DNA of 64,000 nucleotides from Nesterenkonia ebinurensis (GTDB lineage Bacteria; Actinomycetota; Actinomycetes; Actinomycetales; Micrococcaceae). The translations under genes and the position numbers were made by a program. Under the pieces are notes generated by a model, which was given only the letters and a program-made list of their open reading frames with translations, did not search any database and had not been told where the DNA came from. Of the stretch, positions 1 to 64,000 are shown piece by piece. Location of the stretch: NCBI RefSeq assembly GCF_008711175.1, contig NZ_VWNF01000011.1, positions 310,001 to 374,000 on the forward strand. The letters run 5' to 3'. Position 1 is the first letter of the stretch; each line of letters starts with the position of its first letter.

Positions 1-2
1 CA

Positions 3-635
3 CTGCTGGAGACTGGCTCGCACAACCGGCTCGCAGAAGGTGCCGGGCGACTGCTGGCTGAGCACCGAGTGGACTCAGTGATGTGGGCGTGCACCTCGGG
101 CAGCTTCGTCTACGGCTGGCACGGGGCTCATCAACAGGCCCAGAAGCTGGCCGAGGAGACTAACCTGCCAGCATCGTCCACTTCTCTGGCCTTTGCCCGG
201 GCAGTAGAGGCTCTCGGGGTGACCAAGGTGGCGGTGGCGGCGTCGTACCCTGTTGAGCTTGCTGGGCACTTCCGTGAGTTCTTGGGCGCAGCGGGGGCCC
301 AGGTGGTGAACTTCGCAGCTCATGGAGTATTCACCGCGGAAGCTGTGGGGCAGATGGACGCGGAGGAGATCATCGCGATGATCCGCGCGGTGGATGCCCC
401 GGAGGCTGAGGCCATGCTGGTGCCGGATACCGCGATGCACTCACTGCGCTGGGTGGATGAGTTCGAGGCCGCGCTGGGCAAGCCGGTGCTCACCGCCAAC
501 CAGGTCACCGTATGGGAAGGCATGCGGATTGCCGGGGTGAGGCATCCCCTGGTACCGGGCCTGGGCCGCCTGCTACGCATAGCTGAACACAGCGGAAGCA
601 GAACCGGATACCATCGATTGTCAACAATCCACTGA
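3..635 (+). CDS. Asp/Glu racemase / maleate isomerase (EutA-like) family protein, 5'-partial
   Basis: The reading frame is open to the left edge, so the true start lies outside; the GTG at 69 is internal. The visible 210 residues hold the family signature WACTSGSFVYG near the start, containing the N-terminal-half catalytic Cys, then a V-AASYP strand and a LTANQVTVWEGMR helix typical of the C-terminal half. Family members (maleate isomerase, arylmalonate decarboxylase, EutA) rearrange or decarboxylate dicarboxylates in the cytoplasm. At the second Cys site I read VPDTAM, with no Cys, so a classical two-Cys racemase mechanism is doubtful. A GntR gene follows 12 nt downstream. The substrate is unknown. 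Confidence 0.75.
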   Translation: MLETGSHNRLAEGAGRLLAEHRVDSVMWACTSGSFVYGWHGAHQQAQKLAEETNLPASSTSLAFARAVEALGVTKVAVAASYPVELAGHFREFLGAAGAQVVNFAAHGVFTAEAVGQMDAEEIIAMIRAVDAPEAEAMLVPDTAMHSLRWVDEFEAALGKPVLTANQVTVWEGMRIAGVRHPLVPGLGRLLRIAEHSGSRTGYHRLSTIH

Positions 636-647
636 TCGGAGCATCTG

Positions 648-1337
648 ATGGCAGCCGCCGAGCCGTTCCAACGCGTCAACCGGGAGTCCACTGCTGGGCT
701 GATCACCCGGCAGTTGCGTGAGGCCATCATGTACGGGCGGATCGCCCCGGGGGCGCAGCTCTCCGAGGCTGCGCTGGCCGCTCAGTTCGGGGTCAGCCGC
801 GGGCCGCTGCGCGAGGCCACCCAGCGGTTGGTCCAGGAGGGGCTGGTGCGCGCAGAGCCCAACCGTGGATTGTTCGTCAAAGAGCTCGACGACGCCGGGA
901 TCCGCGATCTCTACGCCGCCCGGATCGCCGTGGAGGCGGCGGCCGGACGAATGATCATCCGCGGCCGGTCTCCGGAGGCGGTGGCCAAGCTGCGCGCTGC
1001 CTATGATGCGATGCAGGATGCAGCCGAGCGCGGTGAGCTGGCCGAGCTTTCAGATGCGGACCTGCACTTCCACGAAGTGCTGGTGGACTCCGCGGGCAGC
1101 CCACGACTGCACCGGATGCACCAGACGCTGATGGCCGAAACCCGGATGTGCCTGACCGCACTGCAGGGCACCTATCAGGACCCGGAGGACCAAGTGGCCG
1201 AGCACCGCCGGATTGCTGAGGCAATTGCCGCCGGGGACGCCGATGAGCTGGTGGAGGCGGTAGAGTCCCATATGCAGGAGGCCCTGGACCGCCTGGTCAG
1301 CGACAGCGCGGCCGCTGAGGCTGCTGCAAGCACCTGA
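648..1337 (+). CDS. GntR family (FadR/FCD subfamily) transcriptional regulator
   Basis: 229 aa, usual FadR-subfamily length. An N-terminal winged helix (about residues 12-80) contains the GntR hallmark ARFGVSRGPLREA-like segment (AAQFGVSRGPLREAT), followed by an all-helical FCD ligand domain with regularly placed Asp/His residues (DLHFHEVL, HRRIAEAI) that usually bind a metal and a carboxylate. The ATG is preceded by GGAGC. It lies between the racemase-like gene and a BASS transporter/FAD oxidase pair, so it probably senses an organic acid and controls this unit. Ligand unknown. Confidence 0.88.
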   Translation: MAAAEPFQRVNRESTAGLITRQLREAIMYGRIAPGAQLSEAALAAQFGVSRGPLREATQRLVQEGLVRAEPNRGLFVKELDDAGIRDLYAARIAVEAAAGRMIIRGRSPEAVAKLRAAYDAMQDAAERGELAELSDADLHFHEVLVDSAGSPRLHRMHQTLMAETRMCLTALQGTYQDPEDQVAEHRRIAEAIAAGDADELVEAVESHMQEALDRLVSDSAAAEAAAST

Positions 1338-1462
1338 GGATGACGAGACCGGAAACGCCTCTTTTCATGTGAGACAATTCACAGGTTGCATCAGGATCTG
1401 CGGATCTTTTCAGTGATCGACCCGTGTCTGCGCCGCAGCATCCCATGAAAGGTAAGGAGCCC

Positions 1463-2467
1463 ATGACCACACAGCAGTCCGAGATGCCGGGCAGTCAGAC
1501 TCCTCAGGAGTCGCGTAACCATTTCCGCGCCGTCGTCGTCTTCCCGATCGTGACCCTGGTAGCCGCAGTGATCGGCTATGTGTGGGCCGGGCCGGTGAGC
1601 GAAGGTGCGTTCATGACCAACTGGCTGCTGGGCGTGATCATGTTCGGCATGGGTCTGACTGTCCGCCCCGCCGACTTCGTGCTGGTGGTCAAGAAACCGA
1701 TGCCGGTACTGCTGACCGTAGTGGCGCAGTACGCCATCATGCCGCTGGCCGCCCTCTCGGTGGTCTGGATTCTGGGGCTGCCGGCGGAGATCGCCGTCGG
1801 TGTCATTCTGCTGGGCTGCGTCCCTGGCGGCACCACCTCAAATGTGGTGACCTATCTGGCCCGGGGCGATGTTGCCCTCTCGGTGACCCTCACCTCGGTG
1901 TCCACACTTCTGGCACCGCTGGTCACTCCCCTGCTGACTCTGTGGCTGGCCGGGCAGTACATGCCGTTGGACGCCCTGGGCATGGCCCAGTCGATCGTGC
2001 AGATCGTACTGCTGCCGGTGATCGGCGGGCTGGTCATCCGGCTGCTGCTGCCTCGACTGGTCGAAAAGCTGCTGCCCGTGCTTCCCTGGGTCTCCATCAG
2101 TGCGATCTCCATAGTGGTGGCCTTTGTGGTCTCCGGCAGCGCAGACCGCATTGTGGAGGCGGGGCTGATCGTGCTGGCGGCGGTGATCCTGCACAATATT
2201 CTGGGCATGGCTCTGGGCTACGGGGCCGCAGCGGCCACCAAGCAGTCCCCGGTGCGGCGCCGGACGGTGTCCATTGAGGTCGGGATGCAGAATTCGGCCC
2301 TGGCCGCCGGACTCGCCGCTCAGTACATGAACCCGCTGGCGGCTCTGCCCGGCGCAGTATTCTCCGTGTGGATGATGATCTCCGCTGCGATCTTCGCCAC
2401 CTGGTGCCGTGCCCAGGACAGAGTCCGTGCAGCCAAAGAGACACAGAAAGTAGGAGTGGATGACTGA
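1463..2467 (+). CDS. BASS (bile acid:sodium symporter) family transporter
   Basis: 334 aa integral membrane protein with about nine to ten hydrophobic segments and the BASS motif GCVPGGTTSNVVTYLARGD, which in characterised homologues forms part of the Na+/substrate site. I chose ATG 1463 because AAGGAG (1454-1459) sits just upstream; longer in-frame starts at 1424 and 1445 lack such a site. Family members import organic anions (bile acids, pyruvate, pantothenate). The gene overlaps the following FAD oxidase by 8 nt, so the two are probably co-translated and import and oxidation of a hydroxy acid would fit. Confidence 0.85.
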   Translation: MTTQQSEMPGSQTPQESRNHFRAVVVFPIVTLVAAVIGYVWAGPVSEGAFMTNWLLGVIMFGMGLTVRPADFVLVVKKPMPVLLTVVAQYAIMPLAALSVVWILGLPAEIAVGVILLGCVPGGTTSNVVTYLARGDVALSVTLTSVSTLLAPLVTPLLTLWLAGQYMPLDALGMAQSIVQIVLLPVIGGLVIRLLLPRLVEKLLPVLPWVSISAISIVVAFVVSGSADRIVEAGLIVLAAVILHNILGMALGYGAAAATKQSPVRRRTVSIEVGMQNSALAAGLAAQYMNPLAALPGAVFSVWMMISAAIFATWCRAQDRVRAAKETQKVGVDD

Positions 2468-3890
2468 GACCGGCATGCTGGAGCGCCTACCAGGCACAAG
2501 CGTTGATCTTCAGGAGCTGGCGGCACAGCTGAGCGAAGGTGCACTGAGCACCGATCCTGGTGTCATTGAGGCCCACTCCAAGGACGAGGCGCTGTTCTGT
2601 CCCGCTGAGGGAGCCACCGCACTGGTCCGGGCACGCAGTGTGGCCGATGTTCAAGAGACCCTGCGCTTTGCCCATGCTCATCGGATTCCAGTTGTTCCTC
2701 AGGGCGCCCGCACAGGGATTTCCGGCGGGGCTAACGCGGTGCCGGGCAGCATTCTGCTCAATGTCTCCAGCATGGACCGGATCTTGGAGGTCAACCAGGC
2801 CGAACGTACTGTACGAGTAGAGCCCGGGGTGATCAACCAGGATCTGAAGAACCACGTGGCGCAGTTCGGGCTGTCCTACCCTCCGGATCCCGGTTCAGTG
2901 GCCATTTCCTCCATCGGGGGCAATATCGCCACAAATGCGGGCGGCCTGTGCTGCGTAAAGTACGGGGTCACCAAGGACTATGTGCGCTCGATGACTGTGG
3001 TGTTGGCTGACGGCACCCTCGCTCACCTGGGCACAGATACTGCCAAAGGAGTGGCCGGACTGGACCTGCGCGGTCTGTTCATCGGCTCAGAGGGCACGCT
3101 CGGGGTGCTGGTGGAAGCCACTCTCCGGCTCATCCCCGCCCTGGGCGAGCCGCTGACTGCTATTGCGATCTTCGCTGATGAGCGCAGCGGACTGGCCACT
3201 GTGGCTGACTACATGGCAGCCGGCGCCACACCACGAATGCTGGAGTTCGTGGACGGCAAGACGCTGGCCATGCTCAACGCCTTCGGCGGATTCGGCCTGG
3301 ATGAGAATGCCGGCAGCATGCTGCTGATGCAGGCTGATCCGGTGCCCGGGCAGGCCGAAGCCATCATGAGCGTGTTCACTGAGGCGGCGGAGCGCAACGG
3401 CGCAATCGACGTGGCCTACAGCGATGACCCGGCAGACAGCGAGGCTCTGGTGGCAGCCCGGAGAATGGCCCAGCCTGCCTATGAGAAATACGCCCAGGAG
3501 CACGGCGGGGGCCAGCTGCTCGACGACGTCTGCCTCCCCCGGACAGCCATGGCCGAGTTCTACGACCGGGTCGCTCAACTGCGGGACGAGTCTGGGCTGA
3601 TGATCACCGTCATCGCCCACGCAGGTGACGGCAACACACACCCCTCCGTCTTCTTCGATACCGCAGACCCCCAGGAAACCGCCAAGGCGGAACGCGCCTT
3701 TGCAAAGATCATGGAGATCGGCCTGGAGCTGGGCGGAACCATCACCGGCGAGCACGGTGTCGGGTATCTGAAGCGAGACTGGTTAGCCAAGGAGCTCGAC
3801 GAGGGCACCAAACAGCTTCACCGAGCAATCAAGTCCGCTGTGGATCCGCAGGGCATTCTCAACCCAGAGAAGATGCTCGCAGCCGTGTAA
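2460..3890 (+). CDS. FAD-binding oxidase, GlcD / D-2-hydroxyacid dehydrogenase family
   Basis: 476 aa. The N-terminal PCMH FAD-binding domain shows PQGARTGISGGA and NIATNAGGLCCVKYG; the C-terminal FAD-oxidase domain shows IAHAGDGNTHPSVFFD and TITGEHGVGYLKR, which hold the metal/FAD and substrate residues of GlcD and D-lactate dehydrogenases. It should oxidise a D-2-hydroxy acid to a 2-oxo acid with transfer of electrons to FAD. The ATG overlaps the end of the transporter gene. No GlcE/GlcF partner is adjacent, so it may act alone. The actual substrate (glycolate, lactate, malate-like) cannot be read from sequence. Confidence 0.88.
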   Translation: MTETGMLERLPGTSVDLQELAAQLSEGALSTDPGVIEAHSKDEALFCPAEGATALVRARSVADVQETLRFAHAHRIPVVPQGARTGISGGANAVPGSILLNVSSMDRILEVNQAERTVRVEPGVINQDLKNHVAQFGLSYPPDPGSVAISSIGGNIATNAGGLCCVKYGVTKDYVRSMTVVLADGTLAHLGTDTAKGVAGLDLRGLFIGSEGTLGVLVEATLRLIPALGEPLTAIAIFADERSGLATVADYMAAGATPRMLEFVDGKTLAMLNAFGGFGLDENAGSMLLMQADPVPGQAEAIMSVFTEAAERNGAIDVAYSDDPADSEALVAARRMAQPAYEKYAQEHGGGQLLDDVCLPRTAMAEFYDRVAQLRDESGLMITVIAHAGDGNTHPSVFFDTADPQETAKAERAFAKIMEIGLELGGTITGEHGVGYLKRDWLAKELDEGTKQLHRAIKSAVDPQGILNPEKMLAAV

Positions 3891-4035
3891 GTCCCAGATG
3901 CACTCACATAGCAGCCTCTCGCCCGGCTGGTCAGTGGTGTCCAGGCAACCACGGCAAGGTTATGGCACAGAACCCGCCCGGGGCGGCGTCGTACCTGCCT
4001 TGAACGACACGCCCTACCTGTTCAGCGCCCTTGTG

Positions 4036-4092
4036 AGCTGAACAACCGTTCAGCTAGCGTCTGTCTCGACAGGACTGAACAGCTGTTCAGTC
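4036..4092. promoter_or_regulatory. Twin operator palindromes in front of the TetR gene
   Basis: Two inverted repeats share the core CTGAAC-N4-GTTCAG: one at 4036-4055 (8-bp arms around AACC) and a perfect 20-bp palindrome at 4073-4092, centres 37 bp apart. TTGTGA (4031-4036) and TAGCGT (4055-4060), 18 bp apart, could be a promoter whose spacer is the first operator. They end about 30 nt before the TetR start, consistent with autorepression. Confidence 0.75.
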
Positions 4093-4122
4093 ACCGATTC
4101 GGGATGACGGAAGGTGGCGACG

Positions 4123-4788
4123 ATGGCCTACCAGTACGGCGGCACCGGGAACACCTCGCCGCCAGAGCGTGATGCCAAGCAGCGCATCATCGACGCCGCG
4201 ATCGAGCTCTACAGCGACCACGGGTTCAACGGGGTGACGATCAAGGACGTCGCTGCCGGGGCCAATGTCTCTGCCCCGCTGGTGATCCATCACTTCGGTT
4301 CCAAGGCGGGCCTGCGGAAGATCTGCGATAAGTACGCCGCCCAGCGGGTGTACGAGTCCAAGGCTCGTGCCATCGAGATGGGCAAGCAGTTCACTCCAGA
4401 GCAGATGCTTCTGCATTCAGCGAAGAACCGCCCAATTCTTCGGTACCTGGTGCAGGCTCTGATAGCCGGGGGTGAAGAGGTCGATGCACTGATGGACCAG
4501 CTGGTGGACGATGCTGTGCAGTACACCGCGGAGGCCATCGACCAAGAACTGATCAAGCCCAGTCCAGATGAGCGGCGCCGAGCGGTCATGCTGCTGCTCC
4601 AAGGGTTCGGCTCGATGATGCTGCACCGTCAGATGAAGCGGCTGCTGGGCAGCAGCCCGATGACGGACCCACCGGCGGAATGGGGCCCGTATCTGACCAC
4701 CATCTTCGATATCTACACCAATGGTGTCTTTGAACCCGAGGCATACCGCGGCCTCTACGAGGGACTCGCGGCACAGGAAGACTCCTGA
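4123..4788 (+). CDS. TetR/AcrR family regulator of the adjacent ABC exporter
   Basis: 221 aa from ATG 4123, chosen because GGAAGG (4109-4114) lies 8 nt upstream; a GTG at 4114 is in frame. The N-terminal TetR helix-turn-helix reads AAIELYSDHGFNGVTIKDVAAGANVSA / LVIHHFGSKAGLRK; the rest is an all-helical ligand domain. It is followed after about 120 nt by an ABC ATPase and permease, a common TetR-exporter arrangement in actinobacteria. Two CTGAAC-N4-GTTCAG palindromes upstream are its likely binding sites. Confidence 0.9.
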   Translation: MAYQYGGTGNTSPPERDAKQRIIDAAIELYSDHGFNGVTIKDVAAGANVSAPLVIHHFGSKAGLRKICDKYAAQRVYESKARAIEMGKQFTPEQMLLHSAKNRPILRYLVQALIAGGEEVDALMDQLVDDAVQYTAEAIDQELIKPSPDERRRAVMLLLQGFGSMMLHRQMKRLLGSSPMTDPPAEWGPYLTTIFDIYTNGVFEPEAYRGLYEGLAAQEDS

Positions 4789-4906
4789 CCCCATCCCTCC
4801 TTCATCCCCGACAAAACATCAAGAAACTGTTCGAACACCCAGCCTTTTGAGCTCCCGTTATCCCAGCTTCTTGACCCAAGTTTGATACAGACGATTGGAA
4901 ACAGCC

Positions 4907-5845
4907 ATGAATGAGAACGCCCCGGTCATCTATGCCGAGAACCTGATCAAGGAGTTCGGCCCGGTCCGAGCACTGGACAATCTGAACCTGAACATCGCAT
5001 CCGGTGAGGTGCATGGTTTCCTGGGCCCCAACGGGGCCGGCAAATCCACCACGATGCGCGTGCTGCTGGGCCTGCTTCGCCCGGACTCCGGCACAGTCCA
5101 GATGTTCGGCCGCGACCCATGGCGCGATGCAGTCACCCTGCATGAGCGGCTGGCCTATGTCCCCGGGGACGTGGAGCTGTGGCCCAACCTCACCGGCGGC
5201 GAGGTCATCGATATGTTCCTGCGGCTGCGCGGATCCTACAACAAGGCCCGCCGCGATGAGCTGATCGAACGCTTCGACCTGGATCCGCGGAAGAAGACCC
5301 GCACCTATTCCAAGGGCAATCGGCAGAAGGTCGCTCTGATCTCCGCCCTGGCGGCCGATGTTGACCTGCTTCTGCTGGATGAGCCCACCGCAGGCCTGGA
5401 TCCGCTGATGGAGGCGGTCTTCCAGGAGGTCATCCACCAGGCCAAGTCCGAGGGCCGCTCGGTGCTGCTCTCAAGCCACATCCTGGCCCAGGTCGAAGCG
5501 CTCTCCGACCGGATCTCGATCATCCGCGCCGGCCATATTGTGGAGTCCGGCACCCTCTCGGAGCTGCGGCATATGACCCGGACCACGATCGAGGTGGAGA
5601 CCGAGCGCTCTGCCCAGCCGTTGGCCGGGTGCAGTTTTGTCCATGATTTCCACACCGAGGCCGAGCGTTCCGTGTTCGAGGTGGACGGTGACCACGTGGG
5701 AGAGGCCATGAACCTGCTCACCGATCTTGGCATCCGTTCCATCGTGGCCCATCCGCCCACTCTGGAGCAGCTGCTGATGCGCCACTACGGTGAGGACCTC
5801 TCTCAACGCGGGGTCAGCAACGGTACTGCGAAGAAGGTGTCCTGA
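4907..5845 (+). CDS. ABC transporter ATP-binding protein (drug/antibiotic exporter type)
   Basis: 312 aa from ATG 4907 (an upstream TTG at 4895 is less likely). Walker A is GPNGAGKST, Walker B LLLLDEPTAGLD, the H-loop SSHIL. The signature is the degenerate YSKGNRQK, as in the lincomycin/tetronasin exporter branch rather than LSGGQ. A C-terminal accessory region of about 80 residues follows. It energises the large permease encoded one base downstream of its stop and is probably repressed by the upstream TetR. Confidence 0.92.
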   Translation: MNENAPVIYAENLIKEFGPVRALDNLNLNIASGEVHGFLGPNGAGKSTTMRVLLGLLRPDSGTVQMFGRDPWRDAVTLHERLAYVPGDVELWPNLTGGEVIDMFLRLRGSYNKARRDELIERFDLDPRKKTRTYSKGNRQKVALISALAADVDLLLLDEPTAGLDPLMEAVFQEVIHQAKSEGRSVLLSSHILAQVEALSDRISIIRAGHIVESGTLSELRHMTRTTIEVETERSAQPLAGCSFVHDFHTEAERSVFEVDGDHVGEAMNLLTDLGIRSIVAHPPTLEQLLMRHYGEDLSQRGVSNGTAKKVS

Positions 5846-5846
5846 A

Positions 5847-7508
5847 ATGTCTGTCTCAACGATCTCCCCTGAGGCCCGACAAGCACCAAGCCCTGCTGCC
5901 GGCCAGGCAACCTTCGCCGGCACCGGCATACTGCTGCGGTTCATGCTGCGCCGCGACCGGATGCGCACCACTACCTGGATCTTGGGCATCGCCCTAGCTG
6001 GGTTCTACTTCGCCCATGCAGTCAGTGTGGTCGCCGAGACCGAGGAGGATCTGGTCAGCCTCGCTTCCATGTACGCCGATCCAGTCGGCCGGATGATGGT
6101 CGGGCCCGGCTTCGGCATGGACGCCCCTACCTATGAGCGCTTCTACGCTTCCGGGTACTCGCTGTTCATCTATATTCTGATCGCTCTGTTCAGTGTCTTC
6201 ACGGTCATCCGGCACACACGGGCCGAAGAGCAGACCGACCGGGCCGAGCTGGTCCGCGCCAATGTGGTGGGCCGCCACGCCACCCTCACCGCGACGCTGA
6301 TCCTTACCCTGGGGGCCAATATGCTGGCTGCAGGACTGATTCTGCTGGCCGGGGTGAGCGCTGACTACGACGCCGCCGGCTCAGCTCTGGTCGCGGCCTC
6401 TGGGCTGGCAGTGGGTCTCTTCTTCGCCGGGGCCGCAGCGGTCACCGCCCAGCTCAGTGAGTCCTCGCGGGGTGCCTCCGCTTTGGCCGGCGGCCTGTTG
6501 GCGGTGGCCTATCTGGTCCGCATGGGCGGGGACGCAGCCGAGGTCGGTGGCTCGGGGCTGTCCTGGGCCTCGCCTTTGGGCTGGTCCCAGCAGACCGCGC
6601 CGTTCGTGCACGACCGCTGGTGGCCGCTGCTGCTGCTGATCGGCAGTGGTGCGTTGTTCATCGCGGCCGGATACTGGCTCTCCACCAAACGCGATGTAGG
6701 AGCCTCCTTGCTGCCCAGCCGACTGGGCCGGGCTGAAGCCAAGCCCTCCTTGGGCACTCCGGTGGGGTTGGCGTTCAGAACACTGAAGGGTGGGCTGCGC
6801 GGCTGGGGCATTGCCCTGCTGCTGACCGGGCTGATGTTCGGCAGCTACGCGCAGACGATCCTAGATGCCGCTGACAGCCTGCCCGCGGAGGTCTCCGAGA
6901 TATTCGCCGGAGAAGACATGATGCTCGGCTACCTGGCGTATATGGCGGTGTTCATGGCCGTGTTCATCGCCGCCGCCGGTGTCAGCGGAATATCTCAGCT
7001 GCGCGGAGAGGAGAGTCGGGGCCGGGCAGAGTACGGTATGTCCGCTCCGGTGGGCCGGATCCGCTGGCTGGGGTCGCATCTGCTGGTCCTGGTGGTCGGT
7101 CTGGTGCTGATGCTCTGCCTGGTGGGCCTGGGTATGGGCGTCGGGGCTGCTGCCACCTTGGAGCAGGATGGCAGCCAGTACTTCGGCCAGCTGTTCCTGG
7201 CCGGGGCGCTCCAGGCCCCGGCGGTGCTCGCGGTGATCGGCATCGTGACCGCCCTGTTCGGCTGGCTGCCGCGTGCCGCCACTGCCGTAGGCTGGGTGAT
7301 CATCGGATTCGGCGGGGTGCTCACCAGCTTCGGCGGTCTGTTGGAGTTGCCCGAAGCCGTGACCGAGCTGAATCTCTTCGGGCACCTGGCCGATTACCCG
7401 GTGCAGGACATCGACTGGGTGCCTGTCCTGTGGCTCTCCGGGATCGGCGTCGCCGGCATCCTCCTGGGGCTTCTCGGATGGTCCCGCCGCGAGGTCAACC
7501 GCGTCTGA
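5847..7508 (+). CDS. ABC-2 type exporter permease, about 12 TM (tetronasin-resistance-like)
   Basis: 553 aa. ATG 5847 follows the ATPase stop by one base and has AAGAAGG upstream; the frame is open further upstream but that part lies inside the ATPase gene. The protein is two tandem repeats of about six membrane segments, with conserved RLRTTTW-like (RMRTTTWILG) and RAELVRANVVGR / RAEYGMSAPVGR loops marking each half, the pattern of single-polypeptide export permeases next to LmrC-like ATPases. Its cargo is unknown. Transcription probably ends at the hairpin 7547-7579. Confidence 0.88.
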   Translation: MSVSTISPEARQAPSPAAGQATFAGTGILLRFMLRRDRMRTTTWILGIALAGFYFAHAVSVVAETEEDLVSLASMYADPVGRMMVGPGFGMDAPTYERFYASGYSLFIYILIALFSVFTVIRHTRAEEQTDRAELVRANVVGRHATLTATLILTLGANMLAAGLILLAGVSADYDAAGSALVAASGLAVGLFFAGAAAVTAQLSESSRGASALAGGLLAVAYLVRMGGDAAEVGGSGLSWASPLGWSQQTAPFVHDRWWPLLLLIGSGALFIAAGYWLSTKRDVGASLLPSRLGRAEAKPSLGTPVGLAFRTLKGGLRGWGIALLLTGLMFGSYAQTILDAADSLPAEVSEIFAGEDMMLGYLAYMAVFMAVFIAAAGVSGISQLRGEESRGRAEYGMSAPVGRIRWLGSHLLVLVVGLVLMLCLVGLGMGVGAAATLEQDGSQYFGQLFLAGALQAPAVLAVIGIVTALFGWLPRAATAVGWVIIGFGGVLTSFGGLLELPEAVTELNLFGHLADYPVQDIDWVPVLWLSGIGVAGILLGLLGWSRREVNRV

Positions 7509-7546
7509 GCTGGCTCTGCCGTCCGGCACTCGGCGCTCCACCACGC

Positions 7547-7579
7547 CCCTCAGTCAGCTCTCCCTTTGAGACTGAGGGG
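7547..7579 (+). terminator. Hairpin terminator after the ABC exporter operon
   Basis: CCCCTCAGTC (7547-7556) pairs perfectly with GACTGAGGGG (7570-7579) around a 13-nt loop, 38 nt after the permease stop. There is no U-tract, usual in high-GC actinobacteria. The hairpin ends five bases before the -10 box of the next gene. Confidence 0.6.
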
Positions 7580-7584
7580 TGTGC

Positions 7585-7590
7585 AAGACT
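7585..7590 (+). promoter_or_regulatory. Leaderless -10 box (AAGACT) of P-loop kinase copy 1
   Basis: AAGACT, then exactly 6 nt, then GTG 7597. The second paralogue has CAGACT at the same distance from its GTG 11055, so the conserved patch upstream of both genes is best read as the promoter. Confidence 0.5.
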
Positions 7591-7596
7591 TCTCAG

Positions 7597-8223
7597 GTGA
7601 GCATGCTCGAGGATCTAGTAGCCGCGACGCCGCGATGGGAACGGGCCACGCTGGTGGCTGTGGACGGGGTGGACGGCAGTGGGAAGACCTCCTTCGCCGC
7701 CAGACTTTCTGAGGCATACGAGGGTGAGGGCCAGCGAGCCCACCTCGTCCATGAAGACGATTTCCTGAATCCGCGGGCAGTCCGGTACCGGCTCGGCAGG
7801 GATTCTCCCGCGGGATTCTTCCTCGACAGCTACGACCTTCCCGCTCTCCGTCAGAAGGTACTGGACCCGTTGCGCCGGGGCGGCCGGAGCATCGTCGCCC
7901 AGCACTTTGACCACACCACAGACTCGCCCATTCATACTGACCCCACCGGCATCGAACCGGGCGATGTCGTCATCGTCGAGGGAATGTTCCTGCACCGGGA
8001 CGAGCTGACCGAGTATTGGGACTTCTCCGTCTTCCTTGATGTTCCCTTCACCATCAGCGTAGGGCGGATGGCTCAGCGCGACGGCACCAGCCCTGATCCG
8101 GAGGATGTCTCCAACCACCGGTATATCGAGGGCCAGAAGATCTATCTCTCCCGCTGTCGGCCACAGGATCGAGCCACGACTGTCGTCGACAACTCCGGAT
8201 CTCGAACGGACCCATCGCCCTAA
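7597..8223 (+). CDS. Uridine-kinase-like P-loop NTPase, copy 1
   Basis: 208 aa, cytoplasmic. Walker A is GVDGSGKT (about residues 24-31), followed by HEDDFLNPRAVRYRLGR and DVVIVEGMFLHRDEL, the acidic substrate strand and Walker B-like strand of the uridine kinase/phosphoribulokinase superfamily; SVGRMAQRD is probably the lid arginine segment. The start GTG 7597 is chosen by alignment with the paralogue at 11055 and by the -10 box 6 nt upstream; a longer GTG at 7579 lies in the terminator stem. The phosphate acceptor is unknown. About three quarters of residues match the second copy by eye. Confidence 0.8.
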   Translation: MSMLEDLVAATPRWERATLVAVDGVDGSGKTSFAARLSEAYEGEGQRAHLVHEDDFLNPRAVRYRLGRDSPAGFFLDSYDLPALRQKVLDPLRRGGRSIVAQHFDHTTDSPIHTDPTGIEPGDVVIVEGMFLHRDELTEYWDFSVFLDVPFTISVGRMAQRDGTSPDPEDVSNHRYIEGQKIYLSRCRPQDRATTVVDNSGSRTDPSP

Positions 8224-8249
8224 GTCCATCGGCAGGAATCGTCACGAGC

Positions 8250-8642
8250 TCACCCGCTTATCAAGGATTCTGGCCCGAATGCGCGCCCCCAGGCCACGAA
8301 GCCGGCTAAGGCGATGAACAGCAGATCACCGGCGAAGTACTGCCATTCTCGTCTCACCACACGGACGGCGGCGGCTCCGGTCATGAACATCATGAGCCCC
8401 ATGGCAGCCAGCGGCACCAGCCAGATGGCGGTGTCGAAGATCACCGGCAGAATCAATCCGGCTGCGGCACATATTTTGATGACGCCAATCCCTTTCAGTA
8501 CCGCCTCAGGGAAGTCATCGACCCAGTGCTGATTCTTGCCGAGCTTGCGATACTGAGCACTAGACAGGAGCAGCAGGGCAAGACCACCTGCCGCAAAGCC
8601 GAAGACCAAGAATCCTGTCACAATCCACAATGCAATATTCAT
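8250..8642 (-). CDS. DoxX-like membrane protein, predicted ECF41 target
   Basis: 130 aa with four hydrophobic segments and the DoxX-type pattern (GFLVFGFAAGGLALL, VLKGIGVIKICAAAGLILP). GAGGAAGG lies just upstream of the ATG. Small DoxX proteins are inner-membrane proteins of poorly known, often redox-linked role. The gene is divergent from an ECF41 sigma factor, and its upstream region contains the ECF41 promoter TGTCACA-N16-CGTC, so it is very likely the direct target of that sigma factor. Confidence 0.85.
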   Translation of the reverse strand: MNIALWIVTGFLVFGFAAGGLALLLLSSAQYRKLGKNQHWVDDFPEAVLKGIGVIKICAAAGLILPVIFDTAIWLVPLAAMGLMMFMTGAAAVRVVRREWQYFAGDLLFIALAGFVAWGRAFGPESLISG

Positions 8643-8697
8643 CGTTCGTTCTACCTTCCTCTCCGGGGCGCCACTTTCGGGTCACTTCACCACATAG

Positions 8698-8724
8698 GAC
8701 GAGGCAGGTCAGGAATATGTGACA
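8698..8724 (-). promoter_or_regulatory. ECF41-type promoter TGTCACA-N16-CGTC
   Basis: Reading the minus strand, TGTCACA (8724-8718), exactly 16 nt, then CGTC (8701-8698), about 55 nt upstream of the DoxX start. This matches the published ECF41 target motif as I recall it, and the ECF41 gene itself is the divergent neighbour. Confidence 0.85.
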
Positions 8725-8807
8725 CCAAGGTGCCCATGTCGCAGACTTGAATCCCATCTCGTCCCTATCACCATGGAGACGAACAGTGAATGAGGCGAGG
8801 AGCCGGA

Positions 8808-9785
8808 ATGACGCAGACCGAAGACTTCGAAGCACTGAGACCGCTGTTGTTCTCCATTGCCTACCGGATGCTGGGAAGCGTCGGGGAGGCTGAGGACGCA
8901 GTCCAGGAGACCTGGCTGCGCTACACCTCGTCCTCGACAGAACCCGACTCGCTCAAGGCCTATCTCTCCACGGTGGTCACGCGGATTTCGATCGATGTGC
9001 TGCAATCCGCCCGGGTCCGCAGAGAGACCTACATCGGGCCCTGGTTTCCGGAGCCGCTGCCGACCGATTCGCTTCGCTCGGCCACAGACGATAGCCCGGA
9101 GCAGGTCCTGGAGCTGGCCGATACCGTCTCGGCAGCGGCGCTGCTACTGCTGGAGCGGCTGAGCCCCCTTGAGCGCGCGGTCTTTGTGCTTCGCGAGGTC
9201 TTCGGGCTCGAGTATCAGGAGATCGCGACCGCTGTGGACCGCTCGGAGGCTGCCTGCCGCCAGTTGGCCTCACGGGCCCGGCGGCATATGCAGCAGGAGC
9301 TCCCCCGGTTCGACGCCGACCCGCAGCAGCAGGCTGAACTGGCCCAGCGTTTCTTCAACGCCATCAAAGAGGGCGAGATCGACCAGCTCAAGGAGCTGCT
9401 GGCCGCTGAGGTCGAAGCGCTCAACGACAGCGGCGGCGCAGGGGGCGGACAGGGCGGAGTCTACGACGTGGAGAGGGCAGCTAGATTCCTCGTGTCCGGG
9501 GTATCCCCGCTGTTCGCCATCGGGGCCAGTCTCCAGCCGCAGGAGTTCAACGGCCAGCCGGGAGCGATTCTCCGCGATCGCACAGGCGGGATCATCTGCA
9601 CCTGGACCCTGGAGATACTCGACGGGCGGATCCACAAGGTTCGCTCGATGAGCAACCCTGAGAAACTCTCACACCTCGGAGGCCCGGCCGACCTTCACAC
9701 CCTCGCCCAGGAACGCAGCCAGGCCCGGCGCCGCGAACGAAAGTCCTCGTCACCCGGACTCAGCCCCAGTCCGAATACCCTCTAG
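8808..9785 (+). CDS. sigJ: ECF41-family RNA polymerase sigma factor (SigJ-like) with SnoaL-like C-terminal domain
   Basis: 325 aa. ATG 8808 has GAGGAG (8797-8802) upstream; ATG 8790 is a weaker alternative. Region sigma2 (LLFSIAYRMLGSVGEAEDAVQETWLRY) and sigma4 (LERAVFVLREVFGLEYQEIA) are followed by a SnoaL/NTF2-like domain. ECF41 marks are present in variant form: WFPEP in the linker (usual WLPEP), an Asp/Gly-rich loop (DSGGAGGGQGG) and NPEKL near the end (usual NPDKL). In this family the C-terminal extension replaces an anti-sigma factor. Its target promoter is in front of the divergent DoxX gene. The 3' end overlaps the convergent SRPBCC gene by 36 bp. Confidence 0.9.
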   Translation: MTQTEDFEALRPLLFSIAYRMLGSVGEAEDAVQETWLRYTSSSTEPDSLKAYLSTVVTRISIDVLQSARVRRETYIGPWFPEPLPTDSLRSATDDSPEQVLELADTVSAAALLLLERLSPLERAVFVLREVFGLEYQEIATAVDRSEAACRQLASRARRHMQQELPRFDADPQQQAELAQRFFNAIKEGEIDQLKELLAAEVEALNDSGGAGGGQGGVYDVERAARFLVSGVSPLFAIGASLQPQEFNGQPGAILRDRTGGIICTWTLEILDGRIHKVRSMSNPEKLSHLGGPADLHTLAQERSQARRRERKSSSPGLSPSPNTL

Positions 9786-10370
9786 GGTCGTTTCCATCAT
9801 CCGATCCAGGGTCTCGCTCACAAATGACTCCGTAGCCGAGCGCAGCAGGCCGGTGGTAGGCATCAGCGAGTAGGTCCAGCTGAGCCGGGTGCCATCCCCT
9901 TCGGGAAGATACCTAAACTCAGCCACTCCGTGATCTACAGCCACCCGCTGGGTGGGTCGGGTGAAGCCCCAGATCATGTACTGGAACCGCTCTGGGCTGT
10001 CTACCAGCATCTCCTCAGCCAGGTAGTGACCGTCTTCGAACTCCACGCGACGTCGGAACCCTGCGCGCTCACCAATCTGTTCACTCCCCATCAGGGGCTG
10101 GGTGCCGACCACGGCAGGAGTTCCGTCATCGAACTCGACCAAGTCCTCCAGGTTGAGCGAAGGATCATTGGCCCAGGTGTAGACCGTATCCGGTGCGGCG
10201 TCGATGAACACCGAATGCGTGGTGGAGACATACCCTTCCTGCTGCAATGCGGGCCGCTCGCCCGGATAGCTGGGCGGGCTCAGTGGGGGCGTGAGGAACC
10301 ACCACGCTCCTGCGCCGAGGGAAAGCGCTAAGGCGAAACCGATGATGAGTACTGTACGACGACGCGACAT
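9750..10370 (-). CDS. SRPBCC (polyketide cyclase-like) protein with N-terminal membrane anchor
   Basis: 206 aa. Residues 5-27 form one hydrophobic segment (VLIIGFALALSLGAGAWWFL), then a Pro-rich linker and a START/SRPBCC fold: THSVFIDAAPDTVYTWANDP at its start and a long C-terminal helix (SETLDRMMETTLEGIRTGAE). The pocket probably binds a hydrophobic small molecule at the outer face of the membrane; ligand unknown. GGAGG precedes the ATG. It is divergent from a TetR gene, and two identical-type operators lie between them, so it is probably repressed by that TetR. Confidence 0.8.
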   Translation of the reverse strand: MSRRRTVLIIGFALALSLGAGAWWFLTPPLSPPSYPGERPALQQEGYVSTTHSVFIDAAPDTVYTWANDPSLNLEDLVEFDDGTPAVVGTQPLMGSEQIGERAGFRRRVEFEDGHYLAEEMLVDSPERFQYMIWGFTRPTQRVAVDHGVAEFRYLPEGDGTRLSWTYSLMPTTGLLRSATESFVSETLDRMMETTLEGIRTGAESG

Positions 10371-10397
10371 TTAATCCTCCAGAATTAGCAATGCATA

Positions 10398-10440
10398 GTT
10401 GACACTGTCAACCTAAAGCTGTTTGGTTGACGTTGTCAAC
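10398..10440. promoter_or_regulatory. Twin TetR operators between SRPBCC and TetR genes
   Basis: GTTGAC-N3-GTCAAC occurs twice, at 10398-10412 and 10426-10440, centres 28 bp apart. The TTGACA portions also serve as possible -35 boxes on the minus strand, so binding would block transcription toward the SRPBCC gene and probably also the TetR gene. Confidence 0.8.
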
Positions 10441-10464
10441 TGCATCGAGCAGCGCTCCGTTGGA

Positions 10465-10470
10465 TAGGAT
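10465..10470 (+). promoter_or_regulatory. Leaderless -10 box (TAGGAT) of TetR gene 10477
   Basis: TAGGAT, then CACAGG (6 nt), then ATG 10477. No Shine-Dalgarno sequence is convincing, so a leaderless mRNA is likely. Confidence 0.55.
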
Positions 10471-10476
10471 CACAGG

Positions 10477-11028
10477 ATGCCGAGTACTCGCGAAACTCTC
10501 GTTGCCGCCGCAACGGAACTGATCGACGCCGGGGGCGCGGAAGCCGTCACCCTGCGGGAGGTCGGACGGCGCGCAGGGGTCTCGCACAACGCTCCGTATA
10601 AGCACTTTCAGCACAAAGAGGCGCTGCTGGCGGCTGTGGCTGCTGAGGAACTGAACATCTACTCAGGCCTGCTCACCCTTGCCTCCGGTGCCGCACCGGC
10701 CCTCGATGAAGCGCTGCAGCACTATGTGGAACGCGCACTGGCCTATCCGGAACGCTTCCGCCTGGTCTACCGGAGATGGAATACCGAGTCCGAGGAGCTT
10801 GCCCAGGCGGCCGCGCGGGCCACAAGAGTCCTCGACACTCTCATCGCGCCGGCCCAGCAGGAGGGGCTGCTGCCAGCCGGGCCAGTGGAGCACCAGTCTG
10901 ATCTGCTGCGTGCGGTCGCCCATGGCGCCATCGAGCTCACGCTCACCGGACATCTGGGCAAACGGGGCGAGGCCCGCACCCCCGACCAGCTCGTCTCCGA
11001 GTATCTGCGCCTCATGAGCACAGCCTGA
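10477..11028 (+). CDS. TetR/AcrR family transcriptional regulator
   Basis: 183 aa. N-terminal HTH: AATELIDAGGAEAVTLREVGRRAGVSHNAPYKHFQHKEALLAAV, a clear TetR helix 1-4 pattern; the C-terminal part (about residues 80-183) matches the WHG-type ligand domain common in actinobacteria (ALAYPERFRLVYRRW). It probably binds the two GTTGAC-N3-GTCAAC sites upstream and represses the divergent SRPBCC gene and itself. Kinase copy 2 begins 26 nt downstream on the same strand. Confidence 0.9.
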   Translation: MPSTRETLVAAATELIDAGGAEAVTLREVGRRAGVSHNAPYKHFQHKEALLAAVAAEELNIYSGLLTLASGAAPALDEALQHYVERALAYPERFRLVYRRWNTESEELAQAAARATRVLDTLIAPAQQEGLLPAGPVEHQSDLLRAVAHGAIELTLTGHLGKRGEARTPDQLVSEYLRLMSTA

Positions 11029-11042
11029 ACCAGCCCCTGTGC

Positions 11043-11048
11043 CAGACT
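11043..11048 (+). promoter_or_regulatory. Leaderless -10 box (CAGACT) of P-loop kinase copy 2
   Basis: CAGACT, 6 nt, GTG 11055; same layout as copy 1 at 7585-7590. Confidence 0.45.
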
Positions 11049-11054
11049 TCTGGG

Positions 11055-11675
11055 GTGGGCACATTCAAGGATCTGGTGACCGCTACCCCACTGATGGAGC
11101 GGACAGCGCTGGTCGCCGTAGATGGGGTAGACGGCAGCGGCAAGACGACCTTCGCCGAACGACTCGCTGAGGCCTATGCTGCTGAGGGCCGGAGTGCCCA
11201 TATTGTCCACGAAGACGACTTCCTGAATCCTCGGGCGGTCAGATACCGGCTCGGCAGGAATTCGCCCGAGGGGTTCTTCCTCCACACCTACCAGCTCCCC
11301 GCTCTCCGGGAGAAAGTGCTGGACCCCGTTCACCGAGGCAGCAGGATCATCACTGCCCAGCACTTTGACCACACCACAGATTCGCCGGTGCAAACCGATC
11401 CCATCGCTATCGAGTCGGGAGAAGTCGTCATCCTCGAGGGCATGTTCCTGCACCAGGATGAACTGGTTGAATACTGGGACTTCTCCATCTTCCTGGATGT
11501 GCCCTTCGCCGTCAGCGTCGGGCGCATGGCGCAGCGCGACGGCACCAGCCCCGACCCGGATGACGCCTCCAACCACAGGTATGTTGAAGGCCAGAGAATC
11601 TACCTCTCGCACTGCCGCCCGCGGGACAGGGCAACAGTAGTCATCAACCACTCCGGCACATGGCCCGACCCCTGA
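11055..11675 (+). CDS. Uridine-kinase-like P-loop NTPase, copy 2
   Basis: 206 aa. Walker A GVDGSGKT, HEDDFLNPRAVRYRLGR, QHFDHTTDSP, EVVILEGMFLHQDEL and VGRMAQRDGTSPDPDD are shared with copy 1 at 7597-8223, and the upstream bases around the start are also alike (AGACTTCT then GTG). The two genes therefore arose by duplication of a gene together with its promoter. The start GTG is supported by that alignment. It lies 26 nt after a TetR gene and could be read through from it. The acceptor substrate is unknown; uridine kinase family membership does not prove uridine. Confidence 0.8.
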   Translation: MGTFKDLVTATPLMERTALVAVDGVDGSGKTTFAERLAEAYAAEGRSAHIVHEDDFLNPRAVRYRLGRNSPEGFFLHTYQLPALREKVLDPVHRGSRIITAQHFDHTTDSPVQTDPIAIESGEVVILEGMFLHQDELVEYWDFSIFLDVPFAVSVGRMAQRDGTSPDPDDASNHRYVEGQRIYLSHCRPRDRATVVINHSGTWPDP

Positions 11676-11705
11676 CCTGGCTACGGCTGGGAGGCACGAC
11701 CCGTC

Positions 11706-12386
11706 TCAGGCGGCACGAGGAGCTCGGATCCCCTTGGTAAGCATGTAGCCGATGGTCCAGAACTCGCCGATCGTGGCGGGGATAGTCAGCATATCGAGCA
11801 GCGGGGCGGGAAGCCCTGGAGCGGCAGCGGAAAGCAGGGCGTTGAGCACATAGCCGATGCCGCCCGCCATCAGTATCCAGCCGAGCACCGGCGGCATTCG
11901 CCGGGTGGAGACCATGAACCATCCCATGGGCATCAGCCATAGGCCGAAGAATATTGAACCGACGGCCCAGAACGCATCAGCAGCACTGAAAGCGAGCGCG
12001 ACGGCCGCGGCGGCGTCGTTGTCCGGAGCCAGCCCGGGGTCAGCCGCTACCTGCGAGGCCAAAATCAGGAATGCAGCGCTGCCGAGAATCGTCAACGCAT
12101 TGGCCATGCCAAAAGCCGCCACGGCATAGGCCGCAACAGGCCGTTCAGAGCGGGACAGTGCGTAGAAGCCGAGGGCGGCGGCGGCCTGTGCAATGACGAT
12201 CAGCAGCTCGAAGGCGATTCCGAGATTCCCGAGCCAGGCCTGCTCCACGAGGTTGATATAGGTTGCCGCAGGATCGTCCTCGCTGTGCAGCCGAGGACGA
12301 ATGACCAGGAAGCCCACCACTCCGAACAAGGCGAGAGCCAGGTATGCGGCACCGGCCCGCCGTGCAATGCGAACATCTGAGGACAT
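11706..12386 (-). CDS. DUF4386-family membrane protein
   Basis: 226 aa with six to seven hydrophobic segments and the DUF4386 pattern: RRAGAAYLALALFGVVGF at the start, a central AFWAVGSIFFGLWLMPMGWFMVSTRRMPPVLGW segment (split here only for length: FFGLWLMPMGWFMV) and a C-terminal IGEFWTIGYMLTKG. Function of the family is not known. GGGAGGGG lies directly before the ATG. An imperfect palindrome (12401-12418) sits 15 nt upstream of the start and may be an operator. Confidence 0.8.
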   Translation of the reverse strand: MSSDVRIARRAGAAYLALALFGVVGFLVIRPRLHSEDDPAATYINLVEQAWLGNLGIAFELLIVIAQAAAALGFYALSRSERPVAAYAVAAFGMANALTILGSAAFLILASQVAADPGLAPDNDAAAAVALAFSAADAFWAVGSIFFGLWLMPMGWFMVSTRRMPPVLGWILMAGGIGYVLNALLSAAAPGLPAPLLDMLTIPATIGEFWTIGYMLTKGIRAPRAA

Positions 12387-12400
12387 GACCCCTCCCGAGG

Positions 12401-12472
12401 TGTAAAATATTTTTCACATCCAAAGTAGACTCAGTCCAGCCATATGTCAATAATTTTTTACAGTAAGACTGT
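12401..12472. promoter_or_regulatory. AT-rich divergent promoter region with two inverted repeats
   Basis: An imperfect 18-bp palindrome of the form TGTRAAA...TTTYACA lies at 12401-12418, and TTTTACAGT-AAG-ACTGTGAAG (core 12460-12472) lies just before the membrane protein gene. Both contain a TTTTACA/TTTTCACA half-site, so one regulator, possibly the XRE protein at 12923, could bind both. Confidence 0.4.
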
Positions 12473-12488
12473 GAAGTGAGGCAACGTG

Positions 12489-12923
12489 ATGGGGTACGCC
12501 GAACGCAACACATGGGCCCAGGTGATCTCCAGCATCATCGCAGCGGCCGTCTATGCCGTCGTTCTGATTCCGCGGCTGCGCACCCAGACAGCACACGAGG
12601 TTCAGTGGGTGCAACCGATGCTGTGGACCATCGTCGCCAGCATCGTCGCCAGCATCGTGCTGAGCATCGGCATTGGTATCGTCGCAGGGATGATCAACCC
12701 GGACACCGAGCACCGAGCCGATCTGCGCGACCAAGAGATCGACCGGTTCGGCAACCGCATCGGGCAGGCGTTTCTCATTGCCGGAAGCCTCGGCGCCCTG
12801 ACCCTCACCATGGTCCGCGCTGACTGGTTCTGGATCGGCAATACCCTCTTCGCCGGATTCATCCTCTTTACCGTGGTCGGCGGGATCGCGCGCCTTATCG
12901 CCTATCGACGAGGTTTCCAGTAG
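12489..12923 (+). CDS. Small membrane protein co-transcribed with an XRE regulator
   Basis: 144 aa with four hydrophobic segments (VISSIIAAAVYAVVLIP; a long VASIVASIVLSIGIGIVAGM; GQAFLIAGSLGALTL; TLFAGFILFTVVGGIARL) and one charged cytoplasmic loop rich in Asp/Arg (TEHRADLRDQEIDRFG). Similar four-TM proteins (DUF2178-like) are usually paired with a small HTH protein, as here: the stop TAG shares one base with the GTG of the next gene. GTG 12486 is an alternative start. No enzymatic role is evident. Confidence 0.75.
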   Translation: MGYAERNTWAQVISSIIAAAVYAVVLIPRLRTQTAHEVQWVQPMLWTIVASIVASIVLSIGIGIVAGMINPDTEHRADLRDQEIDRFGNRIGQAFLIAGSLGALTLTMVRADWFWIGNTLFAGFILFTVVGGIARLIAYRRGFQ

Positions 12924-13138
12924 TGACCAAACCCACCCGCGTCACCAACTCCGTCCGAGAGTTCCGCACCTCAGCAGGTCTGACTCAGATCGAACTCGCC
13001 GCCCGCATCGGGGTGACCCGTCAGACGCTGATCGCCATCGAGAAGGGCAAATACTCTCCGTCCCTAGAGATGGCATTCCAGATCTCACGCACCCTAGACA
13101 CCCCGCTGGAGGACCTCTTCCACTACCCTGACGAGTGA
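12923..13138 (+). CDS. Small XRE/Cro-type helix-turn-helix regulator
   Basis: 71 aa consisting almost wholly of one HTH_3 domain: VREFRTSAGLTQIELAARIG then VTRQTLIAIEKGKYSPSLEMA, ending in the EDLFHYPDE tail typical of YgzD-like regulators. GTG start overlaps the stop of the membrane protein, so the two are translationally coupled. Such pairs are usually autoregulated; candidate sites are the inverted repeats at 12401-12472. Confidence 0.9.
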   Translation: MTKPTRVTNSVREFRTSAGLTQIELAARIGVTRQTLIAIEKGKYSPSLEMAFQISRTLDTPLEDLFHYPDE

Positions 13139-13174
13139 GACGCCGACGGGTTCCATCAGTTTCTCCTTTGCTCT

Positions 13175-13294
13175 TCACCGCTGCTGGCAGAACCTCAGGA
13201 TGTTGCCGTACGGATCAGTGATCGCCACCGTGGGTCCGCCCGGGGCTTCTTGGTCGACGCCTGGCCGCAGTCTGGGATGAGGGCGGGCCGCATG
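13175..13294 (-). pseudogene. Remnant of a VOC (glyoxalase/bleomycin-resistance) domain
   Basis: The minus-strand frame reads HPRLRPGVDQEAPGGPTVA followed by ITDPYGNILRFCQQR and a stop. GGPTVAITDPYGNILRF is the C-terminal beta-strand and metal-proximal end of a VOC domain. An in-frame stop (TAG, 13297-13295) lies just upstream and no start is available, so only about 38 residues of a normal 120-residue protein remain. It ends next to the MOSC gene, oriented the same way. Confidence 0.55.
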
Positions 13295-13329
13295 CTATGC
13301 CTGAACTCAGGTCGGCAAGACGATGTGTG

Positions 13330-14040
13330 TCAGCGGGGAACCAGGGTAACTGGATCTCCAACGGAAGCTCTTCCCGGGACGACGACGCCGGCATAGACCG
13401 CAGCGCACAGCTCCCTGTGCTCACCGAGCAGTTTGAGCAACGTGCCCTCCGCCTCGGCACCGTCCTGGTTGAGGTCGATCATCCGGCAGCGCGGGATACG
13501 ACGCTCCACTGCCAGGCGGACCGCTCCCGCAATGAGCTCTCGGCCGCTCCAGGCCTCCTCCACGAACGGCTCCTGAGTCTCCAAGACCAGGTTCACCCGC
13601 AGCCGTCGCGGGTCTGCATTGATGCTCCACCGATCAGCCATCCAGTCCAGTGTCGCGCTGCCGATCAACGACACCGCTCCCCCGTCGAAATGTGGCACCG
13701 CAGACTCGGGCTTCACCGCCACCGGAACGCCGAAGACTGCCGAGAGTTCGTCGTCAAGCTCCGGTTCGCCCACGGTCCAGGTGCTTCCGGCCCCGGAAAC
13801 GTGCCCTGTGTCTGAAACCAGCACTGCGCCGTCGAGGGTACAGGCGGTGTACCCGAAAACGGCGTCATGACGGCGGAACCGGGTGCCGTTCTTGCCTGAG
13901 GCAAGCTTGCCATCCTGATCGGTCACCGCATACCAGCGGTCACCTACCAGTCCACGCTCGTCACAATCCGCACTCTGCAGCGGCTCCCCACCCATGGACT
14001 TCACCGGGTAGCGGCGGATCGACCTGATGCTCAGCGCCAT
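13330..14040 (-). CDS. MOSC domain protein (YcbX/mARC-like)
   Basis: 236 aa. The N-terminal MOSC_N barrel begins SIRRYPVKSMGGEPLQSA and contains GLVGDRWYAVTDQDGKLAS; the C-terminal MOSC domain contains DPRRLRVNLVLET, a variant of the molybdenum-cofactor motif, and a CRMIDLNQD segment in which the Cys is the usual Mo ligand. Relatives transfer sulfur or reduce N-hydroxylated compounds using the molybdenum cofactor. The start is leaderless: TACAGT, 6 nt, ATG. It is divergent from the SGNH hydrolase. Confidence 0.85.
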   Translation of the reverse strand: MALSIRSIRRYPVKSMGGEPLQSADCDERGLVGDRWYAVTDQDGKLASGKNGTRFRRHDAVFGYTACTLDGAVLVSDTGHVSGAGSTWTVGEPELDDELSAVFGVPVAVKPESAVPHFDGGAVSLIGSATLDWMADRWSINADPRRLRVNLVLETQEPFVEEAWSGRELIAGAVRLAVERRIPRCRMIDLNQDGAEAEGTLLKLLGEHRELCAAVYAGVVVPGRASVGDPVTLVPR

Positions 14041-14046
14041 GAGGCC

Positions 14047-14071
14047 ACTGTAACCGGCACGCCACTAGACT
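14047..14071. promoter_or_regulatory. Back-to-back leaderless -10 boxes (MOSC and SGNH genes)
   Basis: On the minus strand TACAGT (14052-14047) stands 6 nt before the MOSC ATG; on the plus strand TAGACT (14066-14071) stands 7 nt before the SGNH GTG 14079. Confidence 0.5.
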
Positions 14072-14078
14072 TCAGCCC

Positions 14079-15308
14079 GTGACCTCTGATCCGACGATCA
14101 CTACACCGGTCTCCGGAGAATTCATCCATGGGGCCGTAGAGCTGGAGCGTACCGCCAGAGGGCTGCTTCCGCACCGGCTGAACTCCGCCGCCCGCGCCCA
14201 GCTGGGTGGTCCGGTGGACCCCTCAGTGTTCAGCCAGCCCTCCGGAGTGCGGGTGCGCCTGCACTCTGAGGCGGTTCGGCTCGAACTGGTGACCTGGCCG
14301 CAGAAGCATCAGGTTCTCGGCGCTCCGGTCACGGTACCGCCGGTCTACGACATCTGGTGCGGTGGCCAGCTGCTGACCCAGCTGGAGAGCCATGGCGGAA
14401 CCCTCACCACAGAAGATCCCGCCACCGGCCAGGTGAGTCGACAGGAAACAGGGCCGGGCATCGTCGTTCTCCCCGAACTGCCTGCCGGGAGCAAGACCGT
14501 GGAGATTTGGCTGCCTCTTCAGGAACCGACGGAACTGATTGAGCTCCGCTCCGACGTTGCGGTGGTTCCAGCGTCCGTCCCGGAGGATGCACTGCGCTGG
14601 GTGCATCACGGGTCCTCGATCAGTCACGGCTACGACGCCGTCGGCGCCTCCCATGCTTGGCCCGCGGTGGCCGCGCGCACCGCCTCAGTGCAGGGCCGGT
14701 CCGTGGAGCTGACCAATCTGGGATTCGCAGGCAATGCCATGCTGGATCCCTTCGCCGCGCGCACCATCCGCGATCTGGAGGCGGATCTCATCTCGCTGAA
14801 ATTGGGGATCAATGTGGTCAACGGGGACTCGCATACGCTGCGGACATTCGCCCCTGCGGTGCATGGTTTCCTGGACACCATACGGGAGGGCCGGCATTCA
14901 CAGACCCCGATCCTGGTCATCTCCCCGATCTGGTGCGGCATCCACGAGCAGACTCCGGGACCGGTGGAGGCCTACGATCAGCCGGTCGGCGACTGGCTCC
15001 GCACCGGGATTCGCCCGGCTGCTCGGACCTCAGCCGGCGGCACACTCCGCCGGTTCTACCGCGCCATCGGGAAGCCTGAGGATACTGCCAAGGGACGGCT
15101 GACCTTGGAGTTTCTGCGCGCCGAGCTGGCCCGGGTCATCGCGCAGCGCACGGCCGTCGACCCGAACCTGCACTATCTGGACGGGCTGGGACTCTACGGG
15201 GCCGGCGAGGCCGCAATCCACCCGCTGCCGGATGACCTGCATCCCGGGCCTGAAGCCCATGAGCTGATCGGCCGCCGCTTCGCATCCCAGCTGCTCCACT
15301 TCAGCTGA
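14079..15308 (+). CDS. SGNH/GDSL hydrolase family protein with N-terminal beta domain
   Basis: 409 aa. Residues 1-165 form a beta-rich domain; the SGNH hydrolase core follows, with WVHHGSSISHGYDAVGASH as block I (nucleophile Ser in GSSIS), NLGFAGNAMLDP as block II (Gly), LKLGINVVNGDS as block III (Asn) and LPDDLHPGPEAHELIG as block V (Asp-x-x-His). No signal peptide, so it is probably cytoplasmic. It likely hydrolyses an ester or acetyl group of a carbohydrate-like substrate. GTG start with TAGACT 7 nt upstream; downstream lies the palindromic repeat region. Confidence 0.82.
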   Translation: MTSDPTITTPVSGEFIHGAVELERTARGLLPHRLNSAARAQLGGPVDPSVFSQPSGVRVRLHSEAVRLELVTWPQKHQVLGAPVTVPPVYDIWCGGQLLTQLESHGGTLTTEDPATGQVSRQETGPGIVVLPELPAGSKTVEIWLPLQEPTELIELRSDVAVVPASVPEDALRWVHHGSSISHGYDAVGASHAWPAVAARTASVQGRSVELTNLGFAGNAMLDPFAARTIRDLEADLISLKLGINVVNGDSHTLRTFAPAVHGFLDTIREGRHSQTPILVISPIWCGIHEQTPGPVEAYDQPVGDWLRTGIRPAARTSAGGTLRRFYRAIGKPEDTAKGRLTLEFLRAELARVIAQRTAVDPNLHYLDGLGLYGAGEAAIHPLPDDLHPGPEAHELIGRRFASQLLHFS

Positions 15309-15363
15309 TCCCCAGCCCGGCACGGCCCTCCCAACCGTTCCGCCGCCGACACCTTCTCCCCGC

Positions 15364-15379
15364 GCCGCACGTTGTCTAC
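15364..15379 (+). repeat. Single unit of the GCCGCACGTTRTCTAC repeat
   Basis: GCCGCACGTTGTCTAC matches the arm plus adjoining bases of the two 54-bp palindromic repeats at 15433-15486 and 17017-17070. Confidence 0.6.
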
Positions 15380-15432
15380 CCGGCGCCGGCGGTGAGTCAG
15401 GAGCTGCTGCCTCTTCTCTTCACGCGCCGCGC

Positions 15433-15486
15433 GTTATCTACACTGCCGCACGTTATAACCTACGGCGTTGTAGACAACGTGCGGCA
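15433..15486 (+). repeat. 54-bp palindromic repeat, copy 1
   Basis: Outer arms TGCCGCACGTT and AACGTGCGGCA (11 bp, perfect) enclose a 21-nt loop containing an inner CTAC...GTAG pair. It aligns without gaps to copy 2 at 17017-17070 with 49 of 54 bases equal. It begins 18 nt beyond the 3' end of the truncated methyltransferase gene. Confidence 0.85.
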
Positions 15487-15503
15487 GGACGTGAGCCCAA
15501 CCC

Positions 15504-15881
15504 TCAGCAGACCGGTTCACCCAGCGCGGGGACAGGGTTCGGTAGATAGTGGATAGCCAACGCCATGAGTGCGAGGTCATAGCTCCCCTCCTCTGCCCAG
15601 TCAAGGGGATTGTTGAGGTCGTGGCGGCGAAGCTCCACCTCGTGCCCGAGACGATGGTGGGCAATGTCCAGCATCTTCTGACTGAGGTCGAATCCCGTCA
15701 CTGAGGCCCCGCGGTCGAGCAGCTCTCGCGCGTACAGTCCGGTTCCGCACGCCGCGTCCAATATGCGCAGACCACTGATATCGTCCAGAAGGCCCAGCAC
15801 CGCCGGGTGGTCGTACAGCGCGTTGTACAGGGAACTCTGCGCCTTGACATCGTAGGCGGCAAAAGCGTCGTGATCGGTCAC
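15504..15881 (-). pseudogene. Class I SAM methyltransferase, 3'-truncated
   Basis: 125 aa from GTG 15881 (AAGGATGG upstream). The N-terminal half of a class I methyltransferase is intact: LRILDAACGTGLYARELLDRG (motif I), VTGFDLSQKMLD (acidic loop) and YDLALMALAIHYLPNPVPA (motif IV/V), then the frame stops at GEPVC where about 120 further residues (motif V-VI and the substrate region) are expected. The palindromic repeat starts 18 nt further on, so truncation by the repeat-associated event is likely. It is probably not an active enzyme. Confidence 0.65.
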
Positions 15882-15902
15882 AGCCCATCCTTGCACGGCC
15901 TC

Positions 15903-15935
15903 GTTTTCCACAGGAATGCGAACCCTGTGGAAAAC
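15903..15935. promoter_or_regulatory. Perfect inverted repeat between methyltransferase and nuclease-like genes
   Basis: GTTTTCCACAGG (15903-15914) and CCTGTGGAAAAC (15924-15935) are exact complements around a 9-nt loop, placed between two divergent starts (15881 and 15973). Likely an operator; each arm also fits the DnaA-box consensus TTWTNCACA. Confidence 0.6.
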
Positions 15936-15972
15936 ATCTGCAGGCTTTCCGATCTCCTGAAACGATCGTGAT

Positions 15973-17016
15973 ATGGACACTGCAACTGATACAGAACGCG
16001 CCTCCCGCTCGCTGCTGCTCAGCTGCGCGGAGGCCGATGGAACACATTCTGCGAACACACTTGCCAGAGAGGTCAACCGGGGAAGACTGGTCAGGCTGCG
16101 GCGGGGCGTCTATTTTCCCGCCCAGGAGTGGTTCAGCGCTTATCCCTCCGAGCGCTTCGAGCTTGCGACGGCGGCCACCGCTGCCCAGCGTGATGCTCCG
16201 GTCTTCTGTCGGGGAACCGCCTTAAGCGTTCACCGAATTCCGCTGCTGAATACGCCGTCGGCCGTACAAATACGGGGAAGGGACCGCCATCAGGCCCGGA
16301 AGGCACCCCAGCCCTCCATGACGGGAAAGCTTACGTCAGCGGCATTTCTCCGCGCGGCGCAGCAGCAGGGTGAACTCTCAGGCACAGATCTGAACGCCCT
16401 TGCCCTCCGCGGCTTCGGCACACACTGCGTATCGCCCACCGACATCCCCCAGGGGATCCCGCCCCAAGAAGTCGAATTGCTTGGCCAGCGAGCTTTCGTG
16501 GAGCCGCTCACCCTCGCCGTGGCCGATACCGTGCCGCATCTGCCTTTCGCCGATGCCGTGGTGATCCTTGATGCGGCACTGCGCACAGACGTCACCCGCA
16601 GTGACCTGGTATCAACAGTGGAACTGTGCACCCGAACCAAGGCGCAGCGCTTTGCCTGGCAGAAGGCCTTGGACTTTGCCGATCCGCGGTCTGAGTCAGT
16701 GGGCGAATCGCTGTCCCGGGTCAGGATCGCTGAGCTTGGCTTCGAAGTGCCGGAGTTGCAGCACACCATCCATGTTGACGCAGCGACTTATCGGCTCGAC
16801 TGCTGGTGGGAGAAGGCCGGCATCGTCGGCGAGTTCGACGGCTGGCAGAAGTATCAGAGCGGCGGGTCTGCCGCGTTGCGCGAGGAGAAGGTTCGAGAGG
16901 ATGCGATCCGCAGTACCGTCGGCGCAGTGGTGCGCTGGTATTGGGAGGACCTGCAGAACCCTCAGCGGTTGCTCAAGAAGCTCCTGCGCGCTGGAGTACC
17001 CCGCGTGTCGCCGTAA
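15973..17016 (+). CDS. AbiEi-antitoxin-like / PD-(D/E)XK nuclease-like protein
   Basis: 347 aa. The N-terminal 90 residues look like an AbiEi-type winged-helix head (LAREVNRGRLVRLRRGVYFPA, then CRGTALSVHRIPLL). The C-terminal 110 residues resemble DUF559/Vsr-like endonucleases: ESVGESLSRVRIAELGFEVPE, TYRLDCWWEKAGIVGEFDG, QKYQ and a REEKVREDAIR helix, giving E..D..ExDG..K catalytic candidates. Such orphan fusion proteins are common in actinobacteria; the partner toxin (AbiEii) is absent. The stop codon directly abuts palindromic repeat copy 2. Role in DNA cleavage or regulation is inference. Confidence 0.7.
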   Translation: MDTATDTERASRSLLLSCAEADGTHSANTLAREVNRGRLVRLRRGVYFPAQEWFSAYPSERFELATAATAAQRDAPVFCRGTALSVHRIPLLNTPSAVQIRGRDRHQARKAPQPSMTGKLTSAAFLRAAQQQGELSGTDLNALALRGFGTHCVSPTDIPQGIPPQEVELLGQRAFVEPLTLAVADTVPHLPFADAVVILDAALRTDVTRSDLVSTVELCTRTKAQRFAWQKALDFADPRSESVGESLSRVRIAELGFEVPELQHTIHVDAATYRLDCWWEKAGIVGEFDGWQKYQSGGSAALREEKVREDAIRSTVGAVVRWYWEDLQNPQRLLKKLLRAGVPRVSP

Positions 17017-17070
17017 GTTATCTACGCTGCCGCACGTTATAACCTGCGGCGGTGTGGATAACGTGCGGCA
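17017..17070 (+). repeat. 54-bp palindromic repeat, copy 2
   Basis: Direct copy of 15433-15486 (49/54 identical), starting on the base after the nuclease-like stop codon. Arms TGCCGCACGTT/AACGTGCGGCA are unchanged; most differences lie in the loop. The right side contains TGTGGATAA, the complement of the DnaA box TTATCCACA. It may also act as a terminator for the nuclease-like gene. Confidence 0.85.
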
Positions 17071-17133
17071 GCGCGAAGGTGGGAGGACGACGACGCGGCA
17101 GGGCTGAGTCCGGCTGGCCGACAGGGGCGCCGA

Positions 17134-17691
17134 TCAGAAGTTCAGATGCGGGGCTGGCTTGCGGGAAGCCGGCAGGGCGAAGTCGCGGCGCCAGGCCTTG
17201 AGATCCTCGCTGACCTCGAGGTCCTCCGGTGCGGGGTGGCCGCTCTCGGCGGCCATCTCCAAGATCTCCGGGATAGTGACCGGCCCGTTCGCCCCGATGA
17301 GCCGCCCGGCCACATAGCCACGGACGTAGATCTCACCATCGACCACCACCCGGTGCTCGATGTAGAAGCACCGCTCGTCCACACCGATCAGCTTGGTGTA
17401 GATCTGGAACTTGGTCCAGAAGTTGACCGACTTGCGAAAGGTGATCTGCTCGGCCTGCACCACCGGGTGCCAGCCGCGCTTCTTGGCGCCCTCCCAGAGC
17501 CCGGAGCGGGCCATCATGTCATAGCGGCCTAGGTCGAAGAGGCTGAAGTACTGCCCATTGTTGATGTGCATCAGGATGTCCACATCGGTGGGCAGCGCCC
17601 GCAAGGTGATCTCGGCCGCCTCCCAGGGGGAGGTGCGGGGGCGTCGTCGTGCCTTGAGCAGTATCAGCAGGGTGCGGAAGATCACATGCAT
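17134..17691 (-). CDS. Acyl-CoA thioesterase, hotdog fold
   Basis: 185 aa. After a short basic N-terminus, LRALPTDVDILMHINNGQYFSLFDLGR is the hotdog signature with the catalytic Asp (DxxxHxNNxxY motif), followed by QAEQITFRKSVNFWTKFQI and CFYIEHRVVVDGEIYVRG. The family hydrolyses acyl-CoA or acyl-ACP thioesters in the cytoplasm. The start is leaderless (TAACAT, 6 nt, ATG). It is divergent from the liv/CoA-ligase operon with an operator-like palindrome at its promoter, suggesting it belongs to the same acyl-CoA regulon. Confidence 0.85.
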   Translation of the reverse strand: MHVIFRTLLILLKARRRPRTSPWEAAEITLRALPTDVDILMHINNGQYFSLFDLGRYDMMARSGLWEGAKKRGWHPVVQAEQITFRKSVNFWTKFQIYTKLIGVDERCFYIEHRVVVDGEIYVRGYVAGRLIGANGPVTIPEILEMAAESGHPAPEDLEVSEDLKAWRRDFALPASRKPAPHLNF

Positions 17692-17697
17692 ACCTTC

Positions 17698-17820
17698 ATG
17701 TTACTACGCAGTAGTTTTTTCGCGAATCACGTGAAGATCGACTCTTTATTCCGCCTTCTGGAACCAAGGTCACGATCACGTAAATAACGTGATCCAAGTC
17801 ACCCAAAGCATGTTACTGTG
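17698..17820. promoter_or_regulatory. Divergent promoter/operator region, thioesterase versus liv operon
   Basis: It holds the thioesterase -10 (TAACAT on the minus strand, 17703-17698), ACTAC-GCA-GTAGT at 17703-17715, a perfect 21-bp inverted repeat GATCACGT-AAATA-ACGTGATC at 17774-17794, and a degenerate second TTACT..GTAGA site near 17813-17827. These are candidate sites for one regulator of both directions. Confidence 0.55.
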
Positions 17821-17864
17821 TGGTAGATCACTGACCGAATGTGACTCAGCGTGAGGGAGAATCC

Positions 17865-17915
17865 ATGGGCGCATCAGCCGTTGACTACGGGAGATGCCGG
17901 GAGGTCCGGTGCTGA
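17865..17915 (+). other. Small ORF (16 codons) ahead of livF: leader peptide or shifted N-terminus
   Basis: ATG 17865 follows the strongest ribosome-binding site in the region (GGGAG, 6 nt away) and encodes MGASAVDYGRCREVRC, ending at TGA 17913-17915, which overlaps the livF start GTG 17909. One extra base in the run before 17894 would join it in frame to livF, giving an N-terminus usual for such proteins. Either a translation-coupling leader or a one-base indel. Confidence 0.4.
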
Positions 17916-18691
17916 CCGTCAAGAACGTGGAAGTTGTCTACAACGATGTCATCCAAGTTCTCCGGGGCGTCAGCCTCACCGTGGAGAAGGGCCGGATCAC
18001 CGCACTGCTCGGCGCCAACGGCGCGGGCAAGACCACCCTGCTGCGGGCCGTTTCCGGGCTCTTGGACATCCATGACGGAGAGGTCACCAAGGGTCGGATT
18101 GAACTGAACGGCCGGGCTGTGCACACCTGGCCGCCAGCCAAAATCGTCTCAGCCGGCCTGGGCCAGGTGCTGGAGGGCAGGCGGGTCTTCGCCGAGTTCA
18201 CCGTAGAGGAGAACCTGCGCATCGGCGGACATACTCGCCGCAGCGGGCTGCACGAGTCGATTGAAGAGATCTATCACCTCTTCCCCGTGCTGAAGGAGCG
18301 GCGGCGCCGCACTGCCGGGTACCTCTCCGGCGGCGAGCAGCAGATGCTGGCCATGGGCCGAGCGCTGGTGGCTCAGCCCGATGTGATTCTTCTGGATGAG
18401 CCCAGCCTGGGGCTGGCACCACGGATCGTCCAGCAGATCAAGGACCTGGTGGTCCAGGTCAACCAGGAGCGCGGCACCACGGTACTGCTGGTTGAGCAGA
18501 ACGCGATGATGGCGCTGTCGATCGCTCACCAGGGCTATGTGATGGAGCAAGGAAAGATCGTCATGGACGACGCCGCGGCGAACCTGATGGAAAACGAGGA
18601 CATCCGGGACTTCTACTTAGGCCGTGGGGAGCTCTCCACCTCCTACCGGAACCTCAAGCACTACAAGCGCAGGAAGAGGTGGCTCTCATGA
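17909..18691 (+). CDS. livF: Branched-chain amino acid-type ABC transporter ATPase LivF
   Basis: 260 aa from GTG 17909 (GGGAGG at 17899-17904); ATG 17894 is an alternative start, and the upstream small ORF complicates the choice. Walker A GANGAGKTT, signature YLSGGEQQ, Walker B VILLDEPSLGL and LVEQNAMMALSIAHQGYVMEQG are typical LivF features. It pairs with LivG to drive the LivHM permease. First gene of a six-gene operon with 4-base overlaps. Confidence 0.9.
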   Translation: MLTVKNVEVVYNDVIQVLRGVSLTVEKGRITALLGANGAGKTTLLRAVSGLLDIHDGEVTKGRIELNGRAVHTWPPAKIVSAGLGQVLEGRRVFAEFTVEENLRIGGHTRRSGLHESIEEIYHLFPVLKERRRRTAGYLSGGEQQMLAMGRALVAQPDVILLDEPSLGLAPRIVQQIKDLVVQVNQERGTTVLLVEQNAMMALSIAHQGYVMEQGKIVMDDAAANLMENEDIRDFYLGRGELSTSYRNLKHYKRRKRWLS

Positions 18692-19509
18692 GCGGCGCTG
18701 CAGTCTGCGAGCTGAAAGACGTCCGACTCAGCTTTGGCAAGGTCAAGGCACTCAACGGAGTCAGCTTCAGCATCCAGCAGGCAGAGCTGTTCGCGGTGAT
18801 CGGCCCCAATGGTGCCGGCAAGACCTCCATCTTCAACGTGCTCTCCGGGGTCTACCGTCCGCAGCACGGCTCGGTGAGCTTCGGCGGAGAGTCCATCCTC
18901 GGCGCTAAGCCGCACAGGATCGCCAAAAAAGGCATGGCACGCACCTTCCAGAACATCGAGCTCTTCGAGAATCTCACCGTGGTGGACAACCTGATGCTGG
19001 GCCGTCACCACCATCTGAACTATCACTGGTGGGAGGCCCTGTACTGGTGGGGGCGGGCGCGGACCGCTGAGCTGCAGAATCGGCGCAAGGTCGAGGAGAT
19101 CATCGATTTCTTGGAGATCGAGGGCTACCGGGACTTGCCGGTGGGAATGCTGCCCTATGGGATCCAGAAGCGGATCGAGCTGGGCCGGGCGCTGGCAATG
19201 GAGCCGAAGCTGCTGCTGCTGGACGAGCCGGTAGCCGGGATGAACGCGGAGGAGACCGAGGATATGGCCCGGTTCATCCTGGACATCCGCTCCGAGCTGA
19301 AGATCCCGATGATCCTGGTCGAACACGATATGGGGCTGGTGATGGACCTGGCCGACCGGGTGATGGCCATGGACTTCGGCACTCCTCTGATCACCGGCGC
19401 ACCGGATGAGGTGCAGACCAACCCTGAGGTGATCAGGGCCTACCTGGGCCCGATGAGCGAAGCAGCGGTGGCTGAAGTGGCCGAGGAAGTTTCTGAGGAG
19501 GCACAGTGA
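18688..19509 (+). CDS. livG: Branched-chain amino acid-type ABC transporter ATPase LivG
   Basis: 273 aa from ATG 18688, overlapping the livF stop as ATGA, with GGAAGAGG upstream. Walker A GPNGAGKTS, Q-loop GMARTFQNIELF, Walker B LLLLDEPVAGMNAEETED and LVEHDMGLVMDLADRVMAMDFG are LivG signatures; the signature loop is the relaxed LPYGIQKR. It carries a C-terminal Glu/Ala-rich tail of about 15 residues. Second ATPase of the uptake system. Confidence 0.9.
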   Translation: MSGAAVCELKDVRLSFGKVKALNGVSFSIQQAELFAVIGPNGAGKTSIFNVLSGVYRPQHGSVSFGGESILGAKPHRIAKKGMARTFQNIELFENLTVVDNLMLGRHHHLNYHWWEALYWWGRARTAELQNRRKVEEIIDFLEIEGYRDLPVGMLPYGIQKRIELGRALAMEPKLLLLDEPVAGMNAEETEDMARFILDIRSELKIPMILVEHDMGLVMDLADRVMAMDFGTPLITGAPDEVQTNPEVIRAYLGPMSEAAVAEVAEEVSEEAQ

Positions 19510-21407
19510 CTGACGCCGGGAGCAACCACGACGACGCCGCCACCACCGGCCTCGGTGCGGCAACCACCCTGCCGCTGCGCATCCGCGAGCGCGCCCGGAG
19601 ATCTCCGGCCCAGATCGCCATGCGGGATAAGAACTTCGGGCTCTGGGAGCAGACCACCTGGAACGAGTACTGGGAGACTTCTGAACTGGTGGGCCATGCC
19701 CTGCTCTCCCTGGGGGTGCAGGTGGGCGACCGGGTGGCCGTGCACAGCGAGAATCGGCGCGAATGGCTCTTCGCCGATGTGGGCACGGTGGCTGTGCGGG
19801 CGGCCACGGTGGGCCTCTACCCCACCAACCCTCCTCCTGAGGTGCTGCACCTGCTGCGCGACTCCGGTGCCAGTGTGCTGATCGCTGAGGACCAGGAGCA
19901 GCTGGACAAAGCTCTGGAGATCAGTGACCAGTTGCCTCAGCTGCGCCATATCGTCTACATCGAGCCCCGCGGCATCACCGGGCACTACACCGATGAGCGG
20001 CTGATCTCCTGGCAGGACTTCCTTGTCCTGGGCGCGGAGCACAAGGCGGCGCACCCTTCTGCGGTGGATGAGCTGGCCGAGTCCGCCCAGCCGGATGACC
20101 TGGCCACACTCATCTACACCTCCGGCACCACCGGTCCGCCGAAGGGGGCGATGCTCACCCTGGACAATGTGGAGTTCGCCATTGAGCGGTTCGCGCGAAA
20201 GGAGGCGTTCTTCCGCCCGGCAGCCACCAGCAGAGACATTATGGTCTCCTATCTGCCGCTGTGCCATGTGGCAGAGCGCGCCTTCACCACCTGGCTCAAC
20301 GCCGGAGTGGGCACCCAGGTGAACTTCGCCGAGTCGGTGGAGACGGTGCAGACTGCACTGCGCGAGGTCCAGCCCACCATTGTGTTCGGCGTGCCGCGGA
20401 TCTGGGAGAAGATCGTGGCCGGAATCCACATCCGGATGAGCGGGGCCAGTCGGCTGAAGCGCGCGGTGTTCGGGGTCTGCATGAAGGCAGCAGACTGGAT
20501 CGGCGACACACTGGTGGCCAATCGCGGCCAGCACACGGTGCTGACCCGGCTGGTGTACTTCATCTGCTGGGTGATCTGCTTCCGGGCGCTGCGTGAACGG
20601 CTGGGCCTGCGCCACACCCGCTACGCGGCCTCAGGTGCGGCCCCGATCGCCCCGGAGCTGCTGAAGTTCTTCATGGGCATCGGGGTGAAGATGCACGAGG
20701 TCTACGGCATGACGGAGAACTCAGCGATGGGCTCGGCGAATATGCCCGGCAGAGTGCTGCTGGGCACGGTTGGGGAGCCGCATCCGGGTGTGGAGATCAC
20801 CGTCGATGAGAACACCGGGGAGATTCTCACCCGGCACCGCGGCAACTTTGCCGGCTACTGGAACCGGCCCGAGGCCACGGCCGAGACGCTGGACGCCGAA
20901 GGCTGGCTGCACACCGGGGATGTGGGTGAGTGGGTGGAGGACACCCACCTGAAGATCACCGACCGGATCAAGGACATCATCATCACTGCCGGTGGCAAGA
21001 ACATCTCCCCCTCGGAGATCGAGAACAGCCTGAAGGCCTCCCCCTATGTGAAGGAGGCGGTGGTCATCGGCGATAGGCGCAGGTTCCTCACCGCGCTGAT
21101 CGGCATCGAGCAGGACACTGTGGGCGATTGGGCGCAGCAGCGGCGACTTGCCTTCACCACCTACCGTGACCTCTCCGAGAAGCCGGAGGTGCGTGAGCTG
21201 ATCCAGGGCGTGGTGGATGAGACCAATGAGAAGTTCGCCCAGGTGGAGACCATCAAGAAGTTCTGGATGCTGCCCAAAGAGCTCGACCATGACGAGGGCG
21301 AGCTCACCGCCACTCAGAAGGTGAAGCGCTCCGCTGTGGAGCAGCAGTTCGCTTCAGCGATTGAAGCCATGTACACCGACCGCGTACCCGAGGGGGCTCA
21401 TCAGTGA
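19506..21407 (+). CDS. AMP-forming acyl-CoA ligase (long-chain FadD15-like) inside the liv operon
   Basis: 633 aa. The P-loop motif YTSGTTGPPKGAML (about residues 204-217), the YGMTENSAMG motif and the C-terminal GWLHTGDVGE / RIKDIIITAGGKNISPSEIEN motifs define an ANL-family adenylating enzyme that makes acyl-CoA from a carboxylate, ATP and CoA. The length and the large insert match the long-chain/FadD15 clade. GTG overlaps livG by 4 nt and the stop overlaps livH by 4 nt, so it is translated as part of the transporter operon: the imported solute is very probably a carboxylic acid trapped as its CoA ester. Confidence 0.9.
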   Translation: MTDAGSNHDDAATTGLGAATTLPLRIRERARRSPAQIAMRDKNFGLWEQTTWNEYWETSELVGHALLSLGVQVGDRVAVHSENRREWLFADVGTVAVRAATVGLYPTNPPPEVLHLLRDSGASVLIAEDQEQLDKALEISDQLPQLRHIVYIEPRGITGHYTDERLISWQDFLVLGAEHKAAHPSAVDELAESAQPDDLATLIYTSGTTGPPKGAMLTLDNVEFAIERFARKEAFFRPAATSRDIMVSYLPLCHVAERAFTTWLNAGVGTQVNFAESVETVQTALREVQPTIVFGVPRIWEKIVAGIHIRMSGASRLKRAVFGVCMKAADWIGDTLVANRGQHTVLTRLVYFICWVICFRALRERLGLRHTRYAASGAAPIAPELLKFFMGIGVKMHEVYGMTENSAMGSANMPGRVLLGTVGEPHPGVEITVDENTGEILTRHRGNFAGYWNRPEATAETLDAEGWLHTGDVGEWVEDTHLKITDRIKDIIITAGGKNISPSEIENSLKASPYVKEAVVIGDRRRFLTALIGIEQDTVGDWAQQRRLAFTTYRDLSEKPEVRELIQGVVDETNEKFAQVETIKKFWMLPKELDHDEGELTATQKVKRSAVEQQFASAIEAMYTDRVPEGAHQ

Positions 21408-22300
21408 CCACATTCGCCCAAGCCATCCTCTCCGGGACCGCCCAAGGCGCCATCTACGCACTGCTGGCCCTGGGGTTCGTGATCATCTACAAGGCCACAC
21501 ATGTGATCAGCTTCGCCCAGCCGGCGCTGATGGTCATCGGTGGACTCTTCAGCTACCACTTCTCCGCAGTGTTCGGTCTGCCGTTTTGGCCCTCTCTGTT
21601 CATCGCTATCCTGCTCGGTGCCGGACTGGGCATGCTCATTGAGCGGCTGGCCCTGCGGCCGATGATCGGCAAGCCGGTCTTCACCCTGGCGATCATTACC
21701 ATCGGTGTGGATGTGGTGCTGCGGGTGCTGGCCAACCGGTACATCGGGGCTGACTCCCGTGCACTGCGCTACCCCGGCGGCTCCGAGCGCTACGAATTTC
21801 TGGGTTTGGCGCTGAGCCACCGCCAGGTCACCATTATTGTGGTCACCCTGATCACGGTGGTCTCCCTTGCCCTGTTCATCCGGTATGCCAAAGCCGGGCT
21901 GGCCATGCGCGCCACCGCCTTGGATCAGGAGACTGCTCTTGCCCAGGGAGTGAAGGTCGGCGCAATGTTCGCTCTGGCCTGGGCAATCGCCGGTGGGTTG
22001 GCAGCCATCGCCGGCACCTTCATCGCCACCGGCTCCGGCGGCATCGAGCAGGACACTTGGATCATCGCGCTCAAAGCTCTGCCGGCCATCATCATCGGTG
22101 GCCTGGACAGCCTCCAAGGGGCGGTGATCGGCGGGCTGGCAGTGGGCATCATTGAGCAGATCACAGCGGTCTACCAGGCCGCCTACCTGCCGTTCCTGGG
22201 CACCAACTTCTCTCTGGTGGCCCCCTATGCGCTGATGTTTGTGGTGCTTCTGATTCGGCCCTACGGCCTTTTCGGCACCAAGGAGGTGGAGCGAGTATGA
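21404..22300 (+). CDS. livH: Branched-chain-type ABC permease LivH
   Basis: 298 aa with about eight membrane segments. It starts TFAQAILSGTAQGAIYALLALGFVIIYKATHVISFAQ (split: GTAQGAIYALLALGFVI), the usual LivH N-terminus, and has the cytoplasmic coupling motif AMRATALDQETALAQGVKV with the conserved Ala/Gly after it. The GTG overlaps the ligase stop. It forms the membrane channel with LivM. The C-terminal PYGLFGTKEVERV matches family ends. Confidence 0.9.
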   Translation: MTTFAQAILSGTAQGAIYALLALGFVIIYKATHVISFAQPALMVIGGLFSYHFSAVFGLPFWPSLFIAILLGAGLGMLIERLALRPMIGKPVFTLAIITIGVDVVLRVLANRYIGADSRALRYPGGSERYEFLGLALSHRQVTIIVVTLITVVSLALFIRYAKAGLAMRATALDQETALAQGVKVGAMFALAWAIAGGLAAIAGTFIATGSGGIEQDTWIIALKALPAIIIGGLDSLQGAVIGGLAVGIIEQITAVYQAAYLPFLGTNFSLVAPYALMFVVLLIRPYGLFGTKEVERV

Positions 22301-23478
22301 CCACGCCCAACACCTCCAATATTGGGGCCCGGGCTTATCCCACGGCGGGCAAGCCCCGTCCACCGCGCGGCCGTGCCCTGCTGCGCACTTCCTACGCCCA
22401 GGACATGGCGCTGCTGAACACTCCGGCCAAGCGTTGGTCCACTCTGGCGTTGATCGTGGCCGGGTTCCTGACCCCTCTGCTGATCACCGATGATCTGCTG
22501 CAGGTGCTCACCCTGGGGCTCTTCGCCGCCATTGGGGCGATCGGACTGAACCTGGTCACTGGTTACGCCGGGCAGGTCTCACTGGGCCACGCGTTCTTCC
22601 TGGGCCTGGGCGCCTATACCGCTGCGGTGCTCGGCGGCGATGCCGAGGGCAGGCTGCTGGGCCTCGGCATGCCGATGTACATCTGGCTGCCGGCAGCTGG
22701 TCTGGTGGCCGCCGCGGCAGGGCTGCTCATCGGCCCCATCGCGGTGAGGCTGCGCGGGCTCTATCTGGCCATCGTCACCTTGGGCGTGGTGTTCCTAGGA
22801 CTGCATATATTCCGCGAGGCCAATACGCTGACCGGCGGGCCGGGCGTGGGCCGCCGAGCGCCCGACTTAGAACTGTTCGGCATCAACTTCTCCGCCTCAG
22901 GAGGAATCCCTGGCGTGGACTGGACTCGGGACCAGCAGCTGTTCCTGGTGGCCCTGGTCTTCCTGGTGATCTTCGGGGTGGCGGCGCGCAATATCGCCCG
23001 CTCCGGGGTGGGCCGGGCCTTCTCGGCCATTCGTGACCGCGACGTCGCCGCAGCTGTGATCGGCGTGGACCTCACCGCCCATAAGGTGCTGGCCTTTGCG
23101 CTCTCCTCCTTCTATGCCGGGGTCTGCGGGGCCCTGTACTACACCGTGGTCCGGGTGATTGAGCCCACCAGCTTCGACCTGCTGCTGAGCGTGCAGTTCC
23201 TGGCGATGATCCTCATCGGCGGGGTCGCTACCATCTCCGGGGCCATCATGGGTGCGATCTTCATCACTGCCCTGGGCCGGATCGCCATCGAGATCGCTCA
23301 TGTGGTGCCGTTCGTCTCCAGTTCGGTGACCGGCGGCGGGCTGTTCAACGTCTTCCAGCTCGAAGGCATTCTCTACGGCCTGCTGATCATCGTCTTCCTG
23401 ATCGCCGAGCCGCGCGGGCTCTACGGGATCTGGATAAGAATCCGCAACTACTGGAAGGGATGGCCCTTCTCGTACTAG
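22297..23478 (+). CDS. livM: Branched-chain-type ABC permease LivM
   Basis: 393 aa. A 50-residue cytoplasmic N-terminus precedes about nine to ten membrane segments; GLNLVTGYAGQVSLGHAFFL is the LivM hallmark, and GRAFSAIRDRDVAAAVIGVD the EAA-like coupling loop. ATG overlaps livH by 4 nt. The C-terminus EPRGLYGIWIRIRNYWKGWPFSY is Trp/Tyr-rich, common in the subfamily that imports aromatic or fatty acids. Partner of LivH. Confidence 0.9.
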   Translation: MTTPNTSNIGARAYPTAGKPRPPRGRALLRTSYAQDMALLNTPAKRWSTLALIVAGFLTPLLITDDLLQVLTLGLFAAIGAIGLNLVTGYAGQVSLGHAFFLGLGAYTAAVLGGDAEGRLLGLGMPMYIWLPAAGLVAAAAGLLIGPIAVRLRGLYLAIVTLGVVFLGLHIFREANTLTGGPGVGRRAPDLELFGINFSASGGIPGVDWTRDQQLFLVALVFLVIFGVAARNIARSGVGRAFSAIRDRDVAAAVIGVDLTAHKVLAFALSSFYAGVCGALYYTVVRVIEPTSFDLLLSVQFLAMILIGGVATISGAIMGAIFITALGRIAIEIAHVVPFVSSSVTGGGLFNVFQLEGILYGLLIIVFLIAEPRGLYGIWIRIRNYWKGWPFSY

Positions 23479-23498
23479 AAAGAGGAAAGGAAAATCCC

Positions 23499-24803
23499 AT
23501 GAGAAAACATGGATTTCTGCCGAAAACGCTGGCCGGGGCTGCCATCGCGGCTTTTGCGCTGACCGGCTGCCGTGATGACGGCGGCGGAGGCGGCAACGGA
23601 GAGGACGACGCCGCCGGCTCCGGTCCTGGGGTCAGCTCAGATCCCTGCCCCGATGCTGTCAATGAGGAGAACGGATGCATCACCTTGGGGATCATCACCG
23701 ACTTGACTGATACTTTCTCGGCAGTGGCAGTGCCGGTCACCGAGGCTCAGGAGGCTTTCTGGCAGCGGGTCAACGAGGAAGGCGGTATAGGCGGGTTCGA
23801 TGTGCAGTTGGTCATTGCCGACGGTGAGTATGACCCGCAGACCACTTCTCAGCGGTACCAGGAGATGCGCAGCGATGTTCTGGCACTGGCCCAGGCTCTG
23901 GGATCATCTCAGGTGATGGCGATCCTGGACGATATGCGCGATGACAATGTCATCGCCGCCCCGGCGTCCTGGAACTCTGCCTGGGACTTCGAGCCGCTGA
24001 TCGTTGAATCCGGTGCGAACTACTGCTTCGAGGCGATGAACGGGGTGGACTGGGCTCTCGGAGAGCGCGGCCCCATCGAGTCCGTGATGGCCATCGGCTA
24101 TCCCACTGATTTCGGCGAGGATGCCGCATACGGTGCCGAAACTGCTGCCGAGGCCAATGCGGTGGAGTTCACCCAGATCACCACCCCTACTGGACAGGAC
24201 AACCAGGCTGAGGCGATCTCCCAGGTGGTGCAGAACGATCCGGATCTGATCGTCATCACTGCCGGACCTACTGAGACCGCCACTATTGTGGCCGGAGCTG
24301 CTGCCGAAGGCTGGCAGGGCACGGCCGTGGGCTCCTCGCCCACCTGGAATCCGGGCCTGCTGCAGTCTGATGCTGCACCGGTCCTGGAGGAGAGGTATTT
24401 CCATGCCTCCCCATGGGGACCCTGGGACTATGAGTCGGCTGGCCATGAAGCTATGCAGGAGGCCCTGGGCGATGTGACCCCTAACTTCGCCTATGTGATG
24501 GGCTGGGCCTGGAGCTACCCGATGCTGGCAGTGCTGGAGCACGCCGCCGAAATGGAGGGCGGGATCACCCGGGAGAATGTGGTGGCCGCTGCTGAGGAGC
24601 TGGAGGAGGTCGACTATGAGGGCATCCTTCCGCCCGAGGCCGGACTGCGTGCCGGTGACCCGAATGAGACCGCCTACCGGGCCAGCGTGATCAATCGGGT
24701 CACCGCCGATGCCCCCGGCGGCACCGAGATGGAGCAGGACCTCACCGTCGGGCCGACTGCTGAGTCCTACGACTACAGCGGTCCCTGCGCCGCTCTGGAC
24801 TGA
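23499..24803 (+). CDS. livK: Substrate-binding lipoprotein of the liv-type transporter
   Basis: 434 aa from ATG 23499 (AAAGGAAAA upstream). A lipoprotein signal ends in ALTGC, so Cys24 should be lipid-anchored outside the membrane; a Gly/Asp-rich linker follows, then a periplasmic-binding-protein type I fold (CITLGIITDLTDTFSAVAVP, MAIGYPTDFGEDAAYGAE). It is larger than classical LivK (about 370 aa) and resembles SBPs grouped with CoA-ligase-containing liv operons. Last gene of the operon; the strong hairpin 24821-24859 follows. Confidence 0.88.
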   Translation: MRKHGFLPKTLAGAAIAAFALTGCRDDGGGGGNGEDDAAGSGPGVSSDPCPDAVNEENGCITLGIITDLTDTFSAVAVPVTEAQEAFWQRVNEEGGIGGFDVQLVIADGEYDPQTTSQRYQEMRSDVLALAQALGSSQVMAILDDMRDDNVIAAPASWNSAWDFEPLIVESGANYCFEAMNGVDWALGERGPIESVMAIGYPTDFGEDAAYGAETAAEANAVEFTQITTPTGQDNQAEAISQVVQNDPDLIVITAGPTETATIVAGAAAEGWQGTAVGSSPTWNPGLLQSDAAPVLEERYFHASPWGPWDYESAGHEAMQEALGDVTPNFAYVMGWAWSYPMLAVLEHAAEMEGGITRENVVAAAEELEEVDYEGILPPEAGLRAGDPNETAYRASVINRVTADAPGGTEMEQDLTVGPTAESYDYSGPCAALD

Positions 24804-24820
24804 CGTATAGCTGAACCACC

Positions 24821-24859
24821 GTGGGGTGGGGCGTCTCCAACCGAGGCGCCCCACCCCAC
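24821..24859. terminator. Strong bidirectional hairpin terminator
   Basis: GTGGGGTGGGGCG (24821-24833) is perfectly complementary to 24847-24859, a 13-bp GC-rich stem with a 13-nt loop between the convergent livK and ABC-2 permease genes. There is no U-tract on either side. Confidence 0.8.
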
Positions 24860-24874
24860 TTCCATGTGCACTGT

Positions 24875-25738
24875 CTAGCGGCTCAGGTTCTTGAACTGGC
24901 GCACGGCAAGGGGGATGAAGATCGCCATGATCACTGCCGGCCAGATGAAAGCCGCCGTCAGCGCGTGGCCGTCAATCCAGTAGGCCGGCTCCAGGTACTC
25001 GATACCCTGGGTCTGGAACAGCTCCCGAATCGCGGTGGCCGTGGAGGAGACAGGGTTCCAGGCTGCGATGGCGCCGAGCCATCCGGGCATCATCTCCGGC
25101 GGGGTGAACACTGAGGAGATGAATCCCAGCGGGAATGCCACGGCGAACAGCATGCCTGCGGTCTCCGTGTTCTTGATGCACAGCCCCAGGAAGATCCCCA
25201 CGAAGATCAGCGCCAGCCGAAGCCAGAGCAGCAGGACGAAGGCCAGCAGCGTGGCACCCAGACTGCCGCCGGAGCGCCAGCCGATCAGCAGCGCGACCGC
25301 TGCGATGATCACCAGGTCCAGACCAGCACGGATCACATCGGAGAGTGCTCGTCCGGTCACCGGGGCGGAGGAGGCCATCGGCATGGACCGGAAGCGGTCC
25401 ATGAAGCCCTTCTCCTTGTTGTGCGTCACAGCGTAGGCGGTGTCCATGAAGCCCAGCGCCATGGTCATGGCGAACATGCCGGGCATCGCGAAGTCCACAT
25501 AGCCCTCACCGGCTCCCTGGCCGGCGACGTCCATGGCGGAGCCGAAGACATAGACGAACATCAGCACCATGACCACGGGGAAGCCGATCTGCCAGGCGAA
25601 GGTCGAAGGCTGCCGGAGCAGATGGGTGAATTCCTGCAGCACAATGGTCCAGCAGTCACGGGCGGCCCACAGCAGCCGTGAGCCGGCACTCTCCGCAGCC
25701 ACCGCCCGGGCAGGTTGAGGTGTTAGCGTGGTTGTCAT
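24875..25738 (-). CDS. ABC-2 type exporter permease (DrrB-like)
   Basis: 287 aa with six membrane segments and the ABC2_membrane pattern: an N-terminal cytoplasmic helix (LLWAARDCWTIVLQEFTHLLRQP), a FVYVFGSAMD segment, GFMDTAYAVTHNKEKGFMDRFR before the central loop, and FISSVFTPPEMMPGWLGAIAAWNP near the end. This matches daunorubicin-resistance-type permeases. Its ATG overlaps the end of the ATPase gene as ATGA. It should export a hydrophobic compound together with that ATPase. Confidence 0.9.
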   Translation of the reverse strand: MTTTLTPQPARAVAAESAGSRLLWAARDCWTIVLQEFTHLLRQPSTFAWQIGFPVVMVLMFVYVFGSAMDVAGQGAGEGYVDFAMPGMFAMTMALGFMDTAYAVTHNKEKGFMDRFRSMPMASSAPVTGRALSDVIRAGLDLVIIAAVALLIGWRSGGSLGATLLAFVLLLWLRLALIFVGIFLGLCIKNTETAGMLFAVAFPLGFISSVFTPPEMMPGWLGAIAAWNPVSSTATAIRELFQTQGIEYLEPAYWIDGHALTAAFIWPAVIMAIFIPLAVRQFKNLSR

Positions 25739-26703
25739 CGGGTCTCCTTAATCGCAGGCTCTGCGGGGGCAGAGGTCAGGTGCAGGAATGCTTCGTCGAG
25801 GGTGGGCCGGCGCAGGCCGATATCGGCCACGTCGATGTCTTGGGCTCTGATCTCGGCGGCCACGGAGGTCAGTGCGGGCACCCCGTCGGACACCGGAACG
25901 CTCAGCCGCACCTCAGCCTCATCAAGGGTCGGCTCTGCACCGAGGACGCGGACCACCAGCTCTTCGAGCCGCTGCAGCTCGGCAGGATGGCTGACCACAA
26001 CCTCCAAGCGCTCATCCCCGATCCTCCTCTTGAGTCCGGCCGGGCTGTCCTCGATGAAGTTTCGGCCCTGGTCGATCACGCTGATTCGGTCGCAGAGCTT
26101 ATCGGCCTCGTCCAAGTAGTGGGTGGTCAGCAGGACGGTGGTTCCCTGGGCGGCCAGATCCCTCACCGCCTCCCAGACCTCCCTGCGGCCAGCTGGGTCC
26201 AGACCGGTGGTGGGCTCATCCAGGAACAGCACCTGGGGCGCCAGGATCATCGAGGCGGCCAGGTCCAGTCGGCGGCGCATGCCGCCGGAGAACTTCTTGG
26301 GCGAGCGGCCGGCAGCCTCGGCGAGCCCGAAGATCTCCAGCAGCTCATCGGCCCGCCGCTGGGCGGCGGTCTTGCCCAGCCGGAAGAGCCTGCCGAACAT
26401 GGTGAGGTTCTGCCGGGCGGTCATCAGGTCGTCGACTGCGGTCTGCTGTCCGGTCAGACCGATGCGGCGGCGCACTTCCCGCGGCTGGCTGCGCACGTCG
26501 AAGCCGGCCACGCTGGCTGTCCCGCCGTCGGCGTCGGTCAAGGTGGTCAGGATCCGCACTGCGGTGGTCTTGCCGGCTCCATTGGGGCCGAGCAGACCGT
26601 GCACAGTGCCACGAGGAACATCGAGGTCCACGCCATCCAGTGCAATCTTGTTCTTGTACCGCTTGACCAGGCCACGGGCCTGGACAGCTGATTGGTTTGT
26701 CAT
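25735..26703 (-). CDS. ABC exporter ATPase (DrrA-like)
   Basis: 322 aa from ATG 26703; the open frame continues upstream but that part would run through the operator region, and the conserved N-terminus ARGLVKRYKNKIALDGVDLDV fits this start. Walker A GPNGAGKTT, signature KKFSGGMRRRLD, Walker B LFLDEPTTGLDP, H-loop LLTTHYLDEAD, plus the C-terminal DrrA-type domain (about 80 residues). Divergent from a TetR gene, which probably represses it through the palindromes between the two starts. Confidence 0.92.
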   Translation of the reverse strand: MTNQSAVQARGLVKRYKNKIALDGVDLDVPRGTVHGLLGPNGAGKTTAVRILTTLTDADGGTASVAGFDVRSQPREVRRRIGLTGQQTAVDDLMTARQNLTMFGRLFRLGKTAAQRRADELLEIFGLAEAAGRSPKKFSGGMRRRLDLAASMILAPQVLFLDEPTTGLDPAGRREVWEAVRDLAAQGTTVLLTTHYLDEADKLCDRISVIDQGRNFIEDSPAGLKRRIGDERLEVVVSHPAELQRLEELVVRVLGAEPTLDEAEVRLSVPVSDGVPALTSVAAEIRAQDIDVADIGLRRPTLDEAFLHLTSAPAEPAIKETR

Positions 26704-26730
26704 GGAAGAGCCTTTCTCAAGTGAGTACAA

Positions 26731-26792
26731 CGTACGCCGTACGGTGCACGCAAAATAGTAGCGTACAGTGTCCGCATTAGACAAGTGCTTGT
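26731..26792. promoter_or_regulatory. Operator candidates between DrrA-like and TetR genes
   Basis: CGTACG-C-CGTACG lies at 26731-26743, preceded by a further GTAC at 26725-26728 so that GTAC recurs every 7 bp; a half copy GCGTAC lies at 26761. ACAAG-TG-CTTGT lies at 26781-26792 just before the TetR ribosome-binding site. Confidence 0.55.
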
Positions 26793-26806
26793 TTCTAGGA
26801 GGTGCC

Positions 26807-27568
26807 GTGAGCGATCAGAATCCGCTGGCCAAGAGCCTTCAGCTGCTCTGGGAGGGGCTGCCCGAACCGGAGAAGGGGCCTAAGCCTAAGCTCCGCCTGG
26901 AGCAGATTGTGGCCGCTGGGATCGATCTGGCGGACGCAGACGGACTGGAGGCCCTGTCCATGCGGCGGTTAGCTGAGAAACTCGGCGTCGGCACTATGTC
27001 GCTCTACCGGTACGTGCCGTCCAAGAATGAGCTGCTGAACCTGATGCTGGACACCGTGGTGGGGCCCTCGCATACCCGGATGACCTCTCCAAGGCTGGGC
27101 TGGCGCGAGTTTCTGGCCATCACTGCGCACGAGGGCCGCCAGCTGTACCTGGCCCATCCGTGGACGCTTCAGGCCAACTGGAGCAGGCCAGTGCTGGGAC
27201 CTAACAGCGTGGCGGACCTGGACCTGTTCATGACCGGGGTGAAGGAGCTGCCGCTGAGTGATCGCGAGAAGATGAACCTGGCCACCGTGCTGGACTCTCA
27301 TGTGATGGGCGCTGTGCGTCAGGAACTGTTGTGGCAAAAGGCAGCAGCAGAGTCCGACATGACTGATGAGGAGTTCTGGACCTACCAGCTGCCCACCCTG
27401 GAACGCGCGATGGAATCAGGCAGGTTCCCCACACTGGCGCAACTCTCCGAGGACACCTTCGACGGCACCAATGAGGAGACCTTCGAGTTCGGCCTGGATC
27501 TCCTCCTCGACGGCGTCGAGGAGGAGATCCAGCGGCGACTGGCCCAGGGAGGAGCGGATTCTGCATAG
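26807..27568 (+). CDS. TetR family regulator of the DrrAB-like exporter
   Basis: 253 aa from GTG 26807, which has AGGAGGTG just upstream; the ATG at 26768 is in frame but lies in the operator region. A 35-residue Pro/Lys-rich extension precedes the HTH (SMRRLAEKLGVGTMSLYRYVPSKNELL). The C-terminal domain is the long TetR_C type found in regulators of drug exporters. Divergent from the ATPase gene. It ends at the TAG that also forms part of the -10 of the GNAT gene. Confidence 0.9.
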   Translation: MSDQNPLAKSLQLLWEGLPEPEKGPKPKLRLEQIVAAGIDLADADGLEALSMRRLAEKLGVGTMSLYRYVPSKNELLNLMLDTVVGPSHTRMTSPRLGWREFLAITAHEGRQLYLAHPWTLQANWSRPVLGPNSVADLDLFMTGVKELPLSDREKMNLATVLDSHVMGAVRQELLWQKAAAESDMTDEEFWTYQLPTLERAMESGRFPTLAQLSEDTFDGTNEETFEFGLDLLLDGVEEEIQRRLAQGGADSA

Positions 27569-27571
27569 GCT
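27566..27571 (+). promoter_or_regulatory. Leaderless -10 box (TAGGCT) of GNAT gene 27578
   Basis: TAGGCT, AGGTAT (6 nt), ATG 27578. The box overlaps the stop codon of the TetR gene. Confidence 0.55.
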
Positions 27572-27577
27572 AGGTAT

Positions 27578-28168
27578 ATGACCGACCGCTCCACGGTGAC
27601 CACTACGACCCTGCAGATGCTTCAGCCACCGGAGGGTGCGCCGCGGCCGGTGCCGCGGGATTTCCGGATTGACCGCACCACCTCAGTCACCCCGGAGTAC
27701 GCTCGGTTCCTCTACGGCCTGGTCGGCGGGCCGTGGTACTGGATCGACCGGCTCACCTGGACGCGGCCGGTATGGGAGGAAGAGCTGTCATACCCCGGCA
27801 CCGAGTTCTACATTCCCTACCGCGACGGTGTGCCGCAGGGGTTCGTGCACATCCAGCCACGAGTGGTGGAGGGGAAGGTTGAAACGGAGATCCGCTACTT
27901 CGGCCTGGTGGAGGAGGCGATCGGCCAAGGGCTTGGAGGAGCCCTGCTGGAGCGCGGCATTCAGGCGGCGTGGACGGTCCCAGAGAGGTTCCCGGAGCTG
28001 CCCGAGGTGCGCCGGGTGTGGGTGTACACCTGTTCTCTGGACGGGCCGACTGCGCTGGCCAACTACCAGGCGCGCGGCTTCGAGATCATCACCACCGAGG
28101 ACGAGCAGAAGGTCCTGCCGCCGCAACCTCTGGGTCCCTGGCGCTCCACCACCGGCCTGCACTGGTGA
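27578..28168 (+). CDS. GNAT family N-acetyltransferase
   Basis: 196 aa. The GNAT core is in the second half: TEIRYFGLVEEAIGQGLGGALLERGIQ carries the acetyl-CoA pyrophosphate loop (QGLGGA, variant of QxxGxG/A), then VWVYTCSLDGPTALANYQARGFEI is the strand 5/helix 4 pattern with Asn-Tyr-Gln. The N-terminal 70 residues are unusual and Trp-rich (GGPWYWIDRLTW). Substrate unknown. It appears to have its own leaderless promoter within the end of the TetR gene. Confidence 0.85.
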   Translation: MTDRSTVTTTTLQMLQPPEGAPRPVPRDFRIDRTTSVTPEYARFLYGLVGGPWYWIDRLTWTRPVWEEELSYPGTEFYIPYRDGVPQGFVHIQPRVVEGKVETEIRYFGLVEEAIGQGLGGALLERGIQAAWTVPERFPELPEVRRVWVYTCSLDGPTALANYQARGFEIITTEDEQKVLPPQPLGPWRSTTGLHW

Positions 28169-28185
28169 TCGAATGACGATCGGGG

Positions 28186-29097
28186 CTAGGGAGCGACTTC
28201 CAACTCGTTCAGCTCGCTCTCAAGGTTGAGCCGGGCCTGCGCTTCCCACAGCCGGCGCCCGGTGACGGTACGGAACAGCCTGGGCGCCTCCAGCAGGCGG
28301 CGCAGCACCCGGGCGCGGCCTGCGGCGAACTGTTCCTCCGGAACATGCGCATAGTCCGCACGGACTTGCTGCACATACCGCTGATACTCTTCCGGCTCAC
28401 GGCCCAGCACTTCCAGGTCCGCATCGGTGAGCACATAGCCGGCGACGTCGTCTTCCTCAGGTGAGTGCGTGGCGGTGAGCCGGACCAGCCGGGCCACCTC
28501 CGCCACTTCCTGGTCAGGCATCAACCCATCGAGCTGCAGTTCGGCCAGCTGGGCGGAGTCCTCCTCATCCTGACCGGCGACCCCGTGGTAGACGGCGTCG
28601 TGGAACCACCCGGCCAGCAGCGCTGAAGACCTCAGCTCATCAGGCAGCTCCCCGGAACGCTCCAGGACACCGGCGATTCTGAGCACCGACGCCAGATGCG
28701 GCAGCCCATGATAGTGCCGGTGGGACTCGGACCAGCGCGCCAGCAGGTCCTCCCCTATCGGCATCCAGGTTTGTTGGGCGGTCTCGTGCCCTAATCTCTC
28801 CCATCTTCGCAGCAGTCCGGAATGCAGTTTCTCCGGGCGTTCCCGCAGCTTCACCCGCAGCCCGGATGCTGCCAGAATGCGCGCCAGATCATGACCGCTG
28901 ACCGGCACTGCGCCCAGCGCAACCAGGTCCTCGTACCGGTGGGCCGGCACATCGTAGTGGTCCCGGTCGAAGGCCCGGCGGCTGATCCCGGTCGCAGCGG
29001 CAAACTGGTGCAGTTCCACCAGCGAAGCATCTGAGACCAGGTGCGAGAACACCGTCCCATGCGCCGGCCACACCGCCGGATCGATGTAGATGGTCAT
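28186..29097 (-). CDS. DUF4031-HD phosphohydrolase fusion protein
   Basis: 303 aa from ATG 29097. Residues 1-85 are a DUF4031 domain (TIYIDPAVWPAHGTVFSHLVSD ... FDRDHYDVPAHRYEDL, in short PAVWPAHG and HYDVP). Residues 110-300 are an HD-superfamily metal-dependent phosphohydrolase: RHYHGLPHL, the HD pair in AGWFHDAVYHG, EEDSAQ and TATHSPEEDD. Together they suggest a nucleotide-acting enzyme; the fusion is common in actinobacteria but uncharacterised to my knowledge. The ATG overlaps the stop of the upstream small gene (ATGA), so translation is coupled. Confidence 0.8.
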   Translation of the reverse strand: MTIYIDPAVWPAHGTVFSHLVSDASLVELHQFAAATGISRRAFDRDHYDVPAHRYEDLVALGAVPVSGHDLARILAASGLRVKLRERPEKLHSGLLRRWERLGHETAQQTWMPIGEDLLARWSESHRHYHGLPHLASVLRIAGVLERSGELPDELRSSALLAGWFHDAVYHGVAGQDEEDSAQLAELQLDGLMPDQEVAEVARLVRLTATHSPEEDDVAGYVLTDADLEVLGREPEEYQRYVQQVRADYAHVPEEQFAAGRARVLRRLLEAPRLFRTVTGRRLWEAQARLNLESELNELEVAP

Positions 29098-29306
29098 TGT
29101 TTGGGCTGGTTGGTCCGGAGGCCCCACTGGACATCTGCGGTGTCGCCGAAGAGCTCAAACCACTGCGTGCCGTCCAGCTCCACGCGCGGCCGTTCAACGG
29201 CAGCGCCCAGTTCGACGACGCGCTCCGACGCTGCCTCGAGATCCTCACTGAACAGGTACGTCATACGCCTCCGGAGCAGTGACGATCCGGATCCCTGCGG
29301 GCTCAC
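29094..29306 (-). CDS. Short VOC-like protein fragment, coupled gene
   Basis: 70 aa from GTG 29306, which overlaps the antitoxin stop (GTGA); its own stop overlaps the DUF4031-HD start (ATGA). TYLFSEDLEAASERVVELGAAVERPRVELD followed by WFELFGDTADVQWGLRTN resembles the last half of a VOC domain. It may be a degraded gene that has kept its coupling overlaps. It does not look like a ParE/RelE toxin, although it sits where a toxin gene is expected. Confidence 0.45.
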   Translation of the reverse strand: MSPQGSGSSLLRRRMTYLFSEDLEAASERVVELGAAVERPRVELDGTQWFELFGDTADVQWGLRTNQPKQ

Positions 29307-29599
29307 GCTACTTGGCGTTCGCGCTCTCGCTCGAGCCGCTTCGGCTCGAATCGGCTCCGCACTTCCTCCACACTCAATCCACGGGACTGGTCTGACTCAA
29401 GGCCTTCGCCAGCCGGAATTGCCACTTCGTTCAGGAAACGGACAAACTCTTCGGAAGGTACCAACTGGTCAACGTCAGCGAAGACATCCCGAACACTGAG
29501 ATTGACCGCCTCGTCCAGGGAGCCGAACTGTCCATCAGCGATCACCTGTTCCAGGGCGTGCACCGCCTCATCACTGAGTGTCACGGTGACCTGTCGCAT
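29303..29599 (-). CDS. ParD/CopG-like ribbon-helix-helix antitoxin, apparently orphan
   Basis: 98 aa from ATG 29599 (AAAGGAG upstream). MRQVTVTLSDEAVHALEQVI is an RHH strand-helix; GQFGSLDEAVNLSVRDVF the second helix, as in ParD. The C-terminus (SVEEVRSRFEPKRLERERE) is charged and probably disordered. ParD proteins bind their own promoter and neutralise a ParE toxin encoded downstream; the coupled downstream gene here is not a recognisable toxin. Confidence 0.75.
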   Translation of the reverse strand: MRQVTVTLSDEAVHALEQVIADGQFGSLDEAVNLSVRDVFADVDQLVPSEEFVRFLNEVAIPAGEGLESDQSRGLSVEEVRSRFEPKRLERERERQVA

Positions 29600-29621
29600 G
29601 GAACTTCTCCTTTCGGACGGT

Positions 29622-29870
29622 GTCTTCAGTCTACTCGACGGGGACGGCATGAGTGAGGCACTCAAGGAACTTCAGCGCGTAGTTCGTCCTGGCGGACTCG
29701 TAGAGATCGGCGTATGGGGCAGCACTCGGGAAGCGGACTGGGCTGGTACTGGCGATCGATATTTCCGTCATCGCACCGATGAGAGTCTGCGCCTCTTACT
29801 GGAGCACCATCTGGGAACTGTTGAAGCTTTCGAAATTTGGAGCTGGCTCCCCAACGGAAGCCACTACCAG
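29622..29870 (+). pseudogene. C-terminal fragment of a class I methyltransferase
   Basis: The plus frame reads FSLLDGDGMSEALKELQRV, VRPGGLVEIGVWG and ends GTVEAFEIWSWLPNGSHYQ; this is motif V-VI and the final strand of a SAM-dependent methyltransferase (LxRVLRPGG). The SAM-binding N-terminal half is missing and the frame upstream is unrelated sequence antisense to the RHH gene. Downstream the frame degenerates. A relic. Confidence 0.6.
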
Positions 29871-29907
29871 TGCCGATCTTGCCAGGTCCATCGCAAGGCT
29901 CGGCGCT

Positions 29908-30315
29908 CTACCGGAGCAGACCGACGCCAAGCACCCCCAGCCCTGCGACGAGAAAAACGACCCCAGCCCACAGCAGGATAATGAACCCATTGGGCTGAGT
30001 GCGCTCCCTGCCTATGGCCGAGAGGAAGAAGCCAGCAGGCATGAGGATCGCTGAGATCAGCACTCCGGTGCGGGCCAGCCAGCCTGCCAACCCGGTGAGC
30101 CCAGTGGTCTCAGTGAGCAGCAGACACACCAGTCCCAAAGTGATCAGCACCCCGGCATGGGCGTGCCCGGCCCGGTAGAAGCAGCGCTGGAACTCAGTGG
30201 CAGGCACCTCCCCTCGGACAACCTTGGTCAGGAAATATCCACCAGTGGTCACGGTGATAGCAGCCAGTACGACGACGCCGGCAGTGGTCTGTGCGGAATC
30301 AGAGAGTTCAAACAT
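29908..30315 (-). CDS. Hypothetical four-TM membrane protein
   Basis: 135 aa from ATG 30315, preceded by GGAGGAG. Four hydrophobic segments (TTAGVVVLAAITVTTGGYFL, ITLGLVCLLLTETTGL, GVLISAILMPAGFFLSAIG, ILLWAGVVFLVAGLGVLGVGLL) and a conserved-looking FQRCFYRAGHAHAGVL loop with two His, reminiscent of haem- or metal-binding membrane proteins. No family assigned with confidence. Divergent from a TetR gene with overlapping palindromes between them, so it is probably that regulator's target. Confidence 0.7.
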   Translation of the reverse strand: MFELSDSAQTTAGVVVLAAITVTTGGYFLTKVVRGEVPATEFQRCFYRAGHAHAGVLITLGLVCLLLTETTGLTGLAGWLARTGVLISAILMPAGFFLSAIGRERTQPNGFIILLWAGVVFLVAGLGVLGVGLLR

Positions 30316-30348
30316 GGGCTCCTCCGGAGAAGACAAATAATCTGACAC

Positions 30349-30378
30349 TGTTATATAACACTGTTACGTAACAGTGTT
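30349..30378. promoter_or_regulatory. Two overlapping perfect palindromes (TetR operator)
   Basis: TGTTATATAACA (30349-30360) overlaps by four bases a perfect 22-bp palindrome centred on ACGT (30357-30378, half-site AACACTGTTAC). They lie between divergent starts 30315 and 30397. Confidence 0.8.
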
Positions 30379-30384
30379 CAAGGG

Positions 30385-30390
30385 TAATCT
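30385..30390 (+). promoter_or_regulatory. Leaderless -10 box (TAATCT) of TetR gene 30397
   Basis: TAATCT, TCCCTT (6 nt), ATG 30397. The 22-bp palindrome ends 6 bp upstream, covering the spacer and -35 region. Confidence 0.6.
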
Positions 30391-30396
30391 TCCCTT

Positions 30397-30948
30397 ATGC
30401 CCCGACCACGGACCTATGACGAGAACTTGCGGCAGAAACTGCTGGAGGCGGCGGCGTCGACCATCGTCTCTCAGGGTGAGCAGTCCATGTCCCTGCGCGT
30501 ACTGGCCGCTGAGGCTGGCACCACGACCTCGGCGGTCTATTCGCTCTTCGGGGACAAGGAGGCACTGGTGGTTGCCGTCGCCAAGGAAGGATTCCGGCGC
30601 TTCGCCCAAGCCCTGGAGAAAGTGCCCCGGACCGAGGATCCCTGGGGAGATTTGCTGACCCTCGGCGTGGCTTACCGGGAGTATGCCTTGGCCGAGCCGC
30701 ACTTCTACCGAGTAATGTTCAGCAGACCTCGGCATGAGGAAGCTCCAGGGGAGAACAACACCTTCGGGGCGCTTCTGAATGCGGTCCAACGTGCTACTGG
30801 GCTGGATTCTGAGACTGCACAGCCGGAGGCGTTGCGACTCTGGGCACTCGCCCACGGTCTGGTCAGCCTAGAACTCAATGGGCTGATTCCCGGCAGTGCA
30901 GCCGAGCGGAAACAGGGCTACATCGCAGCGCTGCGCACCTCCACCTGA
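30397..30948 (+). CDS. TetR/AcrR family transcriptional regulator
   Basis: 183 aa. HTH: EAAASTIVSQGEQSMSLRVLAAEAG then TTTSAVYSLFGDKEALVVAV; C-terminal WHG-like ligand domain (YREYALAEPHFYRVMFSRP). Transcription is probably leaderless and autorepressed through the palindromes at 30349-30378, which also cover the divergent four-TM protein gene. Confidence 0.9.
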   Translation: MPRPRTYDENLRQKLLEAAASTIVSQGEQSMSLRVLAAEAGTTTSAVYSLFGDKEALVVAVAKEGFRRFAQALEKVPRTEDPWGDLLTLGVAYREYALAEPHFYRVMFSRPRHEEAPGENNTFGALLNAVQRATGLDSETAQPEALRLWALAHGLVSLELNGLIPGSAAERKQGYIAALRTST

Positions 30949-31092
30949 GCACCCCCTTGACTTCACCATTTGTTCAACCCTGAGGGTGGGTTTCAGCTGC
31001 AGCAGGACGGAGGGTTCCCGGAGCCTTCCCGGAGCAATCCGGTTCCACACTGGGCAGCGTCAGATTCATCATACTGATCGGAGGAACAGATC

Positions 31093-31749
31093 ATGTCCAC
31101 CACTAGGAAACCCACCCTGGCCATCATCATCGGCAGCATCCGCCCCGAACGGTTCGGCCCGACGGCGGCCAGATGGTTTGCCGCCGAGGCAGAACGTCAC
31201 GGAGCTTTCGAAGTCGATCTCATCGATCTGGCCGAGTACCAGCTCCCCATGGAGCTGGCCGGGAACGATCCCGAGGCCGCGCTGCCGGCCGAGGTTGCGA
31301 GGCTCGGGAAGCGTCTGGCCAAGGCAGATGCCTTTGTCCTGGTCACCCCGGTCTACAACCGCAGCTACCCAGCCTCGCTGAAAACTGCAATCGACTGGTT
31401 CTACGGTGAATGGGCGCTGCGACCGGTCTCCTTCCTCTCCTACGGAGGGGTCACCGGAGGCCTGACCTCCGTGGAGCATCGGCGCGGGGTCTTTCCCGAA
31501 TTCGCTTCCGTCACCGTCAAGAACTTCATCTCCCTGGCTGACTTCTGGAAGGTCTTCGACCACGACGGCCGACCGGTGAACAGTGAAGGGTTGCGCATCC
31601 CCGCGGCGGCGGTGCTTGACGAGCTGGCCTGGTGGGCCCCGATGCTGCGTGAGGCCCGGGCAAACCGGCCCTACCCGGCATTGGACTTCCAGCTGGCTGT
31701 CGCAGAGGAAGAGCCGGCAGACCTCGAGCGCACTGCGGTCTCGGCGTAG
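31093..31749 (+). CDS. NAD(P)H-dependent FMN reductase family protein
   Basis: 218 aa. Flavodoxin-like fold: AIIIGSIRPERFGPTAARWF is the FMN phosphate loop (GSxRxxR/F), VLVTPVYNRSYPASLKTAIDW the conserved flavin-binding PxYN-S-P-LK-xxDW motif, and LSYGGVTGGL the second flavin loop. It reduces FMN, quinones or azo compounds. GGAGG precedes the ATG. A C-terminal extension of about 40 residues is longer than usual. Converges on the SDR gene. Confidence 0.88.
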   Translation: MSTTRKPTLAIIIGSIRPERFGPTAARWFAAEAERHGAFEVDLIDLAEYQLPMELAGNDPEAALPAEVARLGKRLAKADAFVLVTPVYNRSYPASLKTAIDWFYGEWALRPVSFLSYGGVTGGLTSVEHRRGVFPEFASVTVKNFISLADFWKVFDHDGRPVNSEGLRIPAAAVLDELAWWAPMLREARANRPYPALDFQLAVAEEEPADLERTAVSA

Positions 31750-31778
31750 CGTGAGCCTCATGCCACTGACATCAGTCA

Positions 31779-31796
31779 CCTCTGTTGACCCAGAGG
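31779..31796. terminator. Small hairpin between convergent genes
   Basis: CCTCTG and CAGAGG form a 6-bp stem with a 6-nt loop between the FMN reductase stop and the SDR stop; flanking GTCACC/GGTCAC may extend it. Weak terminator candidate. Confidence 0.35.
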
Positions 31797-31817
31797 CACC
31801 AGAGGGTCACCTCACGG

Positions 31818-32363
31818 TCAGTGAGGTCGGGCTGACCACGGTTCCAGCTGCCCGATGGTGGTATGGGCATCCTGCTCGATGGCCTGGATCGTCCCCGCTG
31901 AGACCTCTCGGTCGACCAGCCAGCGGGAGCCTGTACGGGTTCGCTGATACCCCAAGAGCACCTCCCGGTAGCGGCAGCTTTCAGGAACCGCTGGTCGGGC
32001 CCGGATGGCGGCGTCGTCGTGGGCACTGCCCTTCACGTGGAACAGGCGCCAATCATCTGAGGTCAGTGAGACTTCCTCACCGATGATCGGGATCGCCTCT
32101 GATGCCGTGCTGTGGATCCAGCACAGCGCCAGATCGATCGGCCCGTGTTCGCCCACGGTGTTCCGCAGCAGGGCTCGCAGTGCCGCACTGTCCCGATAGT
32201 CCAGAGGCACCAAGGAGGTTCGCTCCACCCCTTCTTCGGCTTGGAGCCGGTCCAGCCGGTACTGACTGCGGCCGATGACGGTAGTGTGACCGGCCCGCTG
32301 CATGACCCATGTGGTGGCTGCCGAGAGCATCCCGGTTCCGCCGAAGATGATCACGTTGTGCAT
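31818..32363 (-). CDS. SDR-like NAD(P)-binding protein
   Basis: 181 aa from ATG 32363 (GGAGGAAAAG upstream). VIIFGGTGMLSAATTWVMQRAGHTTVIGR is a Rossmann GGxGxL nucleotide loop followed by an arginine that suggests NADP; LVPLDYRDSAALRALL is the Asp-containing second crossover. The canonical YxxxK catalytic pair is not evident, so it resembles the short NAD-binding 'short-chain dehydrogenase' proteins of unknown role. An inverted repeat CCATCAG/CTGATGG (32377-32402) and two GGTTCTG motifs lie upstream. Confidence 0.7.
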   Translation of the reverse strand: MHNVIIFGGTGMLSAATTWVMQRAGHTTVIGRSQYRLDRLQAEEGVERTSLVPLDYRDSAALRALLRNTVGEHGPIDLALCWIHSTASEAIPIIGEEVSLTSDDWRLFHVKGSAHDDAAIRARPAVPESCRYREVLLGYQRTRTGSRWLVDREVSAGTIQAIEQDAHTTIGQLEPWSARPH

Positions 32364-32487
32364 AGTGCTTTTCCTCCCATCAGGTTCTGTGTCATCTGAT
32401 GGTCTGATGACCTTACTCCGGTTCTGCTCCGACAGGGCAAACGCCGAGCCCTGGACATGACTCAGTCGGACGGACAAGTATGATCCC

Positions 32488-33123
32488 ATGGATCAGGTGG
32501 ACCAGCGAACGGCTGCGAATCGGCGCCTGCTAGCCGAGTTCTTCGACACTCTCGACCAGGACCAGCTCTCCACTCGGAGTCTCTGTGAGGCCTGGACTGT
32601 CCGTGAGGTGCTGGGCCACACCGTGGTGCCGTTCACGGTGGGCATCGGAGGGATCCTCTGGCGGACCCTGCGTGAACGAGGATCCGTGCTCCATGCCATG
32701 GAGACCGCGTCCATCGAGGTTGCCCAGCAGCCGGTACCGCACCTCACCGGCTTGCTGCGCCGCAACGCTGAGCGTCGTGTGCCTGCACCCGGTGTGGGTC
32801 CGATGGGCCAGATGACCGATTGCTGCGTACATCTGCGCGACTGCGCGCGACCGCTCGATCTGGATACCGATGTCGAACTCGCCGATTGGCGCATGGTGCT
32901 GGACTGGCTGCCCACCAAGCAGGCCTCTCGCGGTGTGGTGCCGCGGGGGCGGCTGGAGGGGCTGCGGCTGCGCGCCACTGATCAGGACTGGTCCTGGGGA
33001 TCAGGTGCGGAGATGGCCGGCTCCAGCGAAGCACTGGCCATGGCAGTTGCCGGCCGGAAGGTCGCCGTGGCTGATCTGGAGGGCCGCGGCGTCGAGATTC
33101 TCGCCTCACGTCTGAGTAGTTGA
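32488..33123 (+). CDS. Maleylpyruvate isomerase-type (mycothiol-dependent DinB-like) protein
   Basis: 211 aa. The four-helix MDMPI_N domain is clear (RLLAEFFDTLDQDQLSTRSLCEAWTVREVLGH, in short SLCEAWTVREVLGHTV), with CVHLRDCARPLDL providing further metal-site residues, and a C-terminal domain (LEGLRLRATDQDWSWGSG). The TIGR03083 family is found chiefly in mycothiol producers and is assumed to catalyse mycothiol-dependent reactions. Reaction unknown. Divergent from the SDR gene. Confidence 0.85.
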   Translation: MDQVDQRTAANRRLLAEFFDTLDQDQLSTRSLCEAWTVREVLGHTVVPFTVGIGGILWRTLRERGSVLHAMETASIEVAQQPVPHLTGLLRRNAERRVPAPGVGPMGQMTDCCVHLRDCARPLDLDTDVELADWRMVLDWLPTKQASRGVVPRGRLEGLRLRATDQDWSWGSGAEMAGSSEALAMAVAGRKVAVADLEGRGVEILASRLSS

Positions 33124-33147
33124 GGCACTTCTCTCGTGTGGTGGAGC

Positions 33148-33567
33148 TCAGGGTTTCGGCACCACGATGTCGTTGACCTGTCCGGGTGCGCAGGCGATCT
33201 CCCAGCGGTATCCGTCGGGGTCGCCGAAGTATCCGCTGTAGCCGCCCCAGCTGCGCTTCATCGCAGGTGAGACGGGATCCGCCCCGGCAGCTGCTGCCGT
33301 AGCCAGCACTGCGTTGACTTCCTCCTCGGTGGCCACATTATGCGCCAGGGTGAAGGGTGCCACGCCGGCTCCGGATGAGATGGGGCCGACTTCCTCTTCG
33401 AATTCCTCGGCATCCCATAACGAGAAGATCAGGTGTTCTCCGGTGCGGATCATCACCACGCCGGGTGCCTCCAGTTCAGGCGTCCACCCCAGCCCGGAGA
33501 CGTAGAACTCCCGGGAACGGCTGAGGTCTGAGACGGCCAGGGTAACCAGTGAGATGCGCTGCTCCAT
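33148..33567 (-). CDS. VOC family (glyoxalase-like) protein
   Basis: 139 aa. Two beta-alpha-beta-beta-beta modules: LVTLAVSDLSRSREFYVSGLGW and a second ending YSGYFGDPDGYRWEIACAPG, the DPDG(Y/N)xWE motif with the Glu metal ligand. A Glu-rich insertion (DAEEFEEEVGPI) joins them. Likely a metal-dependent dioxygenase-fold or resistance protein; substrate unknown. Start is leaderless: TACCGT, 6 nt, ATG. Confidence 0.88.
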   Translation of the reverse strand: MEQRISLVTLAVSDLSRSREFYVSGLGWTPELEAPGVVMIRTGEHLIFSLWDAEEFEEEVGPISSGAGVAPFTLAHNVATEEEVNAVLATAAAAGADPVSPAMKRSWGGYSGYFGDPDGYRWEIACAPGQVNDIVVPKP

Positions 33568-33573
33568 GGCTCA

Positions 33574-33579
33574 ACGGTA
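33574..33579 (-). promoter_or_regulatory. Leaderless -10 box (TACCGT) of VOC gene
   Basis: On the minus strand TACCGT, TGAGCC (6 nt), ATG 33567. Confidence 0.5.
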
Positions 33580-33667
33580 GTACGCCCGAGGCAAGGCCGC
33601 TGGGACCAGGCACGTCGAGTGCTCATCGGCTCCGGTGCAGGCAGTGACCCCTTGGCCGCGGCTTGAG

Positions 33668-34114
33668 TTACCGCCCGCAGCGGTCGACTCGCTGCCAGGG
33701 CCAGTGCGTTTCAAGCCAGGCCCTGACGGCATCGGCTAAGGGACCGTCGAGTTCAGCACGGTCGGCGCGGACCCATGATTGGACGGTGCCCTCGTAGTCC
33801 GGTGACTTCGTGGGGTAGAGGTAGACGCATCCGATCACATCCCCGTCAGCTGGGTCCAGAACAGTGAAGGTGAATCCCCGACGCGCAGCGAAGTCTTCAG
33901 CGTGCCGTACCAGATCGGCGTGGTTCTCCTCCAGTGTCATCCCCTCCATCGGCGGCCAGGAGCCGTCCGGGTAACCTGGGGTGGCACGAATATGCTCCAC
34001 ACTCGAGGTCCAAGCGGCGAGGTCCGCGGCATTGTGTTGGGGTCCCAGCGGCTCCAGCCGGAACTCTGCTGTCTCCAGTGAGGTCGGTGGCACGAAATCA
34101 GCTGGCACAAACAT
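33668..34114 (-). CDS. GNAT-family acetyltransferase downstream of the MFS exporter
   Basis: 148 aa. FRLEPLGPQHNAADLAAWTSSVEHIR is a RimJ/RimL-like GNAT N-terminus and FTFTVLDPADGDVIGCVYLYPT the central strands; the acetyl-CoA loop (usual RxxGxG/A) is not clear, so activity is uncertain. GAGAGGAG precedes the ATG. It starts 13 nt after the MFS gene stop on the same strand, so it is probably co-transcribed with that exporter. Confidence 0.7.
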   Translation of the reverse strand: MFVPADFVPPTSLETAEFRLEPLGPQHNAADLAAWTSSVEHIRATPGYPDGSWPPMEGMTLEENHADLVRHAEDFAARRGFTFTVLDPADGDVIGCVYLYPTKSPDYEGTVQSWVRADRAELDGPLADAVRAWLETHWPWQRVDRCGR

Positions 34115-34127
34115 AGACTGACTCCTC

Positions 34128-35687
34128 TCAGCGTCCCTTTGAAGTCTTCCTCACCAAGGTGAGCAGAACCATCACGGCCACTGCCACCAAGACGAGCGAG
34201 GCGGCAGTGGCGTATACCTGCTGACCGGAGGAGACGGCGTCGTGCACTGTCTCCAACAGCGCCTGCCCACCTATCTCCAGCCCCTCGGCCGTGGTGACAC
34301 CGTGATGGACGCTCTCAGCAGCCGCCTCAGTCTGCCCCTCAGGAATCTCCGAGAGATCAGCGCCGCCCATCACCGACCGGTAGATCAGCACCGAGACCGT
34401 CCCGCCCATGGCGATGCCGAGAGCGCTGCCGAGCTCGCCGCCGACCTCCTGGGCAGAGGCCGCTGAACCGGCCTGCTCCTCTGGTGCTCCGGAGATGATG
34501 AGGTCGCTGACCAGGGCTCCGGCAATCCCATGACCCAGCCCGGCAACAGCGATCACTATTGCCAGCAACGGCGCCGGCACTCCCATGGCAGTCGCCACGG
34601 CGAAGGCCCCGGCACCAACCCCTGCGATCAGGATTCCTACGACAACAGCTTTCGGCGCTGAGACCCGTTGCGCGACACCCGGGGCCAGTACGGCTCCCAA
34701 AATGTTCACCGCAATATACGGCAGAGTCCAGAAGCCGGCATGCAACGGGGAGAACCCGCCCACCCACTGCAGGTACTGGGTGAACAGGTAGAAGATTCCG
34801 GTGATGCTCAGTCCCATCAGCAGCAGGCAGACCAGCGACACCGCAATGGCCCGGATCTTCACCAGGCCGAGGTCGAACAACGGTTCGCTCAGCCGACGCT
34901 GACGCAGCACGAACAGTGTCATCACCGCAGCACCGGCGATCACACTGAGCGCATAGGCCCACAGGTTGTCGCCCCCGTTCTCATGGCTTGCCGCGATCTC
35001 CTGGATCCCATAGACGATCGCCAGCATCCCCAGCACCGACAGTGCAACACTGAGCAGGTCGATCCGCGTCTTTTCGCGATCTGACCGTCCCGGCAGCAGG
35101 AGCATTGCTCCGATCAGCAGCAGTACCAGCGGCGGGACGTTGATCAGGAAGACAGATCCCCACCAGAAGAACTCCAGCAGCGCCCCACCCAGCAGCGGCC
35201 CGACGGCCCCGCCGACGGTGAACATGCTGAACATGATGGCAATCGCCATCCTGCGCTGGTTCTCCTCCCGGAACATAGTGCGCAGCATCGAGAACAGCGA
35301 AGGCATCAGTGTAGCCCCGGCAACCCCCAACGCAGCCCGGGCGGCGATCAGCATCTCGGGACTGGTGGAGTAGGCGGCTACCACAGACAGCACTGCGAAG
35401 GCCGCCGCCCCGGCCATCAGCAACCGTCTGGGACCGATCCGGTCACCCACCCGGCCGGCGGTGACCAGGAACCCGGCGATCAGGAACCCATAGACATGGG
35501 TGATCCACAGCATCTGGGTCGCACTAGGTTCGAGATCCGCGCTGATGGTGGGCAGGGCGAAGAACAGCACAGTGAGGTCGGTGGACAGCGCCATCATCGG
35601 CAGGGCCAGCAGCACCAGGCCCGCCCATTCCTTGGCTGTGGCCTTCTGCGCAGTTGCCGAGGTGGCAGTTGCCTGGGATGTCTCCAT
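34128..35687 (-). CDS. MFS exporter, DHA2 family (14 TM, QacA/EmrB-like), copy A
   Basis: 519 aa with about 14 membrane segments. Motif A is GRVGDRIGPRRLL, motif C GGAVGPLLGGALLE, and the N-terminal segment LALPMMALSTDLTVLFFALPTI carries the membrane Asp typical of DHA2 drug exporters. It should be a proton-driven exporter of amphiphilic compounds. GAGAGGAAG precedes the ATG. It is paralogous to, and divergent from, the next MFS gene. Confidence 0.92.
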   Translation of the reverse strand: METSQATATSATAQKATAKEWAGLVLLALPMMALSTDLTVLFFALPTISADLEPSATQMLWITHVYGFLIAGFLVTAGRVGDRIGPRRLLMAGAAAFAVLSVVAAYSTSPEMLIAARAALGVAGATLMPSLFSMLRTMFREENQRRMAIAIMFSMFTVGGAVGPLLGGALLEFFWWGSVFLINVPPLVLLLIGAMLLLPGRSDREKTRIDLLSVALSVLGMLAIVYGIQEIAASHENGGDNLWAYALSVIAGAAVMTLFVLRQRRLSEPLFDLGLVKIRAIAVSLVCLLLMGLSITGIFYLFTQYLQWVGGFSPLHAGFWTLPYIAVNILGAVLAPGVAQRVSAPKAVVVGILIAGVGAGAFAVATAMGVPAPLLAIVIAVAGLGHGIAGALVSDLIISGAPEEQAGSAASAQEVGGELGSALGIAMGGTVSVLIYRSVMGGADLSEIPEGQTEAAAESVHHGVTTAEGLEIGGQALLETVHDAVSSGQQVYATAASLVLVAVAVMVLLTLVRKTSKGR

Positions 35688-35737
35688 GGCTTCCTCTCAT
35701 CGGGATGTGTCGTAACCCTGATGATTCTGTGGGACTG

Positions 35738-35798
35738 TTCCGGTTCTGCTCTGGGTGTGCTCCGGCACTGATCCTTCGGGGCCGGAACAGAACTGGAA
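35738..35798. promoter_or_regulatory. Inverted repeat between the two MFS genes
   Basis: TTCCGGTTCTG (35738-35748) and CAGAACTGGAA (35788-35798) match as inverted arms in 10 of 11 bases, 39 bp apart. TCCGGTTCTGCTC, overlapping the left arm, is found unchanged at 32417-32429. Confidence 0.5.
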
Positions 35799-35821
35799 TG
35801 TCTTCCGTCCAGCCTGGGGCC

Positions 35822-37390
35822 ATGACAACTCACCAGAACCCCTCCATTACCGGAAACACAGACAACGACTACGCCCCCACCGCTCCCTCACCGAAGGCCA
35901 CGGTGAAACAGTGGTTCGGCCTGATGATCATGGTGATCCCGCTGTTCATGCTGGCCACCGATGTCACCGTGCTCTACTTGGCGATGCCGGCCATCGCCGC
36001 GGACCTGCTGCCGGTGGGCTCCCAGCAGTTGTGGATCCTGCATATCGGGGAGTTCCTGAGCGCGGCCACGATGATCACCTTCGGCCTGCTGGCCAGCCGA
36101 ATCGGCGCCCGCAGGCTGCTTCTGGCTGCGGTGGCGGTCTATGGGGTGGCCTCGCTGCTGGCGGCCTATGCGGTCAACCCCGAGATGCTCATCGGCGGAC
36201 GCGCCCTGCTCGGCATGGCCGCAGCAGCCTTCACCCCGGCCGGGATGATCCTGGTCCGGCGAACCTTCCGGGACCCCAAGCAGTACAACCTCGCCTTCGC
36301 CGCCTATATGGCTGCTTTCACCGGGGGCATGGCGGCCGGACCGCCCTTCGGCGGGCTGATCCTGGAGCATTTCTGGTGGGGCGCGGTATTCCTGATCAAT
36401 GTGCCGATCGCCGCAGTGCTGCTGATCGGCGGACCGTTCCTGCTGGAGCGCAATCACGCCGACCGCAGGGTGAAGATCGACGGCGCCTCCGTGGTGCTGT
36501 CCATCACTGCCATCATCACCCTGGTCTATGGGCTGCAGGAGCTCTCCGCGACTGGCTTCTCCTGGCTTCCACTGTTGTCCGCCGGCCTCGGCTTCGGACT
36601 CCTGCTGCTGTTCATCCGCCGGCAGCAGACTGCTGCGCACCCGCTTTTAGACCTCGGCCTGTTCCGCATCCGGACTATCCGGCTGATGCTGATCGTTCTC
36701 GCTGCGGGTTCCTTCAGCATGGCGGTGGCCGAGATGCTGCTGCCCCAGTACCTGCAGATCATCCGTGAGCTGAGCCCACTCCAGGCGGGCCTGGTGCTGC
36801 TGTTCCCCGCCCTGGGCAGCACAGTGGGCACGATGTTCACTCCCCTGCTGGCCCGGACGAAGCATCAGGGGCTGGCCATTGCCGGTCCCTTGGCACTGAC
36901 CGGCATCCTGGCTGCGGTCTTCGTGCTGCTGATCCCGGAAGCAAGCCTGCTGAACCTGATCGTAACTCTGACAGCACTGGCACTGGTGGGCGCACCCTTT
37001 ATCACCTTGGTTTCGCAGCTGCTGATCAGTGCAGCACCTGAGGAGAAGACCGGTTCTGCCACAGCATTGCAGGATGTCACGGCCAGCCTGAGCATGGCTT
37101 CCTCCATCGCACTGATGGGTGCTGGGGCGCTGGCGCTCTACCGGCGGATACTGACCGACTGGGCCGACGAGAACCTCGCCGATCAGGCTGTGCAGACTGC
37201 CGCCGAGAGCTTCGGCGCCTCCAGCGCAGTGCTTCCACAGCTCGATGCCGCTGAAGGGCAGTCCCTGATGGAGGCAGTGGAGGCCGGGTTCACGGCCACT
37301 GTCCAAGCCGGCTATGGCTTCTATGCGCTGGGATCGGTGCTTCTGGCGGGGGTGGTGATACTGCTGATGCGCCGCGGCCGGACCAGCTGA
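35822..37390 (+). CDS. MFS exporter, DHA2 family (14 TM), copy B
   Basis: 522 aa from ATG 35822; the frame is open upstream but that sequence is promoter and antisense to copy A. Membrane Asp in MLATDVTVLYLAMPAIAADLLP, motif A variant ASRIGARRLLL, motif C variant GGMAAGPPFGGLILEHFWWG. Many segments match copy A (FFWWGSVFLINVP versus HFWWGAVFLINVP), so the pair arose by duplication. It converges on the large SARP-like regulator gene, 6 nt apart. Confidence 0.92.
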   Translation: MTTHQNPSITGNTDNDYAPTAPSPKATVKQWFGLMIMVIPLFMLATDVTVLYLAMPAIAADLLPVGSQQLWILHIGEFLSAATMITFGLLASRIGARRLLLAAVAVYGVASLLAAYAVNPEMLIGGRALLGMAAAAFTPAGMILVRRTFRDPKQYNLAFAAYMAAFTGGMAAGPPFGGLILEHFWWGAVFLINVPIAAVLLIGGPFLLERNHADRRVKIDGASVVLSITAIITLVYGLQELSATGFSWLPLLSAGLGFGLLLLFIRRQQTAAHPLLDLGLFRIRTIRLMLIVLAAGSFSMAVAEMLLPQYLQIIRELSPLQAGLVLLFPALGSTVGTMFTPLLARTKHQGLAIAGPLALTGILAAVFVLLIPEASLLNLIVTLTALALVGAPFITLVSQLLISAAPEEKTGSATALQDVTASLSMASSIALMGAGALALYRRILTDWADENLADQAVQTAAESFGASSAVLPQLDAAEGQSLMEAVEAGFTATVQAGYGFYALGSVLLAGVVILLMRRGRTS

Positions 37391-37396
37391 GTCGGC

Positions 37397-40387
37397 TCAC
37401 ACCGGACTGAGCTGCAGCTGAGCCGGCAGGGCATTCTCGGCAAAGTACCGCCCCAGAATACGGCGAGCACTTGCCCGCTTCCCTGCCGAAAACCCGCCGA
37501 GCAACTGGTCGGCCCGCTGGGCATCGCCGCGGCGCTGGGCAAGCATGGCCGCCAGGACGTCGTGAAGCGTAGTGCAGTACATCAGGGCCACCCGCTGGGC
37601 GAGTCGCTCACCGCGTTGCAGATGCTCCTCAGCCGCATCGAGGTCCCCCTCCCGCAGGTGCAGGACAGCCTGCACCAACAGCCAGTAGGCGGTCTCACCG
37701 TCGAGATTCAGCTCGGTACTCAGCGCGGTGACTTCATCGGCCAGGCGACGGGCCTCTTCTTTTCGCCCTTGGGTCTCGGCCCAGAGGTGCTGGACCCCCA
37801 GCGCCTGGATCAGGCCATAGGCATCACCATGGTCACGGAGGACCTGTTCGACGTCGTATCCGTCCGGCAACCCCTGAGGGGGAGTATCCCAGAACTCCAG
37901 GAGGAACCAGTCCCGCTGAGTGCTGCCGAATGCTGCACCGCGAAGGTCCCCGGCCGCAAGGAGATGTTCAATGGCTTGATCGCTCAGCTGCCGGCCATGC
38001 TCGAGGTGCTCAGCATCGCCGAACATCACACTGGTGGCGAACCACTGGACCTGCATGCGAGCCAATTGGCTCTGCTCGTCGGTGTCGAATCCTTCCAGAG
38101 CTTCCAATACCTGCTCGACCTTCTCCCCGGAAGGCTTCTCCTCCACCGTATTGGCCAGGACTCTCACCTGAGCGTGAGCACGGCGCTCCCCGGGACTGTC
38201 CCCCGGGTTGGGGCAGGTGGCTGCTGCGGCGAGCTCCTCGAGCAGGGAGTCAATCCGGCCTGTCATCCACCGGTACCAGAAGGTGGCCAGCACCAGCCCG
38301 ACTGCACTGGCTCCATCCTTCCGGCGCAGAGCTTCAGCAATGGCCAAGCTCAGATGTGAGCTCGCCTCATCAAGTCGCTGCACCCAGTCTGGAGCCTGTG
38401 GCCCGAAGAGATAGTCCTGGGCGCAGTCCACCAGGTTGCGGTAGTAGTCGATATGCCTGGCTGCCACTGCATCCCGTTCCCCGGTGGCCACGAGTTTCTC
38501 GGCCGCATAGGTCCCCACGGTCTCCAGCAGCCGGTACCTGACTTCGCCGCCGACGTTCACTGTCGAGACCAAGCTGCGTTCCACCAGGTTGGCCAAGACG
38601 CCCAACACACGACGGCGCGGCAGCAGCGCCACCCCCGAGGTGCTGATCACCGTGTTGATGGCCTCCGGGCAGGTCGTTCCGCCCAGAGCTGGCCTCTGCT
38701 CAGTATCGGCACAGACCTGCTCAATGACATCCAACCGCCAGGACACCGGATGCACCGCGAGCCGGCGCAGCAATGCTTGCTCTTGCTCCTCAAGCAGCGA
38801 CCAGCTCCAGTCCAGCATGCCCCGCAGGGTCTGCTGCCGCCTCGGGGCTGCCCGGTCGGGGCGGGCCAGCAGATCCAGCCGGTCGGTGATCCGCTCCAGG
38901 AGATCCGGTACGGACAACACCGAGGTCCTGGCAGCAGCCAGCTCCAGGGCCAGCGGGAGCCCGTCCAGACGGCGGCACAGCTCAGCTGCGGCTGCGACAA
39001 TCTCCGGGTCAGCCTCAATCGTGGAATTCACCGCCTGCGCCCGGGACAGGAAGAACTGCACCGCAGAACCGTCCCCACCGTTGACCGGCAGCTGTGGTAC
39101 CACAAAGCGCTGCTCCCCGGCCAGCCCCATGGGTTCGCGGCTGGTGGCCAGGACGCGCACCCCGGGTGCCCGGCGCAGCAGCTCATCGGTGAAGGCGGCA
39201 ACTTCATTGATCACATGCTCACAGTTGTCCAGAACCAGCAGAGCATCCCGGGCCTCCAGGGCGGCCAGCACACGAGCTGATATATTCTCTCCACGCTGCC
39301 AGGGGGCCGAGAGCTGCAGAGCCTCGGCGGTCATCCGGTAGATGCGGTCCACCGGGCAGACTACGCCCTCCTCGTCCCGCTGATGGACCTCGGTGAGGTC
39401 CACAAACCGCACTTCGGCCGCCGTCTCATCGGCCAGCTTCTGGGCAGTATGCACTGCCAATCGGGTCTTGCCGATGCCGCCGATGCCGAGCAGGGTCACC
39501 AGCCGGTGCTCAGCCACCAGGTCCAGCACCCGGGCGGTCTCCTCTTCCCTTCCGAGGAACGCTGAAGCGTAGGAGGGCAGCCAGCTGCGGGATCCGGCAC
39601 TGGTCCCGTTGAACCTGGCCGGCTGCTTCTGGACGATGAGTCCGGGGTCCTGCCGCAGGATGCTCAGATGCAGCTGCTGCAGCTCCGGGGTGGGTTCAAT
39701 CCCGAGCTCATCGGCCAGATGGCTGCGCAGCCGCTCGTAGGCGGCCAATGCCTCTGGCTGGCGGCGACTGCGGTAGTGGCCCAGCAGCAGGGGCGCAGCC
39801 AAGCCTTCCCGGGTGGGATGTTCGGCGAAATATGGCCCCGCCACCGCAACTGCCTGTCCGGGTTCACCGGCGGCAATCAGCGCCTCAGCGGCCATCTCCA
39901 CCGCCTGCAGCCGGGACTCCTGCAGGTCAGCCACTTCAGCAGCCAGCCACAGCTCATCGGTGAACTCCGCATAGGCTGCCCCGCGCCAGAGCTTCAGCGC
40001 GGAGTCCAGCAGCTCGGCCCGCTGCTGCCCGGCGGGCAGTCCGGCAGCGGTTGTCACAGCCTCGCGGAACTGCGCGGCATCGCAGGTCTCCGCCGTCACC
40101 ACCAGGCTGTATCCGCCGGGTGAGCGGACCAGCAGCTCCCGGCCGCCCGGGGAGGCTGCCTCCAGCAGGGAGCGCAGCTGGGAGAGCTTGGCCTGCAGCA
40201 CCCGTTGCGGATTGCCCGGCAGATCCTCGCCCCAGACCCGGTCGATCAGGGCGTCGGCGGAGACGGTCTCCCCGGAGGCCGCCGTCAGCGCAGCCAGGAG
40301 GGCACGGACTTTGCGTTCCGGCACCTCCACCACCACAGCGTCGTCGTCCCGGAGCTGGACTGGTCCCAGGACCTCGATCTGCACCAT
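37397..40387 (-). CDS. AfsR/SARP-type regulator: BTAD plus NB-ARC ATPase plus TPR-like C-terminus
   Basis: 996 aa from ATG 40387 (AGGAGGTGAG 5 nt upstream; an open frame extends further but lacks such a site). Residues 1-95: OmpR-like winged helix (RKVRALLAALTAASGETVSADALID). Residues 98-245: BTAD (AYERLRSHLADELGIEPTPELQQLH). Residues 275-560: NB-ARC STAND ATPase, Walker A GIGGIGKTR (301-309), Walker B ALLVLDNCEHV, LATSREPMG, and GLPLALELAAAR. The rest is helical, TPR-like. Such proteins are ATP-switched activators of secondary metabolism or exporters. Neighbours are MFS exporters and an aldo/keto reductase; no biosynthetic core gene is in the window. Confidence 0.92.
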   Translation of the reverse strand: MVQIEVLGPVQLRDDDAVVVEVPERKVRALLAALTAASGETVSADALIDRVWGEDLPGNPQRVLQAKLSQLRSLLEAASPGGRELLVRSPGGYSLVVTAETCDAAQFREAVTTAAGLPAGQQRAELLDSALKLWRGAAYAEFTDELWLAAEVADLQESRLQAVEMAAEALIAAGEPGQAVAVAGPYFAEHPTREGLAAPLLLGHYRSRRQPEALAAYERLRSHLADELGIEPTPELQQLHLSILRQDPGLIVQKQPARFNGTSAGSRSWLPSYASAFLGREEETARVLDLVAEHRLVTLLGIGGIGKTRLAVHTAQKLADETAAEVRFVDLTEVHQRDEEGVVCPVDRIYRMTAEALQLSAPWQRGENISARVLAALEARDALLVLDNCEHVINEVAAFTDELLRRAPGVRVLATSREPMGLAGEQRFVVPQLPVNGGDGSAVQFFLSRAQAVNSTIEADPEIVAAAAELCRRLDGLPLALELAAARTSVLSVPDLLERITDRLDLLARPDRAAPRRQQTLRGMLDWSWSLLEEQEQALLRRLAVHPVSWRLDVIEQVCADTEQRPALGGTTCPEAINTVISTSGVALLPRRRVLGVLANLVERSLVSTVNVGGEVRYRLLETVGTYAAEKLVATGERDAVAARHIDYYRNLVDCAQDYLFGPQAPDWVQRLDEASSHLSLAIAEALRRKDGASAVGLVLATFWYRWMTGRIDSLLEELAAAATCPNPGDSPGERRAHAQVRVLANTVEEKPSGEKVEQVLEALEGFDTDEQSQLARMQVQWFATSVMFGDAEHLEHGRQLSDQAIEHLLAAGDLRGAAFGSTQRDWFLLEFWDTPPQGLPDGYDVEQVLRDHGDAYGLIQALGVQHLWAETQGRKEEARRLADEVTALSTELNLDGETAYWLLVQAVLHLREGDLDAAEEHLQRGERLAQRVALMYCTTLHDVLAAMLAQRRGDAQRADQLLGGFSAGKRASARRILGRYFAENALPAQLQLSPV

Positions 40388-40496
40388 TGGCTCACCTCCT
40401 GTCTCGTCTCCTGCCAGTCTATGGTCCCTGTCACCATCCAGCGATAGGGTGAGAGATGAACCAACCCGGCAGCGATCCCGACGGAAGTGAGTACAC

Positions 40497-41501
40497 GTGG
40501 AGTTTCGATACCTCGGCAACAGCGGTCTGAAGATCTCCGAGATCACCTACGGCAACTGGCTGACCCACGGAGCGCAGATCGAGCAGGACATCGCCGCCAA
40601 ATGTGTTCACGCCGCGCTGGAGGCCGGGATCACCACCTTCGACACCGCCGACGTCTACGCCAATACGGTCGCAGAGCAGGTGCTCGGAGACGCGCTCAAA
40701 GGCCAGCGTCGCGAATCCCTGGAGATCTTCACCAAGGTCTACTTCCCCACCGGCCCCAAAGGCCACAATGACACCGGGCTGTCCCGCAAACACATCATGG
40801 AGTCCATCAACGGCTCGCTGAAGCGACTTGGCACCGACTACGTGGATCTCTACCAGGCTCACCGCTACGACTTCGAGACTCCGCTGGAGGAGACCATGCA
40901 GGCCTTCGCCGATGTGGTCCGCTCCGGCAAGGCGCTCTACATCGGGGTCAGTGAGTGGACCGCTGACCAGCTACGTGCCGGGGCAGCCCTGGCCAAGCAG
41001 CTGGGCATCCAGCTGATCTCCAACCAGCCGCAGTACAACATGCTCTGGCGGGTCATCGAGCCGGAGGTGGTCCCAGCCTCCAAGGAACTCGGCATCAGCC
41101 AGATCGTCTGGTCGCCGATCGCCCAAGGCGTGCTCACCGGCAAGTACCTGCCCGGAGCGCCCTTCCCCGAAGGCTCACGCGCCACTGACACTGCCGGCGG
41201 GGCCCGGTTCATCGAGAAGTACCTCACCGAGGAGATTCTCAAAGCCGTGCAGAAGCTCGAGCCCGTCGCCGAGGATCACGAGCTGACCCTGGCTCAGCTG
41301 GCCATCGCCTGGGTGCTGCAGAACCCGAACGTGGCCACCGCGCTGGTGGGTGCCTCCCGCCCGGAGCAGATCGCCTCCAACGTAGCCGCCGCCGGAGTGA
41401 AACTTGACCAGGCGACTCTGGATGCTATTGACAGCGTCGTCGGGCCCCTGGCCCAGAACGACCCCGCCCTCACCAAGTCACCCGCAGAACGGCTGAGTTG
41501 A
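40497..41501 (+). CDS. Aldo/keto reductase (Kv-beta-like AKR family)
   Basis: 334 aa TIM-barrel oxidoreductase. Asp/Tyr/Lys/His tetrad candidates: FDTADVYANT (Asp, Tyr), EIFTKVYFP (Lys) and DLYQAHRYD (His). NADPH-site segments GVSEWTADQL, WSPIAQGVLTGKYLPG and ALVGASRPEQIASN match the family. GTG start with GGAAGTGAG upstream. It is divergent from the SARP-type regulator (110 bp between starts), so it may be one of its targets. Substrate unknown; reduces a carbonyl using NADPH. Confidence 0.9.
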   Translation: MEFRYLGNSGLKISEITYGNWLTHGAQIEQDIAAKCVHAALEAGITTFDTADVYANTVAEQVLGDALKGQRRESLEIFTKVYFPTGPKGHNDTGLSRKHIMESINGSLKRLGTDYVDLYQAHRYDFETPLEETMQAFADVVRSGKALYIGVSEWTADQLRAGAALAKQLGIQLISNQPQYNMLWRVIEPEVVPASKELGISQIVWSPIAQGVLTGKYLPGAPFPEGSRATDTAGGARFIEKYLTEEILKAVQKLEPVAEDHELTLAQLAIAWVLQNPNVATALVGASRPEQIASNVAAAGVKLDQATLDAIDSVVGPLAQNDPALTKSPAERLS

Positions 41502-41524
41502 TCAGCTGACTTGCGGCCATGCCC

Positions 41525-41530
41525 TAGACT
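41525..41530 (+). promoter_or_regulatory. Leaderless -10 box (TAGACT) of surface protein gene
   Basis: TAGACT, TGGGGT (6 nt), GTG 41537. Confidence 0.55.
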
Positions 41531-41536
41531 TGGGGT

Positions 41537-42598
41537 GTGGTTTCTGGAACGGCGGGGGGAACCCATTATTTTCCCGTGCGCATTTTTTCAGCCCTGGTCC
41601 TCACAACCGGGCTGTTTCTGAGTTCTGCCCTCGCAGCCTCTGCCACGGCTTCCCCCGCGGGAACCGAGCCCGGCACTCCCGCCGAGACTGAGACTGAGTC
41701 ACCCGAGGGTACAAGTCCCGCCACGGAGACCCAGTCCCCGCAGACTGAGTCGCCCTCCCCCACCGAGCCGACTGAGACTCCTACTGAGACTGAGACTCCG
41801 CCCCCAGAGACGCCCTCTCCCACGCCGCCTCCTGACCTCACCGTCACCTGCACCAACGGAAGCCTGGACCCCGGCGAAAGCACCACGGTGCCCTGCAGCG
41901 CCAATCTCTCTGACGCATCATTCACACTGGGCTCCACCTCATCCCAGCTCGGCGGCGAGGTGTCCATCTCCGGCAATCAGGTCACCTATATCGCGCCGAC
42001 AGAATACTCCGGAACCGGGGTGGACCACTTCACCGTAATTGCCAGCACCCCCGACGGGCAGGAGGACCGCACCCAGGTGCGCTTCACCGTCTACGGCACT
42101 CAGCCCACCCCTACACCAACACCTACGCCGTCCCCCTCTCCCTCACCCACGGAGACTCCGACGACGCCACCCACCACAGGTGCTCCGTCTCCCACCGAGA
42201 CCACCGGACCCGGCACGCCCGGCACAGATTCCCCCACCACCACTGCCCCGGCCACCGCCACAGCTCAGCCCACTGTCACAGCTCCCCCGCCGGGGGCACC
42301 CACTGCTGTGGAGACGCCCAGCCCCCCGGCCGAGTCGGTGTTCCTGCCCATGCCAGGCATGCCGGAGCTTGCTGAGCTGAACCTGTCCGGATTCAGCAGT
42401 AAAACCTCCTCTGAGCCCACTGCCGCTCCCGAGGAGGAAGAGGACGAGCAGAACGGCAATGCAGGTGATGAGGAGGAAGAGGCCGACGGCGTCCTCGCTG
42501 AGACAGGCATCGCGACCGCCTATACTGCAGCAGGCCTGGCGCTGCTGAGCATCACTGTGGGTGTGCTGGCACTGCGCAGCTCGCGCCGGATAGCCTAA
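41537..42598 (+). CDS. Pro/Thr/Glu-rich secreted protein with LAETG cell-wall sorting signal
   Basis: 353 aa. A Sec signal peptide (about residues 14-38, ending ALAASATA) is followed by a low-complexity Thr/Pro/Glu stalk (repeats of PTETE, SPTEP), a compact beta domain of about 90 residues (LTVTCTNGSLDPGESTTVPC with two Cys, then DHFTVIASTPDGQEDRTQVRF), a second PTPTP/SPSPS stalk, an acidic stretch (EEEEDEQNG) and a C-terminal LAETG (320-324), hydrophobic segment and RSSRRIA. LAxTG is the class E sortase motif of high-GC actinobacteria, so it should be linked to peptidoglycan. Function of the exposed domain unknown. Confidence 0.85.
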   Translation: MVSGTAGGTHYFPVRIFSALVLTTGLFLSSALAASATASPAGTEPGTPAETETESPEGTSPATETQSPQTESPSPTEPTETPTETETPPPETPSPTPPPDLTVTCTNGSLDPGESTTVPCSANLSDASFTLGSTSSQLGGEVSISGNQVTYIAPTEYSGTGVDHFTVIASTPDGQEDRTQVRFTVYGTQPTPTPTPTPSPSPSPTETPTTPPTTGAPSPTETTGPGTPGTDSPTTTAPATATAQPTVTAPPPGAPTAVETPSPPAESVFLPMPGMPELAELNLSGFSSKTSSEPTAAPEEEEDEQNGNAGDEEEEADGVLAETGIATAYTAAGLALLSITVGVLALRSSRRIA

Positions 42599-43353
42599 TC
42601 GACCGTCTCCGCAGGCGCATCGCTACGCTCTGCCGCCCGTGCTGGGCGCAGCACATAGCCGGCACCGCGCACCGTATGGATCATACGGGGCATCCCGGCT
42701 TCAATCTTCTTGCGCACATAGCTGATGTAGAGCTCCACAATATTGGCTTGACCTGCGAACTCGTACTCCCAGACCTCCTGCAGGATCTGGGACTTGGGCA
42801 GCACGGTGCGGGCATGCCGCATCAGCAGACGGAGCAGCCGGAACTCAGTGTCCGAAAGGTCGATGTCTTGCCCAGCCCGAGTGACGGTGCGTTGGGTGGT
42901 GTCCATCTCCAGGTCCCCCACGATCAGCCGTTCACCGTTGCGCTGTTCCGGCAGTCGGCCGGTAAGAAAGTGGAGTCTGCGCACCGACTCGTCCACGGCA
43001 ATCCCGCCGACCATATGGTCGTCAATCGGCCTGCACAGCGCCATCATGTCCTCCTGAGGAGCATCGGCGTCGAACCAGGCCAGCACCGCGGTCTCGTCCT
43101 GGCCTGAGCGCAGGTCATCCACCACGTCCTCCAGCTCCGGGATACGGCGGGCCAGCCGGGCATCGAGCACCAGCAGGTGTGGAGACTCCTCTGCGCAGAG
43201 TTGGGATGCCTCGGCAGCGCTGGCGGCCTGCAGGACCTTCACGTCCATGCTGCGCAGCCGCTGGGTCAGTTCATTGCGCGCAGGCGAGGGCCCAGCCAAG
43301 ATCAGCACCGGGGAGCTGATGCGCAGCGCGGAAGAGCCCTCAGTGGTCTCCAT
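42595..43353 (-). CDS. OmpR-type response regulator with degenerate receiver domain
   Basis: 252 aa. The C-terminal winged helix is canonical (DIDLSDTEFRLLRLLMRHARTVLPKSQILQEVWEYEF, in short TEFRLLRLLM; VYISYVRKKIE-like ELYISYVRKKIE; IHTVRGAGYVL). The N-terminal receiver keeps the phospho-acceptor-like Asp (HLLVLDARL) but lacks the acidic pair after strand 1 (LILAGPSPA), the Thr/Ser after strand 4 (VLAWFDADA) and the Lys before helix 5 (VGGIAVDES). Phosphorylation is therefore doubtful. No histidine kinase is adjacent. It overlaps the convergent surface-protein gene by 4 bp. Confidence 0.88.
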   Translation of the reverse strand: METTEGSSALRISSPVLILAGPSPARNELTQRLRSMDVKVLQAASAAEASQLCAEESPHLLVLDARLARRIPELEDVVDDLRSGQDETAVLAWFDADAPQEDMMALCRPIDDHMVGGIAVDESVRRLHFLTGRLPEQRNGERLIVGDLEMDTTQRTVTRAGQDIDLSDTEFRLLRLLMRHARTVLPKSQILQEVWEYEFAGQANIVELYISYVRKKIEAGMPRMIHTVRGAGYVLRPARAAERSDAPAETVD

Positions 43354-43632
43354 AGGTGTCCTCCCGCATGCAGCTCAGGCAGCCTGTACCCTCTGAAGCG
43401 AGCACAGCTTGTTCACAGATTCTATCCAGAGCCAGGGCAGCAGGGTCTCACCGCCGCGGAAGACCCGGTTGAGCCGGGCGAAGAGACGAGCTTGCCCGGT
43501 ATCTTCTGCGATCCCACTGCACCGAGTAGGCAACATCGTTTGCGGCTCGATGCACAAGGGCTGCTGAGGGTTGCCAGCTATGCGGTCAGGCGAGGGTTGG
43601 AGCGCCGAAGGCGCGGCACCAGCACCGCGTGT
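43354..43632. other. 279-bp gap with a dispersed repeat copy
   Basis: No convincing gene. It contains the 53-bp repeat copy at 43456-43508 and the GAGGGTTGGAGC segment at 43592-43614, both shared with 46900-46983. Confidence 0.5.
43456..43508 (-). repeat. Dispersed 53-bp intergenic repeat, copy X
   Basis: Aligns without gaps to 46900-46952 with 39 of 53 bases equal. A second shared block (43592-43614 versus 46961-46983) matches in 20 of 23 bases. Confidence 0.55.
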
Positions 43633-44736
43633 TCAACGCAAGTTGAGCACGCGCCCCGGCACCGGGGTGAAGTAGTGTCCCACCAGGTCATCATCCACCA
43701 GTTCCAGCGAGGCGGGGCTCCACTGCGGGTCCCGGTCCTTGTCGATCAGCTGGGCGCGAACCCCCTCCCGGAAGTCATGGGAGCGCAGGGCGTGCACCGC
43801 CACGGTGTACTCCTGGCTCAGCGCCCCCTCAAGACTGAGTTCCCTGGCCTTACGTATTGCCTGGAACGCCACATTCACCATGGTAGGCGATTTGCTGCGC
43901 AGCGTCTTCGCCGTCTCTGCGGCCTCCGGTACGCTCTGTCCCAGTTCCTCCAGAAGAAGCACGACGCCGCCCACACTGTCCTGGGAGTAGGCCTGGTTGA
44001 TCCAGCCGGCCTCGGTCAGGCCGGAGGGCTCAGGCTGCTCGGCGAACCGGGGCAGCACCTGCTCCACCGGGGCTGAGGTCAACTCACTGATCAGCGCCTC
44101 CAGCGCAGATGAGGGCACGTAGGTGTCGGCCAAGCCCAGGTGTAGGGCATCGGCAGCGGAGAGATGGGTACCGGTGATCCCGGCGTGGACGCCCAATTCC
44201 CCCGGAGCTCGAGCCAGCAGATAGGTGCCGCCCACATCTGGGGAGAACCCGATGGTGGTCTCGGGCATGCCGATCCGGCTGCGTTCGGTCACGATTCGGT
44301 GGGAACCGTGGGCCGAGACGCCCACCCCACCGCCGAGCACCACACCGTCCATCAGGGCGACATAGGGCTTGGTGTACTTCGCGATCCTCAGGTTCATCAG
44401 GTACTCGGTGGCGAAGAAGCTCTCAGCGGTGAACTCAGCCTGGTAGCCCGGGGTCCCCTCAGGCAGGAGAGGGCCGCCGTCGAGCGGCTGAAGCTCCACC
44501 ATCTCGTGGTAGAGGCTGGCCACATCTCCGCCGGCACACAGTCCGCGGTCTCCGGCCCCCCGGATGAGGACTTGTGCCACGGCATCGTCCTCTGCCCAGT
44601 CCTCCAGCTGAATCCTGATCGATTCGCACATCAGCTCAGTCAGCGAGTTCAGTGCCTTGGGGCGGTTCAGGGTGATGATCCCCAGGTGTCCACGTACTTC
44701 AAAGGCCACATCACCGGTGTAAGTCTCTCTGCCCAT
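43633..44736 (-). CDS. 3-hydroxyisobutyryl-CoA hydrolase (crotonase superfamily)
   Basis: 367 aa, the length of HIBYL-CoA hydrolases rather than simple hydratases. Oxyanion-hole segments RGLCAGGDVASLYHEM and VVLGGGVGVSAHGSHRIVT; catalytic Glu and Asp in RIGMPETTIGFSPDVGGTYLLAR, as in human HIBCH; C-terminal QEYTVAVHALRSHDFREGVRAQLIDKDRDPQW (in short HDFREGVRA) is family-specific. It releases 3-hydroxyisobutyrate from its CoA ester in valine degradation. AAGGAGG precedes the ATG. A CitE-like lyase lies upstream on the same strand, 41 nt away. Confidence 0.9.
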   Translation of the reverse strand: MGRETYTGDVAFEVRGHLGIITLNRPKALNSLTELMCESIRIQLEDWAEDDAVAQVLIRGAGDRGLCAGGDVASLYHEMVELQPLDGGPLLPEGTPGYQAEFTAESFFATEYLMNLRIAKYTKPYVALMDGVVLGGGVGVSAHGSHRIVTERSRIGMPETTIGFSPDVGGTYLLARAPGELGVHAGITGTHLSAADALHLGLADTYVPSSALEALISELTSAPVEQVLPRFAEQPEPSGLTEAGWINQAYSQDSVGGVVLLLEELGQSVPEAAETAKTLRSKSPTMVNVAFQAIRKARELSLEGALSQEYTVAVHALRSHDFREGVRAQLIDKDRDPQWSPASLELVDDDLVGHYFTPVPGRVLNLR

Positions 44737-44777
44737 TCAGAACCTCCTTGTTCACTATGGCATGATGCACGTCTCAC

Positions 44778-45623
44778 TCAAGCATTCCACAGGCCATAGC
44801 TATCAGCCAGACTCGCGATCTTCTGCGCGCGGGCCAGGCGGGGCAGATAGGAGCCGTCGCCGATGGAGGCGCCGCGCTCGTGGGCCTCGATGAGCTCCTT
44901 GGCCCAGGTCACCTCGTCCTCAGACGGGCTGAGCCCATGGTTCACCAGCTCTACCTGAGCCCGGTTGAGCGAGAGCTTGCCGGTCATGCCCACAGAGGCA
45001 GTCACCCGGCACGCTCCGGCGATGGCGGCCTCATCCGCGTTGACCTCTGTCGGCCCGTCAATCGCTCCGGGCAGACCGCCCACCCGTGAAGCAATCACCA
45101 ACCGTGAGCGGGCGTAGGCCAGGGCCATCGGGTCTGCGGAGACACCCACGTCCTTGCGGAAGTCATTAGTGCCGAATGCCAGTCGGAAAGTACCAGGGGC
45201 AGAGGCGATCTGGGTGGCGTTCTCTACGCCCAAAGCGGATTCCACCAGAGCAATGACCGGGGTGCCGGCCCGCAGCCGCATAGCGGTGTAGGTGACCTGG
45301 TCCGGGCGCTCAGTCTCAGCGAGCATCACCCCTCGCAGACCGTCGGCCTGGGCCAGAGCAGCCACATCATCCTCCCAGTGCTCGCTGGTGGTGGGGCTGA
45401 TTCGCACCCATGCAGTCATACCGCCGTTGAGCGCGCTCATCACTGACTCGCGTGCTGCCACCTTAGCTTCATCAGGTACCGACGCCTCTAGGTCGAAGAT
45501 CACCGAGTCAGCCTCACTGGCCAGACCAGGAGCGAAATCTTCCTCTTTTGCCGCGTTGATCAGCAGCCAGGAACGGGAGAGTTTTGCTGGCAGAGCTGCG
45601 GCGCGGCGGTTCCGGATAGGCAT
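44778..45623 (-). CDS. HpcH/HpaI aldolase family (CitE-like CoA ester lyase)
   Basis: 281 aa TIM barrel. SWLLINAAKEEDFAPGLASEADSVIFDLEASVPDEAK gives the RSxLxVP-like start and the DLEDxV-like metal loop (here DLEASV); MLAETERPDQV, IALVESALGVENATQIA (catalytic Glu) and LAFGTNDFRKDVG (metal Asp) follow. Family members cleave malyl-, citramalyl- or citryl-CoA. The DLEDA to DLEAS change is conservative at the Glu/Asp ligand. Leaderless start: TAGGCT, 6 nt, ATG. Probably acts in branched-chain or organic acid breakdown with the HIBYL-CoA hydrolase. Confidence 0.85.
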   Translation of the reverse strand: MPIRNRRAAALPAKLSRSWLLINAAKEEDFAPGLASEADSVIFDLEASVPDEAKVAARESVMSALNGGMTAWVRISPTTSEHWEDDVAALAQADGLRGVMLAETERPDQVTYTAMRLRAGTPVIALVESALGVENATQIASAPGTFRLAFGTNDFRKDVGVSADPMALAYARSRLVIASRVGGLPGAIDGPTEVNADEAAIAGACRVTASVGMTGKLSLNRAQVELVNHGLSPSEDEVTWAKELIEAHERGASIGDGSYLPRLARAQKIASLADSYGLWNA

Positions 45624-45629
45624 GATTCC

Positions 45630-45635
45630 AGCCTA
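45630..45635 (-). promoter_or_regulatory. Leaderless -10 box (TAGGCT) of CitE-like gene
   Basis: On the minus strand TAGGCT, GGAATC (6 nt), ATG 45623. Confidence 0.55.
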
Positions 45636-45648
45636 CCGGAGACGGTGC

Positions 45649-45926
45649 TTGACACAGGCCCGGAGAAGGTCCCAGTATAGAGAGTCAGGGAGTTGTTCAG
45701 ATTTGAAGCATTCACGTCTGAACACCCCCCGGAATGGTCCGCTGTCCATTCCTGACATCTCCATATGAAGACGACATCAGAGTTTCCGTTCCCTCTGCTG
45801 TCATCACAATATGAAGTGAGAAGCACAGGCGCCGGGTGCTAAACATCCCACCCCCTCCGTGCAGTACCCTTGGGCGCGCTTCTCAACCGCTGGTGGGGGC
45901 CGCCCCCGTTCACGGCCCCCACCAGC
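45649..45926 (+). ncRNA. Candidate structured non-coding RNA
   Basis: The 576-bp gap 45624-46199 has no plausible ORF. TTGACA (45649-45654) and CAGTAT (45673-45678, 18-bp spacer) could be a promoter. Then come GTTCAGA/TCTGAAC (45695-45723), a run of six C (45725-45730), GGAATGG/CCATTCC (45731-45752), GACATCAGAG/CTCTGCTGTC with an internal loop (45773-45802), and a 14-bp GC-rich hairpin (45889-45926). The downstream lipoprotein gene has its own leaderless promoter, so this is not simply its 5' UTR. Strand and ends are inferred. Confidence 0.4.
45889..45926. terminator. Perfect 14-bp hairpin
   Basis: GCTGGTGGGGGCCG (45889-45902) pairs with 45913-45926 around a 10-nt loop. Possible terminator of the candidate RNA; no U-tract. 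Confidence 0.55.
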
Positions 45927-46187
45927 AATCTTCTCCCAGACTCTGTCCTGTCAGGCCAGTTCCGGATTGCCATAACACGTCGGCACGCTGCAGCGGCGCG
46001 TGCATCCGACCTAAGGGCCATCTCAGCTGGGACCCTGTGAGATTACGGCCTGAGCAGGTTCTTCGCTGCGCAAGGAGGCCGCAACCGCTTCGGACGAGCC
46101 ATCTCTGCCACCATACGCTCGCCTTTCGGCTCAATCGGGCAACAGAAGCGCCCCAGCGCTGATTCGTGGACTCCATGAGGTGACTCG

Positions 46188-46193
46188 TATCCT
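46188..46193 (+). promoter_or_regulatory. Leaderless -10 box (TATCCT) of lipoprotein gene
   Basis: TATCCT, TGAGGA (6 nt), ATG 46200. Confidence 0.55.
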
Positions 46194-46199
46194 TGAGGA

Positions 46200-46892
46200 A
46201 TGACTTCGACCTCCTCGCTGCGCGCTGCAGCCGCGGCTTTCACTGCTGCGGCACTGTTCAGCCTCACCGCCTGTGACAGTGATCCCACTGAGTCCGACCC
46301 GGACTCACCCGAGGTTGAGGGAGACTCTCCAGCAGAGGCACAGGAAGTTCCTGAGAATCCAATGCCCGAGCCGCAGTACGACAGCGATGAGACCGTGGCC
46401 CTTCCCGTCGGCCTGATTAGTCCAGCGGGGTACGACTGGGAGGTCTACGAGGAGGACGTGGACTACACCCCAGACACCCCGCATGGGCGGCAGCTAGCCC
46501 GGACTGAGCAGTTCGGCTGCCAGGACTACATCTCCCTGGTGGAGACCGTGCCGGTGGTTACCGACAACCCTGCTGAGACCGCCCTGGAGTATCTGCTGAC
46601 CCTGGATCGCACCACACACGGCAACCCGGCCTTCAACAACCCGCTGGCAGCCTCAGGCTTTGAGGTCACTGACGTGGAGCAGGAGGGCAGCACGGTGACG
46701 GTGCATCTCACGGGGTTCGCCAACAGCAGCTCATCCTGCCAGTCCTGGCAGATGCTCAAGCAGATTGAAACCACGGCTCGGGCCGCCTCGGGTGCCGAGC
46801 AGGTGGAGATCCTGCTGGACGGCGCACCGCTAGCCGAACAGCTCGGCCTGGAAGATCCCGGCCCATTGGCTATCCACCGTCTGCAAGACTGA
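46200..46892 (+). CDS. Lipoprotein with GerMN-like domain
   Basis: 230 aa. A lipoprotein signal ends LFSLTAC (Cys25), followed by a 45-residue acidic, Pro/Asp/Glu-rich linker. The C-terminal 110 residues resemble a GerMN fold: TALEYLLTLDRTTHG, VEQEGSTVTVHLTGFANSS, then LKQIETTARAASGAEQVEILLDGAPLAEQL, a Cys pair (FGCQD, SSCQSW) may form a disulfide. Anchored outside the membrane. GerMN proteins occur in envelope lipoproteins such as LpqB; role here unknown. Confidence 0.7.
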   Translation: MTSTSSLRAAAAAFTAAALFSLTACDSDPTESDPDSPEVEGDSPAEAQEVPENPMPEPQYDSDETVALPVGLISPAGYDWEVYEEDVDYTPDTPHGRQLARTEQFGCQDYISLVETVPVVTDNPAETALEYLLTLDRTTHGNPAFNNPLAASGFEVTDVEQEGSTVTVHLTGFANSSSSCQSWQMLKQIETTARAASGAEQVEILLDGAPLAEQLGLEDPGPLAIHRLQD

Positions 46893-46899
46893 GGCACGA

Positions 46900-46952
46900 G
46901 CGGGAGACCCGACTAAGCCGAGCGAAAACTCGAGCCAGCTTGGAGTCTTCTG
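46900..46952 (-). repeat. Dispersed 53-bp intergenic repeat, copy Y
   Basis: Begins 8 nt after the lipoprotein stop codon; 39/53 identity without gaps to 43456-43508, both preceding a GAGGGYTGGAGC block (here 46961-46983). Confidence 0.55.
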
Positions 46953-47010
46953 AGGCGATTGAGGGCTGGAGCCCCGAAGGTGCCAACATACACCCGCAGC
47001 CGGGACACAC

Positions 47011-48552
47011 TCAGTCCAGGAGGAGTCCTGGTTGTTCGAGGATTGTGGCGATGTCGGTGATGAAGGCTCCGGCGAGATCTCCATCAATCAGCCGGTGGTC
47101 GAAGGACCCTCCGATGGTCACGATCTGGCGGGGCACGATCTGCCCGTCCACCACCCAGGGTTTGGTGCGTACTGCCCCGAGCATCACGATGGCAGCTTGC
47201 CCGGGGGGCAGGATAGGGGTGCCGAAGTCCAGGCCCAGAGACCCGATGCTGGTGATCGAGACCGTTCCACCCTGCATCTGAGCAGGGGTGGTCTTACCTT
47301 CTCTGGCATCGGTAGTCAGTGCGGTAATCGCTGCGGCTAACCCTTGGGTGGTGTACGCCTGGGCGTCATGGATTACCGGCACTACTAGGCCTCGTGGGGT
47401 GGCTGCGGCGATACCGAGGTTCACATAGTTGCACAACGTGTAGTGAGTCTCTTGCCAGGTGGCGTTGACCTGCCGGTTACGCCGGAGAGCCCAGATAATC
47501 GCTTTGGCTGCGAACAGCAACGGCGAAACACTCAGACCCGCAAATCTGGGGTCCTCGCGCAGTGCGGTGCGCAGCTCCATACTGGCGGTGATGTCAACCT
47601 CTTTGAACACCGAGACATGTGGCACGGTAGAGGCTGAGGCGGCCACGTTCAACGCGGTGGCTTTCCGCACCCCCCGCACCTGAACACGCTCTTCCCTCGG
47701 ACCGTCATAGAGGAGTCCAAGCTGCACGGGAGTAGGTGTACCGCCACTAGGCACAGCCGATCCTGAAAGCGGCATCGCACCAACCTCATCGTGTGGGGTC
47801 TTCGCTTTCTGCTCGGCCTGGGCTTCAACATCTTCCCGGGTGATCCGGCCATTGTCCCCGGTGCCGAGAAGCTCGCTGAGGCTCAACCCGTATCGTTTGG
47901 CCAATGCCCGCACCGGCGGCGAAGCCCGCCGCACCACATCCGGACCGAGGTCCCCGCCATCGGCGGTCGGGGCTGACCGGGCGACCGGCTCCAAACCCAA
48001 GTCTGAGACATCCACCAGATCCAGTGCTGTGGCACGGGTCCGGGCACGAGCTTTGGGGGTATCGGCCTTCGGGCCTGAGCCCACCAGGGCCTGAGTCTCA
48101 GCCGGTTCCTGCCGCGGGGCCGGCTCAGCCTGCGGAGAAACCGTATCGGTGGTGCTGTTAGGCTCAGCGGCCTGCCCAGCCGCAGATGATGGCGACGCCG
48201 CAGCGCCAGAGACTGTGCCGTACACCGGCCCGGCCGCCTCCGCACCGGTATCCGCAGCACTGGTATCGGAAGTATCGCCGGCATCCCCGGGGTCCCCTTC
48301 CGGCGCGGCGTCGTCTGCTGAGCCAATTCGGATCAATGGTTGGCCGACCTCGATGGTGTCACCCTCCTGGGCGACTAGTTCCTGAACGACCCCGGTGTAG
48401 GGCACCGGCAGTTCCACCAGAGACTTCGCGGTCTCGATCTCACAGATGACATCGTTGACCGCCACGGTGTCGCCGGGTTTGACCTTCCAGGAAACAATCT
48501 CCGCCTCAGTCAAGCCCTCACCGACATCAGGCAGATTAAACGTCTGGCTCAT
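47011..48552 (-). CDS. bkdC: 2-oxo acid dehydrogenase E2 (dihydrolipoyl acyltransferase)
   Basis: 513 aa. Lipoyl domain at residues 3-75 with the lipoylated Lys in EIETAKSLVELP; a 120-residue Ala/Pro/Thr-rich flexible linker; peripheral-subunit-binding domain (RASPPVRALAKRYGLSLSELLGTGDNGRITREDV, in short TGDNGRITREDV); catalytic domain ending in FDHRLIDGDLAGAF with the active-site His-Asp. It transfers acyl groups from E1 to CoA. The ATG overlaps the E1-beta stop by 4 nt. The aminotransferase-first operon and nearby HIBYL-CoA hydrolase favour branched-chain oxo acids, but pyruvate cannot be excluded. Confidence 0.92.
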   Translation of the reverse strand: MSQTFNLPDVGEGLTEAEIVSWKVKPGDTVAVNDVICEIETAKSLVELPVPYTGVVQELVAQEGDTIEVGQPLIRIGSADDAAPEGDPGDAGDTSDTSAADTGAEAAGPVYGTVSGAAASPSSAAGQAAEPNSTTDTVSPQAEPAPRQEPAETQALVGSGPKADTPKARARTRATALDLVDVSDLGLEPVARSAPTADGGDLGPDVVRRASPPVRALAKRYGLSLSELLGTGDNGRITREDVEAQAEQKAKTPHDEVGAMPLSGSAVPSGGTPTPVQLGLLYDGPREERVQVRGVRKATALNVAASASTVPHVSVFKEVDITASMELRTALREDPRFAGLSVSPLLFAAKAIIWALRRNRQVNATWQETHYTLCNYVNLGIAAATPRGLVVPVIHDAQAYTTQGLAAAITALTTDAREGKTTPAQMQGGTVSITSIGSLGLDFGTPILPPGQAAIVMLGAVRTKPWVVDGQIVPRQIVTIGGSFDHRLIDGDLAGAFITDIATILEQPGLLLD

Positions 48553-49592
48553 CGGTGGCCTCCTGCACTCTGATAGGCGAAGCTGCGCTCCACAGCCTCC
48601 AACATCCGGTCAATATCCGGTAAATACCTACCCTCCTGCGCAGAGGGAGGGTACGGCATATGGAACCCACCGACCCGCAACACCGGAGCCACCAACCGGT
48701 GATAGGCCCGCTCCGTGACCCGCGCTGCGATCTCAGCACCGAATCCGCCGAACGTAGGGGCCTCATGAGCCACCACCAGCCGGGAAGTCTTCGCCGCTGA
48801 GACCGCGATGGTCTCATCATCCAAAGGGCTGATCGAACGCACATCTATCACCTCAACGCTGCGGCCTTGGTCTGCGGCCACCTGGGCGGCAGCCAAAGCC
48901 ACCGGCACCAACGGGCCATACGCAGCCAAGGTCACATCAGTGCCCTGGCGCAGCACCTGGGCGGTGAAGGCATCCGGGGCCGGGTTGCCCAGGTCTACTT
49001 CTCCTTTGAGCCAGTACCGGCGTTTAGGCTCCAACACAATCACCGGATCCGGGCACACGATCGCCTGCCGTATCATCCAGTAAGCATCCTGGGCACTAGA
49101 GGGAGTGATAATCCGCAGTCCCGCAGTATGAGCAAACAGTGCTTCCGGGGACTCTGAATGATGCTCAATCGACCCGATATGCCCCCCGTAAGGGATCCGG
49201 ATCGTCACCGGGACCCTCACCGCCCCATCAGTGCGATTATGGATCTTTGCCAGCTGGGTGGTGATCTGGTTGAACGCAGGGAAGACGAATCCATCGAACT
49301 GGATCTCAGCCACCGGCCGATACCCACGCATCGCCAACCCAATACACGTACCAATAATCCCAGATTCCGCCAGCGGGGAGTCGATCACCCGATCCGTGCC
49401 GAACTGCGCCTGCAGCCCGTCGGTCACCCGGAACACCCCGCCCAGAGCGCCAATATCCTCACCGATCAGCAGGGTCTTCTCATCAGCGGCCAACTCATCC
49501 CGCATCGCCCGATTAATCGCCTTAGCCAACGGCAGGGCCACCACCTCAGCAGCATCAGCGGCCAGTGTCGCCGTTGGTTGTTCCTTAGTCAT
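48549..49592 (-). CDS. bkdB: 2-oxo acid dehydrogenase E1 beta subunit
   Basis: 347 aa from ATG 49592, which shares one base with the E1-alpha stop (TGATG). LLIGEDIGALGGVFRVTDGLQ (TPP-contacting Glu), DSPLAESGIIGTCIGLAMRGYRPVAEIQF, GGHIGSIEHHSESPEALF and VIDVRSISPLDDETI are the transketolase-type Pyr and C-terminal domain signatures. It forms an alpha2beta2 heterotetramer with the E1-alpha encoded upstream and decarboxylates the 2-oxo acid using thiamine diphosphate. Confidence 0.93.
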   Translation of the reverse strand: MTKEQPTATLAADAAEVVALPLAKAINRAMRDELAADEKTLLIGEDIGALGGVFRVTDGLQAQFGTDRVIDSPLAESGIIGTCIGLAMRGYRPVAEIQFDGFVFPAFNQITTQLAKIHNRTDGAVRVPVTIRIPYGGHIGSIEHHSESPEALFAHTAGLRIITPSSAQDAYWMIRQAIVCPDPVIVLEPKRRYWLKGEVDLGNPAPDAFTAQVLRQGTDVTLAAYGPLVPVALAAAQVAADQGRSVEVIDVRSISPLDDETIAVSAAKTSRLVVAHEAPTFGGFGAEIAARVTERAYHRLVAPVLRVGGFHMPYPPSAQEGRYLPDIDRMLEAVERSFAYQSAGGHR

Positions 49593-50758
49593 CAGAACTC
49601 GACTCCCTGGTCCTCGGCGAACCCGGCCTCGTAATCCTTCAACCAAGCCTTCTCCACCTGCACCTGCCGATGCGGCTCAGCATAAACAGTGTCGAATACC
49701 CGCTCCAGATCCACCGGCTCCATCTCATGCACCGCGGTACGCAGATCAGCAGCCAACTGAGCAGCCTCGGCGTCCACCTGATCAACGAACTGCTGATCCA
49801 GAATGCCCTCAGCCTCCAACCACTTCCGGTACCGGGCCACAGGATCGCGCCTCTTCCACGACTCGACCTCCTCATCCGTGCGGTACTTCGTCGGGTCATC
49901 GGCAGTGGTATGGGCACCCATCCGGTAGGTGACAGCCTCCACCAGCTTCGGGCCCGAACCGGCACGGATCTGAGCAGCCATGTGCTTAGCCACCGCATAG
50001 CTGGCCAGCACATCGTTGCCATCCACCCGGATGCCCTCAAACCCATAGCCGGCGGCCCTGTGTGCCAACGGGGCCCGAGACTGAGTCTTCAACGGCACCG
50101 AAATCGCCCAATGATTGTTCTGGATGAAGTAGAGCACCGGCAGCTGATACGAACTGGCGAAGACCATCGACTCATGCACATCGCCCTGACTAGTTGCCCC
50201 ATCACCCAGGCAGGCCAACACCACCTCATCAGCAGTCCGACCCTCACCCAGGGCTCCGGTGGACACATCCTGCTTGATACCCATCGCCCAACCAGCCGCA
50301 TGCAACGCCTGAGAAGCCAACACAATCGAATACCAGTTGAAATTAAACTTCCCCGGATCCCAGCCGGTATGCTTCGCCGCTCTAAACGTAGCCATCAGCT
50401 GCTCGGCACTGATCCCCCGATACAACGCCATCGCATGCTCTCGATACGTCGGAAACACCCGATCCGTAGACTCCAAAGCAGCAATCGTTCCCACCTGAGC
50501 GGCCTCCTGCCCCGAAGCAGGCACCCACAGCGCCAATTCACCCTGTCGCTGCAGGGACGTGGCCTCCACATCGAAGCGGCGCTCTACCACCATATGCCGA
50601 TACAACCCCAGCAACACCTCATCGCTGAGATCAGCCACATACCGGCTGAACACCGGATGCCCCACCAAAGCACCATCAACACCCAGCAGCTGCACCGGCA
50701 CCGAAGATGCCAACTGCACCTCACTTTGCGCTGCACTCATGTGATCGGTGTCTCCCAT
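49592..50758 (-). CDS. bkdA: 2-oxo acid dehydrogenase E1 alpha subunit
   Basis: 388 aa (382 if ATG 50740, which follows GGGAG, is the start). The TPP motif is intact: CLGDGATSQGDVHE ... FIQNNHWAIS. PASGQEAAQVGTIAAL and YRMGAHTTADDPTKYR (phosphorylation-loop-like region with the conserved Arg/His) complete the family pattern. The aminotransferase gene ends 12 nt upstream on the same strand, so hisC-like, E1-alpha, E1-beta and E2 form one operon: transamination to a 2-oxo acid followed by oxidative decarboxylation. Confidence 0.92.
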   Translation of the reverse strand: MGDTDHMSAAQSEVQLASSVPVQLLGVDGALVGHPVFSRYVADLSDEVLLGLYRHMVVERRFDVEATSLQRQGELALWVPASGQEAAQVGTIAALESTDRVFPTYREHAMALYRGISAEQLMATFRAAKHTGWDPGKFNFNWYSIVLASQALHAAGWAMGIKQDVSTGALGEGRTADEVVLACLGDGATSQGDVHESMVFASSYQLPVLYFIQNNHWAISVPLKTQSRAPLAHRAAGYGFEGIRVDGNDVLASYAVAKHMAAQIRAGSGPKLVEAVTYRMGAHTTADDPTKYRTDEEVESWKRRDPVARYRKWLEAEGILDQQFVDQVDAEAAQLAADLRTAVHEMEPVDLERVFDTVYAEPHRQVQVEKAWLKDYEAGFAEDQGVEF

Positions 50759-50770
50759 AGGGTCATTGTG

Positions 50771-51889
50771 TCAGGCGACCCCTGGGAGGCCGCTGTAGGT
50801 TCTGCACAATGCGATGAAACGGTCATTGGCCTCCGGCTCACCGATGCTGACCCGCACACCCTCGCCGGCAAAAGGCCGTACGGCGAGCGCCTGTACCCCT
50901 GCGGCCTGCGCAAAGTCAAGGGATTTGGCGCCCAATGGCAGCCAGACGAAGTTCGCCTGGGTCTCCGGGATCTGCCATCCTGCATCAGCCAGGGCTTCGG
51001 TGACTTTTTGGCGCTCTCCTACAAGTTTCTCAACTCGGGCGTAGACCTCATCAATGTGCCGAAGGGAGGCGACGGCGGCCGCCTCGGCCACCGCATTGAC
51101 GCCGAAGGGTACTGCCGCCTTGCGCAGGTGCTCGGTGATGGACTGCTGGGCTATGGAGTAACCCACCCGCAACCCAGCCAGCCCGTGGGCCTTGGAGAAG
51201 GTGCGCAGCACCGCCACATTGGGAAATTGTCGGTACAGAGCCAGGCCGTCCACCGGATCAGGGCTGCGGACGAACTCCAGGTACGCCTCGTCCACTACTA
51301 CCACGACGTCGCTGGGCACTTTGGTGAGGAACTCGGTGACCTCGGTGTGGGTCAGGGCAGGTCCGGTGGGGTTGTTGGGGGTGCAGAGTAGGATCACCCG
51401 AGTCCGCTCGGTGATCGCAGCCAGCATGGCCTCCAGGTTGTGACGGCCCTGAGGTGTGACCGGGACGGGCACATCTTTGGCGCCGGCAGTGCCCACCACA
51501 ATGGGGTAGGCCTCGAAGGACCGCCAGGCGTAGATGACCTCATCGGCAGCGCCGTCCTCCCCCGTGCCGGCGAAAGTGGTGATGATCTGGGTGAGTGCTC
51601 CCAGACTTCCGGTGCCAGTGACGACGTCGTCATAGCGCACCTCAAAGTGGGCGGCCAGTTCGGCACGCAGGGCCTCGCCGAAAGGGTTCGGATACCGGTG
51701 CAGTCCCTGGGCTTCGGCGGCGGCTCGAGCTGCCGCGGGCACGGGCCCCAGCGGGTTCTCGTTGGAAGAGAGCTTATAGGGGGTCAGCCCCTCGGCTGGC
51801 TTGGGCGGCTTGCCTGCTGCGTAGCTGGGCAGTGCCGCCACGGCCGGGCGGGGGACGATGGTCGCAGTGACCGGTTCTGTGATGCTCAC
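50771..51889 (-). CDS. hisC: Histidinol-phosphate / aromatic aminotransferase (HisC/Pat family)
   Basis: 372 aa class II PLP aminotransferase. KLSSNENPLGP near the N-terminus, LCTPNNPTGPALTH, VVDEAYLEFVRSPD and RTFSKAHGLAGLRVGY (PLP Lys in FSKA) are HisC/Pat motifs. GAGGAGC precedes the GTG. HisC and phenylalanine aminotransferase (Pat) cannot be told apart confidently; being first in a 2-oxo acid dehydrogenase operon and far from other his genes argues for a Pat-like broad aminotransferase. Divergent from the holin-like gene. Confidence 0.85.
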   Translation of the reverse strand: MSITEPVTATIVPRPAVAALPSYAAGKPPKPAEGLTPYKLSSNENPLGPVPAAARAAAEAQGLHRYPNPFGEALRAELAAHFEVRYDDVVTGTGSLGALTQIITTFAGTGEDGAADEVIYAWRSFEAYPIVVGTAGAKDVPVPVTPQGRHNLEAMLAAITERTRVILLCTPNNPTGPALTHTEVTEFLTKVPSDVVVVVDEAYLEFVRSPDPVDGLALYRQFPNVAVLRTFSKAHGLAGLRVGYSIAQQSITEHLRKAAVPFGVNAVAEAAAVASLRHIDEVYARVEKLVGERQKVTEALADAGWQIPETQANFVWLPLGAKSLDFAQAAGVQALAVRPFAGEGVRVSIGEPEANDRFIALCRTYSGLPGVA

Positions 51890-51925
51890 GGTGAGCTCCT
51901 CGCTTCTCCAGGTAGGCGTGAGAAG

Positions 51926-52330
51926 ATGATTCCTGTGAGAATCCTACTGGCCATTCTGCTCAACGCGCTCGCCCTGGGTGTGGCAGCGTTCCTGGTACCC
52001 GGCATCCGGATGGAGGGCTGGAGCGACGACCCCGGCGCCGTCGTCCTAGCCTATATCTTCGTAGGGGCGGTCTTCGGCATCGTCAATGTGGTGATCAAGC
52101 CGATCGTCTCCTTCCTCTCGCTGCCCATCACCTGCCTGACCCTGGGCCTGTTCGCGATCGTGATCAATGCCCTGATGCTCAGTCTTACCGGCTGGCTGAC
52201 CTCCTGGACCCCGGCGAACCTGGTGGTGGACAGTTTCTTCTGGTCTGCCATCCTGGGGGCGATCGTGGTCTCGATTGTCTCGGCCCTGCTCAACCGGTTT
52301 GTCGTCACTCCTGAAGATCGGGCACGGTAA
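51926..52330 (+). CDS. Phage holin family (Phage_holin_4_2-like) membrane protein
   Basis: 134 aa from ATG 51926 (GTG 51935 is an alternative; a very long frame upstream is antisense to hisC). Four hydrophobic segments: ILLAILLNALALGVAAFLVPGI, AYIFVGAVFGIVNVVIKPIVSFLSLPIT (IKPI motif), LFAIVINALMLSLTGWL and FFWSAILGAIVVSIVSALLNRF. This chromosomal family is widespread in bacteria and not linked to phage; function unknown. The 3' end overlaps the convergent hydrolase gene by 26 bp. Confidence 0.82.
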   Translation: MIPVRILLAILLNALALGVAAFLVPGIRMEGWSDDPGAVVLAYIFVGAVFGIVNVVIKPIVSFLSLPITCLTLGLFAIVINALMLSLTGWLTSWTPANLVVDSFFWSAILGAIVVSIVSALLNRFVVTPEDRAR

Positions 52331-53912
52331 GGTTCCGGTCCTTGATGTCCCAAGGGACACTGCCCGGTGAGCTTGTGCCGTCCGGGGTGGGACCTGAATC
52401 CTTGGGCCAGCGGCTGAGCTCGCGCACCGAGTCTTTCAGCGCGTCCTCGAAGTAGGCGACGTCGTCGTAGCTCTCTGCCTCCCAGGGCAGCACATGCTCA
52501 GGACTCGTCATCTTTTCCCAGTGAGTGTCGAAGACGTAGGTCTCTATTTCACCTTCGAAGTACAGCTGGGCACGGAACTCATCCAGGTGCTGCTGCTGGC
52601 TGTAGTCCAGGAGCTGGTCCTCCCCCTCTTCCATCATCCGGATGGCATCCACATTGTGCTCCCAGGTGTGGGATGAGCCAGCGACAGACTCCACTGAGCT
52701 TTCCGCACTGGCGTGGTTGTACTGGATGATCATCCGTTCGCTGGAAAGCTGTGGCCGCTCCCCGGTGATGTGCGGAACCGGGTCCCGCACATCCTCGAAA
52801 TGCGTGACTTTGATTCCTTCCTGGGTGGACTGGTGCTTCAGCGGACTTCCGATAGTGGTGACTGTGCGCAGGTTATACCGATCGGCGAAGCCGGAGCTCC
52901 TGGCCATATTGCTGGCGTGCAGCCCACCGAGGCTGAAGCCGGTCATGTGAATCTCAGCACCGTGGGGGACGCCGAGCTCATCGAGCGCCTGCTCCAGCGC
53001 CCCGGCCATATGCTCGGAGTCATTGTGCAGCCCGTCCACCAGGCTCATCGGGCTGCGCCCGTGCTCCATGTCCAACCCGTCGATATCGACCCCGGGGAAG
53101 TGCACTGCATAGGCGGGGTCCATATTGGGGCGGTGGATCACTGAGATGGCGATATCGCCGTGGTCGGCCACCCGGTCCATCTGCTCCAGGTAGTGGTGCA
53201 GGGTGCCATCGGCCTGGTGCTCAAAGGTGCGGGTGGCTTGCCTGTCGGTGATCTGCCGGTTGCGCCCCATCAGCGCGGGGGTCAGCCCGGCATTGTTTTC
53301 CAGGGCTTTGACCGTGGCCAGGATGACCGCCACGTGGGGGAACCTCTTGAGCAGCACATCGAAAGTGACTCCGCCACCAGAGACCAGCGTGGTGGCGAAC
53401 CAGTCGTAGACCAAGCTCTTATCTCCCTCCCGGTGCACAGCATGTTCCAGAGCTAGGCCGACTTCCAGGACCCGGATGCCAGCGTGGATCCAACGCTGGA
53501 CCAGCTGTTCTGCCTCCCGGTAGTTCTCATGGACTTTGTCCAGTCCGGTCTGGTTGTGCAGCAGGGCCTGTTCGGCCGCCGCCGTACCGCCCACCAACAG
53601 ACCCAGGCGGGCGTGCCAAGCCGGAACATCGGTGTGCAGGTGGAAGTAGCCGCTGCCGGAGAAAGCCTCATAGACGGAGATGACCTCCCGGCGCAGCTCA
53701 GTGAATGTGGCCCCGGCGGCCTGGATATGCACCGAGGCCTCATAGAGAGAGTCCCATATCAGGTTGATCCTGGTGGGCCCGCCCCAGGTGCTGATCCGAA
53801 ACTCGGGAGTGCGCGGCCCCTTATCCACGTAGTGCTCGGCAGTCTCCCCGATAGTGCCGTGCGGGCCTGGGATCGGGGGCATAGTGTCCCAGAGAGTGTG
53901 CTGCAGGGGCAT
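52305..53912 (-). CDS. Large alpha/beta hydrolase (lipase class 3-like) with N-terminal helical domain
   Basis: 535 aa from ATG 53912; the upstream open frame runs antisense through the next gene and is ignored. Residues 1-220 are mainly helical and resemble T7SS-type effector heads. The hydrolase core has the nucleophile elbow MTGFSLGGLHASNMA (GxSxG), an Asp in FEDVRDPVPHITG and a His in SSHTWEHNVDAIRMM, a plausible Ser-Asp-His triad. No signal peptide. The WXG-like gene begins 19 nt before it on the same strand, suggesting a co-exported pair. Substrate unknown. Confidence 0.75.
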   Translation of the reverse strand: MPLQHTLWDTMPPIPGPHGTIGETAEHYVDKGPRTPEFRISTWGGPTRINLIWDSLYEASVHIQAAGATFTELRREVISVYEAFSGSGYFHLHTDVPAWHARLGLLVGGTAAAEQALLHNQTGLDKVHENYREAEQLVQRWIHAGIRVLEVGLALEHAVHREGDKSLVYDWFATTLVSGGGVTFDVLLKRFPHVAVILATVKALENNAGLTPALMGRNRQITDRQATRTFEHQADGTLHHYLEQMDRVADHGDIAISVIHRPNMDPAYAVHFPGVDIDGLDMEHGRSPMSLVDGLHNDSEHMAGALEQALDELGVPHGAEIHMTGFSLGGLHASNMARSSGFADRYNLRTVTTIGSPLKHQSTQEGIKVTHFEDVRDPVPHITGERPQLSSERMIIQYNHASAESSVESVAGSSHTWEHNVDAIRMMEEGEDQLLDYSQQQHLDEFRAQLYFEGEIETYVFDTHWEKMTSPEHVLPWEAESYDDVAYFEDALKDSVRELSRWPKDSGPTPDGTSSPGSVPWDIKDRNLTVPDLQE

Positions 53913-53931
53913 GAGTTCTGTTCTCCGTTCT

Positions 53932-54465
53932 TCAGTGGGTGGGCGCCGCCGGGGAGCCTGGTGTGCCGATGGGGATCCCGCGTTCATACTGGGGCAGACC
54001 CAGCATCTGGCTGAGACCACCCTGTTGGGCGAACTGGATGAATCGGACGGCGTCGTTAGAGCCGAAGATGTCCAGGGTGTACCCGACAAAGGCTTGGGCC
54101 GTCTGCTGCTGGGCAAGCTCTATGCCCTGCCCCACCATGTGGGTTCCAGTGCTGATCAACGACATCACGTACCTGGCTTGGTCGCCGTAGCTGCGCAGAT
54201 CGGCGGCGACCGCCTCAGCCTGGGCAGCCAGGGCCGCAGACTCCGCTGTGAGGAACTCGCCGGGGATCCGAAGGGCCTCCAGGGCTGTTCGGAAGGTGCG
54301 ACTGGCCATGGAGTCCCAGTGCACACGCTCAGCGGCGTCGATCTGGGCAAAGTAGTCGGGCACTTTGGCGAGCACTCTGCGGAGTCTGCCGGCGGCGTCG
54401 TCGTAGGCGTCTGCGGCAGTATAGAGCTGCTGCGGGATGGTGCTGGCCTGAGCGGTCCAGATCAT
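53932..54465 (-). CDS. WXG100/ESX-like helical protein
   Basis: 177 aa from ATG 54465 (GGGGAGAG upstream). The first 95 residues form two amphipathic helices joined by VHWDSMASRTFRTAL, a W-x-S variant of the WXG turn with the downstream hydrophobic pattern. A second helical part and a Pro/Gly-rich tail (GIPIGTPGSPAAPTH) follow. ESX substrates of this size often act as chaperone or targeting partner for a toxin or lipase encoded next to them, here the GxSxG hydrolase. No ESX machinery gene is in the window. Confidence 0.6.
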   Translation of the reverse strand: MIWTAQASTIPQQLYTAADAYDDAAGRLRRVLAKVPDYFAQIDAAERVHWDSMASRTFRTALEALRIPGEFLTAESAALAAQAEAVAADLRSYGDQARYVMSLISTGTHMVGQGIELAQQQTAQAFVGYTLDIFGSNDAVRFIQFAQQGGLSQMLGLPQYERGIPIGTPGSPAAPTH

Positions 54466-54681
54466 GCTGCTCTCCCCGTGATCGGCGTGCGGCTGGTGGT
54501 TCACGAATCTAAACAGGGATTCGGGGCCGCGGAGCTCAGCTTCCCCAACTGTGGAAGCTGCGGCGTGTCGCGGTGAAGCTCACCGCGGCTGGGGAAAACT
54601 TTGTGGCCGGCGGAATTCAATGAGTTTCTGCAATAATTTGCAGCGCGGCATTTTCGCCGCACTTGGGCCGGGTTCGCGGTC

Positions 54682-54687
54682 TAAGAT
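54682..54687 (+). promoter_or_regulatory. Leaderless -10 box (TAAGAT) of mscL
   Basis: TAAGAT, TGGGCC (6 nt), ATG 54694. Confidence 0.6.
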
Positions 54688-54693
54688 TGGGCC

Positions 54694-55236
54694 ATGATCA
54701 AGGGATTTTTAGAGTTCATCAAGCAGGGCAATGTGGTTGACCTGGCTGTCGCGGTAGTGCTGGGCACCGCATTCGGCGCGGTGATCAACGCCCTGGTGGA
54801 AAACGTTCTGATGCCGCTGATCGGCCAGCTGCTGGCTCAGGACCCGGACTTCGACTACCTGTTCGCGGTGACCCTGCCCGGCTTCGATGGCCCGCCGATG
54901 CGCTTCGGCGTGCTGCTGACTGCGGTAGTGAACTTCCTGCTGATCGCAGCTGCCATCTACTTTGTAGTGATCCTGCCGATGAACAAGATCATCGCTGCCC
55001 GCAACGCCATGCTGGGCGAACCGGAGGAAGAGGAGGACGAGAACATCACCCTCCTGAAGGAGATCCGCGACCAGCTCAAGGTGCAGACCGAGGTGGTCAA
55101 CCCCGCTTCCTTCGCCGCCGCGGTAGAGGCGGAGCGGAAGATCGAAGGGGAGAAGGCCAAGGTCGAAGCCGAGGAGGAGGCCAAGGACAAGACCGTCCTG
55201 GGCAAGGCCAAGAACATCCTCTGGGGCAAGGAGTAG
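54694..55236 (+). CDS. mscL: Large-conductance mechanosensitive channel MscL
   Basis: 180 aa. FLEFIKQGNVVDLAVAVVLGTAFGAVINALVENVLMPLI (in short GNVVDLAVAVVLGTAFG) is the pore-lining first helix; MRFGVLLTAVVNFLLIAAAIYFVV the second membrane helix; a charged C-terminal helix (LLKEIRDQLKVQ) follows. The C-terminal 55 residues are a Glu/Lys-rich extension longer than in E. coli MscL (136 aa). It releases solutes on hypo-osmotic shock, forming a homopentamer. Leaderless start. Confidence 0.95.
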   Translation: MIKGFLEFIKQGNVVDLAVAVVLGTAFGAVINALVENVLMPLIGQLLAQDPDFDYLFAVTLPGFDGPPMRFGVLLTAVVNFLLIAAAIYFVVILPMNKIIAARNAMLGEPEEEEDENITLLKEIRDQLKVQTEVVNPASFAAAVEAERKIEGEKAKVEAEEEAKDKTVLGKAKNILWGKE

Positions 55237-55403
55237 CGGCTACTGGCCGCGGGGAACCACCGCTGGCTGCATCATCGCCGACATGCTTCCACCCTCCAGG
55301 CCCCGCCCTCAAGCTGTTCCGGCGGCTGGGAAGTGTGGGAGTGCCCGCCGAAGACAACGTCGATCCGGGCTGATAAGTTCCGGTGGCGCGCAGGTTTTGG
55401 GCG

Positions 55404-56216
55404 TCACCCAGGAATCCAGGTGAATTGAGGGTCTTTCCGCTGACGGAAAGCCCGGATACCTATCTCGCTGTCCTCTCCCTCAATCATCTCAACCCAGCTG
55501 CGCGACCATAGTGGGTCCAGGTGCGCTTGCTGTGCGGAGGAGGCGTCTATGTATTCTTTCGTCTTAATCTGAGTAAAGCGGGAGCGTTTGAGAAGCACCT
55601 CCAGCAGTGCCGCGGCTTCCGTCTGAAACAGATCCTCGCTGATGACATCAGCAACCAGCCCGAGGCTCTGAGCCTGGTGAGCACTGAAGGTCTTGCCGGT
55701 CATCAGAATATATTTCGCACGGGCAGGGCCCACCTGCTGAACAAGGCGGTCCACTCCTGAGCGGGGGTAGAGGATCCCGATCTTCGCGGGTGTCACGGCG
55801 AACCGTGCATTCGAAGACGCGAAGATGAAGTCACAGGCTGACGCAATCTGCCAACCTCCTCCCATACATACTCCCTGAACCAGGGCCACCGTAGGTTTGG
55901 CAACTTGAGCAAGTGCCGCATCAGCCGCTGAGAAATGATCCGCATACTCGCCGTCGGGGGTGGGCTCAAAGAGGATAGAAGGCAGCTGATCGATGGAGGC
56001 TCCCGCGGAGAAGTCAGTGCCGTCGCCGCTGAGGGCGATGAGATCTGATGAAGGATCTTTGCTTAACGAATGCATCAGCTCCTTTAGCTCGAGGCACATG
56101 TGTCTTGTCAACGCATTTCGCTTCGATGGATTGCTGATGACAACATGAGCGACCCCGTCAGTGACCCTGCAGTGAATCGCCCCGTGACTAACGTGTGTGG
56201 AGCCCAAGGTGCTCAT
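55404..56216 (-). CDS. Enoyl-CoA hydratase/isomerase family protein lacking both hydratase Glu
   Basis: 270 aa crotonase fold: [16 protein letters not shown], oxyanion-hole loops [18 protein letters not shown] and [18 protein letters not shown], then [25 protein letters not shown]. The two Glu of classical hydratase are replaced (GGGCELA becomes GGGWQIA; PE becomes PA), as in several crotonases with other chemistry, so the reaction may be decarboxylation, hydrolysis or isomerisation. ATG overlaps the CaiB-like gene by 4 nt; both are divergent from tctCBA and share its operator pair. Confidence 0.82.
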
Positions 56217-57430
56217 TTCTGCCCCACCAATCTCCCGGCTGGAGCGTGAACCAAGCCCCTGCTCTCCAACGCTGTAATCTCATCATCACTCAGCCCAATC
56301 TCTCTGAGAATCTCGACAGTATGTTCTCCCAGTTCCGGGGGCGGTGTCCGGACCTTCGCTGGAACGCCGTCGACGTTGATCGGTCCACGCAGGAGACTGA
56401 GCTGAGATCCGTCCGCTCGCTGCACCTCTTGGATCATCTGTAGGGCGGCGACTTGATCGGTGGCAAAGGCTTCGCTGTAGGTATAGATCGGGCCGCAGGG
56501 AATGCCCAACCCACGGATATCCTCCACCCAGGCCTCCGCATTGCGCCGTCCTAGCTGCTCTTCGATCAACTGCTTGAGCTGCTCTCTGTTCTCTGATCTG
56601 GACTGGCCGCTCCGGAATCGTTGATCGGTCGCAAGTTCGGGTGAACCGATCAGCGCGGTAAAAGTTGCCCAGTCTTTATCATTCGCGACGGCCAGGGTGA
56701 TAGGGACTGATCCTGTCTCAAACACCCCGTATGGCGTAATAGTGGGATGATCATTTCCTTGAGGCTCAGGGGCGGTGCCAAGACTCAGAGCACGCTGCCC
56801 TTGGAAGACCGAAAGAGCCAGTCCAGTCTCCAGAAGTGAGGTGGACATTTTGTTGGCCGAGGCACCGAGGTGCTTTCCCAGCAATGCCGTCACTACGTTG
56901 AAGGCATTGATCATGCCTGTGGTGATGTCAATGATAGAAACCCCGGTGCGGTAGGTGTGCTCCCGATCCGGTCCGGTGACTGATGTCAGTCCGCTCATGC
57001 CCTGAATCACCTGATCCAACCCAGCCATATCACGCAGCGGACCCACCTCTCCGAAACCCGAGATCGATGTCACTACCATCTCGGGATTGAGCTCTCGCAG
57101 AACCTCTTCGGACAGACCCATCTTGGCCAAAGTGCCCGGACGGAAGTTCTCGACTAGAACGTCCGCTGACTTCACCAACTTGTGAAGCAGGCCCTTAGCC
57201 TCATCGGAGTAGAGGTCCAGTGCAATGGAGCGCTTGTTCCGGTTTGTGGAGTCAAAGTAGAGACTGTGTTCCTGTTGGAACGGTGGCCACTGACGCGCCG
57301 TATCACCGCCTCGGATGCTCTCCACTTTGACCACATCAGCACCCATGTCCGCCAGCAGAGCTGTGCAGTAGGGCCCCGCGAGCGCACGGCTGAGGTCAAG
57401 AACCCGAACCGCAGACAGAGGTAAGTTCAT
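56213..57430 (-). CDS. Family III CoA-transferase (CaiB/BaiF)
   Basis: 405 aa. [28 protein letters not shown] is the CaiB N-terminus, [20 protein letters not shown] and [16 protein letters not shown] the CoA-binding segments, and the catalytic Asp is in [11 protein letters not shown]. It moves CoA between carboxylic acids, such as succinyl- or acetyl-CoA to the imported acid. It is first in a two-gene unit with the crotonase; an IclR-type operator lies 65 bp upstream of its start. Confidence 0.9.
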
Positions 57431-57494
57431 ATTTCCCTTTCGCTGATTGAGACGGAATACCGCGATACTGGCGACGCATTCACGCCGAACAATC

Positions 57495-57511
57495 GGTTCA
57501 TCTAGTGAACC
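57495..57511. promoter_or_regulatory. IclR operator candidate, CoA-transferase side
   Basis: GGTTCATCTAGTGAACC: arms GGTTCA/TGAACC with a 5-nt centre, 65 bp upstream of the CaiB-like start. Confidence 0.7.
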
Positions 57512-57649
57512 AACGGATCATTTATTGATATTAGAAGTAAGCTACATCACTACTTTTAGATGAGGCAAGCACGGTTATCCGCGAGATTGGGGATTGATTC
57601 CAGTATTTCTGTGGTGTACGTTACATTCGTCCTACTAAAATGAGCCAAT

Positions 57650-57666
57650 GGTTCATCAGATGAACC
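57650..57666. promoter_or_regulatory. IclR operator candidate, tctC side
   Basis: GGTTCATCAGATGAACC: 7-bp perfect arms, same 17-bp frame as the site at 57495-57511, 48 bp upstream of tctC. Confidence 0.7.
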
Positions 57667-57714
57667 ACTGTTTGGACATGATAAAGCTCACCCCGTCTGA
57701 CCTAAGGAGTAATC

Positions 57715-58686
57715 ATGAAGTCTTCTCTTGCGCGGCTCTGCGCCGGAGCAGGGATTGTCAGCCTGCTTACTGCGACCGCCTGCGGCGATGAAACCGGAGG
57801 AGATCCGGAATCATACCCGGAACAGGACATCGAGATTCTGGTCGGGTTCGGACCAGGAGGCGGCGCCGATGTCTTTGCCCGCCAAGTGGCTTCGATCGTG
57901 GAGGAGCAGAACAACGTCAGGGTCCAAGTGGTCAATATGGAGGGGGCCGGCGGCTCCAACGCCATCCGGGAGGCTGATAATCGCGCCTCCGACGGGTACA
58001 CATGGGTCATCGATGTCTCCCTCGCAGCGCTTGCTGCACAAGGCGAGTTTGGCGACCCCGGATACGACTTTCTGCGACCGGTCGCCCGCTTCCAGGATGA
58101 GATCGTGCACGTGATGGTCGATCCCGAGCGGTACGAGAACTGGGATGAACTCGCTGAGCTGGCCGAAGAGGAAGAAATCCGTCTCGGTGGGGTGGGGGTT
58201 GGAGCCCAGGCGGACATTGCCACTATGGAGCTGGCCGCCGAAAGCGGCCTGAACATCTCCTACGTGCCGTTTGACGGAGCTGGAGAGCTGTTGGCCGCCC
58301 TACTCAGCGGAAATGTCCATGGGGCTGCTGAGGAGATCGGGGCGTGGGTGGACCAGATTGAATCAGGAGAGGTGCTTCCAGTTCTCGCGATGAACGAGGA
58401 CAGAATCGATGAGTTCGAGGACATCCCGACCTCTGTCGAGCATGGTTATGACGTGACCACCGGCGGAACCCGAGGAATCATGGTTCACTCTGACACGGAA
58501 GACGAGACCGTGCTCGCAATCGAAGAGCTTCTCCAGGATGTCTATGAGTCTGACGCGTACAAGGAACATGAGGAAGCCCAGTTCATCCACCTTCGCGAGG
58601 GGTGGCTGAACCACCAGGAGTACGAGGAGTTCATCGAGGAGCACTACCACCGAGTGTCCTCGCTGCTAGAGCAGACGGGCCAGTAG
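57715..58686 (+). CDS. tctC: Tripartite tricarboxylate transporter solute-binding lipoprotein TctC
   Basis: 323 aa. Lipoprotein signal ending LLTATAC (Cys23). Bug/TctC family features: PEQDIEILVGFGPGGGADVFAR, VNMEGAGGSNAIREADNRASDGYTW (in short GAGGSNAI) and YVPFDGAGELLAALLSGNVHGA. It binds a carboxylic acid outside the membrane and passes it to TctAB. First gene of tctC-tctB-tctA-iclR. AAGGAG-type site (CTAAGGAGTAATC) precedes the ATG. Confidence 0.92.
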   Translation: MKSSLARLCAGAGIVSLLTATACGDETGGDPESYPEQDIEILVGFGPGGGADVFARQVASIVEEQNNVRVQVVNMEGAGGSNAIREADNRASDGYTWVIDVSLAALAAQGEFGDPGYDFLRPVARFQDEIVHVMVDPERYENWDELAELAEEEEIRLGGVGVGAQADIATMELAAESGLNISYVPFDGAGELLAALLSGNVHGAAEEIGAWVDQIESGEVLPVLAMNEDRIDEFEDIPTSVEHGYDVTTGGTRGIMVHSDTEDETVLAIEELLQDVYESDAYKEHEEAQFIHLREGWLNHQEYEEFIEEHYHRVSSLLEQTGQ

Positions 58687-58724
58687 TGAGTCTCTCCTCC
58701 CTACCCACCACAGGCAGGTCGCAT

Positions 58725-59267
58725 ATGAAGCTCACCTTAAGTGGGCGAAGAGTCTCGATAGAGCCACTGGTATGGCTGGGGATCGGTGTAGCGGCGTTTG
58801 CTGCTGTCTTCGCAGGTGTCCCATCCTCTACAGCGACCGCTCTGCAGACGCCCCGGTTCTGGCCCGCAGCCGCAGCGATCATCATGATCATCGCAGGGCT
58901 CATCATCTCACTCTCTGCACTGAGGCATAGGCAGCAGCCTGCGCCCGAGGCAGGGGGCCAACCCTTCAGCTCCGCCCAGGAGTCTCATGAATTGGATTCG
59001 GAGGTTCTGCGCAAGCACAACCACCTCCTCCTGATTGTTATCATCGCCGGCTACGTTGCGGTCCTCCCCTACCTCGGCTACGTAGTCGCCACCTTGGTCA
59101 TGGCCTGGGTGCTTGCCTGGACCATAGGTGTCCGAAAAGTTCTCTCGGCCACACTGGCCAGCATCACCTACGTAGCCCTTACCACAGTGATCTTCGGGGT
59201 GCTGATGAACGTACCCCTTCCTCGAGGGCGTGGGCCCTTCGTCGACATCAGCGCGTTCTTCTTCTAG
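58725..59267 (+). CDS. tctB: Tripartite tricarboxylate transporter small membrane subunit TctB
   Basis: 180 aa from ATG 58725 (GGCAGG upstream); GTG 58686, sharing a base with the tctC stop, would add 13 residues. Four hydrophobic segments with a polar loop in the middle (HRQQPAPEAGG ... EVLRKHN), and the C-terminal GVRKVLSATLASITYVALTTVIFGVLMNVPLPRG (in short VLMNVPLPRG) characteristic of TctB. Works with TctA. Confidence 0.88.
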   Translation: MKLTLSGRRVSIEPLVWLGIGVAAFAAVFAGVPSSTATALQTPRFWPAAAAIIMIIAGLIISLSALRHRQQPAPEAGGQPFSSAQESHELDSEVLRKHNHLLLIVIIAGYVAVLPYLGYVVATLVMAWVLAWTIGVRKVLSATLASITYVALTTVIFGVLMNVPLPRGRGPFVDISAFFF

Positions 59268-59290
59268 TTCAAGGAAAGTAGCCACTAATC

Positions 59291-60805
59291 ATGGAACTTC
59301 TATCGTCTGTCGCAGAGGGGTTTTCAGCTCTGCTGAGTCTGGAAAACCTGTTGATCCTCTTCTTGGCGACGCTGGTCGGCTTGTTGGGCGGGGTCATTCC
59401 TGGCGTCAGCGGCCCCATGATGGTCGTGGTGTTCCTGCCAATCACCTACGCCTTCGAACCGACGCAGGCATTCATCCTTCTCACGGTGATCTACGCTGCC
59501 TCGGTCTACGGAGGGATGGTCACAGCGATCCTATTTAGGGCCCCCGGTACTCCAGAGTCCTCGATGACTGTCCTCGACGGATATGCAATGGCGCAGAAAG
59601 GACAGGCTGGACGAGCCCTGGGAGTGGGAATACTTGCCTCCGGCACCGGCGCCATCATCGCGACCTTGGCCATGATATTGCTGACTCCCCCACTGGCAGC
59701 ACTGGCTATGAACTTCTCCTCCGCTGAGTTCTTCGCCATTGCCCTGTTGGGGCTGTCCATCGTCGCTTCCTTGTCTTCCGGCCAGGTGTCCAAGGGAATC
59801 TTCGGCGTCGGTTTCGGCATGCTGCTGGCAACTATTGGAAACGATCCGATGACAGCCACTCAGCGGATGACTTTCGATGTGGCTGATCTCGGCGCAGGTC
59901 TGGAGCTCATTCCGGTGATGATCGGGCTCTTCGCTATTCCAGAGGTTCTTCGTCGATCCCGTCTGGACACCAAGATCAAGTTCAACACTGCTTACGGAAA
60001 AGTTGAGGTCTGGAGCAGGCGCAACCTCAGATCAGTCGGACCGACTATGGGACGTTCCGGAGTAATCGGCACCGGCATCGGCATCCTCCCCGGCGCTGGA
60101 GCAGTGACAGCTGCGATTCTCGGCTACACACAGGCAGTACGGTTCAGCCGTGACAAGTCTCAGTTCGGCAAAGGGGATCCCCGCGGTGTCGCAGGTCCGG
60201 AGAGCGCTAACAATGCCGGGGCTGTGGGCTCTCTGGTCCCTCTGTTCGCACTGGGCATCCCTGGGAGTGCCACCACGGCAATTCTGATCGGGGCTTTCAT
60301 CCTCCACGGCTTCCAGCCGGGGCCCAATCTTATGACCACACAGTCAACGTTCGTCTACACCATCTTTGCGGCCATACTCGTGGCGAATATCCTCGCCCTC
60401 ATCTTTGCCAAGCCGCTAATCCGCGTGCTCATCAACGTACTCAACATTCCCTACGCACTGCTCGGACCGGCAATTGTCATCTTCTGCATCATCGGTTCCT
60501 ACAGCCTGCGAAACTCTGTCTTCGACGTATGGGTAATGCTGCTCTTCGGCATCATCGGCTACATCCTTATGAAGTACAACTTCCCTGTGGGCACGATCGT
60601 GCTGGGATTCGTCCTCGGCCCCATCGCCGAATCAAGCTTTCGCCGGGCTCTGATGATGTCCGGTGGCGACGTCACAGTGTTCTTCACCAGACCAATCTCC
60701 CTAACCATCATCTTGATCGCTGTTGCTATTCTCGTCTATCCCCTACTCAAACCGCTAGCGCTACAGGTTCTCAAGCCCAAGGCCTCAACTGGTCTGGACG
60801 CATGA
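59291..60805 (+). CDS. tctA: Tripartite tricarboxylate transporter large membrane subunit TctA
   Basis: 504 aa, about 11-12 membrane segments. Family motifs: [21 protein letters not shown] near the N-terminus and its inverted-repeat partner [20 protein letters not shown], plus [42 protein letters not shown] (in short [23 protein letters not shown]). Forms the sodium- or proton-driven channel. AAGGAAAG lies upstream of the ATG. Confidence 0.95.
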
Positions 60806-60848
60806 GGAATCTGTTAGGTTGTGGGACAGCGACGGCAAGGAGCACATC

Positions 60849-61595
60849 ATGAGCACACGGAGCGTCACCACAGCCATACATGTACTGGAAGCGGTCGCAG
60901 AGCTTCAGCCGGTCGGGCTTTCGGAGCTGAGCAGGGCGGTTGAGGTGCCGAAGGCAACAGTCCAACGAGTCCTAGTCACCTTGGAAGAACTCCAATGGAT
61001 TGAACGGGCCGAGCGTGACGGCGGAAAATGGTCCATCGCAGTTCACGCCTATGCGGTCACCAGCCGCGGAAGCAGCGGTTCTCGCATTCGCGACGTGGCC
61101 ATCGGCCCCCTGAGCGCCCTGCAGCTCGAAACAGGAGAGACAATCCATCTTGCAGTGCCCGATGAGCTCCGAATGGTGGTCATCGAACGTCTGGACACCC
61201 CCCATGTGCTTCGTGCTTTCTTAGCCCTCGGCTCACGGATCCCGATGCACGCCTCCGCCACAGGACTCACCTTTCTGGCGCATTCCTCGGAGGAGTTTGT
61301 CCGTGCCTATCTCCAGCATCCGCTGGCAGCGTCCACCCCCGACACCATGGTCCACCCCCAAGAGGTACAGGCCGAACTTAAGGCGATTCGCTCGCGAGGC
61401 TACTCCATCAACCCCGGCGGCCTCAGCTCAGGGATCACCGCCATCGGCGCCGCACTCATCAGCCGGGAGCTGGGACCTGTAGGGTCCATCTCTGTGTCCG
61501 GCCCCTCCAGCCGGATAACGCCTGATAAGTTCCAGGAGTACGGTACCGCGGTGGCTGCCACGGCTCGTCAGATCAGCATGGCCCTCCCAGGCTAG
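60849..61595 (+). CDS. IclR family transcriptional regulator
   Basis: 248 aa from ATG 60849 (AAGGAGC 7 nt upstream). N-terminal winged HTH: AIHVLEAVAELQPVGLSELSRAVEVPKATVQRVLVTLEEL (in short LSELSRAVEVPKATVQRVL); C-terminal IclR effector domain with GETIHLAVPDELRMVVIERLD, MHASATGLTFLAH and SISVSGPSSRITPD. It follows tctA by 43 nt. The two 17-bp palindromes at 57495 and 57650 are its likely binding sites, controlling both the CoA-transferase/crotonase unit and tctCBA. Confidence 0.93.
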   Translation: MSTRSVTTAIHVLEAVAELQPVGLSELSRAVEVPKATVQRVLVTLEELQWIERAERDGGKWSIAVHAYAVTSRGSSGSRIRDVAIGPLSALQLETGETIHLAVPDELRMVVIERLDTPHVLRAFLALGSRIPMHASATGLTFLAHSSEEFVRAYLQHPLAASTPDTMVHPQEVQAELKAIRSRGYSINPGGLSSGITAIGAALISRELGPVGSISVSGPSSRITPDKFQEYGTAVAATARQISMALPG

Positions 61596-61658
61596 CGTTC
61601 AGGCCCCGGGCGACTGGCGGAGTTCTCAGCACAGGGCTGACCCGACTCTGCCATCCGG

Positions 61659-61664
61659 TAATCT
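61659..61664 (+). promoter_or_regulatory. Leaderless -10 box (TAATCT) of the VanY-like gene
   Basis: TAATCT, GAATCG (6 nt), ATG 61671. Confidence 0.6.
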
Positions 61665-61670
61665 GAATCG

Positions 61671-62498
61671 ATGCGTCTGTTCCGTCCAGTTTCGGTGACA
61701 CTAGTCGCTGCCGTGCTGCTCGTAGCCTGCGACGCTGACGGGCCCATTACCAGTCCCTCAGCCCCTGACCAGTCCCGCCACAGCACCCTCGCTTCCGAGG
61801 ATCCCGGGGGGCCCAGCGAGGCTGAACCAGACCGCAGCACAGAGACCCATCCTGATGAAGACACTGAGGAAAGACCTGTGAGTGAGGCCTCCGCTGATCC
61901 GAATTCGATCCATGTGCTGGTGAACAAACGCAACCCCCTGGATCCGCTGGACTACGCGCCCTCGGACCTGGTGACCCCGGAGGTTGCCCTGCACGGTCCT
62001 CAGGAGGCTATGCAGCTGCGGGCTGAGCCCGCTGAGGCTCTGGAAGAACTGTTCGCCGCCGCTGATCAGGAGGGACACTCTCTGAGCATGATCAGCGGAT
62101 ACCGCTCCTACGACTACCAGGTGCAGGTCTACGACCAGCACGTTGCGGCCAACGGCCATGAGGCTGCGGACCGGATAAGCGCCCGGCCCGGACATTCGGA
62201 ACATCAGACCGGGCTGGCGGTGGACATCGACACTCCGAACGCCGCGGAGACCACCTTGAACCAAGCATTCGGGGACACCCCAGAGGGCCAGTGGGTCGCG
62301 GAGAATTCCCATGAGTTCGGGTTCATCATCCGTTATCCCCAAGGGGCGGAGGAGATCACTGGGTTCAGCTACGAGCCCTGGCACCTGCGCTATGTGGGCC
62401 GGGAGACTGCCCGCGACGTCGTCGAACGTGACCTGACCTTGGAGCAGTACTGGGACCAGCCCCCGGCCCCTGACTACCTGGACTCCGAGGGCGGGTGA
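61671..62498 (+). CDS. D-alanyl-D-alanine carboxypeptidase, M15B (VanY-like) lipoprotein
   Basis: 275 aa. Lipoprotein signal ends LLVAC (Cys20), then a 55-residue Ser/Pro/Glu linker. Catalytic domain: LVNKRNPLDPLDYAPSDL, MISGYRSYDYQVQVYD, RPGHSEHQTGLAVDID (first Zn His and Asp: HxxxxxxD) and EPWHLRYVG (catalytic Glu and second His). It trims the terminal D-Ala of peptidoglycan stems at the cell surface. Leaderless start. Converges on the next gene with a 3-nt gap. Confidence 0.92.
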   Translation: MRLFRPVSVTLVAAVLLVACDADGPITSPSAPDQSRHSTLASEDPGGPSEAEPDRSTETHPDEDTEERPVSEASADPNSIHVLVNKRNPLDPLDYAPSDLVTPEVALHGPQEAMQLRAEPAEALEELFAAADQEGHSLSMISGYRSYDYQVQVYDQHVAANGHEAADRISARPGHSEHQTGLAVDIDTPNAAETTLNQAFGDTPEGQWVAENSHEFGFIIRYPQGAEEITGFSYEPWHLRYVGRETARDVVERDLTLEQYWDQPPAPDYLDSEGG

Positions 62499-62501
62499 GT
62501 C

Positions 62502-62933
62502 TCAGCTCCAGCGCCCCAGATCAGGAAGTACGGCTGGGTCGAGGGGCCCTTCGATGGTGATGATCACCACCGGTGATTCAGGGGCGAGGTCCGTCAGCGC
62601 GTGGAACCGGTGGTTCCCGTCCAGCAGCAGCGCCCCCTCAGGCAACCGATAGGCCAGCAGGGCCATGAGGTAATCAGGAATTTCATTCCTCTTCAGGGGA
62701 TAGAGTTCGTTCTCCACCACATGAGCCATGGTGTGGCATGTCGCACCCGGGTCGCCGTAGCTGGAGAATTCAGTGCCGTTGAAGAACCAGGGGGGCGAGA
62801 TGCGGCGGGCCGCATCGCCGACGCTGGTGACCTCAGTCGTGATGAGCGGGTCACTCTCCGCAAGGCGCTCTCGGTCCAGTTGCACACGAATCTCCCCTGT
62901 GGTGAGGAGCTGGGGAAGATGACTCAAGCGCAT
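62502..62933 (-). CDS. Uncharacterised protein with ParB-like DGNHR motif
   Basis: 143 aa, no signal or membrane segment. The C-terminal half contains YLMALLAYRLPEGALLLDGNHRFHALTDLAPESPVVIITIEG; LLLDGNHRFHAL is the GxxR-type motif of ParB/Srx-like folds, while the rest (ISPPWFFNGTEFSSYGDPGATCHTMAHVV, in short DPGATCHTMAH) matches nothing I recognise. May bind a nucleotide or act on a phosphate. It follows the membrane-anchored gene by 15 nt and is probably co-transcribed with it. Confidence 0.6.
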   Translation of the reverse strand: MRLSHLPQLLTTGEIRVQLDRERLAESDPLITTEVTSVGDAARRISPPWFFNGTEFSSYGDPGATCHTMAHVVENELYPLKRNEIPDYLMALLAYRLPEGALLLDGNHRFHALTDLAPESPVVIITIEGPLDPAVLPDLGRWS

Positions 62934-62948
62934 GGTGCGCCCAGACTA

Positions 62949-63410
62949 CTACTGCTGCTGCTGGTCAGGGTTCTCGATGAATGTCAGCTCGGCATCGATT
63001 TCTTTGAGCGCCTTCTTAATGAAGCTTCGTATCCGACGGATGTCGGCGATCTCACCAGCAGATGCGGTACGGCTCCCCTGCAGAATCTCCAGCCGGATTC
63101 CTTCGATGCGCTTGACACCGAGCACAGCCCCTTCCACGAGTTTCCATCGCTTGGCTGGCAGTACTTTGGCCAGTGTTGCCGAGTGGTTCTCGTAGCCCTC
63201 TGTGGGCAGCGGGTCACGCTCAGGGCCCCAGGTGCCGTCATTGGCCACATGCTCGGTCACTGCAATGACCTTGTGCAGATCCATGCACAGCAGTCGGAGA
63301 CCGGCCTTGCGTGAATAACGGTCTGAACGGATCTCCTTCATCCACTCGGCCAGAAGAATGATCAGTCCTCCGATCACCACTCCGACCAGACCCATGATGC
63401 CACTCTGCAT
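62949..63410 (-). CDS. Hypothetical protein with one N-terminal membrane segment
   Basis: 153 aa; ATG 63395 is a second possible start. One hydrophobic segment (GLVGVVIGGLIILLAEWM) is followed by basic residues (KEIRSDRYSRK), placing the rest in the cytoplasm. The soluble part is helical and charged, with a final coiled-coil-like segment (SFIKKALKEIDAELTFIE) and a polyglutamine end (NPDQQQQ). No family recognised. Forms a probable two-gene unit with the downstream DGNHR protein. Confidence 0.6.
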   Translation of the reverse strand: MQSGIMGLVGVVIGGLIILLAEWMKEIRSDRYSRKAGLRLLCMDLHKVIAVTEHVANDGTWGPERDPLPTEGYENHSATLAKVLPAKRWKLVEGAVLGVKRIEGIRLEILQGSRTASAGEIADIRRIRSFIKKALKEIDAELTFIENPDQQQQ

Positions 63411-63778
63411 TGCTTCTGCTTTCGTTCGTACTCAGCGGGCGCATTAAGCGCTCCTTTCTCAGGAGACTCTAGCGGAGGGGGACTCTCAGAAGCACGTCAT
63501 CTGTCCAGTCTAGACTGACGATTTTGCCGTCCGTCCGGAACTGCGCCGGATAACCCTGCACGGCCACGGTGGGACCATGTGCTCATGGGTGCGATGCTCA
63601 TCCTGATGACGGACGACGCCGGCTCAGCACGTTCGGACATTCAGCATCTCCGTGCCTGCCTCTAGACTGGAACACAAGAAATACCAAAACAAATCAAAGC
63701 AGTTAAAACACATATATAATCGAGGATATATACCCATAAATCCTAGAAAAGTGACCCAAACCACGATAGAATAGATCC
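63411..63778. other. 368-bp non-coding gap with an AT-rich block
   Basis: No credible ORF. Bases from about 63665 to 63775 are strongly AT-rich compared with the rest of the window, including TATATAAT (63714-63721) and GATATATA (63725-63732). This is the promoter side of the next gene. Confidence 0.6.
63767..63772 (+). promoter_or_regulatory. Leaderless -10 box (TAGAAT) of the right-edge gene
   Basis: TAGAAT, AGATCC (6 nt), ATG 63779. Confidence 0.6.
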
Positions 63779-64000
63779 ATGAGCACTCAACCCACCACAG
63801 CCCCACTGACACCCCGGAGCGCCAGCAGATGCGCTCCGGTGCTGCCTGAGGCTTATGCCTACCTGGTCCGGGAACCGGAGTTGACTGCGGCGTGGCAGGA
63901 AGAGGTGCTCATCCGGCAGGCGGAGGCTCGGAAGGTGCAGCTCCTGCTGGACTACCGGGAACGCCGGGCGGCAGAGCAGCAGCCGAAGCACACGTTCAGC
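63779..64000 (+). CDS. Unidentified protein, 3'-partial at the window edge
   Basis: The frame from ATG 63779 is open to the edge (74 codons visible). It reads MSTQPTTAPLTPRSASRCAP, then EAYAYLVREPELTAAWQEEVLIRQAEARKVQLLLDYRERR. The charged helix and Arg/Glu pattern resemble the N-terminus of DUF222/13E12-type HNH endonucleases of actinobacteria, but the diagnostic HNH part lies outside, so this is a guess. It has a leaderless start and an unusually AT-rich upstream region, possible signs of transfer. Confidence 0.5.
   Translation, partial: MSTQPTTAPLTPRSASRCAPVLPEAYAYLVREPELTAAWQEEVLIRQAEARKVQLLLDYRERRAAEQQPKHTFS

Follow-up and report, generated by a model that had tools for sequence, protein, structure and literature searches.

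A likely structured RNA gene with C-rich hairpin loops between two genes of Nesterenkonia

A gene-free gap of 576 bp (45624-46199) in the 64,000-nucleotide stretch of DNA analysed here, hereafter the window, very likely holds a genuine structured RNA gene, and we can see little room for doubt on this point. The first-pass annotation had proposed that an unknown structured RNA lies in this gap, a proposal now supported by compensatory changes among relatives and by the lack of any match to Rfam at gathering score.

The locus and its predicted fold

The gap, which has just the length claimed for it earlier, is flanked on one side by a divergent HpcH/HpaI (CitE-like) gene (44778-45623, minus strand, PF03328) and on the other by a gene with a GerMN ('Germane') domain (46200-46892, plus strand, PF10646). 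Each neighbour has a promoter box of its own of the leaderless type, as had been supposed: TAGGCT lies just 5' of the ATG of the first, and TATCCT (46188-46193) just 5' of the ATG of the second. Leaderless-like TANNNT boxes a few bases from both neighbours' ATG (46188-46193 and 45630-45635) were seen in most of the genus genomes read.

Promoter-like elements had also been claimed in the gap, and their counterparts occur in all homologues, even though generic scans of the window call neither a promoter nor a terminator at the RNA locus. The -35 box TTGACA (45649-45654, plus strand) occurs in all 23 homologues, that of the window among them, and a hexamer with A at its second and T at its sixth position follows at 17-18 nt in the same 23 (spacers of 16-19 were tried). 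Within the window, the -10 position that is best kept in relatives is CAGTAT (45673-45678, plus strand, spacer of 18 nt), which overlaps TATAGA at 45676-45681; the first base of the -10 is C in 21/23 homologues. The -10 is absent from the generic promoter scan because these hexamers match TATAAT at only 3-4 positions. Transcription is predicted to start at about 45685.

The segment from 45682 to 45935 has a fold energy of -112.6 kcal/mol (z -8.4), and none of 200 shuffles was as good. The background, 40 segments of 244 nt taken throughout the 64 kb, has a mean z of -0.6 and a minimum of -4.0, and the stretch 3' of the last hairpin (45936-46180) gives +0.8. Among 21 homologues, window included, the mean fold z is -6.0 (range -3.0 to -8.6), and it is -3.2 (range -1.2 to -5.8) when the last 45 nt are removed from the same 21.

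In place of the three hairpins plus a 14-bp hairpin described earlier, the predicted fold gives a row of five on the plus strand, P1 to P5. The 5' hairpin P1 (45695-45723) contains the motif TTCAGATTTGAA at 45696-45707; in a pattern search, the palindromic motif TTCARRTTTGAA or a variant was found 11-18 nt after the -10 in 19/23 homologues, with this same site in the window, and it may be either a repressor site or a loop motif. By eye, the second half of the motif, TTTGAA, is often retained where the RNA stem has other partners. The C6 run that had been noted between the first two hairpins is indeed present between P1 and P2 (45725-45730, plus strand), but it is not conserved as such; the stretches that are conserved are the C-rich loops of P3, P4 and P5. 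The second hairpin, P2 (45731-45752, GGAATGG...CCATTCC), is missing in nine type II relatives, and in four loci (L032, L041, L050 and L051) its own loop is rich in C. P3 (45762-45813) is a long hairpin with the loop TTTCCGTTCC at 45783-45792. P4 (45817-45885) is a two-tier hairpin, with GAGAAG/CTTCTC as its outer stem and an inner stem of the GGGTGC type enclosing the loop CATCCCACCCCCTCC (45844-45858), a plan that recurs in a second genus (see below). The last hairpin, P5 (45889-45926), is the perfect 14-bp GC-rich hairpin reported earlier; it is terminator-like, with the loop CCCCCGTTCA at 45903-45912, the U tract after it is weak, and the generic scan calls no terminator there.

Compensatory changes among relatives had been suggested as a check on the candidate, and they were found in each of three alignments. 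A3 comprises 11 sequences that MAFFT aligned without structure; RIBOSUM scoring of this same alignment then supplied the structure. In A3, 18/42 pairs have changed on both sides, and 87.6% of cells pair, compared with 44.7-49.6% when the partners are slid. The covariation score of A3 is 0.278, with 0/500 shuffles as high; further pair types are less striking (22/500 shuffles). RNAalifold with default scoring gives few pairs on A1 and A3, and more with RIBOSUM scoring. In A4, nine type II sequences whose structure was likewise derived from their own alignment, 9/46 pairs have changed on both sides and pairing is 92.2% (41-46% when slid); further pair types are not above shuffles in this set (445/500). 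Finally, A6 comprises 23 sequences fitted to the model, and its figures of 36/42 pairs changed on both sides and 93.5% pairing, against 40-47% slid, are hence biased toward that model. Compensation is clear in P3, in its outer as well as its inner stem, and in the P5 stem.

On the minus strand the fold is just as good (z -8.5), as expected for a row of hairpins, and the strand is therefore decided by other evidence. Pair cells with G-U outnumber those with A-C by 36 to 12 in A3, 24 to 5 in A4 and 64 to 12 in A6, the excess to be expected from an RNA of plus-strand sense.

Distribution, losses and a form in a second genus

A blastn search with the 301-bp stretch gave matches in 11/98 genomes, including the source genome itself. 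Eight are other members of the genus matching at the same locus, and the two remaining matches are short and lie elsewhere (22 bp in G023 and 27 bp in G048). The HpcH/CitE-type gene is present in 30/30 genus genomes (Nesterenkonia including Garicola koreensis), and the adjoining gap was read in 29 loci, those where the start of this gene is complete; the start region is alike across all of them. The RNA lies directly in the gap in 21 of these loci, lies behind a beta-lactamase-family gene in 2, and is absent from 6 (G010, G002, G014, G007, G024 and G005), where the gap is less than 180 bp (74 to 178 bp by a blast-based estimate). The additional gene (PF13354) of the two exceptional genomes, at L050 1654-3009 in G025 and L080 508-1503 in G008, is on the minus strand between the HpcH/CitE-type gene and the RNA, which comes after it. 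Throughout the carriers read, the RNA is upstream of the GerMN gene and on the same strand, with the order kept. Two features of single loci were seen in passing: the HpcH/CitE-type gene of L041 (G009) is apparently split by a frameshift, appearing as two tblastn pieces, and in L017 (G004) a unit of ~80-100 bp appears by eye to be repeated between the RNA and the following gene.

Covariance models extended the reach of the search within the genus. An initial model, R1, in which 21 sequences were aligned simply by MAFFT, contained just 12 pairs because type I and type II stems were misaligned, and was dropped and replaced by R2 and R3. R2, which has 42 pairs and derives from 11 type I sequences, matches 23/30 genus genomes at E<=0.1, the best match of each being at this locus; the 12 of these 23 that are not in the model have per-genome E values of 2.2e-8 to 1.1e-3. 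Seven genomes go unmatched: the six with short gaps, and G026, whose contig covers the neighbour gene only at residues 76-281. Across 295 genomes of the family, R2 at E<=0.01 and with stricter filters gave 18 matches, 17 in the genus and one by chance. R3, built from all 23 homologues, matches 24/197 relatives at E<=0.05, namely the 23 and one chance match, and among 74 loci with named organisms it matches 17/24 Nesterenkonia or Garicola loci, with N. alkaliphila and N. alba among the carriers. Several other matches were set aside: that of R2 in G125 (L070), which is a tRNA plus a terminator; that of R3 in G085 (L211), the end of an ORF with a terminator-like hairpin; and, taken as chance, a second match in G012 (E 0.04), a partial match in G146 (E 0.77), the plus-strand matches in L021 and L148, and weak rows for L107, L111 and L115.

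How often has the RNA been lost? On a tree of 28 HpcH/CitE-type genes, which is a single-gene tree and partly weak, absence in six genomes requires four changes, and well-supported branches force two of these; shuffled presence labels were as good as the observed ones in 29/500 trials. A TATYCT box lies near the start of the GerMN gene in 6/6 genomes without the RNA, and a similar box is found in 19/21 with it. Given about four losses with both neighbours kept, together with the box in the genomes without the RNA, the RNA is therefore dispensable and unlikely to be the neighbour's leader; it is probably independent of the downstream gene. Such repeated clean absence provides natural knock-outs beside carriers.

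Outside the genus, R3 matched one of 26 family loci below E 0.1, namely L108 at E 5.6e-4 (99 kb searched). A reading of the equivalent gap, however, finds a shorter form in 5/8 genomes of a second genus group, of which four of the five carriers are two Citricoccus, Micrococcus terreus and a Micrococcus MAG; these names were assigned via equal coordinates of loci and, for M. terreus, also via a 100% match. In the shorter form, a hairpin of two tiers encloses the loop CAT..CCCCCC(C)TCC and is followed directly by a hairpin with a CCCCGTTC loop. It is probably homologous to the Nesterenkonia RNA, because the order of elements, the loop motifs and the place agree. The models detect it weakly: three of the four named blastn-positive loci match at E 0.0045 to 0.044, no model match was obtained for M. 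terreus among the named loci, and second-genus whole genomes searched at E<=1 gave no match at the right place.

The C-rich loops and the choice among explanations

The hairpin loops are 58-61% C and 8-14% G, compared with 38-41% C and 27-30% G overall. Conservation across all 23 homologues is 0.81 in loops, 0.73 in stems and 0.48 at other unpaired positions; the corresponding type I values are 0.88, 0.81 and 0.55, while in type II the order is reversed (loops 0.76, stems 0.89). The P4 loop of type II has no CTCC. Among the 23 genus homologues, CAU occurs within five bases 5' of the C run of the P4 loop in 14 and CUCC in 8, and the five second-genus loops carry both.

On balance, we lean toward a stand-alone, trans-acting sRNA whose C-rich loops would pair with G-rich stretches of mRNA and so lower the translation of several genes. 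The segment 45685-45926 would be the gene of an sRNA of ~240 nt with its own promoter and terminator, and the stems of its five-hairpin row would present exposed C-rich, G-poor loops, with CCGUUC in P3, CAUCCCACCCCCUCC in P4 and CCCCCGUUC in P5. These loops would base-pair mainly with Shine-Dalgarno sequences, and translation would be reduced in the manner of 6C, a well-studied actinobacterial regulatory sRNA named B11 in mycobacteria. From the sequence and its predicted fold we infer transcription, termination at P5, action in trans, pairing of loops with ribosome-binding sites, and repression. Loop pairing with G-rich start regions appears the most likely mode of action because the RNA matches no catalogued family, is absent from some species and exposes C-rich loops, and because B11 offers a precedent: in M. 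abscessus, one C-rich loop of B11, whichever of the two it is, is enough for repression of a reporter with a G6 tract in its leader (PMC10470900).

A search for targets gave mixed results. The complement of the type I P4 loop, GGAGGGGTGGGATG, has 65 matches with <=1 mismatch across the 30 genus genomes, three of them being the RNA itself, compared with 26 for the reversed string; the source genome has zero at this cut-off, and within the window, complements of the P4 loop at <=3 mismatches occur at chance level (12 vs 16 expected). Of the 30 matches that were fetched, ten begin an ORF of at least 60 aa, and no two of these ORFs are alike. In a test of 57 genes, whose starts were picked partly by Shine-Dalgarno strength, the P4 loop pairs better with start regions (-10.7 kcal/mol) than with coding windows (-7.6 kcal/mol). 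Shuffled P4 loops of the same composition, however, do nearly as well (-10.2), and shuffled P3 and P5 loops do slightly better than the real ones; since shuffled loops are about as good, no loop-specific targeting is shown by this test. A GAGG, GGAGG or AGGAG string occurs in only 28/57 of the start regions. A separate observation concerns G008, where GGAGGGGTGGGATG coincides exactly with the start region of the divergent beta-lactamase-family gene adjoining the RNA. Just 5' of the -35 at this locus (L051) lies CATCCCACCCCTCC, the P4-loop string of several other species and the complement of GGAGGGGTGGGATG; the P4 loop of G008 itself is altered. This match may be a coincidence or a hint at the kind of target.

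A stronger version of the pairing idea, which we regard as unlikely, is that the P4 loop comes preformed as an antisense to an entire ribosome-binding site, making the RNA a broad translation-start blocker that covers both the Shine-Dalgarno sequence and the start codon. The loop CAUCCCACCCCCUCC is complementary to GGAGG and AUG separated by a 7-nt spacer; in the second genus, CAUCCCCCCUCC is complementary to the same two elements with a spacer of 4 nt between them. If this were true, the further C-rich loops would raise avidity, and the RNA would be a multivalent stand-in for 6C. Against it stand the 30 fetched matches, which share no target gene, and the source genome, which contains no near-full complement.

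The same loops could instead bind a protein or the ribosome, with the RNA serving as a scaffold or decoy through its repeated CCGUUC and C-rich loops rather than by pairing with mRNA. CCGTTC is found in both the P3 and P5 regions of 14/23 homologues and in P3 of 18/23, and the type I loops are more fixed than the stems, both in favour of such binding; five type II homologues, though, have the motif in neither the P3 nor the P5 region, and what is kept is C-richness, not an exact motif, which leaves us doubtful of this explanation. Binding to RNA polymerase, with global control of transcription as for 6S, Ms1 or CoRP, we judge quite improbable. Its size class would be similar (Ms1 ~300 nt, 6S ~200 nt), and an RNA of this kind with close homologues in a single genus does exist, CoRP of Corynebacterium (PMC11077062). 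The predicted fold, however, is a row of separate hairpins with no long rod and central bubble, the neighbours of Ms1 are absent, and Rfam gives no match at gathering score.

The position of the RNA directly upstream of the GerMN gene, on the same strand and with the order kept in carriers, is what a cis-acting leader such as a riboswitch or attenuator would show, but the terminator-like P5 is followed by the unstructured stretch noted above (z +0.8), and the GerMN gene has its own TATYCT box in all six genomes that lack the RNA; we consider a leader very unlikely. Equally improbable in our view is an array of inverted repeats acting only as DNA, in the form of terminators or operators. The palindromic motif TTCARRTTTGAA of P1 could be a repressor site on that account, while the bias toward G-U over A-C marks one transcribed strand, promoter boxes accompany 23/23 homologues, and the nested P4 stem has a conserved loop. 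That the locus encodes a small protein is the least credible suggestion and can be given next to no weight: short ORFs exist on both strands, but a comparison of lengths in 21 homologues puts the longest closed ORF anywhere between 23 and 69 aa, and the compensatory changes fit an RNA.

Comparison with known RNA families

At gathering score, Rfam has nothing for the window or for 20 RNA-bearing loci, the source locus included. A permissive Rfam scan of the locus gave five matches, all taken as chance, the best being to mir-513 on the minus strand (E 0.035; 23.6 bits vs a gathering score of 72.1). Literature searches on Nesterenkonia small RNAs and transcriptomes, on 6C, on Ms1 and on sRNAs of Micrococcaceae or Arthrobacter returned no report of the RNA among the matches listed, and on Micrococcaceae or Arthrobacter sRNAs the Ms1 survey was the only paper listed. 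The second-genus form resembles ar7 (RF02342), an alphaproteobacterial sRNA, in having a CCCCCUCC-type loop followed by a terminator hairpin. The scores of two second-genus loci, 21.3 and 19.7 bits, fall well short of the gathering score of 60, however, and the phylum is another; the match was read as convergence or chance, and ar7 was not among the permissive matches in the window.

Ms1 and 6S fold as one long rod with a central bubble. The RNA described here is like them in size class and intergenic position and differs in its fold, which consists of separate hairpins rather than a single bubble-bearing rod. Genes next to Ms1 are annotated as HAD hydrolase, oxidoreductase, CpaE and the like (PMC9130861), whereas the neighbours here are HpcH/CitE-like and GerMN. 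CoRP of Corynebacterium is 516 nt long, lies between tRNA genes, binds RNA polymerase, and has its close homologues in a single genus, where synteny is conserved (PMC11077062). The present RNA likewise has its close homologues in one genus with conserved synteny, and CoRP differs in its length and in its tRNA-gene neighbours.

The nearest comparison is with 6C, in which two adjacent hairpins each have a run of about six or more C in the loop and the second C-loop hairpin acts as a terminator. Both RNAs are actinobacterial, and both have adjoining hairpins with C-rich loops, the last of them terminator-like. The P4 and P5 loops of the window, by comparison, contain C5 each, C-rich but interrupted, and P5 combines its C5 loop and terminator-like stem with the weak U tract at which the scan called no terminator. 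Where 6C has a pure run of C, the loops here contain CCGUUC and CAUCCCACCCC, and five hairpins in ~240 nt compare with the 75 positions of the 6C model. The 6C model (RF01066) has no match in 45200-46300 at E<=10, its threshold being 47 bits. A wider search found 6C in 0/30 genus genomes vs 8/78 genomes overall, with strict filters that might overlook weak copies; among 14 control genomes a signal appeared in just one, and that below the cut-off. The eight genomes with 6C have one match each, and two 6C loci of the same family (L045 and L047) adjoin other genes. R3 did not recognise the eight 6C loci (best E 3.4), and there is therefore no sequence link between the two families. By the membership criteria applied, namely model match, fold, loop runs and neighbourhood, the RNA is not 6C, Ms1 or 6S. 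It may nevertheless work like 6C, and an RNA family with several C-rich loops could show whether C-rich-loop regulation arose or was rebuilt more than once.
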